NCBI RefSeq assembly: GCF_002028545.1
Contig: NZ_MWPQ01000004.1
Span: 1-64,000 of the forward strand
DNA length: 64,000 bases
Direction: 5' to 3'
From: Nitrobacter vulgaris
GTDB taxonomy: Bacteria; Pseudomonadota; Alphaproteobacteria; Rhizobiales; Xanthobacteraceae
A program made the position numbers and the translations under genes. Shown in pieces: positions 1 to 64,000 of the stretch. Within the stretch, counting starts at the first letter, position 1. Each line of letters opens with the position of its first letter. The notes under the pieces were generated by a model. That model worked only from the letters and a program-made list of their open reading frames with translations. It ran no database searches and was not told where the DNA came from.

Positions 1-1
1 A

Positions 2-133
2 TTCATCGTCGTCGCCGCCGCACTCGTCGTCGAAGTCAAGTATCAGCCAGCCCTCTGGATCCACGCTGCTCTCTGGATCCCAACAGTCCTCGCTGTTACC
101 CCCAGGCGCGAAACGCTTCAACGCAACGTTTAG
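2..133 (+). CDS. C-terminal fragment of a DUF983 membrane protein (cut by window edge)
   Basis: An open frame runs in from the left edge and stops at TAG 131-133. The visible 43 residues contain a hydrophobic helix followed by VEVKYQPALWIHAALWIP, which matches my memory of the conserved end of DUF983 proteins, small membrane proteins usually found beside cytochrome oxidase assembly genes (ctaG, coxC, surf1) upstream of thrC. In the family the helix is normally followed by an L-R-P-x-K-type tail of about 20 residues. Here it is replaced by a short unrelated tail, so the 3' end may be frameshifted. The rest of the gene lies outside the window. Confidence 0.55.
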   Translation, partial: FIVVAAALVVEVKYQPALWIHAALWIPTVLAVTPRRETLQRNV

Positions 134-281
134 CTGCATTGGGCGGCGCGGCTTTTTCTCTCCCTTCGATTTCCTCTTCATCCCGAAACGCTTTATGGTA
201 CGCGGCGGCTATCGCTGATGGCGACATGGATAACTCGCGCTATCAAATATTTGGCAACGCACTCCGCCGTTGGAGGCCGGC

Positions 282-1700
282 TTGACGCATTATCTTTCGA
301 CTCGGGGGGAAACCCAGAAACTCGGCTTTTCCGATGTGATGCTGGCTGGCCTCGCTCGTGACGGCGGCCTTTATGTGCCCGAAATCTGGCCGCAGCTAAC
401 GCCCGACACTATCGCAGGCTTCTTCGGCCGACCGTACTGGGAGGTGGCCGTGGAGGTAATCCGGCCGTTCGTGGCTGGAGACATCGCCGAGGCCGATCTC
501 GGCCGGATGGCCAACGAGGCTTATGCGATGTTCCGGCACCCGGCGGTGGTGCCGCTTGATCAGATCGGTCCTCAACAGTTCATGCTGGAGCTGTTTCACG
601 GTCCGACGCTCGCGTTCAAGGACGTGGCGATGCAATTGCTGTCCCGGTTGATGGATCATGTTCTGTCACAACGAGGCCAGCGTACCACGATCGTCGTCGC
701 AACCTCGGGTGACACCGGCGGCGCTGCGGTCCACGCATTCGCCAACAGCGCCAATGTCGATCTGATCGTGCTGTTCCCGGACGGCCGCATCTCCGAAGTG
801 CAGCGGCGCATGATGACGACGACGGCCGCGCCAAATGTTCATGCACTCGCCGTCAAAGGCACCTTCGACGACTGCCAGGCGATCGTGAAAGGGCTGTTCA
901 ACAACCACCGCTTTCGGGACGAGGTGTCGCTCTCCGGTGTCAACTCGATCAACTGGGCACGAATTGTTGCGCAGGTGGTGTATTACTTCACCTCGGCGGT
1001 CGCGCTTGGCGCGCCGGCGCGGGCCGTCGATTTTACCGTGCCGACCGGCAACTTCGGCGACATCTTTGCCGGCTACGTCGCAAAGCGCATGGGTCTGCCG
1101 ATACGCTGGTTGCGTATCGCCGCCAACATCAACGATATCTTGCCGCGTACACTAAAGACCGGCATCTATGAAGTGCGCGAAGTTCACGCCACCACCTCGC
1201 CATCGATGGACATTCAGGTGTCGTCGAACTTCGAGCGGCTGTTGTTCGAGGCGACGGGGCGCGACGCCGCGCAGGTGCGCGCGATGATGGCGTCGCTGCA
1301 GCAATCCGGTCGCTTCGCGCTGCCGGATTCGGTGCTGGCCGCGATGCGCGCCGACTTCGATGCCGGGCGCGCCGACGAAACAGAGACCGCCGCCTCGATC
1401 CGCACGGCGTGGCGCGAAGCCGGAGATCTGGTCGACCCGCATACAGCTGTTGCGCTGACAGTGGCCGATCGCGACGCGCCCGACTCGCGTGTTCCCAATA
1501 TCGTGCTGGCGACTGCCCATGGCGCAAAGTTCCCTGACGCGGTTGAAGCCGCCTGCGGCGTGCGGCCTCCATTACCGGCCTGGCTCGACGGCTTGATGAC
1601 TCGGCCCGAGCGGATCACGGTCGTGAACAACGATCAGGCAGAAATCGAACGGTTCGCGCTGTCCGTCAGCCGCGCCGCCAAGCACGGAGTTGCCGGATGA
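282..1700 (+). CDS. thrC: Threonine synthase
   Basis: PLP enzyme that converts O-phosphohomoserine to threonine in the cytoplasm. The N-terminus (THYLSTRGE, then FSDVMLAGLARDGGLYVPE) and the PLP-lysine motif LAFKDVA (K113 from this start) are typical of the long bacterial ThrC class, and the length of 472 aa fits. I chose TTG 282 because GGAGG at 272-276 sits 5 nt upstream; the TTG at 270 has no such site. The stop overlaps the start of the next gene (ATGA at 1697-1700), which indicates translational coupling with the M16 peptidase. Confidence 0.95.
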   Translation: MTHYLSTRGETQKLGFSDVMLAGLARDGGLYVPEIWPQLTPDTIAGFFGRPYWEVAVEVIRPFVAGDIAEADLGRMANEAYAMFRHPAVVPLDQIGPQQFMLELFHGPTLAFKDVAMQLLSRLMDHVLSQRGQRTTIVVATSGDTGGAAVHAFANSANVDLIVLFPDGRISEVQRRMMTTTAAPNVHALAVKGTFDDCQAIVKGLFNNHRFRDEVSLSGVNSINWARIVAQVVYYFTSAVALGAPARAVDFTVPTGNFGDIFAGYVAKRMGLPIRWLRIAANINDILPRTLKTGIYEVREVHATTSPSMDIQVSSNFERLLFEATGRDAAQVRAMMASLQQSGRFALPDSVLAAMRADFDAGRADETETAASIRTAWREAGDLVDPHTAVALTVADRDAPDSRVPNIVLATAHGAKFPDAVEAACGVRPPLPAWLDGLMTRPERITVVNNDQAEIERFALSVSRAAKHGVAG

Positions 1701-2986
1701 GTGTCGATATGACGAAACTGTCTTCCGGCCTCACGGTCATCACTGATGCCATGCCGCATCTGGAAACCGCCGCGCTCGGAGTCTGGACCGGGGTTGGCGG
1801 CCGCGACGAGAAACCAAACGAGCATGGCATCTCGCATTTGCTTGAGCACATGGCATTTAAAGGAACCACCAGGCGTTCGGCGCGAGAGATCGCCGAGGAG
1901 ATCGAGGCAGTCGGTGGCGATCTCAATGCCGCTACAGGTGTTGAGACGACGGCTTATTACGCGCGGGTGATGAAGGCTGACGTTCCGCTCGCGCTCGACG
2001 TGCTGAGCGATATCCTGTCCAATCCGAGCTTCGACGCGAAGGAACTCGAATGCGAGAAAGGCGTCATCGAGCAGGAAATGGGTGCGGCGCAAGACACTCC
2101 TGACGACGTCGTTTTCGAGCATCTCAACGAGCTCTGCTATCCGGACCAGCCGATCGGGCGTTCGCTGCTCGGTACGCCGGAGACGCTGAAGCGGTTCAAC
2201 AGCGACATGCTGCATGGATATCTCAAAACGCATTATCGCGGGCCGGACATGGTGGTGGCGGCGGCGGGTGCGATCGAGCACAAGGCGGTCGTGGCCGAGG
2301 TCGAGCGTTGCTTTGCAAGTCTGGATGCCGCGCCGGCTCCGCAGCCGCCGGCGGCGAAATTCGGCAGCGGTGGCTCCAAAGTGGTGCATCGCGACCTCGA
2401 GCAGGCGCATCTGACGCTTGCGCTGGAAGGGGTGTCGCAGACCGATGCCTCGCTATTCTCGTTGCAGGTGTTCACCAATGTTCTGGGGGGGGGCATGTCC
2501 TCGCGATTGTTTCAGGAAGTCCGTGAGAAGCGCGGTCTGTGCTATTCAATCTACACCTTCCATGCACCCTATGCCGACACTGGCTTCTTTGGGCTCTACA
2601 CCGGCACCGATCCGAGCGACGCGCCGGAAATGATGGAAGTCGTCGTCGACGTTATCAGCGAGGCTGTGGAAACGCTGACGGAAGCCGAGATCGCGCGCGC
2701 GAAAGCGCAGATGAAAGCCGGCCTGCTGATGGCTTTGGAGAGTTGCAGCGCCCGCGCCGAACAATTGGCGCGGCATATGCTCGTCTATGGACGGCCCCAG
2801 GGCGTTCCCGAATTGATGGCCAGGATCGATGCCGTCAGCGTCGACTCAACGCGCGACGCGGCGCGCATCCTGCTGGCGCGCAGCCGTCCCGCGGTCGTCG
2901 CGCTTGGCAGCGGCAGGGGGCTGGACACTGCGGTCGCTTTTGCGGAAGGATTGGCACAGTCGAAGGCCCGAATTTTGCTCCACTAG
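1697..2986 (+). CDS. M16 family zinc peptidase (processing-peptidase-like)
   Basis: A 429-aa pitrilysin-type protease related to the beta subunit of mitochondrial processing peptidase. The inverted zinc motif HLLEH (H47, E50, H51) is intact, and the third ligand glutamate is in EKGVIEQEM near residue 127. The C-terminal half has the M16 regulatory-domain pattern, including the GGGMSSRLFQEVREKRGLCY segment. Length is normal for single-domain M16B enzymes, which act as dimers on peptides. It overlaps thrC by 4 bp, and the thrC-M16 pairing is common in this family. The physiological substrate is unknown. Confidence 0.93.
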   Translation: MSVDMTKLSSGLTVITDAMPHLETAALGVWTGVGGRDEKPNEHGISHLLEHMAFKGTTRRSAREIAEEIEAVGGDLNAATGVETTAYYARVMKADVPLALDVLSDILSNPSFDAKELECEKGVIEQEMGAAQDTPDDVVFEHLNELCYPDQPIGRSLLGTPETLKRFNSDMLHGYLKTHYRGPDMVVAAAGAIEHKAVVAEVERCFASLDAAPAPQPPAAKFGSGGSKVVHRDLEQAHLTLALEGVSQTDASLFSLQVFTNVLGGGMSSRLFQEVREKRGLCYSIYTFHAPYADTGFFGLYTGTDPSDAPEMMEVVVDVISEAVETLTEAEIARAKAQMKAGLLMALESCSARAEQLARHMLVYGRPQGVPELMARIDAVSVDSTRDAARILLARSRPAVVALGSGRGLDTAVAFAEGLAQSKARILLH

Positions 2987-3019
2987 CCACAGGCTGGGAT
3001 TCGGGGTCGAGGAACGGTC

Positions 3020-3604
3020 ATGGCTCTATTTCGTCTGCCGTCCAGCGCGCCAGCGCTTGTGCCGCGAGGGCACGGTCTGTTGCTGCGTGCGCCTGAGATG
3101 TCCGATTTTTTGCAATGGAGACAGCTTCGTGAGCACAGCCGCGCCTATCTGACCCCATGGGAACCGATGTGGCCATCGGACGACCTGACCCGCGCCGGAT
3201 TTCGGCGGCGGTTACGCCGCTACGCAGAGGATATCGCCGGCGACAGGTCCTACCCATTCATTGTGTTTCGCGAATCCGACGGCATCATGTTGGGTGGGGT
3301 CACGCTCGCCAATGTCCGTCGCGGCATCGCGCAGGCAGGCACTATCGGATATTGGATAGGCCAGCCCTATGCGGGGCGAGGCTATATGACCGCGGCGTTG
3401 CGGGTGCTGCTTCCGATCCTGTTCGGCGAACTGAACCTGCATCGCATCGAGGCTGCCTGCATTCCCAGCAATATGCCGTCCATTCGCGTGCTGGAAAAGT
3501 GCGGCTTCACGCGGGAGGGGTTGGCGCGTCGCTATCTTTGCATCAATGGAATCTGGCAGGATCACCTGCTGTTCGGCATGTTGCACGACGATTTCCACGG
3601 CTAG
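3020..3604 (+). CDS. GNAT acetyltransferase, RimJ/RimL type
   Basis: A 194-aa GNAT-fold N-acetyltransferase resembling enzymes that acetylate ribosomal-protein N-termini. The acetyl-CoA pyrophosphate-binding loop is in QPYAGRGYMTAAL, and the C-terminal N-x-x-S-x-R-V-L-E-K-C-G-F motif (NMPSIRVLEKCGF) is characteristic of the RimJ/RimL branch. GAGGAA 6 nt upstream of ATG 3020 supports the start. It lies 33 nt after the M16 gene and is probably the third gene of the thrC operon. The actual acceptor protein cannot be told from sequence. Confidence 0.88.
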   Translation: MALFRLPSSAPALVPRGHGLLLRAPEMSDFLQWRQLREHSRAYLTPWEPMWPSDDLTRAGFRRRLRRYAEDIAGDRSYPFIVFRESDGIMLGGVTLANVRRGIAQAGTIGYWIGQPYAGRGYMTAALRVLLPILFGELNLHRIEAACIPSNMPSIRVLEKCGFTREGLARRYLCINGIWQDHLLFGMLHDDFHG

Positions 3605-3735
3605 ACATTTTCCGTCCGAAAGAATCGGAGACGGTCCGAGATCGCCCGTCATTTCCGTCTGACGAACCCCACCTTTGGCTTGCGGCCATTGGCTTGTTAT
3701 AAAGCCGCGCGTGGAAACAACGACGGACGACGTGA

Positions 3736-4431
3736 ATGCTTAATGTTGCGGGCACCACCGAAGTGGATGAACCGGCTCCTGTCAGGCACTTGGTTGGCTT
3801 TCCGTTGCGTCTGATGACTATGGTCGCAGGCTGCTGGATAGTTGCCGCTTCCCCAGCGCTATCGCAGTCGCTCGGGGATCGTTTCAAGGAAATGTTCGGC
3901 GTCAAATCGCAGCCGGAGCGAGCGGCGCCGGCATCCGGCGACGTGGCTTCTGTGCCCGACGATCTTACCTGTCCGACCGTCTCCATCCGTGCCGGCGCAT
4001 CGACCTACACGGTCGGCGCCTCAGGTCAGCCGGCGAGTGGTACCGATGTCCGCTATCAGGCGACTATCGGCGATACCGCGCGAGAATGCGACTACAACAC
4101 CGATACGCATCAGATCGCAATCAAGGTCGGTATCCGCGGGCGGGTCATCGTGGGGCCGGCGGGGGCACCGTCGTCCGTGGAGGTGCCGTTGCGCGTCGCG
4201 GTGGTTGAGGATGGCGTTTCCGCGAAAACGATCGCCACCAAGGCCTATACGATTACGGTGAACCTGTCGGGCAACGAAGGCGGGACCTACAGCTTTGTTT
4301 CGGACGACATTTCGTATCCGGCGCCGCAGAGCGCGGCCGCCGACCGCTACGTGTTTTACGTCGGATTCGATCCGCAGGCGCTGAAGCCTGAACCACGCTC
4401 GGATCGCAAACGGCCGAGATCGCAGAGATAA
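3736..4431 (+). CDS. Exported protein of unknown function
   Basis: A 231-aa protein with a delayed hydrophobic segment (about residues 22-43, ending PALSQS), which looks like a signal peptide preceded by a polar leader. The mature part holds two well-spaced cysteines (DDLTCPTVSIRAG and ARECDYNT), a beta-rich middle rich in Val/Thr, and a basic, proline-containing tail. The start may be later than ATG 3736, for example M27, because the 21 residues before the hydrophobic part are unusual for a signal peptide. I do not recognise a named family and infer only periplasmic or envelope location. Confidence 0.7.
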   Translation: MLNVAGTTEVDEPAPVRHLVGFPLRLMTMVAGCWIVAASPALSQSLGDRFKEMFGVKSQPERAAPASGDVASVPDDLTCPTVSIRAGASTYTVGASGQPASGTDVRYQATIGDTARECDYNTDTHQIAIKVGIRGRVIVGPAGAPSSVEVPLRVAVVEDGVSAKTIATKAYTITVNLSGNEGGTYSFVSDDISYPAPQSAAADRYVFYVGFDPQALKPEPRSDRKRPRSQR

Positions 4432-4576
4432 CGGACACAGCGGTTGCGCTGCGCGCGATCCGTCGGCAGCAATTCGCGCAAGCGGATATTGAATACGCCG
4501 CGGTCGTTGCGATTGTGGTCACGCTTCCGCGTTTGATGATACCGTTCGGCAGTCCATCGGTAACAGTCCGGGAAAC

Positions 4577-4609
4577 AAAAAAGCCGGCGGAGCACCTCAC
4601 GCCGGCTTT
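4577..4609 (-). terminator. Intrinsic terminator of the F0 ATP synthase operon
   Basis: A perfect 10-bp stem AAAGCCGGCG / CGCCGGCTTT (4580-4589 with 4600-4609) has a 10-nt loop. Read on the minus strand it is followed by a run of six T (complement of 4577-4582). It lies 18 nt after the stop codon of atpF and ends the operon. Confidence 0.85.
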
Positions 4610-4627
4610 CGTCGCATTTGAAAGAAC

Positions 4628-5113
4628 TCAGTTGAGCTTGGTCCGAACTTCGCTGACGCCTTTGGCGAGCAGATCGTCGGCAAGCTGTCCCTTTACCGAA
4701 TTTGACAGGATTGAGGAGGCAGCGGCGACAGCGGCGTCGGCAGCGGCGGCGCGGACATCCGCGATAGCCTGGGCTTCTGCCGAGGCTATCTTGCCTTCCG
4801 CGCTCTTGGTGCGGCGCGCGACGAAATCTTCCATCTTGACCTTTGCTTCGGCCGCGATGCGCTCGGCTTCGGCTTTGGCCGAGGCGATAATCTCCTGCGC
4901 TTCATGCTCGGCGCTCGCATGGCGGGCTTTGTAGTCGGCGAGCAGCTTCGCGGCTTCATCCTTCAGGCGACGCGCATCGTCGAGCTCGCCCTTGATGCGC
5001 GCGCTGCGACGATCGAGCGCCGATAGCACCGTGCGGTGTACTCCCACATAGGCGAAGACGCCCATCAGGATCAGGAAGGCTATGGCAACCCAGGTTTCCG
5101 GTTGGGCAAACAT
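4628..5113 (-). CDS. atpF: ATP synthase F0 subunit b
   Basis: A 161-aa peripheral-stalk subunit. One N-terminal membrane helix (about residues 7-27) is followed by a long, charged, alanine-rich coiled coil. It dimerises with b' to hold F1 against rotation. It is the last gene of the operon, 7 nt after atpF' and just before the terminator. The plain start ATG at 5113 gives the normal family length. Confidence 0.95.
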
Positions 5114-5120
5114 GGTCTCG

Positions 5121-5678
5121 TCATCCCTTCATCGAGGCTTCGACGGCGCCGTCGACGAGCTTGGGATCGGGCGTTGCGCCGGTCAGTTGCTGCACGATAG
5201 CCGTTGCCGCATCGCTTGCGATGCTGCGGACGTTGCTCATCGCCGCCGCGCGCGTTGAGGCAATGGTCTTCTCGGCGTCGGCGAGCTTGACGGACAACCG
5301 TTCCTCGAGCGCCCTGCGTTCGGCGTCTGCCGCTGCATTCAGCTTCTCGCGGGTGTCGTTGCTGATCGCCTGCGCTCGTGTCCGCGCGGCCGCGAGTTCG
5401 GTCTCATAGGCCTTCAATGCGCCGTCGGACTCGTCCTTCAGCTTTTGTGCCCGCGCGAGGTCGCCCTCGATCGTGTTCTGCCGATCATCGATGGTCTGGC
5501 GGACGCGTGGCAAGGCCACTCGCGACGAGATCATATAGAGCGCAACGAACGTGATCGTCAGCGATACCAGCTGGGACGCGAAGGTGTCCTTCTGGAACGG
5601 CGGGAACGGAGCCTTGTGGCCGCCGTCGGCTTCGGTGTGGGCCGTCGTGCCCTGTGCGTTGCCATGACTTTCAGCCAC
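5121..5678 (-). CDS. atpF2: ATP synthase F0 subunit b' (second stalk subunit)
   Basis: A 185-aa divergent b-type subunit typical of alphaproteobacteria and phototrophs, which use b/b' heterodimers. A polar N-terminal extension of about 30 residues rich in His/Gly ([17 protein letters not shown]) precedes the single membrane helix (about 35-55) and a long coiled coil. It lies between atpE and atpF on the minus strand, 63 nt after atpE and 7 nt before atpF. Confidence 0.94.
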
Positions 5679-5741
5679 GGGCGTCTCCTTTGCGGTCGAT
5701 CGGGACCCGGCTTTCCAGGTCCCGTCAGCCGGTCAGTGATC

Positions 5742-5969
5742 TTAAAGTGCGAACAGCAACAACAGGGCGATCAGCAGCGAGAAGATGCCGAGCGCTTCCG
5801 TCACCGCGAAGCCGAAGATCAGGTTGCCGAACTGGCCCTGGGCGGCCGAGGGATTGCGCACCGCGGCGGCAAGATAGTTGCCGAAGATGATGCCCACGCC
5901 GGCGCCGGCGCCACCCATCCCGATGCAGGCAATACCAGCGCCAATGTACTTCGCGGCAATCGGATCCAT
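5742..5969 (-). CDS. atpE: ATP synthase F0 subunit c
   Basis: The 75-aa rotor-ring proteolipid forms a hairpin of two helices. The first helix carries the glycine pattern [14 protein letters not shown] that packs the ring. The second has the proton-binding glutamate in VTEALGIF (E58). The loop [10 protein letters not shown] is the F1-contacting polar loop. Nothing in the ion-binding region suggests sodium specificity. Confidence 0.96.
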
Positions 5970-6026
5970 GAAACAAACTCCTTGCTGAGGTTTGTGAGAG
6001 TGACTTTGGAGGGATGTGTACCGGTC

Positions 6027-6770
6027 TTAGTGACCGGGATGAATCGCATCGTTGATGTAGATGCAGGTGAGAATTGTGAAGACGTAGGCCTGAAGGAATG
6101 CGACCAATAACTCGAGTGCGGTGAGCGCTACCACCAGCGCCAGCGGCAGCACGGCGCCGAACACGCCGACGATTCCCATGGCGCCGAGCATGGTGACGAA
6201 GCTCGCGAACACTTTCAGCGTAATGTGACCCGCCAGCATGTTGGCGAACAGACGCACGCTGTGCGAGACCGGCCGCGACAAGAACGAGATGATCTCGATC
6301 GCCACCACCAGCGGCAGGATCGCGACCGGAATGCCCGACGGCACGAATAGTTTGAAGAATCTCAGGCCGTTCTTGTAGAAGCCGTAGATCAGCACCGTGA
6401 AGAAGACGAGGAAAGCCAGGCCGGCCGTGATGATGATGTGGCTCGAGATCGTGAAGGTGTAGGGAATGATGCCGACGAGGTTTGAGACGGTCACCAGCAT
6501 GAAGATTGAGAACACGAAGGGAAAGAACTTCATGCCGTCCTTGCCGGCGGTGGTGCGTATGGTGTCGGCGACGAACTCGTAGCTGATCTCGGCGATCGAT
6601 TGCATGCGCCCGGGCACGAGCTTGCGACCGGTGCCCAGCATCAAAAGCGATGTCAGCACGACGGCGAGCAGCATGTAGGCGGAGGAATTGGTGAAGGCGA
6701 TTTCCTGGCCGCCGATATGGCCGATCGTGAAAATCTTCTCGATGTTGAACTGGTGGATCGGGTCCATCAT
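6027..6770 (-). CDS. atpB: ATP synthase F0 subunit a
   Basis: A 247-aa polytopic proton-channel subunit. The essential arginine is in the [14 protein letters not shown] segment, and the C-terminal helix region [17 protein letters not shown] is typical. The N-terminal [13 protein letters not shown] is the usual rhizobial form. It is located between atpI and atpE with 57 nt to atpE. Confidence 0.95.
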
Positions 6771-6838
6771 CCGCGTGCAACTTTCAGTCTGCCGGCAGGC
6801 CGGCGTTCAAGCAACTCAATCGTCCAGACGGCCATCCG

Positions 6839-7222
6839 TCATCGGTCTGTCTGCTCGGGAATCACGCCCGCCGACCGCATCACGTTGATCACGCCGGCTG
6901 CGAAGCCAAGCAGGAAAAACACAATCAGCCCCCAGGGCGAGGTCGACAGCAAGCGGTCGAATCCCCAGCCTATCAACGCCCCGACAGCAACGCCCGCGAT
7001 CAATTCGGAGGATAGGCGGAAACCACGCGCCATTGCCGAGGCCCTGGCAGCTCCGTCCCCGCTTCCATCACCGGATTGGTCAGTCTCGTTCTTGCGGTGC
7101 CCACGAAGCTTGGACAGCCGTTGATCGAGATTTCCGAGCCTTTCGGAAAGCGCAGCTTCGTCGGGAGCCGAATGCTCGCGATCTCCGTGCCCGCTGCTGT
7201 TTTTGTCCGTGCCGTCAGCCAT
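6839..7222 (-). CDS. atpI: ATP synthase protein I (AtpI/AtpZ family)
   Basis: A 127-aa protein with a charged N-terminal half (LGNLDQRLSKLRGHRKN) and two closely spaced membrane helices (about residues 70-110), as in AtpI/AtpZ, which helps c-ring assembly or ion homeostasis. It is the first gene of the operon. I chose ATG 7222 (MADGTDKN); a GTG at 7240 would add six residues, and neither has a strong ribosome binding site. Confidence 0.85.
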   Translation of the reverse strand: MADGTDKNSSGHGDREHSAPDEAALSERLGNLDQRLSKLRGHRKNETDQSGDGSGDGAARASAMARGFRLSSELIAGVAVGALIGWGFDRLLSTSPWGLIVFFLLGFAAGVINVMRSAGVIPEQTDR

Positions 7223-7291
7223 GCTCTCGACACCCGACACAACGCCGCGATCTTCAGGAAATTACGCCCGTTACCCTCAGAAGCCGCGCGG

Positions 7292-7320
7292 ACCATACTG
7301 ACGGCCCAAGGTCAAGTCAA
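7292..7320 (-). promoter_or_regulatory. Promoter of the atpIBEF'F operon
   Basis: On the minus strand TTGACT (7320-7315) and TATGGT (7297-7292) are separated by exactly 17 bp, a good sigma-70 match. Transcription would start near 7285, about 60 nt upstream of atpI. It is the only convincing promoter I see in the divergent gap 7223-7646. The rest of that 424-bp gap holds no gene I can support. Confidence 0.55.
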
Positions 7321-7646
7321 GATTGTGTCGCTGTGGACTATAGCGTTGAATTAGCTGGCTTTATTCTAGAAAATCAAAGCGGCTGCGCTTAGTTGCCGCG
7401 CTGCAAAAGCGGTCTTCGCGAAAGGCGGCGGGCTGGCTAAGCGTTGCGGGCGCGCTCGCAACGCAAGAAAGCTGGCGACTTGGGGTATCTGGAGGGTCGT
7501 CTGACGCGCCGCAGCGGCAGGATAGTTGAGGGTGGACGTGGACCCGAAACGGACTGCCGACGCGTTGAAATCGGGTGGTCGGCGCTATAGGTCGATGACA
7601 GAGCGCCCGCTCGGGTGAAGCGAATTCGGTCTCGACGGAGCAGAGC

Positions 7647-8174
7647 ATGTACGCGGCGATACCGTTCAGACTGTTGCGGATTTCCGCGATCACCGCGATG
7701 CTCTTTTGCCTGGTTGTTCCGGCGCTTGCGCAGGAGGCTGAGAAAGGACGCTATACGCTCGTGCCGATGAGCGGCGGCTTTGTCAGGCTGGATACGCTTA
7801 CCGGCGTGGTTTCCCATTGCGAGAACAAGGGCTCGGGTTGGGCGTGCTACGTATTGCCTGAAGAGCATGCCGCGCTGGATAAGGAAATCGGCCGGTTGCA
7901 GGCGGAGAACGAAAAATTGAAGGCGCAGCTCGCCGCGCGCGAGCCGGCCGACAAGATTCAGAAAGAATTGCCTCAACAACAGGGGTCGGGTGAGCCGGGG
8001 CCGGCTGCGCCAAAGGCTGACGGACCGAAATCCGCGGACGTCAACCGCAACAGCATTGAGATTCCACTCCCGAGCGATCGCGATATGGGCCGCTTGATGT
8101 CATTCGTCGAGCGTGCCTGGCGGCGGCTGATCGAGATGGCGAGCCGCGTCCAGCGCGATACGTCAGGAATCTGA
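7647..8174 (+). CDS. Exported protein with coiled coil, function unknown
   Basis: A 175-aa protein with a clear signal peptide (residues 1-29, ending VPALAQ-E). The first mature part, YTLVPMSGGFVRLDTLTGVVSHC, followed by GWACYVLPEE, is a conserved pattern with two cysteines that probably form a disulfide. A short coiled coil (ALDKEIGRLQAENEKLKAQ) and a low-complexity Pro/Lys linker follow, then a charged C-terminus. GGAG 6 nt upstream supports ATG 7647. Probably periplasmic; no catalytic motif is seen. Confidence 0.75.
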   Translation: MYAAIPFRLLRISAITAMLFCLVVPALAQEAEKGRYTLVPMSGGFVRLDTLTGVVSHCENKGSGWACYVLPEEHAALDKEIGRLQAENEKLKAQLAAREPADKIQKELPQQQGSGEPGPAAPKADGPKSADVNRNSIEIPLPSDRDMGRLMSFVERAWRRLIEMASRVQRDTSGI

Positions 8175-8349
8175 TGCCCGGGTCAGCTGAAGGCATTTGA
8201 TGGCGGCGGCGGCGATCACGCCTGTCGTGCCATATTGTGTGTCGCAGGGCTTGCCCTTGAAGCCCCTGATGGCTGCTGCTCTCACCATCAAATCAAACTG
8301 CCTCGCGGACCACTCTGCCGAGATGATTGCGGACCCCGCACGAATCAGA

Positions 8350-8363
8350 TTATACACGTATAA
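8350..8363. promoter_or_regulatory. Inverted repeat in front of the response regulator
   Basis: TTATAC-AC-GTATAA is a perfect 6-bp inverted repeat with a 2-nt spacer, 40 nt upstream of the regulator start at 8403. It could be an operator; its TATA-like halves also resemble -10 elements. Confidence 0.35.
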
Positions 8364-8402
8364 GTTGTGGTAACTCGCCTTTCGCTCGTGAGGAAGCCGC
8401 GG

Positions 8403-9053
8403 ATGGGAAAGCTTTTGCCTTTTGTGTCGGATGTCCCGGTTTTCGTCGTCGACGATGATTCGTCGGTACGTGAAACGCTGGTTCTCCTTTTGAAAATCGA
8501 GGGGTATGCCGCGCAAGGCTTTGGCGACGGCGCTTCGTTTCTTGAGGAGATTCGCAGCGCATCTCCCGCCTGTGTCATTCTCGACCTGCATCTTCCCGGC
8601 GAATCGGGATTTCAAATCCTACGCAGGCTCGCCGCCGAAAAAGTTGCCTCGCCTATCCTTGTGATCTCGGGCGCAGCCGACATTGCAATGGCTGTCGAAG
8701 CCATGAAGCATGGCGCGCTCGACTTCCTGGAGAAGCCGTTTTTCTCCGATGCCATCGTCGACCGTGTTCGTGCCGCGGTGAAGGTTTGGCGAGAGACGCG
8801 TGGGAGCGAGAACGGCGGCCTCGCCAATTTTCCCGGCTGCCATCTGTTGACCTGCCGAGAGCGCGAGGTTCTGTCCCAGGTGGCCAGGGGTGCTTCGAAC
8901 AAGGAAGCGGGGAGGAGACTTGGCATCAGTCCGCGCACCGTCGAGGTTCATCGCGCGCGGATCATGGACAAGCTCGGGGCGAAAAACACTGCCGATCTGA
9001 TTCGGATTGTGTTCTCGGAGGCGAGTTCACGGCGGCAGCTTTCCGCGTCCTAG
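8403..9053 (+). CDS. FixJ/NarL-type response regulator (orphan)
   Basis: A 216-aa two-domain regulator. The receiver domain (about 10-125) has the acidic pair in VVDDDSSVRE, the phosphoacceptor D61 in ILDLHLPGESG, the conserved S/T in VISGAADIAMAV and the lysine in LEKPF, the FixJ-class form. The LuxR-type DNA-binding domain (about 147-210) includes LTCREREVLSQVARGASNKE and SPRTVEVHRARIMDKL. GAGGAAG at 8390-8396 sits 6 nt before ATG 8403 and decides the start over GTG 8367. No histidine kinase is adjacent, so its partner is unknown. Confidence 0.92.
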   Translation: MGKLLPFVSDVPVFVVDDDSSVRETLVLLLKIEGYAAQGFGDGASFLEEIRSASPACVILDLHLPGESGFQILRRLAAEKVASPILVISGAADIAMAVEAMKHGALDFLEKPFFSDAIVDRVRAAVKVWRETRGSENGGLANFPGCHLLTCREREVLSQVARGASNKEAGRRLGISPRTVEVHRARIMDKLGAKNTADLIRIVFSEASSRRQLSAS

Positions 9054-9154
9054 AGCCCTCCGCTTCTGACGGAATCAGAAGCGGGGCTCTATAATCTTGA
9101 TTTAACGCGTTTTCTTCACGCGAACCGGTGCCCACTTCGCTCGAAAATGCTATA
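9053..9154 (+). repeat. Dispersed modular intergenic repeat, copy A
   Basis: Module 1 is a hairpin with the stem CCGCTTCTGA / TCAGAAGCGG around CGGAA, extended by AGAGCC / GGCTCT. Module 2 starts near ACGCGTTTTCTTCACGCGAA and ends TCGCTCGAAAATGCTATA. Copy A begins at the stop codon of the response regulator, so its first hairpin may also act as a terminator. Confidence 0.8.
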
Positions 9155-9244
9155 TTAGCCCTTCCGCTACTAAGGCGGGTTTTGCTTGGAAAAACTTCGC
9201 GGCAATCGCACCCCCTCAGCTGGATAGTTTCCAGCTGATCAGTT

Positions 9245-9342
9245 CCTCCGCTTAGCGGAGGAGGGGCAGCGGTTCACGCGGAAAAAAACCTCACCTCGAA
9301 CGAGAACGCGTTTGTGTTTCCGTTAAACGCGAAAACGTTCCG
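9245..9342 (-). terminator. Hairpins downstream of hemA, candidate terminator
   Basis: An imperfect minus-strand hairpin (about 9297-9342; paired ends CGAACG/CGTTCG and GCGTTT/AAACGC) is followed about 10 nt later by seven T (complement of 9282-9288). A second perfect hairpin, CCTCCGC-TTA-GCGGAGG, lies at 9245-9261. The spacing to the T-run is not ideal. Confidence 0.35.
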
Positions 9343-9350
9343 ACAGGTCG

Positions 9351-10580
9351 TTACTCGGCTGCCATGGATTTCGCCTGCAGCGGCAGACCGAGACGCTCCC
9401 ACACCTGAAGCAGCGCTTCGGCCAACTGATCGATCAGCGCGTCGTCGTGGTACGGCGACGGCGTGATTCGTAACCGCTCCATTCCCTTGGCAACGGTCGG
9501 ATAGTTGATTGGCTGGATATAGATGTTGTGGTCGTGCAGCAACATATCGCAGGCCTGCTTGCAGCGCTCGGGATCGCCGACGAAAATCGGAACGATATGC
9601 GTCGAACTGACCATCACCGGCAGACCTGCCGCGATCAGGCTCGCCTTGGTTCGCGCGGCCCGCTCTTGATGGCGTTCGCGTTCCCAGGTTGATGATTTGA
9701 GATGTCGGATCGCGGCGGTCGCCGCGGAGCAGATCGCGGGCGGCAATGAGGTGGTAAAGATGAAGCCCGGCGCATAAGAGCGCACGGCGTCGATGATCTC
9801 GGAATTGCCGGCGATGTAGCCGCCGAGGCAGCCGAAGGCCTTGGCGAGCGTGCCTTCGAGGACGTCGATGCGGTGCATGACGCCTTCGCGCTCCGCGATG
9901 CCGCCGCCGCGCGGACCATACATGCCGACGGCGTGCACTTCGTCAACATAAGTCATGGCGTCGTAGCGTTCGGCGAGGTCGCAGATCTTCGAAAGCGGCG
10001 CGACATCGCCATCCATCGAATACAGGCTTTCGCAGGCGATCAGCTTGGGACGATCTGGGGCGGCGGCGCGAAGCAGCTCCTCGAGATGGGCAAGGTCGTT
10101 GTGGCGGAAAACCACACGTTCACAGCCGGACTGGCGGATGCCTTCGATCATCGAATTGTGGTTGAGCGCGTCAGAGAGGATCAGGCAGTTCGGAATCAGC
10201 TTTGCGAGGGTCGAAATACCGGTCTGATTGGAGACATAACCGGACGTGAACACGAGCGCCGCCGGCTTGCCGTGCAGATCGGCAAGCTCCTGTTCGAGCT
10301 GGACCAGAGGATGATGGTTTCCAGCGATATTGCGGGTGCCTCCGGCGCCGGTGCCGATACGGGTCGCGGTCTCGACCATGGCGCCGACCACCTTCGGGTG
10401 CTGACCCATGCCGAGATAGTCGTTCGAACACCAGATGATGACGTTGCGCGGCCCCTTGGGCGTGTGCAAGGTGGCATAGGGGAACCGACCGGCGATGCGC
10501 TCAAGATCGGCGAAAACACGGTAGCGCCGCTCGTCATGAAGGCGATCCAGCGCGTTACTGAAGAACTTGCTATAATCCAT
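9351..10580 (-). CDS. hemA: 5-aminolevulinate synthase
   Basis: A 409-aa PLP enzyme that condenses glycine and succinyl-CoA to 5-aminolevulinate, the first step of tetrapyrrole synthesis by the C4 (Shemin) route used by alphaproteobacteria. The PLP lysine is K247 in [13 protein letters not shown]. The cofactor and substrate motifs [24 protein letters not shown] and [12 protein letters not shown] are intact. Length and N-terminus ([17 protein letters not shown]) match the family. It is probably monocistronic; 224 bp separate it from bioB. Confidence 0.97.
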
Positions 10581-10804
10581 GACAACATCCGGATAAAAGC
10601 CCGGTACGCCGGACCGATCAGAACCTTTTTAGAGCCTTTCCAGCGGGGCTGTCGAGCCGAATCCGCAAAAGCGCCGGCTTGAGGGTTAAAAATCGCCATT
10701 AATTTTGCGCTGGAACAAAGCGGCCCTGCAACCGGCTGCCCGCTCGCGTCATGCGAGCAAGCTGATGACCCCTCGTTACGCCGCAACCGAGGTAATTCTC
10801 CCGG

Positions 10805-11830
10805 TCAGATCAGCGCGACGGCAGGCGCTTTCGCACTGTCCAGCGGCGACCTCATGCCGAGGCGGTCGAGCAATGCCGCGTCGCGCACGGTCTGCGGATT
10901 CTTCGTGGTGAGCAAAAGGTCGCCTATGAAAATGGAGTTGGCGCCGGCCACGAAGCACAGCGCTTGCAGTTCATCGGTCATGTATTGCCGGCCCGCTGAC
11001 AGCCTTACCACGCTCTTCGGCATCATGATCCGCGCCACCGCGATCATGCGGACCAGCGCGATAGGATCCGGTCGCTCGGCCGTGGCGTTGACCGGCACCC
11101 CCTGGACCTCGTTCCACATGTTGATAGGAACGCTTTCCGGATGCGCCGGGAGATTGGCCAGCAGCATCAACATGCCGAGGCGGTCGCCGACCTGCTCTCC
11201 CATGCCGATGATACCGCCGCAGCAGAGCTTCAGCCCGGCCTCGCGTGCATGGGCGAGCGTGTCGATACGGTCCTGCATGGTGCGGGTGGTGATAATCTGG
11301 CCGTAGAATTCGGGGGAAGTATCGACATTGTGGTTGTAGAAATCGAGTCCGGCCTTCTGCAGCCGCCGGGCCTGCTCGGGCGTGAGCATCCCCAGCGTCG
11401 CGCAGGTCTCCATGCCCAGTTCCTTGACGGCGCTGACCATGTCACAGATCCGATCGAGATCCCTGTCCTTCGGATTGCGCCAGGCCGCCGCCATGCAGAA
11501 CCGGCCGGCGCCGGCATCCTTTGCCCGCCGGGCGGTGTCAATGACCGCTTCCCTGTCCATCAGCTTCGTGGCTTTGACCCCGGCGTCGTAATGCGCGCTT
11601 TGCGCACAGTATCCGCAGTCTTCCGGGCAGCCGCCGGTCTTGATGCTGAGCAGGCTCGCGGTCTCGACGTGATTGGGATCGAAATTGCGGCGATGGATGG
11701 TCTGCGCCTGAAAAAGCAGATCCGGGAACGGGAGGTTATAAAGTGTCTCGGCTTCGAGCCGCGTCCAATCGTGGCGTGTGCGCGCGACCGAATCATGGGT
11801 GCTGTCGAACGAAACCGAGGCTGAGTCCAT
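10805..11830 (-). CDS. bioB: Biotin synthase
   Basis: A 341-aa radical-SAM enzyme that inserts sulfur into dethiobiotin. The 4Fe-4S motif is in [14 protein letters not shown] (C-x3-C-x2-C). Ligands of the auxiliary cluster lie in the conserved [10 protein letters not shown] and [14 protein letters not shown] segments, and the [11 protein letters not shown] arginine motif is present. I place the start at ATG 11830 (MDSASVSF); the frame extends 33 residues further upstream but that part is poorly family-like. No other bio gene is nearby. Confidence 0.95.
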
Positions 11831-11950
11831 GGCGTTATTCCCGTGTGTCTCGTCATGCGGAATCAGGTTTTGAACCGGCCTACCGCCTGGCAGAGATACC
11901 ATGTGCATGGCGAATCGCGAACGACTCAAGCCGCGAAAAGCCCCAAAGCA

Positions 11951-11981
11951 AGAAGGGCCGGCATCAGATGCCGGCCCTTCT
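11951..11981 (-). terminator. Strong hairpin after the outer-membrane protein gene
   Basis: A perfect 14-bp stem, AGAAGGGCCGGCAT (11951-11964) with ATGCCGGCCCTTCT (11968-11981), encloses a 3-nt loop. On the minus strand it follows the porin-like gene by about 30 nt. The T-rich stretch after it is interrupted by Gs, so termination efficiency is uncertain. Confidence 0.65.
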
Positions 11982-12011
11982 CTATTTCAGAACCGTGAGG
12001 TTCGGAAGTGA

Positions 12012-12692
12012 TCAGTATCCCGGAGCAAGCGGAGCGCCCATCGGAGCACCCCAGTTGAAACGATAGTTCAGGCCGACCTTGATGGTGTGCTGGTCGTTGC
12101 GGAAGGTGCCAAAAGCTCCGACCGGACCGATGAAATTCACATTGCCAAAATCGTAGTATTGGTATTCGACCTTGCCCGACCAATTCTGGGTGAACAGGTA
12201 TTCCAGACCACCGCCGACAGTGTATCCGTCGCGGCCGCCGGTGCCGGCAAAGCCGTTGGTGAAGCGCGAGTCAGCCCAGCCGTAGCCGCCCTTGACGTAC
12301 AGCAGCGCCGGACCCCAGGTGTAGCCGAGCCGGCCGGTGACCGATCCGAGGCCACGGTTGGCGAAATTGCTACCGGTGTCGAGGAAGCTGTAGTTGGCTT
12401 CGATACCGAACACCCAGTTAGGGGAGAACTGCGTGTCGTAGCCGATCTGACCACCACCCATGAACCGGCCGTCGTTGTTGTTGTTGATAAAGCCCGGTGC
12501 AAGGACGTTATTGCTGCCACCGAAAGCGCCGCCGATGTGACCACCGATGTAGAAACCGGTCCAGTTATAGATCGGCGCGGGCGTGTAGGCCGGTGCCTTG
12601 GTGTAGGGACGCGCCGCAAGATCGGCGGCTTGTGCTGGCACGATCGCGGCCATACCGAGGAAGGCTACAGAAGCGAGCAGAATCTTTTTCAT
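12012..12692 (-). CDS. Omp25/Omp31-type outer-membrane beta-barrel protein
   Basis: A 226-aa protein. The signal peptide is MKKILLASVAFLGMAAIVPAQA. A spacer, DLAARPYTKAPAYTPAPIY, precedes NWTGFYIGGHIGGAFGG, the hallmark opening of rhizobial/Brucella Omp25/31 barrels. Alternating Gly/aromatic strands end in the barrel signature HTIKVGLNYRF, followed by a short extra tail. GGAG 8 nt upstream fixes the start at ATG 12692. It is likely an abundant surface protein. Confidence 0.9.
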   Translation of the reverse strand: MKKILLASVAFLGMAAIVPAQAADLAARPYTKAPAYTPAPIYNWTGFYIGGHIGGAFGGSNNVLAPGFINNNNDGRFMGGGQIGYDTQFSPNWVFGIEANYSFLDTGSNFANRGLGSVTGRLGYTWGPALLYVKGGYGWADSRFTNGFAGTGGRDGYTVGGGLEYLFTQNWSGKVEYQYYDFGNVNFIGPVGAFGTFRNDQHTIKVGLNYRFNWGAPMGAPLAPGY

Positions 12693-13024
12693 TGTGTTCT
12701 CCAGGAATTCAAGTTCCGAGCAGCCGTTCGTCGGCCCCGTCATTTGGACCCTAGATCGATTTGCCGAAAAAAGCTGTCACTGAGACGCCACACTCTGAAA
12801 CGTTCGCAATCCGTTGAGGGGGCAGCAAGAGGGCATCGGACCTTGTAAGCTTAATGCCGCCCTAATAAAAGCTAAATGGAGCCTTAATTCCCGTGCCTTC
12901 CCGCCAATTTTGGGCAAGCAACACGGCTGCTGAAGCTTCCTCGGGCGGTCTCGGAGCCGCAACTCTGCGAATCACCTTTCGATTCGCGCTACTTGAGGAT
13001 CGTTCGCGCTCTTCAAGGAAGGAA
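12693..13024. other. Gene-free interval between porin-like gene and tRNA-Thr
   Basis: This interval of about 330 bp has no supported gene. The 12693-12790 part is the leader of the outer-membrane protein and contains an A6 tract near 12768. Downstream of tRNA-Thr I see no clear intrinsic terminator. Confidence 0.5.
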
Positions 13025-13099
13025 TGGTGCTGCCAGACAGGATTGAACTGTCGACCTCTCCATTACCAATGGAGTGCTCTACCACTGAGCTACGGCAGC
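13025..13099 (-). tRNA. tRNA-Thr (anticodon GGT)
   Basis: The 75-nt minus-strand gene folds as a full cloverleaf: acceptor GCTGCCG/TGGCAGC, D-arm GCTC/GAGC, anticodon stem CTCCA/TGGAG with loop TTGGTAA (anticodon GGT), and T-arm GACAG/CTGTC with TTCAATC. The 3' CCA is encoded (complement of 13025-13027). Confidence 0.97.
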
Positions 13100-13347
13100 A
13101 AGCCCCAACGCGGAATCAGCCTATGGCCGACAAGGCGGGCCGATCCTTGCCACAAGGCTGTAGGGCGCGCAAGCCGAGGCGGCTGCGTTGCTGCGAATCG
13201 GGCGGGCCAGGGCGATCGCTATCGAGGCGGACGAACCGCGCCTGTGGAAGGCTTGGTTGCGGCAGCCGCGCCGGGGCATGTATGTTGAATTCGCCTGCTC
13301 CTCCCAGATCGAGGATCGGGCGCATCCGGACTCCCGAGCGGAACACC

Positions 13348-13515
13348 ATGATCGACAACCGCGACACCGACCGCGACGCGGAGAATGGAAAACGTCGGAT
13401 GCGGCTGAGGGCGGCGCTGCGCGAAAACCTCAAACGGCGTAAATCGCAATCCCGCGGACGAGCCGATCAAGCCGCTTCCGCGGAAGATCCTGAACCGGAG
13501 TGTCGGGACGAATGA
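13348..13515 (+). CDS. Small basic protein (55 aa), unknown function
   Basis: ATG 13348 opens a 55-codon frame with an acidic start (MIDNRDTDRDAENGK), a basic middle (RMRLRAALRENLKRRKSQSRGR) and an acidic tail. The ALRENLKRRK segment is one I associate with short conserved hypothetical proteins near murA in Bradyrhizobium relatives. It might form one amphipathic, nucleic-acid-binding helix. The upstream GAGCGGAAC is a poor ribosome site, so expression is uncertain. Confidence 0.5.
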   Translation: MIDNRDTDRDAENGKRRMRLRAALRENLKRRKSQSRGRADQAASAEDPEPECRDE

Positions 13516-13603
13516 TGCCGAAGCCACTCGCTCTCTTCGGTGCGCGACAGGCGCGAAGAGATGATGGCGCTTGCCGCGCGATGTTCTAGCTAGTCTATTT
13601 TTT

Positions 13604-13693
13604 TGCTTCTGACTGAATCAGAAACGAAGCTTTGTTGTTTTGACGCGTTTTCTTCACGCGAACCGGTATCTACTTTGCTCGAAAACGCTATAA
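13604..13693 (+). repeat. Dispersed modular intergenic repeat, copy B
   Basis: A diverged copy with both modules. GCTTCTGA / TCAGAAAC is the decayed first hairpin. Module 2 runs from ACGCGTTTTCTTCACGCGAA to GCTCGAAAACGCTATA. It lies about 120 bp upstream of murA. Confidence 0.75.
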
Positions 13694-13810
13694 ATCATCA
13701 GGAAATCATCCGGCCGACAGGTTGTAAGCTCCTCTCAACGCCCTGATTTGCGAAGCTTTCGAGCGCGGGGCGATTTCTCTTCTACTTCATCCATAGAAAC
13801 GGAAATGGGT

Positions 13811-15103
13811 ATGGATCGCATTCGCATCGTCGGTGGCAACAAGCTCAACGGCACCATTCCGATTTCTGGCGCAAAGAACGCGGCGCTGCCTTTGATGATC
13901 GCCGCGCTGCTGACCGAGGAGACGCTGATCCTCGACAACGTGCCGCGGCTTGCGGACGTTGCGCAGTTGCAGCGTATCCTCGGAAACCACGGCGTCGACA
14001 TCATGTCGGCGGGCAAGCGCTCGGGCGATCACGAATATCAGGGACAGACCCTGCACATTTCGGCCGCGAACGTCATCGACACCACCGCGCCGTACGAACT
14101 GGTCTCGAGGATGCGGGCCAGCTTCTGGGTGATTGCGCCGCTCCTAGCACGGATGCATGAGGCCCGGGTGTCATTGCCCGGCGGTTGCGCCATCGGCACC
14201 CGTCCGGTCGATCTCCTGATCATGGCGCTGGAAAAACTGGGCGCCAGGATTGCGATCGACGGCGGCTATGTGATCGCCAGCGCGCCCGGCGGCCTGACGG
14301 GCGCCGAAGTGGAATTTCCCAAGGTGACCGTAAGCGGTACCCATGTTGCGTTGATGGCGGCAACGCTGGCGAACGGCACCACCATCATCACCAACGCGGC
14401 CTGCGAGCCGGAAATCGCCGACGTCGCGGATTGTCTCAATAAAATGGGCGCGCGCATTTCCGGGGCGGGCACGCCGCGGATCGTCATCGAGGGCGTCGGC
14501 AGGCTGGCTGGCGCACGGCACACCGTGCTGCCCGACCGGATCGAGACCGGCACTTATGCGATGGCGGTGGCGATGACCGGCGGCGAGGTGCTGCTGCGCG
14601 GCGCGCGGCCGGAGCTGTTGCAGTCGGCGCTCGATGTGCTGACCGATGCGGGCGTTGTCATCACGCCGAACAATGAGGGTATTCGGGTCGCACGCAACGG
14701 CGTCGGCATCAATCCGGTCACGGTCTCCACCGCGCCGTTTCCGGGATTTCCGACCGACCTTCAGGCACAACTCATGGCGTTGATGACGCGCGCCAAGGGG
14801 GCGTCCCATATCACCGAGACAATCTTCGAAAACCGCTTCATGCACGTGCAGGAGCTGGCACGGTTCGGCGCACGCATTCATCTGGACGGCGAAACAGCCA
14901 CCATCGATGGCATTGGAACGCTGCGCGGAGCGCCGGTCATGGCGACGGATTTGCGAGCCTCGGTGTCGCTGGTGATTGCGGGACTTGCCGCCGAAGGGGA
15001 GACCGTGGTCAACCGCGTCTACCACCTCGACCGCGGTTTCGAGCAGCTTGAGAAAAAACTGTCGGCGTGCGGGGCTTCGATCGAGCGGATCAGCGAACGG
15101 TGA
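13811..15103 (+). CDS. murA: UDP-N-acetylglucosamine 1-carboxyvinyltransferase
   Basis: The first committed enzyme of peptidoglycan synthesis, which transfers enolpyruvate from PEP to UDP-GlcNAc in the cytoplasm. The 430-aa product has the N-terminal [20 protein letters not shown] motif and the catalytic cysteine C126 in [13 protein letters not shown]; a Cys here is the form usually sensitive to fosfomycin. I start at ATG 13811 (MDRIRIVGG); ATG 13805 is 2 codons earlier and equally possible. The upstream in-frame extension to 13748 is not family-like. Confidence 0.96.
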
Positions 15104-15427
15104 TCCGATTTTTACCGTTCCCGCTAGCTTCGCGCCGCCGGAGCGGGCTCGTGCCAACCGGTTTCGGGCACGATCATCCTCGATCAAGGATGAAGACAAG
15201 TCAGTTTTTAACGCTGAATCAGGCGTCAGGTGTCTCGAAGGGTTGACGGCGATTTGAGGCCGCGCCATTGAGCGCTGTACCCGAGAGCGGGTTCGCTCCA
15301 TGAGAGCCTTTCCGCTTCTGATGGAATCGGAAGCGGGGCTCTATGATTTTGATTTGACACGTTTTCTTCATGCGAACCGGTGCCCACTTCGCTTGAAAAC
15401 GCTATAGATCTTGCCGGAAACATTCCC
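15104..15427 (+). repeat. Intergenic region with modular repeat copy C (15302-15407)
   Basis: The 324-bp murA-hisD gap has no supported gene. Its second third holds a full repeat copy: hairpin CCGCTTCTGA / TCGGAAGCGG, then module 2 from CACGTTTTCTTCATGCGAAC to GCTTGAAAACGCTATA. The copy ends 20 nt before hisD, so the hisD leader RNA would contain the repeat. Confidence 0.75.
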
Positions 15428-16717
15428 ATGCCGATCCGTATCGATAGCCGCAGCGCCGATTTTGCCTCGCGCTTCAGGGCGTTTCTCGCGACCAAGCGCG
15501 AGGTCTCGGCCGATATCGAGGCGGCCACTCGTGTGATCGTCGATGACGTGGCGGCACGCGGCGATGCGGCGCTGATCGAGGCGACCCGCAGGTTCGACCG
15601 GCTTTCCATTGATGCCGCAGGACTCCGCTTCACGGCCGCCGAGATCGACGCCGCCGCGGAGGCTTGCGACACGGCGACGCTGGACGCGCTGAAACTGGCG
15701 CGCGATCGGATCGAGATTTTTCATCGCCGCCAACTGCCGAAGGACGACCATTTCACCGACGCGCTCGGCGTCGAGCTCGGCTCGCGCTGGACTGCGATCG
15801 AGGCGGTCGGACTTTACGTCCCGGGCGGCTCCGCGGCGTATCCGTCGTCGGTGCTGATGAACGCGGTGCCGGCCAGGGTCGCCGGTGTCGCCCGCGTTGT
15901 CATGGTCGTGCCCTCGCCAGAGGGCAAGATCAATCCACTGGTGCTGGCGGCGGCGCGGCTTGGCGGTGTCTCCGAAATCTATCGCGTCGGCGGCGCGCAG
16001 GCGGTCGCTGCTCTCGCCTACGGCACCGCGACCATCGCGCCGGTAGCCAAAATCGTGGGACCGGGCAACGCCTATGTCGCCGCCGCGAAGCGCCAGGTAT
16101 TCGGCAGGGTCGGCATCGACATGATCGCTGGTCCCTCGGAAGTTCTTGTCATCGCCGACGACACCGGTAATGCGAACTGGATCGCCGCTGACTTGCTGGC
16201 GCAGGCGGAGCACGATGCCAATGCGCAGTCGATCCTGATCACCGACAGCGAGACGCTTGCCGCCGACGTCGAGCGCGCCGTGGAGGCGCAACTTGCAACA
16301 TTGCCGAGGGCGGACATCGCGCGCGCCTCATGGACCAATTACGGCGCCATCATTCTGGTAAAGAGCCTCGATGAAGCGGTGACGCTGGCGGATGCCATTG
16401 CCGCGGAGCATCTGGAGATCATGACAGTCGACCCTGAAAGCCTCGCCGCGCGGATCCGAAATGCTGGCGCGATCTTTCTCGGCCCCCACACGCCGGAGGC
16501 GATTGGCGATTATGTCGGCGGCTCCAACCATGTGCTGCCGACGGCACGCTCGGCGCGGTTCTCATCGGGCCTTGGCGTGCTTGACTTCATGAAGCGAACG
16601 TCAATCCTGAAATGCGGACCGGACCAGTTGCGGGCGCTGGGGCCGGCGGCGATGACCCTGGGCAAGGCCGAGGGCCTTGACGCCCACGCCCGCTCGGTCG
16701 GAGTGCGTCTCAACTAG
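15428..16717 (+). CDS. hisD: Histidinol dehydrogenase
   Basis: A zinc- and NAD-dependent enzyme that catalyses the last two oxidations to histidine. The 430-aa product has the substrate and zinc motifs LLAQAEHDANAQ (Q and H ligands), the catalytic pair in AAEHLEIM, VGGSNHVLPT and SSGLGVLDFMKR. ATG 15428 (MPIRIDSRS) gives the normal length; an upstream ATG at 15380 lies inside a dispersed repeat and is rejected. The next gene follows after 72 nt. Confidence 0.96.
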   Translation: MPIRIDSRSADFASRFRAFLATKREVSADIEAATRVIVDDVAARGDAALIEATRRFDRLSIDAAGLRFTAAEIDAAAEACDTATLDALKLARDRIEIFHRRQLPKDDHFTDALGVELGSRWTAIEAVGLYVPGGSAAYPSSVLMNAVPARVAGVARVVMVVPSPEGKINPLVLAAARLGGVSEIYRVGGAQAVAALAYGTATIAPVAKIVGPGNAYVAAAKRQVFGRVGIDMIAGPSEVLVIADDTGNANWIAADLLAQAEHDANAQSILITDSETLAADVERAVEAQLATLPRADIARASWTNYGAIILVKSLDEAVTLADAIAAEHLEIMTVDPESLAARIRNAGAIFLGPHTPEAIGDYVGGSNHVLPTARSARFSSGLGVLDFMKRTSILKCGPDQLRALGPAAMTLGKAEGLDAHARSVGVRLN

Positions 16718-16789
16718 TGGAGCGAATTTGACATCCGCCTCTCACCGCGCCGAAACGGGATGCGAATGTTGGAATTGGACCAGCAGGCG

Positions 16790-17290
16790 ATGAGCCAGGA
16801 CTCACCCCAGGATGATTCTCGCAATTGTATCGTGGCGGTCACGCTCGATGAGGATTCGATTGGGCGTTCCGGGCCGGATATCGAACACGAGCGGGCGATC
16901 GCGATCTACGATCTCGTCGAGAAGAACCTGTTCGCGCCGGAAGGCGCGGAAGGTGGCCCGTTCACGCTGCACATCGCGATCACCGGCAACCGCCTGATGT
17001 TCGATATCAGGCGCGAAGACGGCGCGCCGGTGGTGACGCACCTGTTGTCCCTGACCCCGTTTCGTCGGATCGTGAAAGACTACTTTATGATCTGCGATAG
17101 CTATTATCAGGCGATCCGCACCGCGACGTCGGACAAGATCGAAGCCATCGACATGGGCCGGCGCGGTGTTCACGACGAAGGTTCACGCACGCTTCAGGAG
17201 CGACTGAGCGGCAAGGTCCGCGTCGATTTCGAGACCGCGCGGCGGCTGTTCACGCTGATCTCCGTCTTGCATTGGAAGGGTGGCGCATGA
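16790..17290 (+). CDS. UPF0262 family protein
   Basis: A 166-aa cytoplasmic protein with the highly conserved core [42 protein letters not shown], and a C-terminal [21 protein letters not shown]0262 members are restricted mostly to alphaproteobacteria and lie next to hisD; the function is not established. I prefer ATG 16790 ([12 protein letters not shown]), which resembles family N-termini; ATG 16760 or 16766 would add up to ten residues. Confidence 0.88.
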
Positions 17291-17377
17291 TCCGAATGGC
17301 GGAACATCTGTCGCTGTCGCGATACCTGCGTGATGGTTGCGCGGAGGGCGCGCGCGAAACGAAAGTGGCCTGAGCGC

Positions 17378-17848
17378 ATGGCCGCGCCGGCGCGCGTGGA
17401 CAATCCCCAGTCGGTGCTGTTCGCCTGCGCGCATAACAGCGTGCGCTCGCCGATGGCGGCGAGCCTGTTGCAGCACATGTTTCCGCGAACGCTCTATGTA
17501 CGATCCGCCGGTGTCCGGACCGGTGAACTCGATCCGTTCGCCGTCGCCGTGATGGCCGAACTGGGCCAGGATATCGCGAAGCACCGGCCGATGACGTTCG
17601 AAGAAGTCGAGGACTGGGAAGGTCTCAACTTCGATCTCATCATCACGCTGTCACCGGAAGCCCATCACAAGGCGCTGGAATTGACGCGGACGATTGCAGC
17701 CGATGTCGAATACTGGCCGACGCCGGATCCCACCAGCATCGAAGGCAGCCGCGAGCAGCGTCTGCAGGCCTATCGCGACGTCTGCGACGGATTGCTGTCA
17801 CGTATCCGCAAGCGCTTTGCTCGGGGCGGAACAGGACTCAAGGCCTGA
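17378..17848 (+). CDS. Low-molecular-weight phosphotyrosine-phosphatase-like / ArsC-like protein
   Basis: A 156-aa protein with the phosphate-binding loop CAHNSVRS (C-x5-R-S) directly after a beta strand (SVLFA). The C-terminal acid is in PTPDPTSIEGS, the DP motif that serves as general acid in LMW-PTP and thioredoxin-type arsenate reductases. Its place after hisD-UPF0262 is the conserved alphaproteobacterial context and no ars gene is nearby, so a phosphatase role is more likely than arsenate reduction. The start could also be ATG 17330. Confidence 0.82.
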   Translation: MAAPARVDNPQSVLFACAHNSVRSPMAASLLQHMFPRTLYVRSAGVRTGELDPFAVAVMAELGQDIAKHRPMTFEEVEDWEGLNFDLIITLSPEAHHKALELTRTIAADVEYWPTPDPTSIEGSREQRLQAYRDVCDGLLSRIRKRFARGGTGLKA

Positions 17849-17973
17849 TTTGCGAGAACGGAACCGGTTGAGCGAAAGACCGCCGCGGTTCGAGTCAGCT
17901 TAACGTCCGCAGATCCAAGACGGCCTACCGGCCCCATATCTTCGGGAGCATCGTTTCGTTTCAAGCTACGCAA

Positions 17974-20898
17974 TCAGCGTGAAAAGCCACTTGCAGTCGT
18001 GAGCTTGCCGAGCTTCCGGGATGAACGCGAAGTACCACGACGCCTCTCAAATTTGCGAATCACGGATGAGACTTGGGGCGCCGATACCGGTTTGCTGAGG
18101 AAAAAGCCTTGCACTTCATCGCAGCCTTCAGCGGCAGCCTGATCAAACTGGGCGATGTTCTCCACGCCTTCGGCAGTGATTTGCATGCCGAGGCTTTTTC
18201 CAAGGCTCACGATAGCGCGAACGATCAGCTTCGACCCTTCTGTCGAGGTCAAGTCATGGACGAACGATTGATCAATCTTGAGCTTATCGAAGGGAAAACT
18301 CTGCAGGTAGCTCAAAGAAGAATATCCCGTCCCGAAATCGTCAATTGCGATCCGCAAGCCAAGCGACCGGAGCTTGTGCAGGGTCGCCATGGTTTCCGTG
18401 CTATTCGTAAGAAGCACCGACTCGGTGATCTCGATCTCCAGGCGTCCGGCTGGTAGCCGCGAGTGCATCAGCGCCGATGAGAAAGCCTCGACGAGGCGCG
18501 GGCTACGGAATTGCACGGAAGAGACATTCACTGAGACCTTGATGTCGTCTGGCCAGGATGCAGCTTGTTGGCAAGCCTGATCAATCACCCATTCGCCGAG
18601 CCGAATAATGAGACCAATCTCCTCGGCCACAGGGATGAACTTTTCGGGAGACACGAGGCCGAGCTGCGGGTGACGCCACCGCAGCAGAGCTTCGAACCGG
18701 CAAATCTTTTCAAGTTTGAGATTGTAGATTGGCTGATAGACCAACTCAAACTGGCCATTCGTCATCGCGTCCCGAAGATCGAGTTCGAGAGCGCGGCGTT
18801 TCTGTAGACTTTCGTCCATCTCAGTTTCAAAGAACCGCCAGACGCCGCTACCTTCAGCCTTGGCACGATACAACGCCAAGTCTGCATTCTTCAGGAGCTT
18901 TTCGCCATTCGAGCCATCGTGAGGAGCCAGCGAGATACCGATACTACAGCCGATGACAATCCGTTGTCCGTTGAATTCATAAGACTGTCCGATGCATTCA
19001 ACGATACGTCGTGCAAGTCGCTCCACATCGTTAGAGTCTCGCGTGCCTGCTTGGATGATGGCAAACTCATCGCCGCCCAAACGAGCGACGGTATCGATCT
19101 CCCGGACACAGGCGAGCAGCCTGTCGGCGACTGCACAAAGCAGCTCGTCGCCGATCGGATGTCCGAGTGTGTCGTTGACCTGTTTGAAGTTGTCGAGGTC
19201 CAAACATAGAACGCTGAATCCAGCTCCGCGTCCGGCTTGGGCAATAGCTTGTTCGATACGCTCCGCCAGCAGCAGACGATTCGGGAGGTGGGTGAGGGCA
19301 TCGTGACGGGCCATAAAAGCGATCTGAGTCTCCGCCCGCTGCTGCTCGGTGACGTCTTCGCAAGTTTCCAGCCATCCGCCATCGGAGGTCGAACGGCGGT
19401 CGATACGAATAATGCGACCATCGCTTAAACTCTGAAAATAGCTTCCGATCTCCGAGCGCGATATGGACGACTCCACGAGTTCATCGAGGGTCTGACCCGC
19501 GTGATTTCCTGCCATGATGCTCAGCTTCAGAACAGATTCGAACTGCATGCCAGCGCGGACATGGCCGGAAGGAATGCGGAAAATCTCGCAGAAACGACGG
19601 TTGACGACTTGCAGGCAACCATCGTTGTCATACAGACACAAACCCTGCGACATGTTGTCGAGAGCGGCATCGAGTCTTCGGTTGGTCTCGTAGAGTTGCT
19701 CTTCCTGCCTCTTTAAGGCTGTGATGTCGCTGAAAACTACGATCTCGCCGCCTTCCTGGGTCTTGCTACGGCTGACGCGCAGCCACCGACCGTCCGGTAA
19801 ACACGCTTCGCCTGTGAGGTCGTCGTTCGCGAGGAGCGCCGGGCCAGTTGAGGGAAACGCAATCTTGAATGTGTCTAGCGAGTCGAACCGGAGAAGCTCC
19901 GGTGCACTGGCAAGAAATTCGCTTGAGCGGGAGTTGGCCAGCGCGATCTTTCCGTCAGGATGAAGAAGAACGACGCCTTCGCGGGAATTTTCAAGCGCAT
20001 CGGTCAAACGCGCTTGTGCGGACCTCCGCTGAGCGATTTCACGCCCAACCATATCTTTAATATTATTTCGCATCACGCTCATCGCGGCGATTAACGTACC
20101 GAGTTCGTCGGCTCCTCCCCTGGGGATGTTAACATCGAGCTCGCCCGCCGCGATGCTTCGTGCGGCTTTGGAGGCAACAGCAACCTGCCCAATAATACGG
20201 CGGCTTAACAGCCAAGTGACGAATCCGGAGAGAAGAAGCGCGATGGCGATAGCGCCGAGATTGAAATGCAAGTCACGATCAATCGCGGACAGAGCTCGTT
20301 GGCGGAACAAAAAGCCGTCGCCAGCAGTGTGGTTGATCAAAAGATCAATCTGCTGGTCAACGGTCTTCGCGTAGCCATCCAGGCGGTCGACATAGATGGC
20401 GCGGTTATTCACATCAGGTACTTTGCCGCCGTTGCTATACAGCGTGGCCCATTCACTGACTGCTTTGCGTACCTTTGTGACCGCATCAGTCGCGCCGGGG
20501 GACTGAGACCGTTCGGCGGCGATATTCAGATCGTCGTAAAAGGTACTTTCAAGCCTGGTAATTTTTTTATCAAGCTCGGTGCGCGCCTGAAGGTCGAGAA
20601 TCCCCAGTCGCCGGGAGGCGACTGCGCGCATTTTAGAGAAGTCTGCGGCCGCTGCCCGTGCGTAGTTGATCGACATCAGAGATTCGTCGAATGTTTTGGC
20701 AACAAGACCGCCAGCGTGCTTGATGCTTTGCATGGCGTAGAATCCGAGAGCCGCCGTGATGGCACTCATTAACAGATAGCAAACCAGGATCTGTGTTCGG
20801 ATTGTGTTACCCGCCGGTATGCAGGAGCGTATGCTTTCGTAAGCAGCGTGGAACAGCGCGCGATTTGCCCCGACTCCTGACGACATACTCGCACCCAC
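17974..20898 (-). CDS. Membrane-bound GGDEF-EAL cyclic-di-GMP enzyme with PAS sensors
   Basis: The 974-aa protein has two membrane helices (about 36-58 and 213-232) flanking a 150-aa helical periplasmic domain, a HAMP (about 233-285), two PAS-like domains (about 297-395 and 405-520), GGDEF (608-612) and EAL (736-738). The GGDEF site is intact (RLGGDEFAII), and an RxxD inhibitory site (R599-D602) lies five residues before it. EAL motifs FEALLRWRHP and DDFGTGYSS are also intact, so both synthesis and breakdown of c-di-GMP are possible. The GTG start is 12 nt upstream of an ATG (20886) that may be the real start. Confidence 0.93.
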   Translation of the reverse strand: MGASMSSGVGANRALFHAAYESIRSCIPAGNTIRTQILVCYLLMSAITAALGFYAMQSIKHAGGLVAKTFDESLMSINYARAAAADFSKMRAVASRRLGILDLQARTELDKKITRLESTFYDDLNIAAERSQSPGATDAVTKVRKAVSEWATLYSNGGKVPDVNNRAIYVDRLDGYAKTVDQQIDLLINHTAGDGFLFRQRALSAIDRDLHFNLGAIAIALLLSGFVTWLLSRRIIGQVAVASKAARSIAAGELDVNIPRGGADELGTLIAAMSVMRNNIKDMVGREIAQRRSAQARLTDALENSREGVVLLHPDGKIALANSRSSEFLASAPELLRFDSLDTFKIAFPSTGPALLANDDLTGEACLPDGRWLRVSRSKTQEGGEIVVFSDITALKRQEEQLYETNRRLDAALDNMSQGLCLYDNDGCLQVVNRRFCEIFRIPSGHVRAGMQFESVLKLSIMAGNHAGQTLDELVESSISRSEIGSYFQSLSDGRIIRIDRRSTSDGGWLETCEDVTEQQRAETQIAFMARHDALTHLPNRLLLAERIEQAIAQAGRGAGFSVLCLDLDNFKQVNDTLGHPIGDELLCAVADRLLACVREIDTVARLGGDEFAIIQAGTRDSNDVERLARRIVECIGQSYEFNGQRIVIGCSIGISLAPHDGSNGEKLLKNADLALYRAKAEGSGVWRFFETEMDESLQKRRALELDLRDAMTNGQFELVYQPIYNLKLEKICRFEALLRWRHPQLGLVSPEKFIPVAEEIGLIIRLGEWVIDQACQQAASWPDDIKVSVNVSSVQFRSPRLVEAFSSALMHSRLPAGRLEIEITESVLLTNSTETMATLHKLRSLGLRIAIDDFGTGYSSLSYLQSFPFDKLKIDQSFVHDLTSTEGSKLIVRAIVSLGKSLGMQITAEGVENIAQFDQAAAEGCDEVQGFFLSKPVSAPQVSSVIRKFERRRGTSRSSRKLGKLTTASGFSR

Positions 20899-21116
20899 AC
20901 GATGGCTCCACTTCCGTCAGCGACCGAAGAATAAGCCCTACTTTCAGGGATAGCCCTGGCGATAAGGGCATTCGAAGGTGACATCACTCATCGGAATAGC
21001 GATATAATCTTTACGGCCGGTGTTGAGTAAAGGTACTTCTGGATTATGGTAACCAGTTAGTGCATCGAATCGTTCTAATTTACAGTTCGCGCATGAAGGT
21101 CTGACGGAGCAACGGA

Positions 21117-21476
21117 ATGCATGTGCTCAGATGGATTTCGATCCTTCTAAGACGGAGTGATACGCATGTTTTGTTAGCAGTGTTAGGTGGTTTGCTCGCC
21201 GGCGGTGCATTAGCTGCCAGCCCTTATCAAATTTCACAGAAAAATCGTGAATTTCAGCCAGGCCATATTGCCATTAACCGCGGCGAGGCTTTGCGCTTTA
21301 TCAACGACGATGGCGATCTTCTTCACCACGCTTATCTCACCTCCCCAACGTTCTCGTTCGATTCGAACGATCAGAAGCCGGGCACCTCATTCACCGTTGT
21401 CTTTCCGGTCGCGGGCAGCTTTACGGTGCGGTGCGGGATCCATCCAAAAATGAAGCTGACGGTGAAGGTGAACTGA
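21117..21476 (+). CDS. Exported cupredoxin (plastocyanin-like, single type-1 copper)
   Basis: A 119-aa protein with a signal peptide to about A34. Copper ligands are a histidine at 70 or 71 in DLLHHAYL and the C-terminal loop C106-x2-H109-x2-M112 in VRCGIHPKM. This compact loop occurs in small cupredoxins that databases often label methylamine-utilisation-like. It probably acts as a periplasmic electron carrier. It is followed by a convergent membrane-protein gene and, 2 kb away, a di-heme peroxidase that could be its redox partner. Confidence 0.85.
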   Translation: MHVLRWISILLRRSDTHVLLAVLGGLLAGGALAASPYQISQKNREFQPGHIAINRGEALRFINDDGDLLHHAYLTSPTFSFDSNDQKPGTSFTVVFPVAGSFTVRCGIHPKMKLTVKVN

Positions 21477-21500
21477 GTTTGTTTGCTGGCCCGCCCGGGG

Positions 21501-22562
21501 TTACAAAACCGTCGTATTGAACAGCGCTGCGTGGCCGACGTAGTAGGCAAACAGCGTTGCGGCAAGTGCAGCGCAGAACCCGGCCGGAGCGGCGAGTGGA
21601 ACACGCCGGTCGTTCTCTACCCGGCGGTCATCGGCAAGCACTGCGAACAGCACCGCAATGATGCCGGAATGCCCGATGGTGTCTATTTTTCCAAATTCCA
21701 GGCAAGCAGCGATGAACATACCGGCGAGAATTGCCGCTGCGCAGCGCCGGACCAGCGGCGTCCAGAGCAACGCAAATGCCAATACGAACTCAACGGCGCC
21801 AGCAGCACGCATATAGAACGCGGGATCAAACCCGAAAGTAATGCTCGGATGCGTGATGAAGATCGGATAACTCCACTGAGGATAGGCCCATTTTTCAACG
21901 GACGCCCACATCAGAGTCACCGCTGTCGCATAGCGCATGATATCAATCGGCTCGATCCCGAAGAACTTCTTCTGAAGTCCCCTCAAAGCAAGATATGCTG
22001 CGATGCCCAGAAAGATTGGGTAGTCCGCCAAATGGAACATTCCGTAGTCGTGTATCGCCATGCCGAACAAGATGACGATGCCGAGCGCGGAGATCGGCAA
22101 AGTCCGCCTCCACAATAGGCAAATCGCGATTGTGAACTGCAGGGGAGGGAGGAGCAGCGATTTGCTGGTCAATTCTGGCGTTAACAGGATGCCACCCAGC
22201 GTCCAAACACCGATGAAGAAAAAGAAGCAGAACGCACGCACCATTTCCTCAGTATGGAGGCGTATTCCAATGGTGACGCGATCCATTGACCGTAACATCG
22301 CTTCACCGAGAGGCGTCTTCTCGAGAAAGCAACCGGCAAGAAGTCCGACCGCGGCAATGAAGATTAGGATTTCGAAGTCCTGGCACAGCACGTTGGAGAG
22401 TTCCAGTGGCTGGCCCGCGACATCGTAAGCGCAGAACCATTTCACATGGGCGCTGGCACTGGCAGTGCTCGTCACGGCGAACAGCAAGGCGAGGAGACAC
22501 CGGGCGAGGACAAGAGACGAGTTTCTCAGGACGGGGATGCTCCGCTGAAGGTAGCCGTTCAT
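21501..22562 (-). CDS. Polytopic membrane protein, unknown function
   Basis: A 353-aa protein with an N-terminal signal-anchor-like helix ending TSTASASA, then HVKWFCAYDVAGQP, and about eight further membrane helices. The membrane-embedded motif MWASVEKWAYPQWSYPIF with later EFVLAFALLWTP resembles DoxX-like proteins. The conserved His/Cys/Trp stretch after the first helix (HVKWFC) could bind metal. The gene is convergent with the cupredoxin gene, 24 bp between stops. Confidence 0.75.
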   Translation of the reverse strand: MNGYLQRSIPVLRNSSLVLARCLLALLFAVTSTASASAHVKWFCAYDVAGQPLELSNVLCQDFEILIFIAAVGLLAGCFLEKTPLGEAMLRSMDRVTIGIRLHTEEMVRAFCFFFFIGVWTLGGILLTPELTSKSLLLPPLQFTIAICLLWRRTLPISALGIVILFGMAIHDYGMFHLADYPIFLGIAAYLALRGLQKKFFGIEPIDIMRYATAVTLMWASVEKWAYPQWSYPIFITHPSITFGFDPAFYMRAAGAVEFVLAFALLWTPLVRRCAAAILAGMFIAACLEFGKIDTIGHSGIIAVLFAVLADDRRVENDRRVPLAAPAGFCAALAATLFAYYVGHAALFNTTVL

Positions 22563-23102
22563 CGCGCAATCCAGGCAATTAACCAGAACGTGTTGGGAAT
22601 TTATTTACTATACTGCAAATTGAATAGTTTGGAAGGCATGCCATTTAGCATGGTTAAAATTGGACAAAACCCGCGCGGAACTCGGGTTAGGGACCTACTA
22701 ATTTGTAGGAGTTTCGAGGAGTCTGCGATTGGGGAACTCTGATGGCCAATCTATTCGTGTGATGAGTATGCTGTCTGCGACGCAAACTGAGCGAAGGTCG
22801 GATGAGTACCACAAGGGCGCGGGCCACAAGTCTGATCGCCGACCGAAGATCGTCTCTATCGTCAACGACATAGGATCGACTCGGCCGTCTCAAAGATTGG
22901 CGCATCATCCGGGTTGCCATCCGCTACGACGCATTCCGCGCGCATCGTCTTCTCAGCAATCTGTACTGCAGCTACAGTCGCCTTTATTTCAATCAATGAG
23001 TCCCCATTCAGCGGCGCTTCTCTTTCAAATTTTAGGTATTGGAACCACGAGATATCAATTTTTTTGACCTATCGTTTATGTAAGCGAGAGGCGGAGATTG
23101 GG
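22563..23102. other. Gene-poor AT-rich interval
   Basis: No convincing coding sequence is visible in 540 bp. The part near 22590-22680 is clearly AT-richer than the core genome. A short inverted repeat, CCTACTA/TAGGAG-like, lies near 22693-22713. Short open frames on either strand lack ribosome sites and family-like sequence, so this may be decayed DNA. Confidence 0.45.
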
Positions 23103-23267
23103 ATGTTTGTCCTATTGAGTGTCGCGGCTATTTTGGCCGGGGTTGTACTGGCGTGGGCTGCGGATAGACACACCGTCCATTTGGAAACACTGGAGACCTG
23201 CGCGGGTATATCGCTTTTTGCCGGCTTCGGTCTTTTAGGCGCTTTGCTATCGCATTTGGCCGCGTGA
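23103..23267 (+). CDS. Small membrane protein (54 aa)
   Basis: ATG 23103 is preceded by GCGGAGATTGGG, with GGAG about 7 nt upstream. The product is a two-helix hairpin: helix one FVLLSVAAILAGVVLAWAAD, a short polar loop HTVHLETLET, and helix two AGISLFAGFGLLGALLSHLA. It is convergent with the di-heme peroxidase gene. Family unknown; the helical hairpin and good ribosome site make it a credible gene. Confidence 0.55.
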   Translation: MFVLLSVAAILAGVVLAWAADRHTVHLETLETCAGISLFAGFGLLGALLSHLAA

Positions 23268-23296
23268 TCGAACGAGGCAGATTTTTCGCGATGGAT

Positions 23297-24328
23297 TTAT
23301 TGAGTGGGTCCAGATAGCCGCGCACTAGGCGAGTCGGCGGTCAATGTTTGTAGAAATTCAATGAGCGCCTTCTTATCGGCTTCCGTCAGCGAGAGTGGTT
23401 CAATGGAAGGCGAGCGGCTAGGTCGATCGATGCCGCCTCTATTGTATAACTCGATCACGCCTTCCAAAGTCGGAATCGAGCCATCGTGCATGTAGGGTGC
23501 ACGCTTCGCGACGTTGCGTAACGTCGGAGTCTTGAAGGCGTAGCGCAGCATCTCTGATTTCGGAAAAATTCGGCCCCTTCCAATATCGGCGCCGGTCGCA
23601 GTACCAATGTCCTGAAAGGATCCATCAGTGAACGATGGGCCGCTGTGGCAGTGCGAGCAATGAGCTTTGCCGTTGAACAGCGCGAACCCGCGCTTGGCTT
23701 CGGTAGAAATGGCCGTCTCGTCGCCCGCAATCCAGCGATCGAACGGTGCTTCACCGGCGACGATGGTGCGTTGGTAGATTCCCAACGCCTTCTCAATTCT
23801 GGTTCGTGTGATAGCGCCTTTCCCGAAGGCGGCGTTAAAGGCGGCAACATATCTCGGCGCGTGGCGCAAGCGTCGCACCAGTTCACGTTCTGTGATGTCC
23901 ATGATCTGCGGACTCACCAATGGCTTGAAGGCCACCGACTCGAGATCCGGAAATTTTCCATCCCAGCCAAGAATATCAACGAACGCGATGTCAATTAATG
24001 TGGGCGTACGAATCTTAAGCCCCGCCGGGTCTTCGCCGACCGCCTGCGGCAAGCCGTCTGCCCATGATTTCGACGGGTCATGACATGACGCACAGGAGAT
24101 CTTGCGCGATCCTGAAAGAATGGGATCGAAGAACAGCATCCTGCCAAGATCAGCCTTGGCGGGAGTGTAGGGATTGCTGTCCGGAAATGGGATCTTTGCC
24201 GGGCGTTGATAGTCGGACTTGACCTTATCAGAGATGAGGCCAGAACTATCCGTTTCTTCGGCCGCTGAAAAATTAAGCGGAACGCAGGCAAGCAACGCTG
24301 CGATAAGAAGCCCAGTCCGTCGTGTCAT
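23297..24328 (-). CDS. Di-heme cytochrome c peroxidase (MauG/CcpA family)
   Basis: A 343-aa exported protein with a signal peptide (cut near SAA-EE). Two c-type heme motifs, CASCH (79-83) and CSHCH (224-228), mark the electron-entry and peroxidatic domains. Conserved family segments include LGRMLFFDPILSG and FKTPTLRNVAKRAPYMHDGS. It reduces peroxide in the periplasm using electrons from a small cytochrome or cupredoxin; the cupredoxin at 21.1 kb is a plausible donor. No methylamine dehydrogenase genes are present, so a MauG role in TTQ maturation is unlikely. Confidence 0.92.
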   Translation of the reverse strand: MTRRTGLLIAALLACVPLNFSAAEETDSSGLISDKVKSDYQRPAKIPFPDSNPYTPAKADLGRMLFFDPILSGSRKISCASCHDPSKSWADGLPQAVGEDPAGLKIRTPTLIDIAFVDILGWDGKFPDLESVAFKPLVSPQIMDITERELVRRLRHAPRYVAAFNAAFGKGAITRTRIEKALGIYQRTIVAGEAPFDRWIAGDETAISTEAKRGFALFNGKAHCSHCHSGPSFTDGSFQDIGTATGADIGRGRIFPKSEMLRYAFKTPTLRNVAKRAPYMHDGSIPTLEGVIELYNRGGIDRPSRSPSIEPLSLTEADKKALIEFLQTLTADSPSARLSGPTQ

Positions 24329-24400
24329 GTAGCACCAAGTTTGACGATAGCCTGATATACTTTCCTAATGCTTAAAGATTGATGGCAGGGTTCGGGGAAG

Positions 24401-24616
24401 CTAGGGCGCACGCAAGTCACATTTGAAAATCAGCTCTGTGATCCGCGAAATGTCGAGCAAGCGTCGCAGGATTTCCCCACGACTCGGCTTTGTCGCCCAG
24501 CTCGTTACCATGTTTCCCTGAGGACTTACGGCAACCGTTGCGTCATTCCCAACGTATCTGAACGTAGGAATGCGCAAAGTCCCGGCCAAACACGTTCGGA
24601 GAATCATCCTCTTCAA
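24401..24616 (-). pseudogene. Short fragment after the immunity gene, possible toxin C-terminus remnant
   Basis: A 71-codon frame starts at TTG 24616, 4 nt after the immunity-gene remnant. The middle (RYVGNDATVAVSPQGNMVTSW) reminds me of the C-terminal strand region of secreted polymorphic toxins, but I cannot assign a family. It lacks a ribosome site and a proper N-terminus. It may instead be a non-coding shadow. Confidence 0.25.
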
Positions 24617-24620
24617 TCGC

Positions 24621-24942
24621 TCATTTCGCGATTGCTAAAAACGGGCTATTTGGTCCTAAGTTTCGACGAAATTTCTGGCGCGCTTCTTCGGGCGATATCG
24701 CTCGCAAACGAGGTTGGTCCTCCACCGTGAAGTTCGCTCTGCGGATAATCGAGTTCCCAGAGCCTTCCATCATTGGGATCGCGATAGAGAGTGAGCCACC
24801 CGCTTGCATCGCGCCCGATCTCAAGAAGATGCGATTTGGTAAGCGCCACGATCCGCATGTTGACATCATCAGCGACGAGGCGGCCATCCTTCAACACCCA
24901 CTGACCAATCAGCATCGTTTCATCAGGTTCGATGTTCATCAT
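24621..24942 (-). pseudogene. Imm27-type immunity protein, frameshifted
   Basis: The N-terminal frame from 24942 gives ETMLIGQWVLKDGRLVADD, WLTLYRDPNDGRLWELDYPQ and SELHGGGP, an excellent match to Imm27 immunity proteins, which protect against secreted polymorphic toxins. After HGGGP the family continues with a P-x-L-x-x-I-S-x-E-E-A pattern. Exactly that (RLRAISPEEARQKF) appears in the +1 frame and runs to TGA 24621. One extra base near 24714-24715 explains the shift, and removing it would give about 106 aa. No intact toxin gene is nearby. Confidence 0.72.
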
Positions 24943-25079
24943 GGCACCGCCATCGCTAGACCGACCGCCGATCCCCGACTACGACGCATCTGCGCCGACT
25001 CCAATCAGGCGGGTCAACGCTCATTCTGCCGAGTCGCTGTATCCGATATGACTATTGCCCTGTCACAAGGCCGCTGCGG

Positions 25080-25511
25080 TCAGGGCGTGCGATGAGCCAG
25101 AAGAACAAGGCAGTCACTGTTCCGCAGATCATCACCAATGGAATTTGGACCGCCGCAGTGTTCAAAAATTTCGTCGTTAATCCCCACGAACCGTTTGATG
25201 AGTACTCGGGGAGCAGCACGTACTACATAAATCACGAGCCCCAGAAGCGCTCCGGCGGCCACGTAAACCGGCTAACCATTCCAGTCGCGCGACCTAAGAA
25301 AGATGAATAAAGGCACCCCAAAAACAACGGTGATCGGATATCCAAGCACTGCGGAGAGGCCGATTATCCACGCCGCTTCAGACAATTCTCGGAGATCAAA
25401 GCCGATTGCTTCGATGCGAAACGGTGCCGCGAGAATCGCTGCCAGCAGACGTGGCGTTATCGGGGCAACGAGGAAGCCAAGAACCGCTCTGAGCCACATC
25501 GAATTGGTCAT
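25080..25511 (-). pseudogene. Small membrane protein gene broken by an in-frame TAG
   Basis: Two open segments are in the same frame. 25511-25275 gives four hydrophobic stretches ending FIFLRSRDWNG. A TAG at 25274-25272 follows, and the frame then continues PVYVAAGALLGLVIYVV to TGA 25080. The stop replaces what looks like the W of a G-W-P-x-Y junction (TGG to TAG). Reading through would give 143 aa with membrane segments continuing on both sides. It is a recent pseudogene unless the stop is suppressed. Family unknown. Confidence 0.6.
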
Positions 25512-26032
25512 CGCAGATCGTTTCCTACTTGGAAGGAAAAACCTGGTCGGCCCAACTCTCGTTGATGTTTGTGCTCGTCATTGCACCATTCGAGCACTCT
25601 ACTAGCACCCATACCGTACGCAGCGACGGTACATCACCACGATGGGCGATACGGCCAGTTCGAACTCATTGATTTTCTTTGATGAAATGGTGCCCAGGGG
25701 CGGGCGAAGGAAGAAAAGCAAAAACCGATAGTTAGGTGAGGTGGGAAAGTCGTTTTGTTTCCCACTATTCCATAGCTTTTTGATTGCGCGTTCCCACCGA
25801 CTTACGGGCGGTGGTTCGATGCCTAAAGGCGGAATCGAACTGGCCTCGCGATAGAGCTTGGTTCTCGCAGTTTGCCAGGCTGAATCTTTTTCTGCAGTTT
25901 TTGCCGCCTCGCGTCTTATCTTTGAAAACCAACGACAACCAACGCCATTGCTTGGTTTCCGGGGCCGCCGACTGGCGCTAACGGTTAGAACCCGGCCGGG
26001 GTGGAAACTCCTCCCAACTTCTGGGGGACGTT
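25512..26032. other. Left end of the integrated element: attL region and arm sites
   Basis: A 521-bp gene-free stretch. Host DNA ends at the attL core (25687-25704). Inside the element come GGTGGGAAAGTC (25740-25751) and two inverted variants, GTTTCCCAC (25757-25765) and GTTCCCACC (25790-25798), candidate arm-type integrase sites. The first and second form a hairpin, TGGGAAA/TTTCCCA. Confidence 0.6.
25687..25704. repeat. attL core of the tRNA-Phe element
   Basis: The 18-bp ATGGTGCCCAGGGGCGGG is identical to 36782-36799, the complement of the tRNA-Phe 3' end with CCA. Flanking bases differ at once on both sides. The distance between copies gives an element of about 11,095 bp. Confidence 0.88.
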
Positions 26033-26248
26033 ATGAACTTGCTTTCTATTAATGATGCGGCCGCACTCACCGGCCTCAGCCGCTCGACCCTCGCCAAACG
26101 CCGCTGCAACGGGAGTGGCCCGGCTTTTTTCAAGCTCGGGCGAGTCATTAAATATGACCGCGCCGATGTGGATGCCTGGATTCTGTCGCAACGTCGCAGG
26201 AGCACCTGGGCGGCGAACGAAAACGTCCGGCAGCCCAACGCCGCCTGA
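26033..26248 (+). CDS. AlpA/excisionase-like HTH protein
   Basis: A 71-aa protein built around a winged-HTH of the HTH_17/MerR-like type: MNLLSINDAAALTGLSRSTL, KRRCNGSGPAFFKLGRVIKY and DRADVDAWI. Such proteins control integrase or act as directionality factors in P4-like elements. A GGGGGACGTT stretch precedes ATG 26033. It is the first gene inside attL and the likely regulator of the rightward replication genes. Confidence 0.8.
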   Translation: MNLLSINDAAALTGLSRSTLAKRRCNGSGPAFFKLGRVIKYDRADVDAWILSQRRRSTWAANENVRQPNAA

Positions 26249-26290
26249 CAACCGCCCCTTTGGGCATTCCTCCACTGGAGTACTTTCAAC

Positions 26291-26524
26291 TTGAAAATTT
26301 TGAGCTTTCGCCACGGCCGTGGCGAGGGGCGACGCTTTGGCAATTTCGATGCTGAAGTAGCGCCAGGAATTATCATCAACCAACTTGCGCTGATTCGAAG
26401 GCCAGACGGACAATTCCGCGTCTTCGGCAATGGCAAGGGCGTGTTTCTGAAACGCCACGCCGAGCAAGAGCTAATCGAGCTTGCACTTGCGGCTTCCCAA
26501 ACATGCGGGAGGCACGCCGAATGA
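26291..26524 (+). CDS. Conserved element protein, unknown function
   Basis: A 77-aa protein starting at TTG 26291, with GGAG about 10 nt upstream. It begins KILSFRHGRGEGRRFGNFDAEV and continues with a beta-rich LALIRRPDGQFRVFG and an acidic/hydrophobic helix. The stop overlaps the next start (ATGA at 26521-26524), so it is translationally coupled to the helicase gene. A small replication accessory role is only inference. Confidence 0.6.
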   Translation: MKILSFRHGRGEGRRFGNFDAEVAPGIIINQLALIRRPDGQFRVFGNGKGVFLKRHAEQELIELALAASQTCGRHAE

Positions 26525-28038
26525 TTGCGCCTTACAAATGGATCGATCCTTCGACGCTGCCGCACCGCGGCGAGACAACCCAGAACTGGATCGCATTCGA
26601 TGAGGATGTTGACCCGGAAATTATGGAACGGTGGCGCCAGCGGTATGCCGGCGCGTGTGAGGCCAATGATCTAGCGGCGGACAATGACAACGAGCTTCCC
26701 GCAGCAGCAACGCCAACCAAATCCAAACTGACAGCCGACGAGGAACGCGAGTATCTGGAGAACTTCCAGCGCGAGCAACTGCTGCCCGGCGAGCGCGGCG
26801 AGCTTGTCTTTGATGACGCTGCGTTCCGCGCACCTTCAACCGGCCCATTCTGGCACATCAAAGAAGCGATCATTGAAGGTTTCGCCGGTGATGTCTTTAT
26901 GGGCGTGCTTGACGGCGCACCGAAATTGCACGTTGACGGTATCGTCGAGCCCATCACACCATCGGCACCGTTTCCCCTCGTAGATCCTTCCGAATGGCAC
27001 GGGACTGTCGCGACGGAGCGGGAGTGGTTTCTGTCCGGCCTCATTCCACACCGGCAGGTGACGCTACTATCGGGCGACGGCGGTATGGGCAAGTCGCTCC
27101 TGGCGCTGCAGATCGGTGCCACGTCCGCCTTGGCGATTAAAACGCTAGGGCTAGAGCCGCGACCAGGCCGTGTTCTTTATCTCGGCGCGGAAGACGAGGC
27201 CGACGAGTTTCATCGCCGGTTAGATGACATCTGCGCGGCTCATGGCCGCGAGATTGGCGACTTGACTGACCTTCGCATTCTACCGCTCGCGGATCAGGAT
27301 GCGATCCTTTCCGAACCGGACGCGAAAGGCAACATGAAGGCCACGCCTCTTTGGAAGCGTGTTGAGCGGTTCGTTAAGGATTGGCAGCCCGGCCTCATTG
27401 TGCTCGACACCGCCGCAGATCTGTATGGTGGCGATGAAATCAAGCGATCTCAGGTCCGGCACTTTGTCGGGATGTTGCGCAAGATCGCTATAGGCCACAA
27501 GTGTGCGGTGTTGCTGTTGGCTCATCCTTCTGTTGCCGGAATGACGTCGGGATCGGGCTATAGCGGCTCTACCGCGTGGAATAACAGTGTCCGTTCGCGC
27601 CTGTATCTCACGAGCGGCGAAGGCGACGCCCGAATCTTGAAAACAGTAAAATCGAATTACGGAAAAAAGGGCGGCGAACTCCACTTGGAATGGCGGGAGG
27701 GTGTGTTTGTGACCCACGATCCCACTGAGCCGACGATCGCGGATGGATTGATTGCAAGTCACGACGACAAGAAGTTTCTAGCCGTCCTATCGAAACTCAA
27801 TCGGAACGGTATGCGACCAAGTCCGAATAAGTCGCCATCCTTCGCACCGAAAATGATCGCGAAGCACCCCGACGGGAAGGGCACGAAGACTCAGGCAATG
27901 GAGCAGGCGATGCACCGCTTGCTGGACGCTGGCAAGATCAAGGTGGTGCAGGAAGGTCCGCCCTCGCGCCGATATGCTCGGTTGATCGTCTCCGCGGAGG
28001 ACTTCGGGGGAGTGGATGACGATGCGGATAGCGGGTGA
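26521..28038 (+). CDS. RepA-type AAA ATPase / DnaB-like helicase
   Basis: A 505-aa protein with a RecA-fold ATPase of the AAA_25/RepA class. Walker A is GDGGMGKSLL (about 185-194), followed by RVLYLGAEDEADEFHRRL. Walker B is PGLIVLDTAAD (about 291-301), and a sensor segment LLLLAHPSVAGMTSGSGYSG leads to SRLYLTS. The C-terminus is likely a winged helix. ATG 26521 overlaps the preceding stop. Such proteins start or unwind replication of plasmids and integrative elements. It is immediately followed by the TTCGCA array. Confidence 0.82.
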   Translation: MIAPYKWIDPSTLPHRGETTQNWIAFDEDVDPEIMERWRQRYAGACEANDLAADNDNELPAAATPTKSKLTADEEREYLENFQREQLLPGERGELVFDDAAFRAPSTGPFWHIKEAIIEGFAGDVFMGVLDGAPKLHVDGIVEPITPSAPFPLVDPSEWHGTVATEREWFLSGLIPHRQVTLLSGDGGMGKSLLALQIGATSALAIKTLGLEPRPGRVLYLGAEDEADEFHRRLDDICAAHGREIGDLTDLRILPLADQDAILSEPDAKGNMKATPLWKRVERFVKDWQPGLIVLDTAADLYGGDEIKRSQVRHFVGMLRKIAIGHKCAVLLLAHPSVAGMTSGSGYSGSTAWNNSVRSRLYLTSGEGDARILKTVKSNYGKKGGELHLEWREGVFVTHDPTEPTIADGLIASHDDKKFLAVLSKLNRNGMRPSPNKSPSFAPKMIAKHPDGKGTKTQAMEQAMHRLLDAGKIKVVQEGPPSRRYARLIVSAEDFGGVDDDADSG

Positions 28039-28039
28039 C

Positions 28040-28201
28040 TTCGCACACCTTCGCATCAGATTCGCACCACTTCGCACGCCTTCGCATGGTTCGCTAAACC
28101 GTTGAAATCATGAATGTTCGCATATCGCCTTCGCACCCTTCGCATGGTGTCGCAAGTTCTTGATTTCATTGACTTCGCACGCCTTCGCATGGGTGTTCGC
28201 A
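28040..28201 (+). repeat. TTCGCA iteron-like array, candidate replication origin
   Basis: Eleven TTCGCA hexamers start at 28040, 28050, 28061, 28071, 28081, 28117, 28130, 28139, 28174, 28184 and 28196. Most neighbours are 9-13 bp apart, i.e. on one helix face. The larger unit CTTCGCACGCCTTCGCATG is seen exactly at 28070-28088 and 28173-28191. AT-richer spacers lie at 28094-28116 and 28155-28172. The array begins 2 nt after the helicase stop codon. Confidence 0.75.
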
Positions 28202-28220
28202 CACCCCCCATACCCCTAGC

Positions 28221-28257
28221 GCCCTTCTGGCGCGCTCCTGAGGAGCGCGCCTAAGGG
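28221..28257 (+). repeat. Long hairpin next to the iteron array
   Basis: An 11-bp perfect stem, GGCGCGCTCCT / AGGAGCGCGCC, has a 1-nt centre and is continued after one mismatch by GCCCTT / AAGGGC. No T-run follows on either strand, so a structural origin element is at least as likely as a terminator. Confidence 0.6.
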
Positions 28258-28305
28258 CAGAGAGAAAAAGGGCCGCGCTGCCGGCCACTAACGAGGACCA
28301 TCACG

Positions 28306-28974
28306 ATGAACTACGCCAACGACAATAGCCCGCGAACCCCCGCTGAACACCGCGCCATGGTTGCCGAGCAATCCACGACGGGCGAGCGCACTTATCAATC
28401 CGGCTCGTGGCCGCAGGGCAACCGCCTCCACAAGGCCGGTAATATCCGCCTTCTAGGAGGGCTCGCGAGTTGGCAACTTCTCAACAGTATGCCACGCCTA
28501 GCCGCCGCGAACGATAATCAGTCCGTCAACGCAGCCTGCACCGAGATCACAGAGCGTGACGTCGTGGACGCCGACACCATCATGGCCGCGGTTGAAGCGG
28601 AGAAGAAGGAGCCTGGAAAACACTACCGCGAAGACACGCAGGAAATCTTCGTTGTCTCTAAACGAGACGAGGAGGGCCAGCCGATCAAAGGCGAGTGGCG
28701 GTCAATCGCTGGCGTCAGTTTCTCCAGCCGGCGCCATTCAGGGGCGAAACCGGATTGGAGCGTCGATGACGTTTCGGAAGAAGACAAACGGCTCCATGCG
28801 ATCGACTGCGAGCGCATTCGCGAAAAGCTTGGGGCCGCTGTCTGCACGTTGCTTGACCTTGCAGCAAGTGGAGCCACCACGACGGAGATTGCGGACAGCC
28901 TTAGTGTGAGCCGTGCCAAGGCTGAGAAGTATGTCGACGCGGTGATTGAAAAATATTTGAGCGTCGCGGCCTAA
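28306..28974 (+). CDS. Element protein with C-terminal HTH, unknown function
   Basis: A 222-aa protein. A polar N-terminus starts MNYANDNSPRTP and a second AANDNQ motif lies near residue 70. The middle is charged (REDTQEIFVVSKRDEEGQP). The C-terminal HTH, TTTEIADSLSVSRAKAEKYVDAVI (about 190-215), resembles sigma-factor region 4. It follows the origin-like array by 49 nt after a GAGGA ribosome site. Possibly a transcription regulator of the capsid genes; this is inference. Confidence 0.65.
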   Translation: MNYANDNSPRTPAEHRAMVAEQSTTGERTYQSGSWPQGNRLHKAGNIRLLGGLASWQLLNSMPRLAAANDNQSVNAACTEITERDVVDADTIMAAVEAEKKEPGKHYREDTQEIFVVSKRDEEGQPIKGEWRSIAGVSFSSRRHSGAKPDWSVDDVSEEDKRLHAIDCERIREKLGAAVCTLLDLAASGATTTEIADSLSVSRAKAEKYVDAVIEKYLSVAA

Positions 28975-29187
28975 AACTGAAAAATTCCTGCCTCCCGCAC
29001 CTATAAGGTATAGGGCTTCATAACCCTCGTTCCTCGTTAAAAACTTCGCGCGGTTCGATCCCGCGCATTCCTTTTCTCGCTCGTCCTCGGAAGTACAGGC
29101 GAGCACCCTTTCCCGGCTAATGGCCGACGCTCGCGCACTGCGCGATTTTTTAAAACCCAACACTCCCAACACCTAAGGAGACAATCA

Positions 29188-29607
29188 ATGACCGGACCTC
29201 CGGTGAAGATCGGAATCGATGCGCCTGCATGGCTCACCGAGCCGGCCTTCACCCTGAAGGAAATTGCAGCCCTGACGGGCGCACCGCCGAACACCGTAAG
29301 CTACTGGTCGACCTTAGCCGCCGCGGCTGGCTACGAACTTTCGGTGAAACCTGGCCCGCGCCGATTGCTGTCGGCGCATGGGGCATACGTGGTTTCGGTG
29401 TTGCGACACATTTCTGCCGCCCACGTCACATTGACAGCATCCCTCGTCAAATCAGTGTTGCAGATCACGTTTCACCAGGGACGTCCTGTCCTACCGAACC
29501 TGTTTGACCAACTTCATCTCCACGACGGGCCAGTCGTAATCGAGGTCGAGCTCTCGCAGATATGGCTCAAACTCGAGCCGCAACTTTCCCATTTCAGGAG
29601 CTACTAA
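29188..29607 (+). CDS. MerR-like HTH protein
   Basis: A 139-aa protein. AFTLKEIAALTGAPPNTVSYWST (about 25-47) is a helix-turn-helix of the MerR kind, and KPGPRRLLSAHGAYVVSVLRHI could be the wing and dimer helix. The C-terminal half is hydrophobic and beta-rich, with no known motif. AAGGAG 7 nt upstream supports ATG 29188. It ends 1 nt before the capsid gene, so it is probably co-transcribed with the capsid gene and regulates head-gene expression. Confidence 0.65.
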   Translation: MTGPPVKIGIDAPAWLTEPAFTLKEIAALTGAPPNTVSYWSTLAAAAGYELSVKPGPRRLLSAHGAYVVSVLRHISAAHVTLTASLVKSVLQITFHQGRPVLPNLFDQLHLHDGPVVIEVELSQIWLKLEPQLSHFRSY

Positions 29608-29608
29608 A

Positions 29609-30916
29609 TTGAACATCCAAACCCTTATCCGCCGCGCGCAGAAACTCGCGGACTCGATCACACCCGACATGGCTGAGGCCGACGTTGCAGAGATTGAGGC
29701 TCGCCACGCTGAACTTCTCGAACAAATCGATTTCGAACGCAATTTTCAGCCTGAGGAGAAGCGTCTCGGCATTCCATCGAAAGGAAGCAACGCTAAACGT
29801 CGGACCGCGCTGCTTGACGCGTTGGTTGAAGCTAAGGCTCCCGCCACTCATAGCACTGTGGCCGCGCACGCGACATCGCACGATCGCCGCTCTGCTATTA
29901 CGTCGGCGTTGATTGCTCGCGCAGTGCCGGGCCAGCAGCTGCTTTCGGGAGCGGAAAGGTATGCGGGCCTCAGTCTCCCCGAGATTGCGCGGACGCTGTT
30001 GTCTGAGCATCAACGCGCCGAAGGGCTGTCGCCCGCCGAAGCCCTGACTCGCGGATTCGCTACGACGTCGGATTTCCCGATTATCATGGGCAATGTTGCG
30101 AATGCCGTCCTGCGCGCAGGCTATGAGGCAGCACCGGCCGCGATTAAAGCAATTGCCCGACAGTCGACGGCGCGCAACTTCAAAGCGAAATCGTCGATTC
30201 AACTTTCAGCCGGTCCGAAGCTTGAACTGGTGAATGAACACGGAGAGTTCAAACGCGGTTCGCTCGTTGAAGGAGCTGAAAGCTACCGGGTAGCTACGTT
30301 TGGAAAAGTCTTCGCTATTACCCGTCAAGCCCTCGTGAATGACGATCTTGGCGCGTTCGATGCGATCGGGAGGGTTCTGGGCGCTGCGTCGGCTGAGTTC
30401 GAGGCGGACTTTCTCGTGAAGCTTCTCGAAGCAAACCCCGTGATGTCGGATACCAAAGCGGTCTTCCACGCGAACCATGGCAACTTGCTGACTGCAGCCG
30501 CGCTTTCCGTTGACGCGCTTTCCGCTGCGCGGCTCGCGTTACGGACGCAGCGAGGACTCGCAGGCGAACCGATTGCCGTGGCGCCGAAGTTTCTTGTCGT
30601 GCCCGCAGCGCTTGAGACAAAGGCCGAGCAGGTTCTCGCAACGCTTGCGGCTGCAACGGTTGATGAGGTGAACCCGTTCGCGCAGCGTCTTTCCCTGATC
30701 GTCGAGCCCCGGTTGACTGACGTTAAGGCGTGGTTCATCGCAGCCGATCCAGCCGCTGTGCCGTCGATAGAATACTCGTACCTGGAGGGCGCGTCCGGCC
30801 CGCAGCTAGAAACTCGCCATGGCTTCGACATCGATGGCCTCGAAACTCGCGTTCGTTTGGATTTCGGCGCGGGCTTCCTTGATCATCGCGGCATCGTTAA
30901 AAATCCGGGCGTGTAG
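29609..30916 (+). CDS. Phage major capsid protein (HK97 fold, Mu/fusion-type family)
   Basis: The 435-aa product matches the capsid half of the prohead-protease/capsid fusion family: FATTSDFPIIMGNVANAVLRAGYE, LELVNEHGEFKRG, YRVATFGKVFAITRQALVNDDLGAF, AVFHANHGNL, and a tail with YSYLEGASGPQLETRHGFDIDGLE and DHRGIVKNPG. The N-terminal 130 residues are helical and charged, as in a scaffolding delta domain that is removed on maturation. It lies 1 nt after the MerR-like gene and upstream of the protease gene. Confidence 0.85.
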   Translation: MNIQTLIRRAQKLADSITPDMAEADVAEIEARHAELLEQIDFERNFQPEEKRLGIPSKGSNAKRRTALLDALVEAKAPATHSTVAAHATSHDRRSAITSALIARAVPGQQLLSGAERYAGLSLPEIARTLLSEHQRAEGLSPAEALTRGFATTSDFPIIMGNVANAVLRAGYEAAPAAIKAIARQSTARNFKAKSSIQLSAGPKLELVNEHGEFKRGSLVEGAESYRVATFGKVFAITRQALVNDDLGAFDAIGRVLGAASAEFEADFLVKLLEANPVMSDTKAVFHANHGNLLTAAALSVDALSAARLALRTQRGLAGEPIAVAPKFLVVPAALETKAEQVLATLAAATVDEVNPFAQRLSLIVEPRLTDVKAWFIAADPAAVPSIEYSYLEGASGPQLETRHGFDIDGLETRVRLDFGAGFLDHRGIVKNPGV

Positions 30917-30924
30917 CGCTTCAA

Positions 30925-30944
30925 GGGCGGGCTTCGGCCCGCCC
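30925..30944 (+). promoter_or_regulatory. TTCG-loop hairpin between capsid and protease genes
   Basis: GGGCGGGC-TTCG-GCCCGCCC is a perfect 8-bp GC stem with a stable TTCG loop, 9 nt after the capsid stop and 18 nt before the protease start. No T-run follows, so it is probably a partial attenuator or an RNA-stability element rather than a full terminator. Confidence 0.6.
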
Positions 30945-30962
30945 GCTCCTATGAGGACTGTC

Positions 30963-31544
30963 GTGCAAACTCGAACTGAAACACTTCGCAGAAACACTGC
31001 CGACCCGGCCGCGCGCACGGTCGAAGTGGTTTGGACTACCGGCGCTCCAGTGCGTCGTTACCATATTGATGGCTATGACGTCGTGCCTTACGAGGAGCGC
31101 CTGATTGTCTCGGATAAGGCGATCGATTTATCACGCTTGAATGCGGGCGCACCTGTACTTGATGGACACCGCGCTGGAGGCGTCTCTGATCAGCTTGCAG
31201 TCGTCGAGCGGGCATGGATTGCCGGCGGCAGTGGCATCGCATTGTTGCGCTTCCCAGATGCTGGGACCAGTGCTCGGGCTGACGAGGTGTTCGCGCTCAT
31301 AGAGCAGGGGATCGTGCGCAACGTTAGCGTTGGTTATAGTCAGGATGATTGGAAAGACGAGTCCGCTACCGGAGCCGATGATGTTGCGGTACGAACAGTG
31401 ACGCGCTGGGTGCCGCATGAGCTTAGCCTCGTGACAATTCCAGCTGACGCAGGAGCCCAGGTGCGCAGTGGGGTGGCAGTGCGTGGCATGGTGGCGCGGC
31501 GGGGGGCGCTACGGCAGGCGCTGGCACAAAGGCTGGCCCACTGA
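30963..31544 (+). CDS. HK97-family prohead protease
   Basis: A 193-aa serine protease of the U35/HK97 type that processes the scaffold part of the capsid protein during head assembly. Family segments seen are DGYDVVPYEERLIVSD, APVLDGHRAGGVSDQLAVVE (catalytic His) and GIVRNVSVGY (catalytic Ser region), followed by WVPHELSLVTIPAD. GAGGA 5 nt upstream decides GTG 30963; ATG 30951 is in frame but lacks a ribosome site. The gene follows the capsid gene, the reverse of the usual order. Confidence 0.85.
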   Translation: MQTRTETLRRNTADPAARTVEVVWTTGAPVRRYHIDGYDVVPYEERLIVSDKAIDLSRLNAGAPVLDGHRAGGVSDQLAVVERAWIAGGSGIALLRFPDAGTSARADEVFALIEQGIVRNVSVGYSQDDWKDESATGADDVAVRTVTRWVPHELSLVTIPADAGAQVRSGVAVRGMVARRGALRQALAQRLAH

Positions 31545-31752
31545 CCCCCTCCGTTAGTTTCCCCCTGAACCCCCACCACCTATGCGGGTACGCGTAACCC
31601 CGGATTTTCGCTCGTTGCAATTTTTTTCGTGGGCCGCTTCCTTCCTATTGGGACTATTGATGATTTTGAAGACCGAACGATTTCTTCGGTAGGACAAGCA
31701 TTCGCGCTCGTTCTGCGCACGCAGCACGCATCCGTAGAATAGGAAATCGACT

Positions 31753-32229
31753 GTGGCTTCCGGCCTTGCAGAGGCCGCGGGTTATCGAAAGCGAATGGCT
31801 GAGACGGTGAAGGAGGACGCGGTGGAAGAAATATTTGACCGGAAAGAAGTCCGGGAATCGCTGCGGTTTCTCAACGTCAAGGCGTTGCATCCACCGGGCG
31901 GCATAGGAACGCTCGCCACGTTTGAAGTTGAGCTTGCCGACTTGCTTCGCATGAGAGGGTGCCGCCTGCGACGCAAGTCTGACGGATCACTCGCTCTTAA
32001 TGCGGGGCTTTTGGAGGGCGGTGGTGGCTTCGCCTTCGATCTGCGACCGTGGCTGCGTCGGGCCATAGTCGGCGGCGCGGTTGAAGCCCTGCGTGGGAAA
32101 TTGCAAAAAGATCTGGTGGCTTTGGAGAAGGATACGGCCAGGGCGGAAGAGGCCGACGTCCCGGCGTATGTCGCTGGCTTGGACGTGGCGGCTTTGCCGG
32201 AACAGCTGATGAGGGCGGTGCGGGCTTAG
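31753..32229 (+). CDS. Element protein of unknown function
   Basis: A 158-aa protein, helical and charged at the N-terminus (KRMAETVKEDAVEEIFDRKEVRE split over two helices). A beta-rich middle, GTLATFEVELADLLRMRGC, is followed by FDLRPWLRRAIVGGAVEAL and an acidic tail. AGGA 8 nt before GTG 31753 supports that start; ATG 31795 is an alternative. It is the last of the rightward gene set. I do not recognise a terminase, portal or decoration-protein signature. Confidence 0.5.
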   Translation: MASGLAEAAGYRKRMAETVKEDAVEEIFDRKEVRESLRFLNVKALHPPGGIGTLATFEVELADLLRMRGCRLRRKSDGSLALNAGLLEGGGGFAFDLRPWLRRAIVGGAVEALRGKLQKDLVALEKDTARAEEADVPAYVAGLDVAALPEQLMRAVRA

Positions 32230-32380
32230 ATGCGACGCACAAAAAGGTCGGCCAGACGGAGGCTACAGCGGACCAAAGTGAGTTCGGGAATCACAGGAGG
32301 CGGTACAACCCGTTCCGGGGGTTCCAATGCGCCTGGAGGAGGATTGTTCCGTCCAGAGAAGAGGAGAGTGCCCGCTTTGT

Positions 32381-32450
32381 TCTCTTTCACTAGCCTTCAC
32401 TAGCGTTTTTTAGCTTTCACTAGCGTTTATTAGTGCCCACTAGCCGCATT
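32381..32450. repeat. 10-bp phased repeat at the end of the AAA ATPase gene
   Basis: TAGC/TAGT occurs exactly every 10 bp at 32391, 32401, 32411, 32421, 32431 and 32441. CACTAGC occurs at 32388, 32398, 32418 and 32438. The array overlaps the last codons of the AAA gene and its 3' flank. Confidence 0.7.
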
Positions 32451-33731
32451 CTGTGTGCTGGAAAGAACATTGACTGCCGTTTGGGTATCGCCTTGAGACA
32501 GCGCGGGCTCTGCCTTTTTCTGAGATTCTCTAGCCTTTATCCATACAGCGAATGACCGCGTTGGGAGGCGGTATTCACCTCGTACCCTAGGATTGAGTAG
32601 GATTATCTTCCGATCTCTCAAGGCGGTGAGAGCGTTATTGACTATCGATGGTTTCACACCAGATCGATTAATAATCGTCTGGCGCCCGACCCAATCGTCC
32701 ATGTGGTCAGCCATCGCGATGAGTACGCGACGATAGTCTTCAGATCCAATTTTATCGATATAGATGTCAGCAAAATATTTTTTTCCAAGCTGATTCAGGG
32801 CTCCGTGTTCACTGAAGGTACCCTGAAGAACGTCTTCGATATTGATTCTATTGTCGGTATCTGTCGCGAAAGAGCAATGGGCAAATTCTTGTAGGAAGTG
32901 CGGATACCCCTCCGATAGGTTTGCGATCAGTTGCTTGGCTTGTAGATCGATGGTGGTTGGCGGTACGTTTTTTGCGTTTGCTTGATTCAAGCCCTGGTCA
33001 ATTACAGTCATCCGTTCGGAAAATTCTAACGGTTTTAGCTCAAGGATGTTGAAAATCCTTAGTGATGATTCGTGAGACTCCTTAAGTTTCTGCAAGAGGT
33101 CGGGGAGACCGCTGAGACCGATGCAAACTTTCTCGCAACGTCGCCGGGAAAGGCGCTCGGTGAGTAGTTTGCATAGCTGTCCTAGGTGAGCGTCGCTGGT
33201 TGGTCGGTCCGCCTCATCTATTAAAATTAGAACGCCCTCGATGGCGCCGGCGGACTCCTCAATTAAGTTTACGAGGACCTCTGTAAGTTCATCCAGCCTC
33301 CGGCCGTCGTTCGATAAAGGTATTGGGTGACCATATTTTACACCCGATATTTCGAAACGACTGAGAAAGTCCCAAGCTTTTTTGCAGCTTTCCACTAGGG
33401 GCTGCCTTGTTGAAATTTGGCGCTTTAGTTCCGTAAGAATCTCGTCGACGATATCATCATAGGCCATCGCACCGTGAAGTTCGATGTTCACCACAACAAA
33501 GGTGAGTCGGTTTACTCCATCATAAGTTCTGTCTCCCTTAGCCAGATAGTCGACCCACAGACAAAGCGACGATTTCCCAATCCCGCGCTCCCCTTCAATT
33601 ATGAAGTGTTGGGGATTTCCATCGCGAGTTTGCAAAAGAGATTGTTCGACGACCTGGATTTCCTCCGTTCTGCCCACAAACATGCCGGGTGATATAACGC
33701 TTCCGGGACGAAACGGATTTAATTTAGGCAT
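32430..33731 (-). CDS. AAA+ ATPase with winged-helix tail (Orc1/STAND-like), probable defence gene
   Basis: The 433-aa protein opens NPFRPGSVISPGMFVGRTEEI, typical of bacterial Orc1/AAA_16-like proteins. Walker A is GERGIGKSS (47-55), Walker B VLILIDEAD (167-175) and a sensor SGLPDLLQKLKE. A C-terminal winged helix (about 345-400) contains VGRQTIINRSGVKPSIVNNALTAL. The gene is markedly AT-richer than its neighbours. It is the last of four minus-strand genes, 78 nt after the AbiC-like gene, suggesting a sensor/effector partner. Confidence 0.78.
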   Translation of the reverse strand: MPKLNPFRPGSVISPGMFVGRTEEIQVVEQSLLQTRDGNPQHFIIEGERGIGKSSLCLWVDYLAKGDRTYDGVNRLTFVVVNIELHGAMAYDDIVDEILTELKRQISTRQPLVESCKKAWDFLSRFEISGVKYGHPIPLSNDGRRLDELTEVLVNLIEESAGAIEGVLILIDEADRPTSDAHLGQLCKLLTERLSRRRCEKVCIGLSGLPDLLQKLKESHESSLRIFNILELKPLEFSERMTVIDQGLNQANAKNVPPTTIDLQAKQLIANLSEGYPHFLQEFAHCSFATDTDNRINIEDVLQGTFSEHGALNQLGKKYFADIYIDKIGSEDYRRVLIAMADHMDDWVGRQTIINRSGVKPSIVNNALTALRDRKIILLNPRVRGEYRLPTRSFAVWIKARESQKKAEPALSQGDTQTAVNVLSSTQNAASGH

Positions 33732-33809
33732 TTATCCACCAAGTGTGTCGCGGTTAAAAAGCGGAGCTGCAACGAAGGTTGTACATCCGAGAGACGATGG
33801 AGCGCTATC

Positions 33810-34583
33810 TCATTTGTTCGGCCGACCTTCGAATGCAGGTGGCTGATAATATTGCCCAAATACGCCCCGTAGATCGGGGTCATTGAGGTATTTCAGAAGT
33901 CGAAATTCTTCGACGTATTTTGCAAAATCATTCGAACCGTCCGTCAGCCCGTTCCATCCGACTATACCGATTTCATATGTGGACAACTGGCCTCTTAGAA
34001 GATTCCCGTAACGTACTTTCTCAGCTGAGGTGAGAATTTTATCTTCGGATACCCGTTGAAGCATACTGTACATAACGCGAAAGTAGGGACCTAGTGTGTT
34101 GCTGCCGTCGAATTGGCAGGTCTGATCGTACCAGTTGGCCCACTGCTCCTTCTCGACCTTTCGTTGTGGTGCTATTTGCTTCGCCATGACGTGCATCGCA
34201 TTGTAGATTTTGATTATTGCAGCCTCACCACGAACGTCTGGTTGGTATGCTCCAGGTTGGAAAATTACAGCTTGCTTTCGCAGTTCGCGGAGTAGAGCGA
34301 GCAACTCAAAATAAGATGCCTCGAAACGCTGGCGGTGCAATTCGTCGCTCTGCGATTTGAGGCTAAACAGTACCGCAATAAATGCGCCTGCCGCGAACAG
34401 AGCATTCAACACACCGAAGCTGTCACCAAACTCACCGATGCTGTGTACATCCCATGTGATTGTCGCGCGCACCATCACATAGATGACCCATCCGCCGAAA
34501 ATAATTCCTACGGAAAACATTAATACATTGATCGTCGTTCTGCTCATCCAGCTCACCAGAGATAGACTGATCAGGTCAGTCAT
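33810..34583 (-). CDS. AbiC-like abortive-infection membrane protein
   Basis: The 257-aa protein fits the putative phage abortive infection family (putAbiC, Pfam PF16872). Two N-terminal membrane helices (about 15-70) enclose the motif GDSFGVLNALFAAGAFIAVL. Then come a heptad-rich LKSQSDELHRQRFEASYFELL and the conserved late motif YGNLLRGQLSTYEIGIVGWNGL. ATG 34583 overlaps the stop of the upstream 34-codon frame; a TTG at 34613 is less likely. The family is thought to stop phage growth by killing or arresting the infected cell. Confidence 0.78.
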   Translation of the reverse strand: MTDLISLSLVSWMSRTTINVLMFSVGIIFGGWVIYVMVRATITWDVHSIGEFGDSFGVLNALFAAGAFIAVLFSLKSQSDELHRQRFEASYFELLALLRELRKQAVIFQPGAYQPDVRGEAAIIKIYNAMHVMAKQIAPQRKVEKEQWANWYDQTCQFDGSNTLGPYFRVMYSMLQRVSEDKILTSAEKVRYGNLLRGQLSTYEIGIVGWNGLTDGSNDFAKYVEEFRLLKYLNDPDLRGVFGQYYQPPAFEGRPNK

Positions 34584-34680
34584 TTTTAGTCGCGTATTCT
34601 GCCGCTTCGCCAATGGTGCGAATGGTGCTGCCGTCTGGCATCGGGATAGGATTGTCGAAGCGGCGGGACCAGTTGGTCAT
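34576..34680 (-). CDS. Small coupled protein (34 aa) between regulator and AbiC-like gene
   Basis: The frame MTNWSRRFDNPIPMPDGSTI continues IRTIGEAAEYATKND. The RRFDNPIPMPDG motif is one I recall from short conserved rhizobial hypotheticals. Its ATG overlaps the regulator stop (ATGA at 34680-34677), and its stop overlaps the AbiC-like start by 8 bp (ATGACTGA at 34583-34576). That makes genuine translation likely. Function unknown. Confidence 0.6.
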   Translation of the reverse strand: MTNWSRRFDNPIPMPDGSTIRTIGEAAEYATKND

Positions 34681-34874
34681 TTTGTTTTGGTCTTTAGTGC
34701 TTTTCTTATTAGCTTCCGCACCGCTTCCGGCCTTGTCGGCGCGTCGTCTTGCTCGTCTCGCCAAGCATCTACCGCAGCCAAATCGTCAGGCTGCAGCCGC
34801 ACTTGAATTTGAGTGCCTGTTTCGGGTGAGCGCCGCCATCGTGGCGTCGTGGTACCACTGCTTGCTTTCTTCAT
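34677..34874 (-). CDS. Ribbon-helix-helix regulator
   Basis: A 65-aa protein. A basic N-terminal arm is followed by the strand GTQIQVRLQPDDLAAV, then helices AAVDAWRDEQ and RPEAVRKLIRKALK, an RHH (Arc/MetJ-type) fold as in antitoxins and small repressors. ATG 34874 is chosen because the upstream 29 residues are not RHH-like. Two near-identical palindromes flank the start (34849-34858 and 34881-34890), suggesting autoregulation of the whole four-gene operon. Confidence 0.72.
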   Translation of the reverse strand: MKKASSGTTTPRWRRSPETGTQIQVRLQPDDLAAVDAWRDEQDDAPTRPEAVRKLIRKALKTKTK

Positions 34875-34890
34875 TTCGGTGTGATACCAC
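34849..34890. promoter_or_regulatory. Paired palindromes at the RHH gene start, candidate operator
   Basis: GTGGTACCAC (34849-34858, perfect palindrome inside the gene) and GTGATACCAC (34881-34890, just upstream) match at 9 of 10 positions with centres 32 bp apart, three helical turns. This is typical spacing for cooperative binding by RHH dimers. Confidence 0.5.
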
Positions 34891-34954
34891 AAGGACAGAC
34901 CGGAAGGAAGTTGGAGCTTCCTACCGGCCCTAACCCGAACCAGAGGGGCCGCCA

Positions 34955-35254
34955 ATGGCACAGGCTACCGACACGGATACCACACCCACCACCACTACTG
35001 ACAATCGCCCGGCATTTAACGACGTGACCTGCGAGCTCGGCGTTGGGATCGAGTTACTGATTTCCCACCTTGATAAGGCCTTCAATGCCGGATTTGAGCT
35101 GGATATGAAGGTTGGCTCGGACGTTATGGACGCCATTATCGCGGCACAATGGATCGCGAAGCGCCTCGACGAGGACATCCACAAGTTGGGATTCGAATTT
35201 GACGGGACCCGCTGCGACCAGGATGAGACCATGTTTGCGCAAGCAGCGGAGTAA
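34955..35254 (+). CDS. Element protein of unknown function (99 aa)
   Basis: Acidic protein. It has a low-complexity Thr-rich start (ATDTDTTPTTTTDN), then CELGVGIELLISHLDKAF and VGSDVMDAIIAAQWIAKRLD, two probable helices, and an acidic tail. AGGGG lies about 7 nt before ATG 34955. It is transcribed divergently from the RHH operon and toward the integrase. No family recognised. Confidence 0.55.
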   Translation: MAQATDTDTTPTTTTDNRPAFNDVTCELGVGIELLISHLDKAFNAGFELDMKVGSDVMDAIIAAQWIAKRLDEDIHKLGFEFDGTRCDQDETMFAQAAE

Positions 35255-35398
35255 CCCACCATCGACTCGACACCCATAGGGTGCCGGCTCACCTGCGCGG
35301 TCCGCCCAGCAACTGAGCGGCGGGCCGCACGTCTACCGGTGGCAGCACCTGTTATAATGGGGGCTTGCAACTACGCCGCCCTTTACCAGAGCCAAGCC

Positions 35399-35638
35399 AT
35401 GACCACACCTCACGCCAACGACAATCAACGCGGGGGAATCATTCCTCGCGGTCTCCGAAGGGCGGATGCGGCGGCGTACATTTGCATTTCACCTTCGCTG
35501 TTTGATGAAATGGTTAGGGATGGCAGGATGCCGGGGCCGCGGATGATCAACAGCCGGACTGTCTGGGATCGATTCGAACTCGATGAAGCATTTGATGCGT
35601 TGCCCCGCAAAGAGGCTGCGAACCCGTGGGATGCGTAG
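35399..35638 (+). CDS. AlpA/Xis-like HTH protein next to integrase
   Basis: A 79-aa protein beginning MTTPHANDNQRGG, followed by a minimal winged HTH: RRADAAAYICISPSLFDEMV, RDGRMPGPRMI, TVWDRFELDEAFDALP. Likely the directionality factor, since its TAG stop abuts the integrase GTG at 35639. ATG 35399 is preferred to the upstream GTG/ATG starts, which would add sequence of low quality. Confidence 0.75.
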   Translation: MTTPHANDNQRGGIIPRGLRRADAAAYICISPSLFDEMVRDGRMPGPRMINSRTVWDRFELDEAFDALPRKEAANPWDA

Positions 35639-36847
35639 GTGCCACGACCGAACCCTCCACGCCTGACGAAAGACATCGACCGGCACGGTAATATCCGATG
35701 GTACGTTCGCACGCTCGAAGGGCCAAAGGTTCGGCTGCGCGATGAATATGGCACGCCCGCCTTCTGGCAGGCATACCGTGACGCGATGGCCGGCAACATC
35801 AAGCCGCCACCGCCAAGCACTCGCATTGAACGCAAGCCGTTCAACAGGGACTCGCTCGCGTGGCTATGCTCGCAGTATTATACCTCCGCCGAATACAAGC
35901 AGTTGAATGAGCGAACCCGATACGTTCGGCGCGCGACTCTTGATCACATCTGCGCGGCGGATGGCGAAAAACCATACAAGTTGCTTTTGCCGAAGCATAT
36001 CAGAGCGCGTCGCGATGCGCGTGCAGATCGTCCCGAGTCGGCGAACGGCATGATCAAGGCGCTGAGGCAGGTTTTCGCCTTTGCCATTGAGAATGATTAC
36101 GTCGCTTCGAACCCGGCGAAAGCCGTGCCATATCTCAAGGCGAATGGTGACGGACACCACACCTGGACGTTGGAAGAGGTCGAGCGCTTCGAGAAGAAGC
36201 ATCCTATTGGCACCACGGCACGCCTCGCGCTCGCGCTGGGGCTTTACACCGGCCAGCGGAAATCAGATGCCGTGCTGCTCGGGCCAAAACACGTCAAGGA
36301 TGGTTGGCTTCACTTCACGCAATTCAAGGGCCGGGAGCGGAAGCCGATCACGCTCGACATCCCCGTGGTCGACGAGTTGCAGGCAATCATTGACGCCACC
36401 GCGTGCGGAAAGGAGACCTTCCTTCTGAACGGCCTCGGTAGATCCTTCACCGCCAACGGATTCGGCAATTGGTTTCACGATCGCTGTGTCGAGGCCGGCG
36501 TTCCCGGCCGCTTTCATGGACTGCGAAAGGCCGCCGCAACCCGCCTCGCCGAGCTTGGCTCCAGCGAGCGTGAGATCATGTCGATCACCGGCCACACCAC
36601 CTCGAAGGAAGTCATGCGATACACCCGGGCGGCGCGGCAGAAGGTGCTCGCCGCTTCGGCAATGGCGCGACTCAATCCCAAGTCAGAAATAGCCGTGACT
36701 TTCCCACCGGAATCCGGCCAGAAAGGTGGTGGGAAGAAACCACCAACTAACACATTGAAAAATAAGGATATAGACAAACTGATGGTGCCCAGGGGCGGGA
36801 TCGAACCACCGACACTGCGATTTTCAGTCGCATGCTCTACCAACTGA
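35639..36847 (+). CDS. Tyrosine-recombinase integrase of the tRNA-Phe element
   Basis: A 402-aa integrase. N-terminal arm-binding and SAM-like core-binding parts precede the catalytic domain with R207 (TGQRKSDAV), H293-x2-R296 (HGLRK), H319 (GHTTSKE) and the nucleophile Y328 (VMRYTR). GTG 35639 abuts the Xis-like stop. The last 16 codons read through the att core into the antisense of tRNA-Phe (VPRGGIEPPTLRFSVACSTN), so the present C-terminus is partly host-derived. In the excised circle the frame would end RRKKSKNR. Confidence 0.93.
   Translation: MPRPNPPRLTKDIDRHGNIRWYVRTLEGPKVRLRDEYGTPAFWQAYRDAMAGNIKPPPPSTRIERKPFNRDSLAWLCSQYYTSAEYKQLNERTRYVRRATLDHICAADGEKPYKLLLPKHIRARRDARADRPESANGMIKALRQVFAFAIENDYVASNPAKAVPYLKANGDGHHTWTLEEVERFEKKHPIGTTARLALALGLYTGQRKSDAVLLGPKHVKDGWLHFTQFKGRERKPITLDIPVVDELQAIIDATACGKETFLLNGLGRSFTANGFGNWFHDRCVEAGVPGRFHGLRKAAATRLAELGSSEREIMSITGHTTSKEVMRYTRAARQKVLAASAMARLNPKSEIAVTFPPESGQKGGGKKPPTNTLKNKDIDKLMVPRGGIEPPTLRFSVACSTN
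36697..36736. repeat. Right-end arm-type sites
   Basis: GACTTTCCCACC (36697-36708) is the exact 12-bp inverse of the left-end site at 25740-25751. GGTGGGAAG follows at 36728-36736 in the opposite direction. Both lie inside the 3' end of the integrase gene. Confidence 0.5.
36782..36799. repeat. attR core, overlapping the tRNA-Phe 3' end
   Basis: The right copy of the 18-bp direct repeat includes the CCA complement and half of the T-arm/acceptor. The tRNA gene itself remains complete on the host side. Confidence 0.88.
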
Positions 36848-36858
36848 GCTACCTGGGC
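36783..36858 (-). tRNA. tRNA-Phe (anticodon GAA), integration site
   Basis: A 76-nt cloverleaf on the minus strand: acceptor GCCCAGG/CCTGGGC, D-arm GCTC/GAGC, anticodon stem TGCGA/TCGCA with loop CTGAAAA (anticodon GAA), T-arm GGTGG/CCGCC with TTCGATC, and encoded CCA. The element recombined into its last 17 nt. Confidence 0.97.
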
Positions 36859-36886
36859 GTCGTCCGACTACAGCCGGGCGCGCCGG

Positions 36887-36915
36887 TTTATAGTCAGGCC
36901 CGATGGCCGTGTCCA
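36887..36915 (-). promoter_or_regulatory. Promoter of tRNA-Phe
   Basis: On the minus strand TGGACA (36915-36910) and TATAAA (36892-36887) are 17 bp apart, about 28 bp upstream of the mature tRNA 5' end. Confidence 0.6.
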
Positions 36916-37055
36916 CCCGTCCGCCAAATTGGCGTCGCTAGGCGTTCAAGGCTTTGACCGGAGATCAACCCCGAAAGCCGCCGGACCCCGGCGTTCACTC
37001 TCACAGAAGCGCACGGGAGCCGGCAAAACCAATCCGTCTCGCTGAGACCGGACAC

Positions 37056-37238
37056 CTATTCCTCATCCTCGCCGTCGGACTTGTTGACCGGAATAACGTA
37101 AGAACCGGACAGCCAGCGGTTCAGATCCACGTCGCGGCAGCGTTCCGAGCAAAACGGACGCGAAGCCTTAACCGATGGCTTGCCGCAGATCGGGCACGGC
37201 TTCTCCGGCCGTGCGGGGGCCGGTTTCCTAACCGGCAT
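37056..37238 (-). CDS. yacG: DNA gyrase inhibitor YacG
   Basis: A 60-aa zinc protein with C-x2-C (CPICGKP) and C-x3-C ([19 protein letters not shown]). In E. coli YacG binds GyrB and blocks DNA binding. An acidic C-terminus (NKSDGEDEE) is usual in rhizobial members. The start overlaps the end of maf by 11 bp, so the two are co-transcribed. Confidence 0.93.
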
Positions 37239-37851
37239 TCAACCAGCCGGCGCGGATCGGAAATTCCTCGCCGCCGAGTAGCGCAATCGACTCGTTGAGT
37301 GGCAATCCGACCACATTGGTATAGGAGCCCACCAGCTTGACCACGAACGAACCGGCGATGCCCTGAACCGCGTAGCCGCCTGCCTTGCCTCGCCATTCGC
37401 CGGAGCCGATGTAGGCTCGAATGTCTTCCTCGGTCAGCCGTTTGAAGCGAACACGCGTTTCGACCAGCCGCTGACGAAAGTTTTCCTTCGGCGTCACGAG
37501 GCATACCGCGGTGTAGACGCGATGATTGCGGCCCGAGAGCAGCCGCAGGCACTGGGAGGCCTCATCGACCAGGTCGGCCTTGGGCAGGATGCGGCGGCCG
37601 ACTGCGACAACGGTATCGGCAGCCAGAATGAACGAGCCGCGCAGTTCGTCGTCGAGCTGCAACGCTCTCAGGGCTGCATCAGCCTTGGCGCGAGCAAGGC
37701 GATTGGCGCAGGCGCGCGGAAGCTCCCCTTTCGTCGGTGTCTCGTCAATGTCGACAGGCCGCAGCGCGTCGGGTTCGATGCCTGCCTGGTTGAGGAGGCT
37801 AAGCCGTCGCGGCGAACCGGAGGCGAGTACGAGTTTGGGGCGGCCTGACAT
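37228..37851 (-). CDS. maf: Maf/YhdE-type nucleotide pyrophosphatase
   Basis: A 207-aa house-cleaning nucleoside-triphosphate pyrophosphatase. The N-terminal [14 protein letters not shown] loop binds the substrate phosphates. [18 protein letters not shown] and YTNVVGLPL are the other family motifs. It overlaps yacG. In related genomes the order infA-maf-yacG-tRNA-Phe follows the phosphatase gene; here infA is not adjacent. Confidence 0.94.
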
Positions 37852-38155
37852 GCGGTTTCGTGTCTATAGCGTTTTCGAGCGAAGTGGAATCCGGTTCGCG
37901 TGAAGAAAACGCGTCAAATCCGGTTTTCGGACAAGATCATGTTCGGTTGAAGAAAATATAGCAGAGCTTGATTCAACGCAGTTGAATTCGGACTCTTAAG
38001 GGCAGGGATCGAGTGCGGGGAAGCTATCGGAACGCGCCCGGTTCCACAACCGTGACCGCAACGATGCCCGTTCTCCAAGCCCTTTTGAGGGCGTTCCGGC
38101 GGCGGCTGGGGTGATTGGCGGCTGACATCTGTCGAGGGGTTGCTACACAGGAGCG
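37852..38155 (-). repeat. Intergenic region with modular repeat copy D (reverse) plus second repeat type
   Basis: 37864-37920 is module 2 on the minus strand, from GCGTTTTCGAGCGAAGTGGA to CGCGTGAAGAAAACGCGTCA. It joins, at about 37919-38000, a second repeat type (CCGGTTTTCGGACAAGATCATG, split here as CCGGTTTTCGG and ACAAGATCATG). No infA remnant is visible in this 304-bp gap. Confidence 0.65.
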
Positions 38156-39352
38156 ATGCGGAGCCGAGTGATTCGTCGTTGTCACCAGATCGTCGTGGGC
38201 GCATTGCTGCTTGCGCCGCTCGCTGACGTTTCCGAGGGCGCGGCCGCTCCCGCGACGCCAGCCGACGCGATGGCGCAGGCTGCGGCCCCGGCCGCAATTG
38301 CGGATTACCGCCGCAAGCTGAACGCGTATCAGGAGGCCCGCGCTGCTTTCGAGCAGGAGGCGGGCGCCTATTGGAACGCGATTGCTGACAAGAGGCGTAT
38401 TCGCAGTGCCAAGCGACGCAGCCACCAGTCGATCACGCTTGACGACTACGTGCTGGCCCGGCCTCCGCTCTACGAGGGACCGCACCGCCCGATCAACCCG
38501 GAGCCGGAAGAGGGGCCTGCGCCGCGGCAGCGCAAACACATTCCCGTTGTCGCCGATTTCCTGAAGGCTGCGGCGGAGCAGTTCCAGTTCGCGCCGCAGC
38601 GGCCTAGAACCGAAATCGATTTCAAGCGCGCCTATGCGCGGGTGGCGCAAGCCTACGGCCTGACGAAGGAGCAGGCGGTTCGGGTCTATTCGTTCGAGAC
38701 CGGCGGCAACGGCAATCACGACATGCAATCGGGTCTCAGCACGTCCCGACCGGGATCCCGCGCGATCTCCACCGCGATTGGCTATAACCAGTTGCTCACC
38801 ACCAACAGCGTCGAACTTCTCGCCGAGCAAGGCGATGACATCCTGCGCGCGCTTGGGGAGAAAGCGGCGCGATTGTCAGGACCGCAGCGCGCCGCGATGG
38901 AGCGCAAGATCGCGGCGATCAAGCGGATGGTAGCCTACGCACACTCGATGCCCGATACCTGGAGCGCGCACGAGAAGCTTGCCGACACGCCGAAAGGCTG
39001 GGCGATCCATGCGCTGGTGCTGGATATCGATGTCGGTCCGCTGTTGCAGACCCACAAGCTCCTGACCTCGATCATTTTCGCACGCAACAAGGGCTACGCT
39101 CGTCCGCTGACCGCCGCCGAACTGGAGATGATGAATCTCACCGGTGACGGCACCGGCCTCGACATGGTGACGATGCCGCCGGCGATGCGAGAACGCGTCC
39201 CGACAGCGAATTTTTTCCAGCGTCAGGGCTACGAACGCAATCCGGTGGCGATCCGTCACGACACGGTGGCGAAGCTGCTCGCGGTCACCGACGCCCGGAT
39301 GGACAGCAACAGCGCGAAGCCGGGTGCGCGGGATCTGGCGGCGGCGTTCTGA
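38156..39352 (+). CDS. Exported protein, possible lysozyme-like fold
   Basis: A 398-aa protein with a signal peptide (about 1-29, ending SEGAAA). An Ala/Glu coiled stretch and a proline-rich linker precede the conserved domain (about 155-330): AYGLTKEQAVRVYSFETGGNG, SAIGYNQLL-like motif AISTAIGYNQLLTTNSVELL, and WAIHALVLDIDVGPLLQ. The glutamate in FETGG followed by a GY-x-Q-L motif is reminiscent of lytic transglycosylases, but identity is too distant to call. Periplasmic location is likely. Confidence 0.65.
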   Translation: MRSRVIRRCHQIVVGALLLAPLADVSEGAAAPATPADAMAQAAAPAAIADYRRKLNAYQEARAAFEQEAGAYWNAIADKRRIRSAKRRSHQSITLDDYVLARPPLYEGPHRPINPEPEEGPAPRQRKHIPVVADFLKAAAEQFQFAPQRPRTEIDFKRAYARVAQAYGLTKEQAVRVYSFETGGNGNHDMQSGLSTSRPGSRAISTAIGYNQLLTTNSVELLAEQGDDILRALGEKAARLSGPQRAAMERKIAAIKRMVAYAHSMPDTWSAHEKLADTPKGWAIHALVLDIDVGPLLQTHKLLTSIIFARNKGYARPLTAAELEMMNLTGDGTGLDMVTMPPAMRERVPTANFFQRQGYERNPVAIRHDTVAKLLAVTDARMDSNSAKPGARDLAAAF

Positions 39353-39394
39353 CGGAGTCTCCGAACGCAGAATGTCCCCGGGATTGATCTGAGG

Positions 39395-39432
39395 ATGGAT
39401 TCTAGTTCGCGTTGAAGAAAACGAGAGATCAA
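39395..39432 (-). repeat. Decayed fragment of the modular repeat (copy E)
   Basis: GTTCGCGTTGAAGAAAACGA resembles the complement of the beginning of module 2, with the rest missing. It lies just upstream of the thiolase gene. Confidence 0.4.
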
Positions 39433-39461
39433 ATGACCCAAATTTTGCCAGGGGACCGCCG

Positions 39462-40649
39462 ATGACCGAAGCCGTGATTGTTTCCACCGCCCGCACGCCG
39501 ATCGGCAAGGCTTATCGGGGCGCTCTCAACGCCACTGAAGGAGCGACCCTGCTCGGCCATGCCATCGGAGAAGCCGTTGCCCGCGCCGGGGTTGATCCGA
39601 AAGAGATCGAGGATGTGGTGATGGGTGTCGCCATGCAGCAGGGCGCCACCGGCGGCAATATCGCCCGCAAGGCGCTGCTTCGCGCCGGGCTCCCCGTAAC
39701 CGTGGCCGGCACCACCATAGACCGCCAATGCGCCTCGGGCCTTCAGGCGATCGCTCTCGCCGCGCGCTCGGTCCTGTTCGACGGCGTCGGAATCGCGGTC
39801 GGCGGCGGCGGCGAATCGATCAGTCTGGTGCAGAACGAGCACGCCAACACCTTCCACGCGCAAGATCCCGCGCTTCTCGAGATCAAAAGCGAAGTCTACA
39901 TGCCCATGATCGACACCGCGGAAGTGGTGGCGAAGCGCTACGGCATCTCGCGCGAGGCGCAGGATGAATACGCGCTGGAAAGCCAGCGCCGCACGGCGGC
40001 CGCGCAACAGGTCGGCAGATTCAAGGACGAGCTGGCGCCGATCTCCACAAGAATGGCGATCGTCGACAAGCAGACCAAAGAGGTCACGTTCAAGGACGTG
40101 ACGCTGTCGCAGGACGAAGGTCCGCGTCCTGATACGACCGCTGAAGGTCTCGCCGGGCTTAAGCCGGTCCGTGGCGAGGGCTTCACTATCACAGCCGGCA
40201 ACGCCAGCCAGTTATCGGATGGCGCCAGCGCTACCGTGATCATGAGCGACAAGGAGGCGTCGAGGCGCGGCCTGAAGCCGCTCGGTATCTTCCGCGGCTT
40301 CGTCGCCGCGGGCTGTGAGCCCGATGAAATGGGCATCGGGCCGGTGTTCGCGGTGCCGCGCCTGCTCAAGCGTCACGGCCTCACGGTGGAAGACATTGAT
40401 CTCTGGGAGTTGAACGAGGCATTCGCGGTGCAGGTGATCTATTGCCGCGACAAGCTCGGCATCGATCCGGAGAAACTCAACGTCGACGGCGGCGCCATCG
40501 CGGTCGGCCATCCCTATGGCATGTCGGGCGCGCGCCTCGCCGGCCATGCTCTGATCGAAGGGCGCCGGCGCAAGGCCAAGTACGCCGTGGTTACCATGTG
40601 CGTTGGCGGCGGCATGGGCGCGGCAGGCCTGTTCGAGGTGCTCCCGTAA
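39462..40649 (+). CDS. Acetyl-CoA C-acyltransferase (thiolase)
   Basis: A 395-aa thiolase that cleaves 3-ketoacyl-CoA or condenses acyl-CoAs. Nucleophile C90 is in [10 protein letters not shown], the catalytic His in [16 protein letters not shown] and the second Cys in [21 protein letters not shown] completes the active site. GGGGA 6 nt upstream supports ATG 39462. No beta-oxidation partner is adjacent, so degradation versus biosynthetic use is open. Confidence 0.94.
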
Positions 40650-40682
40650 GCTTCCTTGGCGAACGCGAAGCGCGGAATCCAC

Positions 40683-40775
40683 GCAACTGCACGGATTCCG
40701 CATCGCATTCTTTCGATTGAGCAAGATCTTGTCCGAAAGCCGGTTTCCACTTTTCGGGATCATGCTCCAAGGGCA
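40683..40775 (-). repeat. Second-type dispersed repeat, copy F
   Basis: On the minus strand it contains CATGATCCCGAAAAGTGGAA followed by ACCGGCTTTCGGACAAGATC. It is the same family as 51165-51260 and the left part of 37919-38000. Confidence 0.65.
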
Positions 40776-40787
40776 ATCGGCTTCCCG

Positions 40788-41174
40788 CTAATCCACCTCG
40801 ATTTTGGTGATGGTCTTTTCGGTATTTTTGGGATCGCCGCCGTCCCTGACGGAAAACTTCACCTTGTCGCCGGCGTGAACCGACTCTGACAGCTTGTGGT
40901 CGATCTTGAACTGCGTGGCCGCGTCTTCGACGTCAGCCTTATCCTTCTCTTTTTCCTTAGCCTTATTCTCTTTCTCTTTATCTCCCTCCTTGCCCTTGTC
41001 GTCCTGCTCCTCCCGGATCGCAATCGTGCCGTTGAGCCGGTTGACGACCGTCACCAGACCCTTCCGGGTCTCCGCCGATGGCGTCTGCTGGGTCGGAGGC
41101 GTTGCTTGAGCGGAGGCCGTTGCACCGACGATCGCGAACAAGGAGCCGGCCAAAATCATCTTTGCCAGTATCAT
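40788..41174 (-). CDS. Exported CusF-like OB-fold protein with charged insert
   Basis: A 128-aa protein with a signal peptide (about 1-23). The domain begins RKGLVTVVNRLNGTIAIREE and ends FKIDHKLSESVHAGDKVKFSV, the strand layout of CusF/Cu-binding OB folds. The Met/Trp copper ligands of CusF are absent. A Lys/Glu repeat of about 25 residues (DKGKEGDKEKENKAKEKEKD) replaces the ligand-bearing loop. It may bind cations or have another role. Confidence 0.6.
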   Translation of the reverse strand: MILAKMILAGSLFAIVGATASAQATPPTQQTPSAETRKGLVTVVNRLNGTIAIREEQDDKGKEGDKEKENKAKEKEKDKADVEDAATQFKIDHKLSESVHAGDKVKFSVRDGGDPKNTEKTITKIEVD

Positions 41175-41419
41175 CTAGGGTCTTTCGGTTGCTGAATAGT
41201 CATGGACAAACGAGTGTAATTTGCTTTCGGTCGGGCACTTCTGCCCGGCGGGACGGACGGTCGGATGGAAGCCGTGCCGGCATCTTATCCTTTCGTCGGG
41301 GGGAAGCGTGAATCAAAACGAAGGCACAAACTTGACCTTGGTCAGGCAATCCGCTTGCCTCGACCCTCCGCTTGCTTGGCGCAGCCGGGGAGCAAGCCCG
41401 CAAGTTTGAAAAGAAATTC

Positions 41420-42922
41420 ATGGAAACTCACATTCTCGCCATCGATCAGGGCACCACATCGTCGCGTGCCATCGTGTTTCGCGCTGACATCTCCATCGCC
41501 GCGATCGCGCAGCAGGAATTCCCGCAGCATTTTCCAGCGTCGGGCTGGGTCGAGCACGAGCCGGAAGACATCTGGACCTCGACCGTTGCGACCTGCCGGC
41601 AGGCGATGAAGAAAGCGGGCGTCACGCCGAAGGACATCGCCGCCATCGGCATCACCAACCAGCGGGAAACCACTGTGGTCTGGGATCGGGCCACCGGAAA
41701 GGCGGTGCATCGCGCGATCGTGTGGCAGGACCGGCGCACGGCGGATATTTGCGCGCGGCTGAAGGCCGAGGGCCATGAGCCCGCGATATCGGCGAAAACC
41801 GGCCTGATCATCGATCCCTATTTTTCCGGCACCAAGGTCGCCTGGATCCTCGACTCGGTGCCCGGCGCGCGTGCGCGAGCGATGCGCGGAGAGCTGATGT
41901 TCGGTACCGTGGATTGTTATCTCTTGTGGCGGCTGACCGGCGGCAAGGTGCACGCAACCGACGCCACCAATGCGTCACGCACGCTGCTGTTCAACATTCA
42001 CACCGGGCAGTGGGACGACGAACTGCTGGATATGCTCCAGGTGCCCCGCGCGATGTTGCCGGAGGTGAAAGATTCGTCCCTGCATTTCGGCGACAGCGCC
42101 CCCGAGCTGTTTGGCGCGCCGATCTCGATCCGGGGCATCGCCGGCGACCAGCAGGCCGCGGTGGTGGGTCAGGCGTGTTTCGCCCCCGGTATGATCAAGT
42201 CGACCTATGGCACCGGCTGCTTTGCGCTGCTCAACACCGGCACGACGCCGGTCGCATCGAACAACAAGCTGCTCACGACGATCGCCTATCAGCTGAACGG
42301 CCAACGCACCTACGCGCTGGAAGGCTCGATCTTCGTCGCAGGCTCCGCGGTGCAGTGGCTGCGGGACGGCCTTGGTCTCATCAAGCAGGCTTCGGACACC
42401 GGGCCGCTGGCCGAACAGTCCGATCCCACCCAATCCGTGTATCTTGTGCCGGCTTTCGTCGGCATGGGAGCGCCGTACTGGAAACCGAATGTGCGCGGTG
42501 CGCTGTTCGGACTGACCCGCAACACCGGGCCGGCGGAACTCGCTCATGCGGCGCTGGAAAGCGTCTGCTACCAGACGTTTGATCTTTGGGACGCAATGCG
42601 CGCCGATTGGCCGGGCGCCGACGCCGCGCACACCGTGCTCCGTGTCGACGGCGGCATGACGGCCTCGGACTGGACTATGCAGCGCCTTGCGGACCTGCTC
42701 GAGGCACCGGTCGATCGGCCGGTGATTCAGGAGACCACGGCGCTGGGCGCGGCCTACCTCGCGGGGCTCTCCGCAGGCGTTTATCCGGAGCCGTCGAGAT
42801 TTGCCGACAGCTGGCGGCTCGAGCGCCGTTTCAGGCCGGCGATGAGTGCCGCGACGCGGACGCGAAAGCTCAAGGGTTGGGCGGCCGCAGTGCGTGGCGT
42901 GCTGGCGAGCGACGAGCAATAG
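41420..42922 (+). CDS. glpK: Glycerol kinase
   Basis: A 500-aa FGGY kinase that makes sn-glycerol-3-phosphate. [16 protein letters not shown] is the phosphate-binding start. The glycerol pocket motifs [20 protein letters not shown] and [34 protein letters not shown] and the FGGY signature region are all intact. I chose ATG 41420 ([11 protein letters not shown]). No glpD/glpF lies in the window. Confidence 0.96.
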
Positions 42923-42981
42923 GCTTTTCGTATGTGGGGAATGCGGCATGCCGGCCGCGCACGCGCGGCAGGACCAGTCGC

Positions 42982-43401
42982 TCAGACTTTCGCCGCCGCC
43001 TTGTGGCGCAGTTGACGGATTTCCTCGAAACGGGCGGTGACATCGCGCAGCACCGACACCAGCCCGGTGATGCGGCCAGCGACGTCCGTCAGCGGCACGA
43101 TGGTGAATTCGAGTGAGATGCGCCGGCCGTCCCTGTGAAGCGCGGGAACGGCAAGCACGTCGCCACCGCTGTAGCGGCTCTGCCCGGTCAGCATCACCTC
43201 GCGGTATCCGGCCCAGTGCCGGGCGCGCTGGTTTTCCGGAATGATGAGGTCGAGCGACTGGCCGATTGCCTCGCTGGTGCTATGGCCGAAAATCCTGACC
43301 GCGCCTGGGCTCCAGAACGTGATCGTGCCGTTGCGATCGGTGGCGATGATCGCGTCCGCGGATGAATCCAGCAGTGCGGCGGCGATCGCGGATGTGTCCA
43401 C
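42982..43401 (-). CDS. Single-PAS-domain protein coupled to metH
   Basis: A 139-aa protein consisting of one PAS/PAC fold: LLDSSADAIIATDRNGTITFWSPGAVRIFG, SLDLIIPENQRARHW, then the PAC part FTIVPLTDVAGRITGLVSVLRDVTARFEE. No output domain follows. GTG 43401 lies 2 nt after the metH stop, so translation is probably coupled. It may be a redox or ligand sensor acting by protein contact; no partner is evident. Confidence 0.8.
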   Translation of the reverse strand: MDTSAIAAALLDSSADAIIATDRNGTITFWSPGAVRIFGHSTSEAIGQSLDLIIPENQRARHWAGYREVMLTGQSRYSGGDVLAVPALHRDGRRISLEFTIVPLTDVAGRITGLVSVLRDVTARFEEIRQLRHKAAAKV

Positions 43402-43403
43402 AG

Positions 43404-46400
43404 TCAGCCCGCCCGCGCAGCGGTCTTGCGCAATTTCAGATGCACCGCGCATTGGCAGCCCGGCGGATGACCGGCGACGTCGGCGGAGGCGTCGTTGGCG
43501 GGCGCGGGCGCCGGCGTCGCGGTGGGCTTTCCGCCCTGGCCGGAAACATCCTGACCGGGAATGTAGTTGAGGATCGACGCCAGCCAGCGCTCGATCTCGG
43601 CGACCTCCATCTCCTTGCGCGCGGCATAGTCCTCGACCTGATCGCGCTCGATCTTGCCGACGCCGAAATATTGGCTTTCGGGATGGCTGTAATAGAGACC
43701 GGAGACCGAGGAGCCGGGCCACATCGCAAAGCTCTCCGTCAGCTCGACGCCGGTCGCGCGAGTCGCATCCAGCAGGCGGAACAGCGTGGCCTTCTCTGTA
43801 TGATCGGGCTGCGCCGGATAGCCGGGCGCGGGGCGGATACCGACATATTCTTCCCGGATGAGCTGATCGTTGGTCAGCGCCTCATCCGGCGCGTAGCCCC
43901 AGAATTCCGTTCGCACGCGCTGATGCATCCGTTCGGCGAAGGCTTCCGCGAGGCGGTCGGCCAGCGCCTTCACCAGAATGGACGAGTAGTCGTCATTGGC
44001 GTTCTTGAAGCGCGCTGCGATTTCATCCTCGCCTAGGCCTGCGGTGACGGCGAAGCCGCCGATATAGTCGGCGATGCCGGTTTCTTTCGGAGCGATGAAG
44101 TCCGCCAGCGCGGAGTTGTGACGGCCCTCGCGTTTTTCGAGTTGCTGGCGCAGGGTGTGATAGGTCGCGATCTGCGTGGTGCGGCTCTCGTCGCTGTAAA
44201 CCGCGATATCGTCGCCGACACGGTTGGCGGGCCAAAAGCCGATCACGCTGGAGGCCTTGAACCACTTTTCTTTAACGATGCGGTCCAGCATCTTGCGTGC
44301 GTCGTCATAAAGGGCGCGCGCGGTCTCGCCGACCACCTTGTCGTCGAGGATCGCTGGAAAGCGCCCGGCCAGTTCCCACACCTGGAAGAACGGCGTCCAG
44401 TCGATCACCTCCACCAGTTCTTCCAGCGGATAGTCGGTGAAGGCTTTGGTTCCGAGGAAGGTCGGCTTGACCGGGCGGTAGCTGCTCCAGTCAATCGGCA
44501 CTGCGTTGGCGCGGGCGGCCGCGAGTGGCAGCCGTTTCTTGTCCTGCTGGGCGCGGAAATGCGCCGCGGAAATCTTGGCGTATTCGGCGCGCACTCCGGC
44601 CGCGTAGGCCTCCCGCCGCTCCGGCGACATCAGCGAGGCAACGACGCCGACGGCGCGGCTGGCGTCGTTGACGTGGATCACCGGGCCGTTGCGATAGTTA
44701 GGGTCGATCTTCACGGCGGTATGGACGCGGCTGGTGGTCGCACCGCCGATCAGGAGCGGCAGGTTGAGACCCTGACGCTCAAGCTCCGCCGCGAAATAGC
44801 CCATCTCGTCCAGCGACGGCGTGATCAGGCCGGAGAGGCCGACGATATCGGCCTTCTCGGCCTTTGCCGTCTCGATGATCTTGGCGGCCGGCACCATCAC
44901 GCCGAGGTCGATCACCTCGTAGTTGTTGCACTGAAGCACAATGCCGACGATGTTCTTCCCGATATCGTGGACGTCGCCCTTGACGGTGGCGAGCAGGATC
45001 TTGCCGGCGGAGGTGCTGCCCGCGCCCTCGATGCCGGCGGCCTGATTGCGTGCCTTCTCCTCCTCCATGAACGGCATCAGATAGGCGACCGCCTGCTTCA
45101 TCACCCGCGCCGACTTCACCACCTGCGGCAGGAACATCTTGCCGTCGCCGAACAGGTCGCCGACCACGTTCATACCGGCCATCAGCGGCCCTTCGATCAC
45201 GTTGAGCGGGCGCTCGACCGTCAAGCGCGCGGCTTCGGTGTCTTCCTCGATATATTCGGTGATGCCGTTGACCAGCGCGTGGCTCAGCCGCTTCTCCACC
45301 GGCCATTCGCGCCAGGAGAGATCCTTCTCCTTCACTTCCTTGCCAGCGCCGCGGAATTTCTCCGCCAGTTGCAGCAGCCGTTCCGATGCTCCGGGATCGC
45401 GGTTCAGAATCACGTCTTCGCAGGTCTGTCGCAGCTCGGGGTCGATGTCGTCGTAGATGATCATCTGCCCGGCATTGACGATGCCCATATCCATGCCGGC
45501 CTTGATGGCGTGATACAGGAACACCGAGTGCATGGCCTCGCGCACCGGCTCATTGCCGCGGAACGAGAACGACAGGTTGGAGACGCCGCCTGAGATATGC
45601 GCGTGCGGCAGGTTTTGGCGAATCCAGCGCGTTCCCTCGATGAAGTCGACGCCGTAGTTGTTGTGCTCCTCGAGACCGGTGGCGATGGCGAAGATGTTCG
45701 GATCGAAGATGATGTCTTCCGGGGGAAAGCCGACCTCCTCGGTCAGGATGTCGTAAGCGCGCTTGCAGATTTCGGTTTTGCGTTGATAGGTGTCGGCCTG
45801 CCCAGTCTCGTCGAACGCCATCACCACCACAGCCGCGCCGTGGCGTCGTGCAATCCGCGCCTCGTGCAAGAATTTCTCCTCGCCTTCCTTGAGCGAGATT
45901 GAGTTCACTACCGGCTTGCCCTGGATGCATTTCAGCCCAGCCTCGATCACCGAGAACTTGGAGGAATCGACCATCACTGGCACGCGGGCGATGTCGGGTT
46001 CGGACGCGATCAGGTTGAGGAAGGTGACCATCGCCGCTTCCGAATCCAGCAGGCCTTCGTCCATGTTGACGTCGATGATCTGGGCGCCGTTCTCGACCTG
46101 GTTGCGCGCCACATCGAGCGCAGCGGTGTAATCGCCGGCCTTGATCAGGTTACGGAATTTGGCCGAGCCGGTGACGTTGGTGCGCTCGCCGACGTTGACG
46201 AAGGGGATGTCGGAGGTCAGCGAGAACGGCTCCAGCCCCGACAGCCGCAGCCGCGGCGCAACGACCGGCACCACGCGCGGCTTGTGTGGGGCGACCACGG
46301 CCGCGATGGCCGCGATATGATCCGGCGTGGTGCCGCAGCAGCCGCCGACGATGTTGACGAGGCCGGCTTGTGCGAACTCGCCGATCAGCCGCGCCATGTA

Positions 46401-47276
46401 GTCCGGGCTCTCGTCGTACTCGCCGAACTCGTTGGGCAGGCCCGCGTTCGGATAGGCGCAAACCAGCGTGTCGGCGACGCGTCCGATCTCGGCGACATGC
46501 GCGCGCAGGTCTTCCGCGCCGAGCGCGCAATTGAAACCGATGGTGAGCGGACTGGCGTGCCGTACCGAGTGCCAGAACGCTTCGGGCAATTGGCCCGACA
46601 GCAAGCGGCCGGACTTGTCGGTGATGGTGCCGGAGACCATCACCGGAATCTCGATGCCGCGCTCCTCGCCGATTTCGGCGACGGCGTAAAGCGCAGCCTT
46701 GGCGTTCAGCGTGTCGAAGATGGTTTCAACCAGCAGCAGATCCGCGCCGCCGTCGAGCAGGCCATTGATCTGTTCGCCATAGGCCTTGCGCAGGTCGTCG
46801 AAGGTGACCGCCCGGTAGCCAGGATTGGCGACGTCTGGTGAGATCGACGCGGTGCGATTGGTTGGGCCGATAGCGCCGACGACAAAACGCGGCTTGCCGT
46901 CCTCGCCACTGACCCGGGCGGCGGCGGCGCGCGCGAGCTTCGCGCCCTCGCGGTTGAGTTCGTAGACGAGATCCGACATGTCATAGTCGGCCTGCGCGAT
47001 CGATGTCGATGAAAACGTGTTGGTGGCGACGAGGTCAGCGCCGGCGCGCAGATACTGCGCGTGAATGTCCTCGATCGCTTGCGGTTGGGTGAGGATGAGG
47101 AGGTCGTTGTTGCCGCGCACGTCGCGGTGAAAATCCTTGAATCGCTCGCCACGAAACGCGGCTTCATCGAACCCTCGCGCCTGGATCATGGTGCCCATGG
47201 CGCCGTCGAGCACCAGAATGCGCTCGCGCGCGAGGTTCCGGAGTTTCTCGGCAGTGGGATTCGAACTTTTTGTCAC
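43404..47276 (-). CDS. metH: Cobalamin-dependent methionine synthase
   Basis: A 1290-aa four-module enzyme that transfers the methyl group of methyltetrahydrofolate to homocysteine. The homocysteine module has zinc cysteines in [12 protein letters not shown] and GGCCGTTP. The folate module contains [17 protein letters not shown]. The cobalamin module has the DxHxxG motif ([13 protein letters not shown]) and [13 protein letters not shown]. The C-terminal SAM reactivation module ends with [12 protein letters not shown] and [16 protein letters not shown] 47276, with AGGA 8 nt upstream, is better than the start at 47324. Confidence 0.97.
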
Positions 47277-47345
47277 GCTTGTTATCCTGTGATCGTTATG
47301 CCCGCGCTTATAGCGGACATCCACGTCTTTGGGCGGAAGATGGGA

Positions 47346-48260
47346 TCACGCCGCCTTCTGGGCAGCATCGGGCCGGATGCCGAGCAGATGACAAATCGCG
47401 AACACCAGGTCGGCGCGGTTCATGGTGTAGAAGTGGAACGTATCGACGCCGCGCTTGGCGAGCTTCTGGACCTGACCGGCCGCGACCGTCGCCGCGATCA
47501 GCTTGCGCGTTTCCGGATCCTCATCGAGCCCTTCGAATTTTTCGGCGAGCCAGGTTGGAACCGTGGTGCCCGCCTTGGTCACAAAGGCTCTGGCCTGCTT
47601 GAAGTTGTGCATCGGCATGATGCCCGGCACAATCGGAATATCAATGCCGCGCGCGCGGACGCGATCGAGATAGCGAAGGTAAAGGTCGTTGTCGAAAAAG
47701 ACCTGGGTGATGGCGCGGGTCGCGCCGGCATCGACCTTTGCCTTAAGGACGTCGATGTCGGTATCGATGTCGGGACTCTCGGGGTGCTTTTCGGGATAGG
47801 CCGACACAGAAATTTCGATGTCGCCATGCCGCCGCTTGATGCCGGCGACGAGGTCGGTCGAACTGCGATAACCTTCGGGATGGGTGCTGTAGGCCGTGCC
47901 GATGCCGCCCGGGGGGTCTCCGCGAAGGGCGACGATATGGCGGACGCCGATGTCGCGATAGCGGCTGACAATCTCATCGACCTCCCCGCGCGGAGCGCCG
48001 ACACAGGTGAGATGCGCCGCCGGACGAAGCTGGGTCTCCGACAGGATGCGCGCGATGGTCGAATGGGTGCGCTCGCGAGTCGAGCCGCCGGCGCCGTATG
48101 TCACAGAGACAAAGCTCGGATCAAGGGGCGCGAGGCGGGTAATGGTGCCCCAAAGATTGTGCTCCATCTCCTCGGTTTTGGGCGGAAAGAACTCGAACGA
48201 GATCGTGGGTCGTTTTTGCGCGCCAAGGTCATTATGAACCGCGGCGGAAGCGTCTGTCAT
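47346..48260 (-). CDS. metF: 5,10-methylenetetrahydrofolate reductase
   Basis: A 304-aa flavoprotein that supplies methyl-THF to MetH. The TIM-barrel motifs ISFEFFPPKTEEME, FVSVTYGAGGSTRE, HLTCVGAPRGEVDEIV, ALRGDPP and the late VDTFHFYTMNR are all present. I start at ATG 48260 (MTDASAAVHND); the frame extends further but without family similarity. It lies 69 nt upstream of metH and is co-directional, so likely a metF-metH-PAS operon. Confidence 0.95.
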   Translation of the reverse strand: MTDASAAVHNDLGAQKRPTISFEFFPPKTEEMEHNLWGTITRLAPLDPSFVSVTYGAGGSTRERTHSTIARILSETQLRPAAHLTCVGAPRGEVDEIVSRYRDIGVRHIVALRGDPPGGIGTAYSTHPEGYRSSTDLVAGIKRRHGDIEISVSAYPEKHPESPDIDTDIDVLKAKVDAGATRAITQVFFDNDLYLRYLDRVRARGIDIPIVPGIMPMHNFKQARAFVTKAGTTVPTWLAEKFEGLDEDPETRKLIAATVAAGQVQKLAKRGVDTFHFYTMNRADLVFAICHLLGIRPDAAQKAA

Positions 48261-48588
48261 GACTCGTGAACTCCACTGCATCTGCCTCACCGTGCCTTCA
48301 GCGCCGATAGTTTCCGGAAAACGCCTAGGCCTCATGGCCGTGCCATCACAGATTGGCGTTCCCACTAGGGTAGCCCATAATTAGACATCCTCGTGATGGG
48401 AAGTAGCCCACCTCACCCATAAATGTAAGGCAAATAGATCAGGCGTGCGATATAATGGGCAGACTGAGAAATTGTATTATATTGAATTCGTTGATGATAT
48501 CAAATATCACCTGTTTGGGAACATGCACATATATCGACATAAACTGAAAATTGCCCAACTCAAGGGGCGGACAATGCACGAAACTTGG
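48261..48588. other. AT-rich interval between pheA and metF
   Basis: This gap of about 330 bp contains the metF leader on its left. The AT-rich stretch 48460-48560 is unlike the flanking genes. I see neither a SAM-II-like nor another known riboswitch fold, and no supported gene. Confidence 0.45.
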
Positions 48589-49449
48589 TCAATCCGCTCG
48601 TTCGCGGAAAGTCGCGCGGAACGGATGAGCCGGATAGACGCCCACGATGCGAAGCTCCTTTGAAAAGAACCTCAACTCCTCCAGCGCGAATGCGAGGCCG
48701 CGATCGTCCGGGTGGCCTTCGACATCCGCATAGAATTGTGTAGCGAAGAAGTTGCCATCGACCATGTAGCTTTCGAGCTTGGTCATGTTGACGCTGTTGG
48801 TGGCAAATCCCCCCATCGCTTTATAGAGCGCGGCCGGCAGGTTGCGCACTCGAAAGACAAAACTGGTGACCAGCGGCCCAGATCCTTGCTTGGCCCAGTT
48901 GGCCTCTCGTGCCAGCACCACGAAACGCGTGGTGTTGTGGTCCTCGTCCTCGACATCCTCGGCGAGAATGTCGAGATGATGGAGTTGCGCAGCGAGACGC
49001 GAAGCGATCGCCGCACAGCTGGTATCGCGGCGTTCGGCGACAAGGCGGGCAGCGCCGGCGGTATCGCCCGAGACGATCGGCCGGATGCCAAGTTTGCGGA
49101 TGATACGGCGGCATTGCCCGAGGGCGTGAACGTGACTTTCGACGGTCTTGATATCCGCGAGCGTTGCTCCGCGCGGCGCCACCAGTTGATGGCGGACCGG
49201 CAGGAAGTATTCGCCGACGATGAACAACCCCGACTGCGGAAGCAGGTGGTGAATGTCGGCGACGCGGCCGGCCACCGAATTCTCGATTGGGATCATGCCG
49301 AGGTCGGCTTCGCCGGACGCGATGGCGGCGAGCGCGTCCTCGAAGGTCGCGCAAGGCAATGGTTCGGCATCGGGATAGGCGTCCGCGATGGCAATATGGG
49401 AATTCGCGCCGGGTTCGCCCTGGAATACGATTTTCATCATCTTGGTCAT
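48589..49449 (-). CDS. pheA: Prephenate dehydratase
   Basis: A 286-aa monofunctional enzyme that converts prephenate to phenylpyruvate. The periplasmic-binding-protein-like catalytic domain contains IPIENSVAGRV and the essential TRF motif in HNTTRFVVL. A C-terminal ACT domain (about 195-280), with GGFATNSVNMTKLESYM, senses phenylalanine. It follows kdsB by 11 nt; the kdsB-pheA pair is conserved in this group. Confidence 0.95.
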   Translation of the reverse strand: MTKMMKIVFQGEPGANSHIAIADAYPDAEPLPCATFEDALAAIASGEADLGMIPIENSVAGRVADIHHLLPQSGLFIVGEYFLPVRHQLVAPRGATLADIKTVESHVHALGQCRRIIRKLGIRPIVSGDTAGAARLVAERRDTSCAAIASRLAAQLHHLDILAEDVEDEDHNTTRFVVLAREANWAKQGSGPLVTSFVFRVRNLPAALYKAMGGFATNSVNMTKLESYMVDGNFFATQFYADVEGHPDDRGLAFALEELRFFSKELRIVGVYPAHPFRATFRERAD

Positions 49450-49460
49450 CAGCTGTTCTA

Positions 49461-50225
49461 TCAGCGGGCCGGGTGTTCGCCAGAGGCTGAATTGGCGAGG
49501 AGCCGACGGGCGGTTTCGAGGTCGGCCGGGGTATCGACGCCCCGCGGCACGTCGTCCACAATCATGATGTCTATCCGCATTCCGCCTTCCAGCGCCCGCA
49601 ACTGCTCGAGCCGTTCCTGTCGCTCGAGAGGCGAGGGCGGCAGCTCGACAAAGCGCTGCAAGGCCTCGCGGCGATATGCGTAAAGCCCGACATGATGGTA
49701 GCGCGGGCCCTCGCCATACGGGGCGGTGGCGCGGGTAAAATAAAGCGCGCGCAGTCGCCGAGAGTCGACCGGAGATCCGATGGCCTTGACCACATTCGGG
49801 TTGGTGGCCTCCTCATCGGATTGAATTTCGGCGGCCAGCGTTGCGATATCGACCGAGGGGTCGGCCAGCGGCTTGAGCACGTCGCGAATCGTGCCCGGAC
49901 GGATGGTCGGGAAGTCGCCCTGGAGGTTGATGATTGTATCGATGCTGCCTTCGGGGTCCAGTCTGCCTAGCGCCTCGAAAACGCGGTCGGACCCGGACGG
50001 ATGATCGGCGCGCGTCATGATCGCCTCGCCGCCATGGGCCGTCACCGCGGCCGCGATGTCGGGAGTGTCGGTGGCGACAGCGACGCGCCCGATGCCGGCT
50101 GCCTCAGCCCGCCGCAAGACGTGAACGACCATCGGCAGGCCGCCGATATCCAGCAATGGTTTGCCTGGAAGTCGGGTCGCGGCCATGCGGGCGGGTATCA
50201 GCACGAGGGTGCGGGTCTGGGTCAT
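49461..50225 (-). CDS. kdsB: 3-deoxy-manno-octulosonate cytidylyltransferase
   Basis: A 254-aa CMP-KDO synthetase that activates KDO for lipopolysaccharide. The nucleotide-binding start [17 protein letters not shown], the [11 protein letters not shown] and [14 protein letters not shown] motifs are typical. I use ATG 50225 ([14 protein letters not shown]). It lies divergent from cycM with 191 bp between, and just upstream of pheA. Confidence 0.95.
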
Positions 50226-50416
50226 CGGTTGGGGGAGAGCGGAAATTGGCGCAGCTTCTAAGATCTGCGGCATTTATACGGGTTGTCAGAACGCCGGCAA
50301 ACCGTTATCTCGTCCTGCCGCCTCCGCGAGGCCGGTCCGCGGCATCTCCGTCGTCGTTCAGCCGGCCGTGCGGCCGACTTTCGAGCGTGGAGCCTTGCCG
50401 CAGATGGACTTCCTCA

Positions 50417-50971
50417 ATGATCAATAAATTTCTTGGCGCGGTTCTGGGCACCTGCCTCGTTCTGCTGGTCATGAATTTCGTTGCCAAGACGATTTTCGCG
50501 TCGCATGCGCCTGCGAAGCCTGGTTATAAAATTGAGGTCAAGGAAGCGCCAGAGGCAGCTCACAAGGAAGCAGTTCACAAGGACGACAAGCCGGCGGCTT
50601 CGAGCAAGGAAGCCGAGGTCGCGTCGGCGGTGTCGCTGGGGAAGCGGCTGCAAGCCGCTTCGGTCGAGAACGGCGCCATCGTGGCCAAGAAATGCGCCGC
50701 CTGCCATACCCTTGAGAAGGGCGGACCGAACCGCGTCGGTCCTAACCTTTATGGCATCGTCGGCGAGCCGCGCGGCAAGGGCCATGACTTCAATTTCTCG
50801 GCTGCCATGAAGGCCAAGGGCGGCACCTGGACGCTTGATGAACTGGACAAGTTCCTGGCCGGTCCGAAGGAATACATCCCCGGCACGGCGATGTCGTTCG
50901 CCGGCATTCCGAAGGACACCGACCGAGCCGACCTCATTGCCTATCTGCGCAAGAATTCCGACAAGCCCTAG
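50417..50971 (+). CDS. cycM: Membrane-anchored cytochrome c (CycM type)
   Basis: The 184-aa protein equals the length of Bradyrhizobium CycM, which passes electrons from the bc1 complex to the aa3 oxidase. An uncleaved N-terminal helix (MINKFLGAVLGTCLVLLVMN) is followed by a charged Lys/Glu/Ala linker. The class-I heme domain has CAACH (93-97) and the axial methionine M159 in PGTAMSFAGI. RVGPNLYGIVG is the conserved loop. Confidence 0.93.
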   Translation: MINKFLGAVLGTCLVLLVMNFVAKTIFASHAPAKPGYKIEVKEAPEAAHKEAVHKDDKPAASSKEAEVASAVSLGKRLQAASVENGAIVAKKCAACHTLEKGGPNRVGPNLYGIVGEPRGKGHDFNFSAAMKAKGGTWTLDELDKFLAGPKEYIPGTAMSFAGIPKDTDRADLIAYLRKNSDKP

Positions 50972-51388
50972 CCGCTGACGGATGCCGCAAGGTTACGCTG
51001 TATAGCCTTGCCAACCGGCGGCAGGAGTTTTCAAAGTCGCTCACCGTGCCGGTCGCCCACACTTAACCGGCTGGTTTCACCGCACAAGTTCGAGAGGTGG
51101 GTGGTATCATCCCCGAAAACCGACATAATCGGCCGAGACAGTGCGCTTCGAGTTGCACCGCCAGGCATGATGCCGAAAAGTGGAAACCGGTTTTCAAACA
51201 AGATCATGCTCAATCGAAAAAATAGAACAGAGGTCGGTTCAACGCGGTTGAATCGGACTCTGGAGCGCGATCAGCAATCCTGGATCGATTGCGCTCCAGG
51301 AGTGAGAACGCGCATGATCGTCGCCAGCCCATCACACTTTGGCGCATCATGCGCTAGCTCGCCCCGATAACTCGTAGGGATACTCGCA
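50972..51388 (-). repeat. Intergenic region with second-type repeat copy G (51165-51260)
   Basis: The 417-bp gap contains CATGATGCCGAAAAGTGGAA, then ACCGGTTTTCAAACAAGATC, then a tail with GTTCAACGCGGTTGAATC, itself an inverted repeat. Apart from the repeat I see only the leader of the binding-protein gene (AGGGA at 51376-51380). Confidence 0.65.
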
Positions 51389-53290
51389 TTGGCCTTCACA
51401 CGACGACGTCTCCTTCACGGCGGTGCCCTGATCGCAGCCGCACCCGCGATCAAAGTCCTGACCGGCGCTTCGGCAATCGAAGCGGCGCATGCGCAGGCGG
51501 GGTCGGCCGGCCTCAAATGGCGGCACGCGCTTTCGCTGTTCGGCGAGGTGAAATATCCGGAAGGCTTCAAGCATTTCGACTATGTCAATCCGGACGCGCC
51601 CAAAGGCGGTATGGCGCGGCAGATCGCGCTCGGCACTTTCGATAATTTCAACCCTGCCGTGGCGGGCGTGAAGGGTTTGATCGCGTCAGGAGTCGCGCTG
51701 ATCTATGAATCGCTGACGACTCAATCGCTGGACGAGGTTTCAACGGAGTATGGCGCGCTGGCCGAGTCGGTTGGTTATCCCGACGATTTCTCGTTCGTGA
51801 CCCACCGGCTACGGGCCGAGGCGAAGTGGCACGACGGCAAGCCGGTCACGCCCGATGACGTGATTTTTTCGTTCAACGCGCTGAAGAAGCATCGTCCGTT
51901 CTATGCAGCTTATTACCGCCATGTTGTGAAAGCCGAAAAGACCGGGGAGCGCGAGGTGACCTTCACCTTCGATGCGCCGGGCAACCGCGAACTGCCGCAG
52001 ATCGTCGGACAGTTGATGGTGTTACCGAAGCACTGGTGGGAAGGCACCAACGAGGCGGGCGTCAAACGGGACATTTCCGCGACCACGCTGGAGCCGCCGC
52101 TCGGCAGCGGGGCCTACAGGATCAAGAGTTTTGAAGCAGCGCGCTCGGTGACGCTGGAACGGGTCAAGGATTACTGGGGCCGCGATCTCAATATCAACGT
52201 TGGCCAAAATAATTTCGACGAGCTGCGCTATGAATATTTCCGCGACGGCACGGTTGCGCTCGAAGCCTTTAAGGCCGATCAGGTCGACTGGCGCACCGAA
52301 AACAGCGCCAAGAACTGGGCCACGGCTTACAATTTTCCGGCGGTGAAGGACGGCCGCGTTGTTCTGGAAGAATTTCCCATTCGCAATGCGGGCGTGATGC
52401 AGGCGTTCGCCCTCAACATCCGCCGCGACAAGTTCAAGGATCCTCGCGTGCGGTGGGCGCTGAATTTCGCGTTCGATTTCGAGGAAATGAACAAGCAACT
52501 ATTCTACGGCCAGTACAAGCGCATCAATAGCTATTTCTATGGCACAGAACTGGCATCAAGCGGCCTGCCCGAGGGCAGGGAGCTTGAAATCCTTGAAACC
52601 GTTCGCGCTGAAGTTCCGGCCGAAGTGTTCACCACGCCTTACAGCAATCCGGTCGGCGGCAATCCCGAAGCGGTTCGCAGCAACCTGCGCGAAGGCATGA
52701 AGCTCTTCAAAGAGGCGGGATATGAGGTGCGTGACCACAAGCTGGTAGACAGCAAGACCGGCGCGCCATTCGAACTGGAATTAATGTCGGAAGATCCGAG
52801 CGCTGAGCGGATCATGCTGTTCTTCAAGCCGTCGCTGGAGCGCATGGGCATCACTGCAACCGTTCGGACCGTCGATACGACGCAGTACGAGAACCGGATG
52901 CGCAGCTGGGACTTCGATGTGGTCGTCAATAACTGGATTGAATCGCTGTCGCCGGGCAATGAGCAGCGAGAGTTCTGGGGTTCGCACGCGGCGGATATGC
53001 CGGGCTCGCGCAATGTCCTCGGCATCAAGAATCCCGCCGTCGACAAGCTGATCGAGCGGGTGATCTTCGCTAAAGACCGCGCCGACCTTGTCGCAGCCAC
53101 CAAGGCACTCGACCGCGTGCTGTTGTGGAACCACTATGTGGTGCCGCAATTCAGCTATCCCTTTCATCGCACCGCCCGTTGGGACCGCTTTGGGCGGCCT
53201 GCCGAGATGCCGAAGTACGGTGTCGACGCCTTTCCGGCGCTGTGGTGGTACGATGCCGACAAGGCGGCCAAGGTCGGCAAGCGATCTTGA
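51389..53290 (+). CDS. Family-5 peptide-binding protein of a Yej-type ABC transporter (first copy)
   Basis: A 633-aa periplasmic binding protein. A Tat-like signal (FTRRRLLHGGALIAAAPA) precedes the domain starting FKHFDYVNPDAPKGG, shared with YejA-type oligopeptide binders. Later segments such as AKWHDGKPVTPDDVIFSF and LGSGAYRIKSF are family-5 signatures. The start is TTG 51389 with AGGGA 8 nt upstream. It leads the operon with a second binding protein and YejB/E/F. Confidence 0.92.
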   Translation: MAFTRRRLLHGGALIAAAPAIKVLTGASAIEAAHAQAGSAGLKWRHALSLFGEVKYPEGFKHFDYVNPDAPKGGMARQIALGTFDNFNPAVAGVKGLIASGVALIYESLTTQSLDEVSTEYGALAESVGYPDDFSFVTHRLRAEAKWHDGKPVTPDDVIFSFNALKKHRPFYAAYYRHVVKAEKTGEREVTFTFDAPGNRELPQIVGQLMVLPKHWWEGTNEAGVKRDISATTLEPPLGSGAYRIKSFEAARSVTLERVKDYWGRDLNINVGQNNFDELRYEYFRDGTVALEAFKADQVDWRTENSAKNWATAYNFPAVKDGRVVLEEFPIRNAGVMQAFALNIRRDKFKDPRVRWALNFAFDFEEMNKQLFYGQYKRINSYFYGTELASSGLPEGRELEILETVRAEVPAEVFTTPYSNPVGGNPEAVRSNLREGMKLFKEAGYEVRDHKLVDSKTGAPFELELMSEDPSAERIMLFFKPSLERMGITATVRTVDTTQYENRMRSWDFDVVVNNWIESLSPGNEQREFWGSHAADMPGSRNVLGIKNPAVDKLIERVIFAKDRADLVAATKALDRVLLWNHYVVPQFSYPFHRTARWDRFGRPAEMPKYGVDAFPALWWYDADKAAKVGKRS

Positions 53291-53304
53291 GGAGGGTCGC
53301 GCGG

Positions 53305-55182
53305 ATGAGGCAGCCCAGCCGCCGGCAGGTGATCGCTCTCGGGATCGGCGCGGTAGGGTCGGCATGGCTACGGCCGGCTGCCGCGAACGACGCGAAGACC
53401 GAATCCCATGGTGAATCCCACGGCATGTCGGCATTCGGCGACCTGAAATACCCTGCTGATTTCCACCACTTTGACTATGTCAATCCCGACGCGCCGAAGG
53501 GCGGGCTATTTTCGACCATTCCGTCCAGCCGCGCCTTCAACCAGTCGTTCCAGACCTTCAATTCGCTCAACGCCTTCATTCTGAAAGGGGACGGCGCGCA
53601 GGGCATGGGGATGACGTTCACCTCGCTGATGGCGCGTGCCGGCGACGAACCCGATGCGATGTACGGTCTGGCGGCGAAGACCGTGCGTATCTCGGCCGAC
53701 GGATTGACCTATCAATTCAAGATGCGACCGGAGGCCCGGTTTCATGACGGGCAAAAACTCACCGCGCGCGATGCCGCCTTTTCGCTGACGATTTTGAAGA
53801 CCAAAGGCCACCCCCTGATCACGCAGCAGATGCGTGACATGGTGAAGGCCGAAGCGATCGACGATGCGACGCTCGTCGTCACCTTCGCTGCGAAGCGCGG
53901 CCGTGACGTGCCGCCGTTCGTAGCAAGCATGCCGATCTTCTCGCAAGCCTATTACACCGCGCATCCGTTCGAGGAATCGACGATGGATGTCCCGCTCGGC
54001 AGCGGGCCGTACAAGGTCGGCCGGTTCGAATCCAATCGCTTCATCGAGTTCGACCGGGTCAAGGACTGGTGGGGCGCCGATCTTCCGGTCTGCCGCGGCA
54101 GTTATAATTTCGATACGGTGCGGTTCGACTTCTATCGCGATCGCGATGTGGCTTTTGAAGGCTTCACCGGCCGCAGCTACCTGTACCGCGAGGAATTCAC
54201 CTCGCGCATCTGGAATACGCGCTACGATTTCCCGGCGATGACCGAGGGCCGCGTCAAGCGCGAGCAGTTGCCCGACGAGACGCCGTCCGGCGCGCAAGGC
54301 TGGTTCATCAATACGCGCCGCGACAAGTTCAGGGACCTGCGCGTTCGCGAGGCGCTCGACTGCGCCTTCGATTTCGAGTGGACCAACAAGAGCATCATGT
54401 ACGGCGCCTATGTGCGGACGGTGTCGCCGTTCCAGAACTCCGATCTGATGGCGAGCGGCCTGCCGTCGCCGGAGGAAGCGGCGTTGCTGGAGCCGTTCCG
54501 CGGCAAGGTTCCGGACGAGGTGTTCGGCATGCCGTTCGTGCCGCCGGTGTCCGACGGCTCGGGACAGGATCGTAAGCTGTTGCGCAGAGCCGCGCAACTG
54601 CTCAACGACGCGGGCTTTCACATCAAGGACGGCAAGCGGATGACGCCACAGGGCGAGGCATTCCGCGTTGAGTTCCTGCTCGACGAGCCGTCATTCCAGG
54701 CCCACCACATGCCCTACATCAAGAACCTCGGGACGCTCGGTATTGAGGCGACGCTGCGGCTGGTAGATTCCGTGCAGGCGAGGGCGCGGCGCGACGACTT
54801 CGATTTCGACATGGTGATCGAGCGCTTCAGCTTCTCGACCGTGCCGGGTGACTCGCTGCGGCCGTTCTTTTCGTCGCAGGCGGCAGCAACCAAGGGATCG
54901 TACAACCTCGCCGGCATTTCGGATCCCGCGGTCGACACCCTGATGGAGCAGGTGATCGCCGCCGATACCCGCGCCAAGCTGGTGTTTGCCGCGCGCGCGC
55001 TGGACCGCGTCATTCGCGCGGGCCGTTACTGGGTGCCGCAATGGTATTCGAACGCGCACCGGCTGGCCTATTGGGATGTGTTCGGGCATCCGCCGACCCT
55101 TCCAAAATATCTCGGCGTCATGGCGCCTGACATCTGGTGGTCGGCGCTGGCCAAACCGGCGTCGTCCGGTCAGGCGGAATAA
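53305..55182 (+). CDS. Family-5 peptide-binding protein of a Yej-type ABC transporter (second copy)
   Basis: A 625-aa paralogue of the preceding protein with the same FHHFDYVNPDAPKGG opening and LGSGPYKVGRFESNRF motif. It has its own RRQVIALGIGAVG Tat-like signal. GGAGG 9 nt before ATG 53305 supports the start, only 14 nt after the first copy. The two clearly diverged copies may widen substrate range for one permease. Confidence 0.92.
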   Translation: MRQPSRRQVIALGIGAVGSAWLRPAAANDAKTESHGESHGMSAFGDLKYPADFHHFDYVNPDAPKGGLFSTIPSSRAFNQSFQTFNSLNAFILKGDGAQGMGMTFTSLMARAGDEPDAMYGLAAKTVRISADGLTYQFKMRPEARFHDGQKLTARDAAFSLTILKTKGHPLITQQMRDMVKAEAIDDATLVVTFAAKRGRDVPPFVASMPIFSQAYYTAHPFEESTMDVPLGSGPYKVGRFESNRFIEFDRVKDWWGADLPVCRGSYNFDTVRFDFYRDRDVAFEGFTGRSYLYREEFTSRIWNTRYDFPAMTEGRVKREQLPDETPSGAQGWFINTRRDKFRDLRVREALDCAFDFEWTNKSIMYGAYVRTVSPFQNSDLMASGLPSPEEAALLEPFRGKVPDEVFGMPFVPPVSDGSGQDRKLLRRAAQLLNDAGFHIKDGKRMTPQGEAFRVEFLLDEPSFQAHHMPYIKNLGTLGIEATLRLVDSVQARARRDDFDFDMVIERFSFSTVPGDSLRPFFSSQAAATKGSYNLAGISDPAVDTLMEQVIAADTRAKLVFAARALDRVIRAGRYWVPQWYSNAHRLAYWDVFGHPPTLPKYLGVMAPDIWWSALAKPASSGQAE

Positions 55183-55184
55183 GC

Positions 55185-56294
55185 ATGGCCGCCTATATCG
55201 CCCGCCGCATTCTGTTGATGATCCCCACGCTGCTGGGCATCCTGTTCGTGTCGTTCGTCGTGGTGCAGTTCGCGCCCGGCGGTCCGGTCGAGCGGGTGAT
55301 CGCGCAACTGAGCGGCTCCGACACCGGGGGGATGTCGCGCATATCGGGATCGTCCGGCGGCGACTTCGGCGCGCGCGCCCAGGTGGGAGCATCCTCCGAC
55401 GCTGTCAGCTCGAAATACCGTGGCGCGCAGGGGCTTGATCCGGCCTTCATCAAAAGCCTTGAACAGCAGTTCGGATTCGACAAACCGGCGCCCGAGCGCT
55501 TTCTGCTGATGCTGTGGAACTTCTCCCGCTTCGATTTCGGAAAGAGCTATTTCCGCGACACCACCGTGATCCAGCTCATCAAGGAGAAGCTGCCGGTTTC
55601 GATGTCGCTCGGCATCTGGATGACGCTTTTGACCTATCTGATTTCGATCCCGCTCGGAATCCGCAAGGCGGTGAGGGACGGATCGCGCTTCGATACCTGG
55701 ACTTCGGCGGTCATCATCGTCGGGTTTGCGATTCCGGGATTCTTGTTCGCGATTCTTCTCATCATTCTGTTCGCCGGCGGATCGTTCTTCAGCATCTTCC
55801 CTTTGCGCGGATTGACGTCGGACGGCTGGAGCCAGTTTCCCTGGTACTGGAAGATTCTTGATTACTTCTGGCATCTCACGCTGCCCATCATCTCGATGGC
55901 GCTGGGCGCCTTCGCCACCATGACATTGCTGACCAAGAATTCATTCCTTGACGAAATCCGCAAGCAGTATGTGATGACGGCGCGCGCCAAGGGCTGCAGC
56001 GAGCGGCAGGTGCTCTACAATCACGTATTCCGCAACGCCATGCTGATCGTCATCGCCGGATTTCCCGGCGCGTTCGTTCACGCTTTCTTTTCAGGTTCGC
56101 TTTTGATCGAAACCATCTTTTCGCTCGACGGCCTCGGCCTTCTCGGTTTTGAGAGCGTGCTCAATCGCGATTATCCGGTGGTGTTTGGCACGCTGTTCAT
56201 CTTTTCGCTGGTTGGGCTTGTGATCAACCTGATCTCCGATCTGACCTACATGTGGATCGACCCGCGGATCGACTTCGAGGCGCGGGAGGTCTGA
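55185..56294 (+). CDS. yejB: ABC transporter permease, YejB type
   Basis: A 369-aa inner-membrane permease with six helices. The EAA-like loop is in YVMTARAKGCSERQVLYNHVFRNAML, and the N-terminal MAAYIARRILLMIPTLLGIL and the C-terminal YMWIDPRIDFE are YejB hallmarks. The extended periplasmic loop (about 35-95) is Gly/Ser-rich. Its stop overlaps the yejE start (TGATG). Confidence 0.93.
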   Translation: MAAYIARRILLMIPTLLGILFVSFVVVQFAPGGPVERVIAQLSGSDTGGMSRISGSSGGDFGARAQVGASSDAVSSKYRGAQGLDPAFIKSLEQQFGFDKPAPERFLLMLWNFSRFDFGKSYFRDTTVIQLIKEKLPVSMSLGIWMTLLTYLISIPLGIRKAVRDGSRFDTWTSAVIIVGFAIPGFLFAILLIILFAGGSFFSIFPLRGLTSDGWSQFPWYWKILDYFWHLTLPIISMALGAFATMTLLTKNSFLDEIRKQYVMTARAKGCSERQVLYNHVFRNAMLIVIAGFPGAFVHAFFSGSLLIETIFSLDGLGLLGFESVLNRDYPVVFGTLFIFSLVGLVINLISDLTYMWIDPRIDFEAREV

Positions 56295-57472
56295 TGGCGG
56301 TGACGTTGCCAAAGCCCGTTGAAGCCGATTCCGTGGCGCCGCTCGGGGAGGCTGTGCCGCCGGCGCGCCATCCGCTGCGCCTGTCGCCGCTCAATCGCCG
56401 CCGCTGGCAGAACTTCAAATCCAACCGGCGCGGCTACTGGTCGCTCTGGATATTCCTGATCCTTTTCTTCATCTCGCTGTTCGCGGAATTAATCGCCAAC
56501 GACCGGCCATTCCTGATCCGGTTTGATGGGCACCTTTATTTCCCGGCATTCGTGACCTATCCGGAAACCGCATTTGGAGGCGACTTCGAGACCGCCGCCG
56601 ATTATCGCGATCCCTATTTGCAGAAGCTGATCGCGGCCAAGGGTGGCACCATCATCTGGCCGCCGATCCGTTATTCCTACGACACCCACAATCTCGATTT
56701 GCCGACGCCGGCGCCTTCAAAACCAACCTGGCTTTTGACCGAGGCCGAATGCAAGGAGGTGGTTCAGCGAAAGAACCTCACAAGCTGCCGCGACCTCGAA
56801 TACAACTGGCTCGGCACCGACGATCAGGGCCGCGATGTGGTGGCACGGCTGATCTACGGATTCCGGATTTCGGTCCTGTTCGGGCTTTGCCTGACCATTG
56901 TCTCGTCGGTCATCGGTATCGCGGCTGGCGGGGTGCAGGGTTATTTCGGCGGCTGGGTTGATCTCGGCTTTCAGCGCTTCATCGAAGTCTGGACCGCGAT
57001 CCCCTCGCTCTATCTGCTCTTGATCCTGTCGTCGATCCTGGTGCCGGGATTCTTCGTCCTGCTCGGAATCCTGCTGCTGTTCTCGTGGGTCTCGCTGGTC
57101 GGTCTTGTGCGCGCCGAATTCCTGCGTGGCCGAAACTTCGAATACATCACGGCGGCGCGGGCGCTTGGCGTATCGAATGCGACCATCATGTTTCGCCATC
57201 TTCTGCCGAACGCCATGGTCGCGACCATGACGTTCCTGCCGTTCATCGTATCGTCGTCGGTCATGACTCTCACTGCATTGGATTTTCTCGGCTTCGGATT
57301 GCCGCCGGGCTCGCCTTCGCTCGGCGAAATGCTGGCGCAGGGCAAGGCCAACGTGCAGGCGCCGTGGCTCGGCTTCACAGGGTTCTTCGCGCTCGCGATC
57401 ATGCTATCGCTGCTGATCTTCATCGGCGAAGCCGTGCGTGACGCCTTCGATCCGCGCAAGACGTTCAGGTAA
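56294..57472 (+). CDS. yejE: ABC transporter permease, YejE type
   Basis: A 392-aa permease. YejE-specific features are LNRRRWQNFKSNRRGYWSLW before helix one, a long periplasmic loop with FGGDFETAADYRDPYLQKLI, and YNWLGTDDQGRDVVARLIYGF. The EAA loop is in YITAARALGVSNATIMFRHLLPN. GGAGG at 56285-56289 supports ATG 56294. It pairs with YejB to form the channel. Confidence 0.93.
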   Translation: MAVTLPKPVEADSVAPLGEAVPPARHPLRLSPLNRRRWQNFKSNRRGYWSLWIFLILFFISLFAELIANDRPFLIRFDGHLYFPAFVTYPETAFGGDFETAADYRDPYLQKLIAAKGGTIIWPPIRYSYDTHNLDLPTPAPSKPTWLLTEAECKEVVQRKNLTSCRDLEYNWLGTDDQGRDVVARLIYGFRISVLFGLCLTIVSSVIGIAAGGVQGYFGGWVDLGFQRFIEVWTAIPSLYLLLILSSILVPGFFVLLGILLLFSWVSLVGLVRAEFLRGRNFEYITAARALGVSNATIMFRHLLPNAMVATMTFLPFIVSSSVMTLTALDFLGFGLPPGSPSLGEMLAQGKANVQAPWLGFTGFFALAIMLSLLIFIGEAVRDAFDPRKTFR

Positions 57473-57480
57473 GGCCCCGG

Positions 57481-59116
<1,636 letters not shown>

Positions 59117-59118
<2 letters not shown>

Positions 59119-59183
59119 AGCCTTCGCGCTTCTGATGGAATCAGAAGCGGGGCTTTGGATCCTCGTCGCTCGAAAACGCTATA
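59117..59183 (+). repeat. Modular repeat with internal deletion, copy H
   Basis: Module 1 is complete (GCGCTTCTGA / TCAGAAGCGG, with GGCTTT), but most of module 2 is missing. Only its end TCGCTCGAAAACGCTATA remains. The hairpin directly follows the yejF stop, so it could terminate the operon. Confidence 0.7.
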
Positions 59184-59184
59184 A

Positions 59185-60030
59185 TCAATCCAGCCGCTTG
59201 ACACAGGTGACGGTGCTGCCTCCCGTCTGGATGCGGGCGAGCGCCACTTCGATTGTCTCGATCGCCGTTGCCATGTGATAGGCGTTGGCGTGGACGAGCG
59301 TGGTTGCGTCGCGGATGATGGCGACGTGTCCTTTCCAGAACATCAGATCACCGCGCCGCAGCTCTTGCGATTCCGTCGAAGACAACGTGCGACCCATGGC
59401 TTGCTCCTGCATATCGCTGTCGCGCGGACATGCGATGCCGGATGCGTTGAGCGCGACCTGCACGAGGCCAGAGCAATCGATGCCGAGGCTGGTCTTGCCA
59501 CCCCACAGATACGGCGTTCCGACGAACATTTCGGCGACCGCGACGAAATCCGCCACAATATGATCGAGCGGCGCGATATGGATGGCGGGTATGTAGAGAT
59601 GACCATTGGCAACGGCAAAATCGCCGTCATGACGCTGGACGGTTAGTCTGGCGCCGATCGATAGCGTCTCAACCGGCGGCAGTTTGATCGACGGTCCGGG
59701 AAACGCAAACGTCCGCAAGGCAACGACCTTGTGCGTCGGTGCTGCGCCGGGCCTTGCAAGCGCGCGGTCCGGGAGCCAGCCGACATAGCCGTCGCCTTCC
59801 AACTGGCCCCAGGCCCAGCCTTCGGCACTGTGGTCGTAGATCATGACGCGCTCGCCGCGCAGCGCCTGGGTCTCGAGCATTGCATCCGGCGCAGGCTCGC
59901 GCTGTAGGGGAGCTACCGCTTCGACAACTTCGTGTTCCTCGCCGTCGGTGAAGCGCGCCGCATTGATCTTGCCCTCGAGATAGCGGGCGGCGACCTCCGG
60001 CCGGGCCGGTGTGAGACGCGGATCATCCAT
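59185..60030 (-). CDS. NlpC/P60 cysteine peptidase with SH3 domains
   Basis: A 281-aa cell-wall hydrolase of the dipeptidyl-peptidase VI kind. SH3-like parts (about 45-165) precede the catalytic domain with TPYLWGGKTSLGIDCSGLVQ (Cys nucleophile), KGHVAII (His) and HANAYH (third residue). No signal peptide is seen, so it probably acts on recycled muropeptides in the cytoplasm or is secreted another way. The 5' end overlaps the aminopeptidase gene by 8 bp. Confidence 0.9.
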   Translation of the reverse strand: MDDPRLTPARPEVAARYLEGKINAARFTDGEEHEVVEAVAPLQREPAPDAMLETQALRGERVMIYDHSAEGWAWGQLEGDGYVGWLPDRALARPGAAPTHKVVALRTFAFPGPSIKLPPVETLSIGARLTVQRHDGDFAVANGHLYIPAIHIAPLDHIVADFVAVAEMFVGTPYLWGGKTSLGIDCSGLVQVALNASGIACPRDSDMQEQAMGRTLSSTESQELRRGDLMFWKGHVAIIRDATTLVHANAYHMATAIETIEVALARIQTGGSTVTCVKRLD

Positions 60031-61405
60031 AGCGTTCGCTCAGCAGTCTGTAGATCGCGCGCGCGGCCTGGCATTCGCCACCTTCCGGACGCGCCGGTTT
60101 GGCCGACGGCGTCCAGCCGTAGATGTCGACGTGAAGCCAGCTCGTCGCCGCCTCGACAAAGCGTTGCAGAAACAGCGCGCATACGATCGATCCGGCAAAG
60201 CCGCCCGACGGCGCATTATTGATGTCGGCGACCTTGGAATCGAGCCAAGTACCGTAGGCCGGCCACAGCGGCATCCGCCACAGCGGATCGTTCTCGGTCT
60301 GCGCGCAGCGCGCGATGTCGAGCGCCAATGCGTCGTCGTTTGTATAGAACGGCGGTACGTCCGGCCCCAGCGCCACGCGGGCCGCGCCGGTGAGCGTTCC
60401 GAGATCGATCAGTAGCTCAGGTGCTTCTTCGTCGGCCAGCGCCAGCGCGTCGGCAAGGACCAGTCGGCCTTCGGCATCGGTGTTGCCGATTTCCACCGTC
60501 GGTCCCTTACGCGACGGAAAGATGTCGAGCGGCCGGAATGCGTTCCCGGCCACGGCGTTCTCAACGGCCGGGATCAGCACGCGCAACCTGACTTTCAGCT
60601 TCGCATCCATCACCATCAGCGCCAAAGCGAGCACATTGGCGGCGCCGCCCATGTCCTTCTTCATGATCTGCATGCCGCTGGCGGGTTTGAGATCGACGCC
60701 ACCGGTATCGAAGCAGACGCCCTTGCCGACCAGCGTGACCTTCGGGTGCGTGGGATCGCCCCAGGCAATATCGATCAGGCGCGGCGCGCGCGGCGAGGCC
60801 ATGCCGACCGCATGGATCAGCGGAAAATTCCGCTGCTTCAGATCGTCGCCGACGATGCAACTGAATTCCCCGCCGAAACGCTGGGCGAGATGTTGAGCCG
60901 CTGCCGCAAGTTCTTCGGGTCCCATGTCGTTGGCGGGCGTATTGATCAGGTCGCGGGCAAGTGATGCCGCTTCCCCCATCCGCGAGATGGCCGCGATGTC
61001 GACGCCCTCGGGCGGCACCAGACGCGCTTTGGGTGCGTCGGCCTTGCGATAGCGATCGAAGCGATAGTTGCCGAGCGCGAAGGCCAGTGTTGCGAGATGG
61101 ATATCGCGCGGCGCATTGGCAAAGCGGTAGGTGCCGGGCGGCAACAGACCCGGCAGCTTGCCAGCGAGAAAGGGATCGCGCGTTTGGTCTGATTCCTCGC
61201 CAAGACCGAAGAGAATGTGTGAGATGTCGCCGTTCGCCGCGGGTAGCGCGAGGTACTGTCCCGACTTGGCCAGAAAGCCGCTCGCCTCGGCAAAACGGCG
61301 AGCAGGACCGTCGGGCGTTGCGTCAGCCGCTTGCCAAGCTGCCTTCGACACAAAAATGATCGGAATAGCTGCCTCGGCTGACGAAGTCGCAAACGCGGGA
61401 TTCAT
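60023..61405 (-). CDS. M17 leucyl aminopeptidase family protein
   Basis: A 460-aa dimanganese/zinc aminopeptidase. The metal motifs LVGKGVCFDTGGVDLKP, KKDMGGAANVL and the signature NTDAEGRLVLADAL are intact. It lacks some N-terminal features of E. coli PepA, as in the shorter rhizobial members. ATG 61405 (MNPAFATS) is preferred; ATG 61420 is 5 codons upstream. It is coupled to the NlpC/P60 gene, suggesting joint peptide and muropeptide turnover. Confidence 0.92.
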   Translation of the reverse strand: MNPAFATSSAEAAIPIIFVSKAAWQAADATPDGPARRFAEASGFLAKSGQYLALPAANGDISHILFGLGEESDQTRDPFLAGKLPGLLPPGTYRFANAPRDIHLATLAFALGNYRFDRYRKADAPKARLVPPEGVDIAAISRMGEAASLARDLINTPANDMGPEELAAAAQHLAQRFGGEFSCIVGDDLKQRNFPLIHAVGMASPRAPRLIDIAWGDPTHPKVTLVGKGVCFDTGGVDLKPASGMQIMKKDMGGAANVLALALMVMDAKLKVRLRVLIPAVENAVAGNAFRPLDIFPSRKGPTVEIGNTDAEGRLVLADALALADEEAPELLIDLGTLTGAARVALGPDVPPFYTNDDALALDIARCAQTENDPLWRMPLWPAYGTWLDSKVADINNAPSGGFAGSIVCALFLQRFVEAATSWLHVDIYGWTPSAKPARPEGGECQAARAIYRLLSERYG

Positions 61406-61554
61406 GGTGGGTGATCTCATTCCGTTAGAAGAGGGAGAGTTAAACCGGAAGCGACGCTGGCGCCAGTCGGAGTAGTTAACCAGACGTTAGGGTTAACAGT
61501 CTATTGCTGAAGTGGCCCAACTTTCGATCAGCCGCAATTGCGAGTGAAAGTGCC

Positions 61555-62403
61555 ATGCGTCAGCAGTCGTGCCTTGCTAGGCTTCTCGCATCCGCTACCG
61601 TAACGACAATGCTGGCGTCCGGTCTTGCCGGCTGTCAGACTGCGGGCATGCGTGATGTCACCGGCTCGCTAGGCACGAAATCCGCGACAAATTCCGAAAC
61701 CGATCCTCATCAAGCGGCCGAACTTTATGGCGAGAAGTTTCGTGCCAACCCCAAGGATGTCGACGCGGCCTTGAAATATGGAGCGGCATTGCGCGCCATC
61801 GGGCAGCGCGCTCAGGCGGCCGCGGTGTTGGAACGCGCCGCGATCCTCAATCCTGGAAACAAGTTGGTGCTTGCCAGCTGGGGCCGGGCATTGGCGGACA
61901 ACGGGCAGTCGCAGCAAGCCTTCGATGTTCTCGGCCGGGCGCACACGCCGGCGAATCCGGACTGGCGGATTCTTTCCGTCCAGGGGACGACGCTCGACAA
62001 GCTCGGTCGTCACGAGGATGCGCGCCGCTATTACGCGAGCGCGCTCAGAATCGTGCCCGACGAGCCCTCGGTGCTGTCCAATCTCGGAATGTCGTATGTC
62101 CTGACCAAGGAGTTGCCAAAAGCAGAGGAGACCTTGCGTCGTGCTTACGCCGGCGCTCCGGTCGATGGCCGGATCCGGCAGAACCTGGCGCTGGTCGTCG
62201 GATTGCAGGGCCGGTTCGACGAAGCCGAGGGTATCGTGAAGGCCGATCTGCCCGTCGATGAAGCAGCGGCGAACGTGGCCTATCTGAAGCAGATGCTCGG
62301 GCGCGGCGCCAACGCGCGGGTCGGTGCGGCTGATGCGGTCAGGCAAGACTCCCGCAGATCACGGGCGGAAAGTTATCCGCGGTCGGACGGGCCGGTCTCT
62401 TAA
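61555..62403 (+). CDS. tadD: TPR lipoprotein (TadD-like)
   Basis: A 282-aa protein with a lipoprotein signal (lipobox LASGLAGC near residue 29) and about five tetratricopeptide repeats, e.g. AALKYGAALRAIGQRAQAAAV and PSVLSNLGMSYVLTKELPKA. TadD is the pilotin/assembly lipoprotein of the tight-adherence (Flp pilus) secretion system. The convergent tadC/tadB genes next door support this. ATG 61555 is chosen over the TTG/GTG starts upstream. Confidence 0.82.
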   Translation: MRQQSCLARLLASATVTTMLASGLAGCQTAGMRDVTGSLGTKSATNSETDPHQAAELYGEKFRANPKDVDAALKYGAALRAIGQRAQAAAVLERAAILNPGNKLVLASWGRALADNGQSQQAFDVLGRAHTPANPDWRILSVQGTTLDKLGRHEDARRYYASALRIVPDEPSVLSNLGMSYVLTKELPKAEETLRRAYAGAPVDGRIRQNLALVVGLQGRFDEAEGIVKADLPVDEAAANVAYLKQMLGRGANARVGAADAVRQDSRRSRAESYPRSDGPVS

Positions 62404-62422
62404 ACCGCCGTTTTGCAAAGCC

Positions 62423-63400
62423 TCAGTGCATTTGCGCTGCGATCTTGATGCCGCTCGGTCCGAGAATGACCACGAACAGAACGGGCAGGAAGAACACGAT
62501 CATCGGGACCGTCAGCTTGGGCGGCAGAGCGGCGGCCTTCTTCTCGGCCTCGGTCATGCGCATATCACGATTTTCCTGCGCCATTACGCGAAGGCTTTGC
62601 GCGAGCGGGGTGCCGTATCGTTCTGACTGCTGGAGCGCGAGACACACCGATTTAACTCCTTCGACACCGGTGCGGTTCGCCAGATTTTCGTAGGCGATCT
62701 TGCGATCCTGAAGGTACGACAGTTCTGCTGTGGTCAGAGTAAATTCTTCCGCCAGCGCGACCGACTGGTTGCCGATCTCCGTGCTGACCTTGCGGAACGC
62801 GACTTCGATGGACATGCCGGATTCAATGCAGATCAGCAGCAGATCGAGCGAGTCCGGGAAGGCTCGCTTGATCGAGAGCTGACGCTTGGTAATGGCGTTT
62901 TTCAGAAACAACATTGGCGCCTGCAAGCCCAAAAACGCGGCGCCGATGCAGATGCCGATCTTGATAGGGGTGGATTGCTGCGTGTGCGATATCAGAAAAA
63001 CGTAGGTGATCGCTCCGATCAGCATCACGATCGGGGTGACCATGCGGAAGAATAGAAAGGTGACGTAAGGAGCCTGACCGCGATATCCCGCCATGACGAG
63101 TTTTTCGCGTGCGGCCTCCTGAGCCACCCACTTCCCAAGATTGAGATCGTCCACGATCTTCGAAACGAACTGCTTCGGTGCTTGACGAAGAGAGACCTTT
63201 TCGGATTTCGCGAGCCGCTCGCGCTCCCGCTGCCGAATGCGCTCGCGCTCGCTGGCGACGGCCTTCATCCGCTTGGTAAAGCCATCCGTCGCAAGAAAAG
63301 GCGTGACCAGCGTATAGACGGTCGCGCTGGCGGCGATGGCGGCGAGGACCATCGTCATGAACCGCGGGTCGTGGAATTTCTCGATCAGGAACTCGAGCAT
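62423..63400 (-). CDS. tadC: Type II/IVc secretion platform protein TadC
   Basis: A 325-aa T2SSF-domain membrane protein. A first helix and a charged linker (ERERIRQRERERLAKSEK) precede further helices and the T2SSF domain, with FPDSLDLLLICIESGMSIEVAF and LALQQSERYGTPLAQSLRVMA. It forms the inner-membrane platform of the Flp pilus with TadB, 9 nt upstream on the minus strand. Confidence 0.92.
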   Translation of the reverse strand: MLEFLIEKFHDPRFMTMVLAAIAASATVYTLVTPFLATDGFTKRMKAVASERERIRQRERERLAKSEKVSLRQAPKQFVSKIVDDLNLGKWVAQEAAREKLVMAGYRGQAPYVTFLFFRMVTPIVMLIGAITYVFLISHTQQSTPIKIGICIGAAFLGLQAPMLFLKNAITKRQLSIKRAFPDSLDLLLICIESGMSIEVAFRKVSTEIGNQSVALAEEFTLTTAELSYLQDRKIAYENLANRTGVEGVKSVCLALQQSERYGTPLAQSLRVMAQENRDMRMTEAEKKAAALPPKLTVPMIVFFLPVLFVVILGPSGIKIAAQMH

Positions 63401-63409
63401 GTTGCACCG

Positions 63410-64000
63410 TCAGAAATCGAAATTGATCATTTTCTTCATCACGTAGATGCCGGCCGACATCCACAGCACGGAGCCGGCCAGCATCAGCCGCCCGGTGGGA
63501 TGGGTCCACAGCATCGCGATGTAGTCAGGCGTGGATAGATAGACCAGCAGCATGACGATCGGAGGCAGCGAGCCGATGATCGCGGCGGACGCCTTGGCCT
63601 CCATCGACATGGCCTGGATTTTCTCGGCCATCTTCTTGCGGTCGCGCAGCACCTTGGACAGGTTGCCGAGTGCTTCCGACAGATTGCCGCCGGATTTCTG
63701 CTGGATCGAGATCACGATCCCGAAAAAGTTCGCTTCCGGCACCGGCATGCGTTCGAACAATCGCGAACAGGCCTCGCCGAGTGGCATGCCGATCGCCTGT
63801 GTTTCGATGATGGCCCGGAATTCGCTTTTTAACGGCTCCGGCGAGTCGGCGGCGACGACCTTGAGCGATTCAAACAGCGGCAAGCCGGCCTTGATGCCGC
63901 GGACGATCACGTCCACCGCATCGGGAAGAGCCCGCAGAAACGCAGTCTCCCGACGTTTCTTGAGAAATCCGAGGAGCCAGCGCGGCACACCAAAGCCTGC
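63410..64000 (-). CDS. tadB: Secretion platform protein TadB (5' end outside window)
   Basis: The frame is open to the right edge. The visible part is a T2SSF domain (LRALPDAVDVIVRGIKAGLP, then AIGMPLGEACSRLFERMPVPE and GGNLSEALGNLSKVL) and two C-terminal helices ending YVMKKMINFDF. TadB is longer (about 325 aa), so over a third of the N-terminus is missing here. Confidence 0.9.
   Translation of the reverse strand, partial: AGFGVPRWLLGFLKKRRETAFLRALPDAVDVIVRGIKAGLPLFESLKVVAADSPEPLKSEFRAIIETQAIGMPLGEACSRLFERMPVPEANFFGIVISIQQKSGGNLSEALGNLSKVLRDRKKMAEKIQAMSMEAKASAAIIGSLPPIVMLLVYLSTPDYIAMLWTHPTGRLMLAGSVLWMSAGIYVMKKMINFDF

Follow-up and report, generated by a model that had tools for sequence, protein, structure and literature searches.

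A putative iteron origin behind an RSF1010 RepA-type helicase gene in a tRNA-integrated element of Nitrobacter vulgaris

Introduction

The Rep-ori systems of SaPIs and PICIs have their origin immediately downstream of the gene for the Rep helicase, as short iterons around AT-rich DNA that are read by the C-terminal domain of the helicase, according to the available parts of PMC6092414 and PMC7581432; these Rep helicases are related to the DUF927 or Primase_Cterm/D5 types (PMC7581432, same parts). The alpha protein of phage P4 binds its origin repeats through a winged helix and has a TOPRIM primase. In plasmid RSF1010 (IncQ), iteron binding is the task of a separate protein, RepC, and RepB' serves as primase at ssiA/ssiB (for both systems, the accessible text of PMC4234260). 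In the PLE satellites of Vibrio, the origin and the DNA-binding domain of RepA vary together, and specificity is exchanged in modular fashion; this RepA is described as having its RepA_N domain at the N-terminus and an origin of three semi-palindromic iterons of ~30 bp, and the available portion of PMC8263062 mentions no helicase motor.

Here we analysed a stretch of 64,000 nucleotides of Nitrobacter vulgaris (contig NZ_MWPQ01000004.1, positions 1 to 64,000), termed the window, in which an array of TTCGCA hexamers follows a RepA-type helicase gene (repA). As in SaPIs and PICIs, the array lies immediately 3' of the helicase gene, one base after the stop, and has iteron blocks (three) around AT-rich DNA (two spacers). 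The motor differs: it is of the RSF1010-RepA type with an AAA_25 domain, so that window RepA is not a SaPI Rep by family; RSF1010 itself has a separate iteron binder. The C-run element and the residue-base rule described below have no mention for SaPIs or PICIs in the available parts of PMC6092414 and PMC7581432. With P4 alpha the locus shares a winged helix, here predicted, in a replication protein with origin repeats, but no primase domain was found in window RepA. RSF1010 has a common helicase core and an iteron origin, whereas neither Pfam nor PHROG profiles identified a protein of the RepC or RepB type in the set of element proteins scanned. As in PLE, a DNA-binding domain and an origin appear to change as a module, although in the window the element has a helicase motor, a C-terminal domain and short iterons. 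Thus the layout, an iteron origin behind a helicase and read by its C-terminal domain, is known, and the RSF1010-RepA-type motor is what differs. A full-text literature search, with subscription journals mostly outside it, found no published description of such a helicase that ends in a winged helix and is followed by iterons.

By analogy, the best reading is that the element would work in the manner of SaPI/PICI Rep-ori and P4 alpha-ori, with an SF4 helicase as its motor. Judged from sequence comparison, the array is very probably the core of the element's replication origin, its iterons being bound by the C-terminal winged helix of RepA, which best explains the data as a whole.

Results

Borders and gene content of the element

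The array belongs to a small phage-like element of ~11.1 kb in tRNA-Phe, running from attL at 25687 to attR at 36782 (Table 1). An integrase gene beside the tRNA and flanking direct repeats identify a tRNA-integrated mobile element. The search for an empty site in relatives found none: of the joined flanks, matches covered just the part on the tRNA side. The proteins of the element that were scanned include a capsid protein and a prohead protease; in this set, neither a large terminase nor a tail gene was matched. In viral contigs, capsid relatives reach at most 53% identity among the best 80 of 372 loci.

Two further features of the element were observed. At 29609-31544, the capsid gene precedes the protease gene, the reverse of the order in PHROG 4523, a head and protease fusion: the capsid protein matches the C-terminal part of this profile and the protease its N-terminal part. 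At 32430-34613 on the minus strand, a putAbiC protein (PF16872, E 1.3e-17) is encoded beside an AAA_16/NACHT-like ATPase, a pair that is likely defence cargo.

Table 1. Coordinates in the window of the element borders, the array region and the features discussed.
Feature	Position	Strand	Basis or remark
attL, 18-bp copy of the tRNA-Phe end	25687..25704		direct repeat
AlpA-like HTH_17 protein, excisionase/regulator type	26033..26248	+	domain match
77-aa protein upstream of RepA	26291..26524	+	not conserved with the array
RepA-type helicase, AAA_25, RSF1010 RepA fold, 505 aa from M at 26521	26521..28038	+	domain, sequence and fold matches
Predicted C-terminal winged helix, residues 406-490	27736..27990	+	AlphaFold2, structure comparison
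Codon of S438, best tracker of core base 6	27832..27834	+	column scoring
Codon of Y485, best tracker of core base 4	27973..27975	+	column scoring
Putative iteron array: 11 TTCGCA + 1 TTCGCT in three blocks (28040-28094, 28117-28151, 28174-28201)	28040..28201	+	direct count; relatives' loci
AT-rich spacer 1, TAAGTCATTGAWWTCATT-like motif	28095..28116		32% GC
AT-rich spacer 2, TAAGTCATTGAWWTCATT-like motif	28152..28173		36% GC; minus strand fits WATCAANNNNTTR exactly
C-run/ATA/C-run element CCCCCCATACCCC	28204..28216	+	recurs behind relatives' helicases
Strong hairpin behind the array, candidate single-strand initiation structure or terminator	28221..28258	+	-20.9 kcal/mol, z -6.1
222-aa protein downstream of the array	28306..28974	+	relatives in the close clade only (4 loci)
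Tyrosine integrase, end overlaps tRNA-Phe	35639..36847	+	domain match
attR, same 18 bp within tRNA-Phe (36783-36858, minus strand)	36782..36799		direct repeat and tRNA

Organization of the TTCGCA array

The helicase stop codon TGA occupies 28036-28038, and a single base separates it from the first of eleven TTCGCA copies on the plus strand, which start at 28040, 28050, 28061, 28071, 28081, 28117, 28130, 28139, 28174, 28184 and 28196; a twelfth, near-copy TTCGCT lies at 28090. The successive TTCGCA spacings are 10, 11, 10, 10, 36, 13, 9, 35, 10 and 12, eight of ten within 9-13 bp. An earlier note, made from the sequence alone, had reported eleven copies within 162 bp, mostly 9-13 bp apart and adjoining the helicase stop, and our recount of positions and spacings agrees with it. 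The AT-richer segments that it placed between the repeats correspond to the two 22-nt spacers, which part blocks of 57-61% GC. The helical phasing that it proposed holds within blocks (9-13 bp), whereas across the whole array it is weak (best period 11.3 bp, R 0.68, p ~0.046 versus random placement).

The best-represented other hexamer in any 162 nt elsewhere in the window reaches five copies, compared to eleven for TTCGCA, and in 40 windows simulated with a second-order Markov model the highest count per 162 nt was 4-6. A search of the 3.9-Mb genome for a three-copy array pattern found 28040-28201 only. As an origin of the repeats, chance is ruled out by the simulations together with the control counts beside homologues given below.

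Arrays behind homologous helicase genes

An array was counted where at least four non-overlapping copies of one hexamer occur within 220 nt behind the stop codon; the controls were 412 stretches behind other open frames of at least 200 codons in the same loci. From the window and 134 loci (135 in all), 113 were counted after leaving out four with short flanks (L001, L006, L031, L136) and 18 duplicates. This motif search beside homologous helicase genes, which the earlier note had proposed as a check, revealed arrays in 34 of the 41 distinct loci with at least 45% identity over at least 300 aligned residues (window included), versus 6/412 controls. Arrays also lie behind the stop in 3/5 loci with at least 45% identity and shorter alignment, in 14/25 at 30-45% identity, and in 14/42 with shorter matches below 45% identity, where the remaining 28 short or distant matches were negative. 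The count was negative in seven of the 41 close loci, five with arrays degenerate by eye (L002, L051, L062, L070, L076) and two with none (L020, L107). A later set gave arrays in 23 of 31 further loci.

The first copy lies at most 7 nt from the stop in 42 of 56 array loci, and copy spacings across loci peak at 10-12 bp (184/324). By eye, all 15 helicase loci of the first two scans, some of them mutual duplicates, have arrays directly behind the stop, with cores mostly TTCCAC and with TTCCAA in L003. Comparison of loci thus shows a constant array position and diverse cores: position, 10-12-bp spacing and the subsequent C-run element are retained among relatives, the core letters vary, and AT-rich spacers like those of the window are missing from many. 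A 6-bp core, which the earlier note had regarded as unusually short, is normal for this RepA-type helicase family. Directly repeated short sites lie near a replication initiator gene, and since the array is found beside close homologues as well, the iteron origin suggested by the earlier note is well supported by the comparison.

The array might alternatively serve as a regulatory operator, through which RepA or another element protein controls downstream genes and not the start of replication. It sits between repA and the gene for the 222-aa protein, which has a weak HTH-like match (E 0.03, under the curated cut-off), and binding by the RepA winged helix would fit an operator equally well. 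However, the array stays behind the helicase whatever is downstream, the 222-aa gene being recognisable in the close clade only, and the presumed binder is a relative of a replicative helicase. We consider an operator unlikely and favour an origin.

Arrays or their absence were also recorded at more distant loci. A second RepA of the same genome (L017, contig C34), 33% identical, has its own array with another core (around CTACAAACG) and a C-run element. In Wolbachia phage WOVitA1 (L135), the 220 nt that follow the gene annotated as RepA contain five TGGCAA copies (p 0.01), and the WOVitA2 record (L134) has no clear array behind RepA. On a few of the contigs with related capsid genes, phased hexamer arrays closely follow other long open frames of 439-917 codons (L216, L239, L240/L255, L242, L259).

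Spacers, C-run element and hairpin

The minus-strand match in spacer 2 is to the IHF consensus. Exact matches to this consensus occur in 13/113 helicase loci versus 6/412 controls, and the TAAGTCATTGAWWTCATT motif, at up to four mismatches, in 14/113 versus 5/412, including L085 and L120, whose cores differ strongly from that of the window. In the close clade L047-L051 (helicases 71-80% identical), both spacers retain the motif and the core letters differ from those of the window. That the spacers stay the same while the core changes suggests that a host factor acts at the spacers alongside an element-specific reader of the array. A ACTCATTGATTTTCTT stretch similar to the spacer motif also lies just outside attL (25660-25686) and could bind IHF at the attachment site.

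Two C-runs enclosing a short A/T-rich middle were found in 55/113 helicase loci, compared to 1/412 controls and to a mean of 8.7 (maximum 12) in dinucleotide-shuffled helicase stretches. Behind it, the sequence of the hairpin is mostly retained in L047-L051. Such hairpins could mean that the repeats act as RNA, or as a terminator or attenuator behind repA, and inverted core copies occur behind the C-run element, in hairpins of some relatives (28/46 loci versus a mean of 1.7 in shuffled tails). But the window and its close clade have no inverted cores there, and an Rfam scan of the window yielded two tRNAs only, with no family match in the array region. Moreover, the copies are spaced by about one helical turn and their letters are tracked by a predicted DNA-binding fold, which together point to duplex DNA. 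A role as RNA or terminator is accordingly highly improbable, and an origin read as duplex DNA is preferred.

The RepA-type helicase and its C-terminal domain

The gene before the array had been called a RepA-type helicase, and this identification is borne out: RSF1010 RepA is both the nearest solved relative by sequence (E 3e-13) and the best fold match. An alternative start, ATG at 26503, is also possible. Pfam recognises the AAA_25 and KaiC ATPase models only, indicating an AAA_25/RecA-fold helicase core; no primase domain was found in window RepA, and its PHROG matches fall on the helicase parts of the profiles. The helicases of L007 and L014 have what we presume to be a primase-like N-terminal part.

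The RSF1010 RepA chain (279 aa) aligns to profile positions 38-255 only, so that the C-terminal domain lies outside the match. The last ~100 residues are predicted to form a winged helix: AlphaFold2 places helices at residues 406-428, 442-448 and 457-470 and strands at 473-478 and 485-490, and the C-terminal domain modelled by itself adopts the same fold. Structural similarity search with VIA-align gave as the best row the winged helix of SAMD1 on DNA (Z 9.4, 71 residues, 1.9 Å), which supports the fold class only, because such middling Z values are common. P4 alpha is absent from this list, which bears neither for nor against a relationship to it.

Residues that track the core bases

Every variable protein column (186 in the ATPase, 79 in the C-terminal part) was scored against core bases 4, 5 and 6 in 40 TTC-type loci, with the ATPase columns as a control because they share the same ancestry. 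From 56 loci with a derived core, 47 entered the distance comparisons after L076, L090, L093, L097, L099, L134 and L135 were removed by hand and L017 and L119 were dropped as under the identity limit; the 40 scored comprise 38 with a TTC-type hexamer in at least three copies, plus two loci that have two exact copies each and were included manually, L005 and L024. Residue 485 ranked top for base 4 (z 12.7, compared to at most 6.5 among the ATPase columns), pairing R with C in 30 loci, Y or F with G in four and T or V with A in four; the exceptions are L048 (F with C) and L062 (R with G). Residue 438 ranked top for base 6 (z 31.2, compared to at most 7.4), pairing G with C in 21, S with A in 15 and C with A in one, with three G-A exceptions.

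The residue-base rule was fixed in writing before further loci were fetched. These numbered 35, or 31 after one with a short flank (L140) and duplicates (L157, L158, L171) were left out, and scoring was limited to loci with at least three TTC-type copies and a residue covered by the rule. Base 4 was predicted correctly in 9/10 and base 6 in 7/9, a modest gain since the commonest base alone would score 7 and 5. The telling loci are L155 (Y, G) and L172 (T, A), and the exceptions L162, L160 and L172.

Whole-domain and tree-based tests on the winged helix and the core are not decisive. In partial Mantel tests, core distance correlated with C-terminal distance at 0.18 given the ATPase and with ATPase distance at 0.35 given the C-terminus; the winged helix was not singled out, and the core followed the ATPase more. 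Mapped onto the ATPase tree, base 4 and residue 485 each require at least 12 changes. Where branches are well supported, independent pairs agreed on average in 3.6/6 and 3.8/4 cases and disagreed in none (p 0.125 each), short of significance because there are too few supported pairs.

The earlier note had named the helicase or the 77-aa protein as binder. The association of residues with bases, seen by comparison, and the loci L003 and L004 make the helicase, through its own winged helix, the likely one; the 77-aa protein is not conserved beside arrays and, with weak partial matches in two distinct loci only, is ruled out as a general array binder. One could still suppose that the origin is real and that a separate small protein, the 77-aa or the HTH_17 protein, recognises the iterons while RepA only unwinds. 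RSF1010 uses a separate binder (PMC4234260, accessible text), and the 77-aa gene stands directly before repA. The arrays are common, whereas the 77-aa matches are confined as above, and the core letters track RepA residues. A separate binder is thus unlikely, and RepA is the preferred reader of its own iterons.

Natural exchange of winged helix and array

Two Bosea records, L003 and L004, share 95% identity in the ATPase and 26% in the winged helix. Their DNA is mostly 80-90% identical until ~300 nt before the stop; beyond this point, the array included, identity is ~50%. The core is TTCCAA in L003 and TTCCAC in L004. By this comparison, the winged helix seems to have been transferred along with its array. 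As the winged helix is at the gene end and the array directly behind it, the two form one cassette, exchangeable in one recombination.

Discussion

Both attachment repeats are present, and the element may replicate autonomously after excision, as suggested earlier. From the comparisons we infer how excision, binding, loading, melting, priming and replication could proceed. The excised element would be a circle, on which the C-terminal winged helix of RepA would bind the TTCGCA iterons; base 4 would be read by residue 485, in the wing, and base 6 by residues around 438. The two AT-rich spacers may bend, probably by host IHF, and so aid RepA binding. Bound RepA would then load hexamers of the RSF1010-RepA type, which could open the DNA either within the spacers or in the C-run/ATA/C-run element; priming and extension would fall to host enzymes, perhaps at the hairpin behind the array. 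The cassette of winged helix and array would thereby give each element its own origin specificity.

We further propose, with about even confidence, that a large alphaproteobacterial element family has a movable specificity cassette, a winged helix plus adjoining iterons, at the 3' end of an SF4 helicase gene. Two residues would largely set two core bases, and cassette exchange, or a few residue changes with concerted repeat change, would make a new origin without cross-reaction with co-resident elements.

A previously unannotated repeat thus becomes a predicted origin with a named binder. Inspecting the DNA just behind the helicase gene may offer a simple route to finding origins of integrated elements. 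Moreover, the natural initiator/iteron pairs and the written residue-base rule would make the evolution of origin specificity testable by one or two residue changes.
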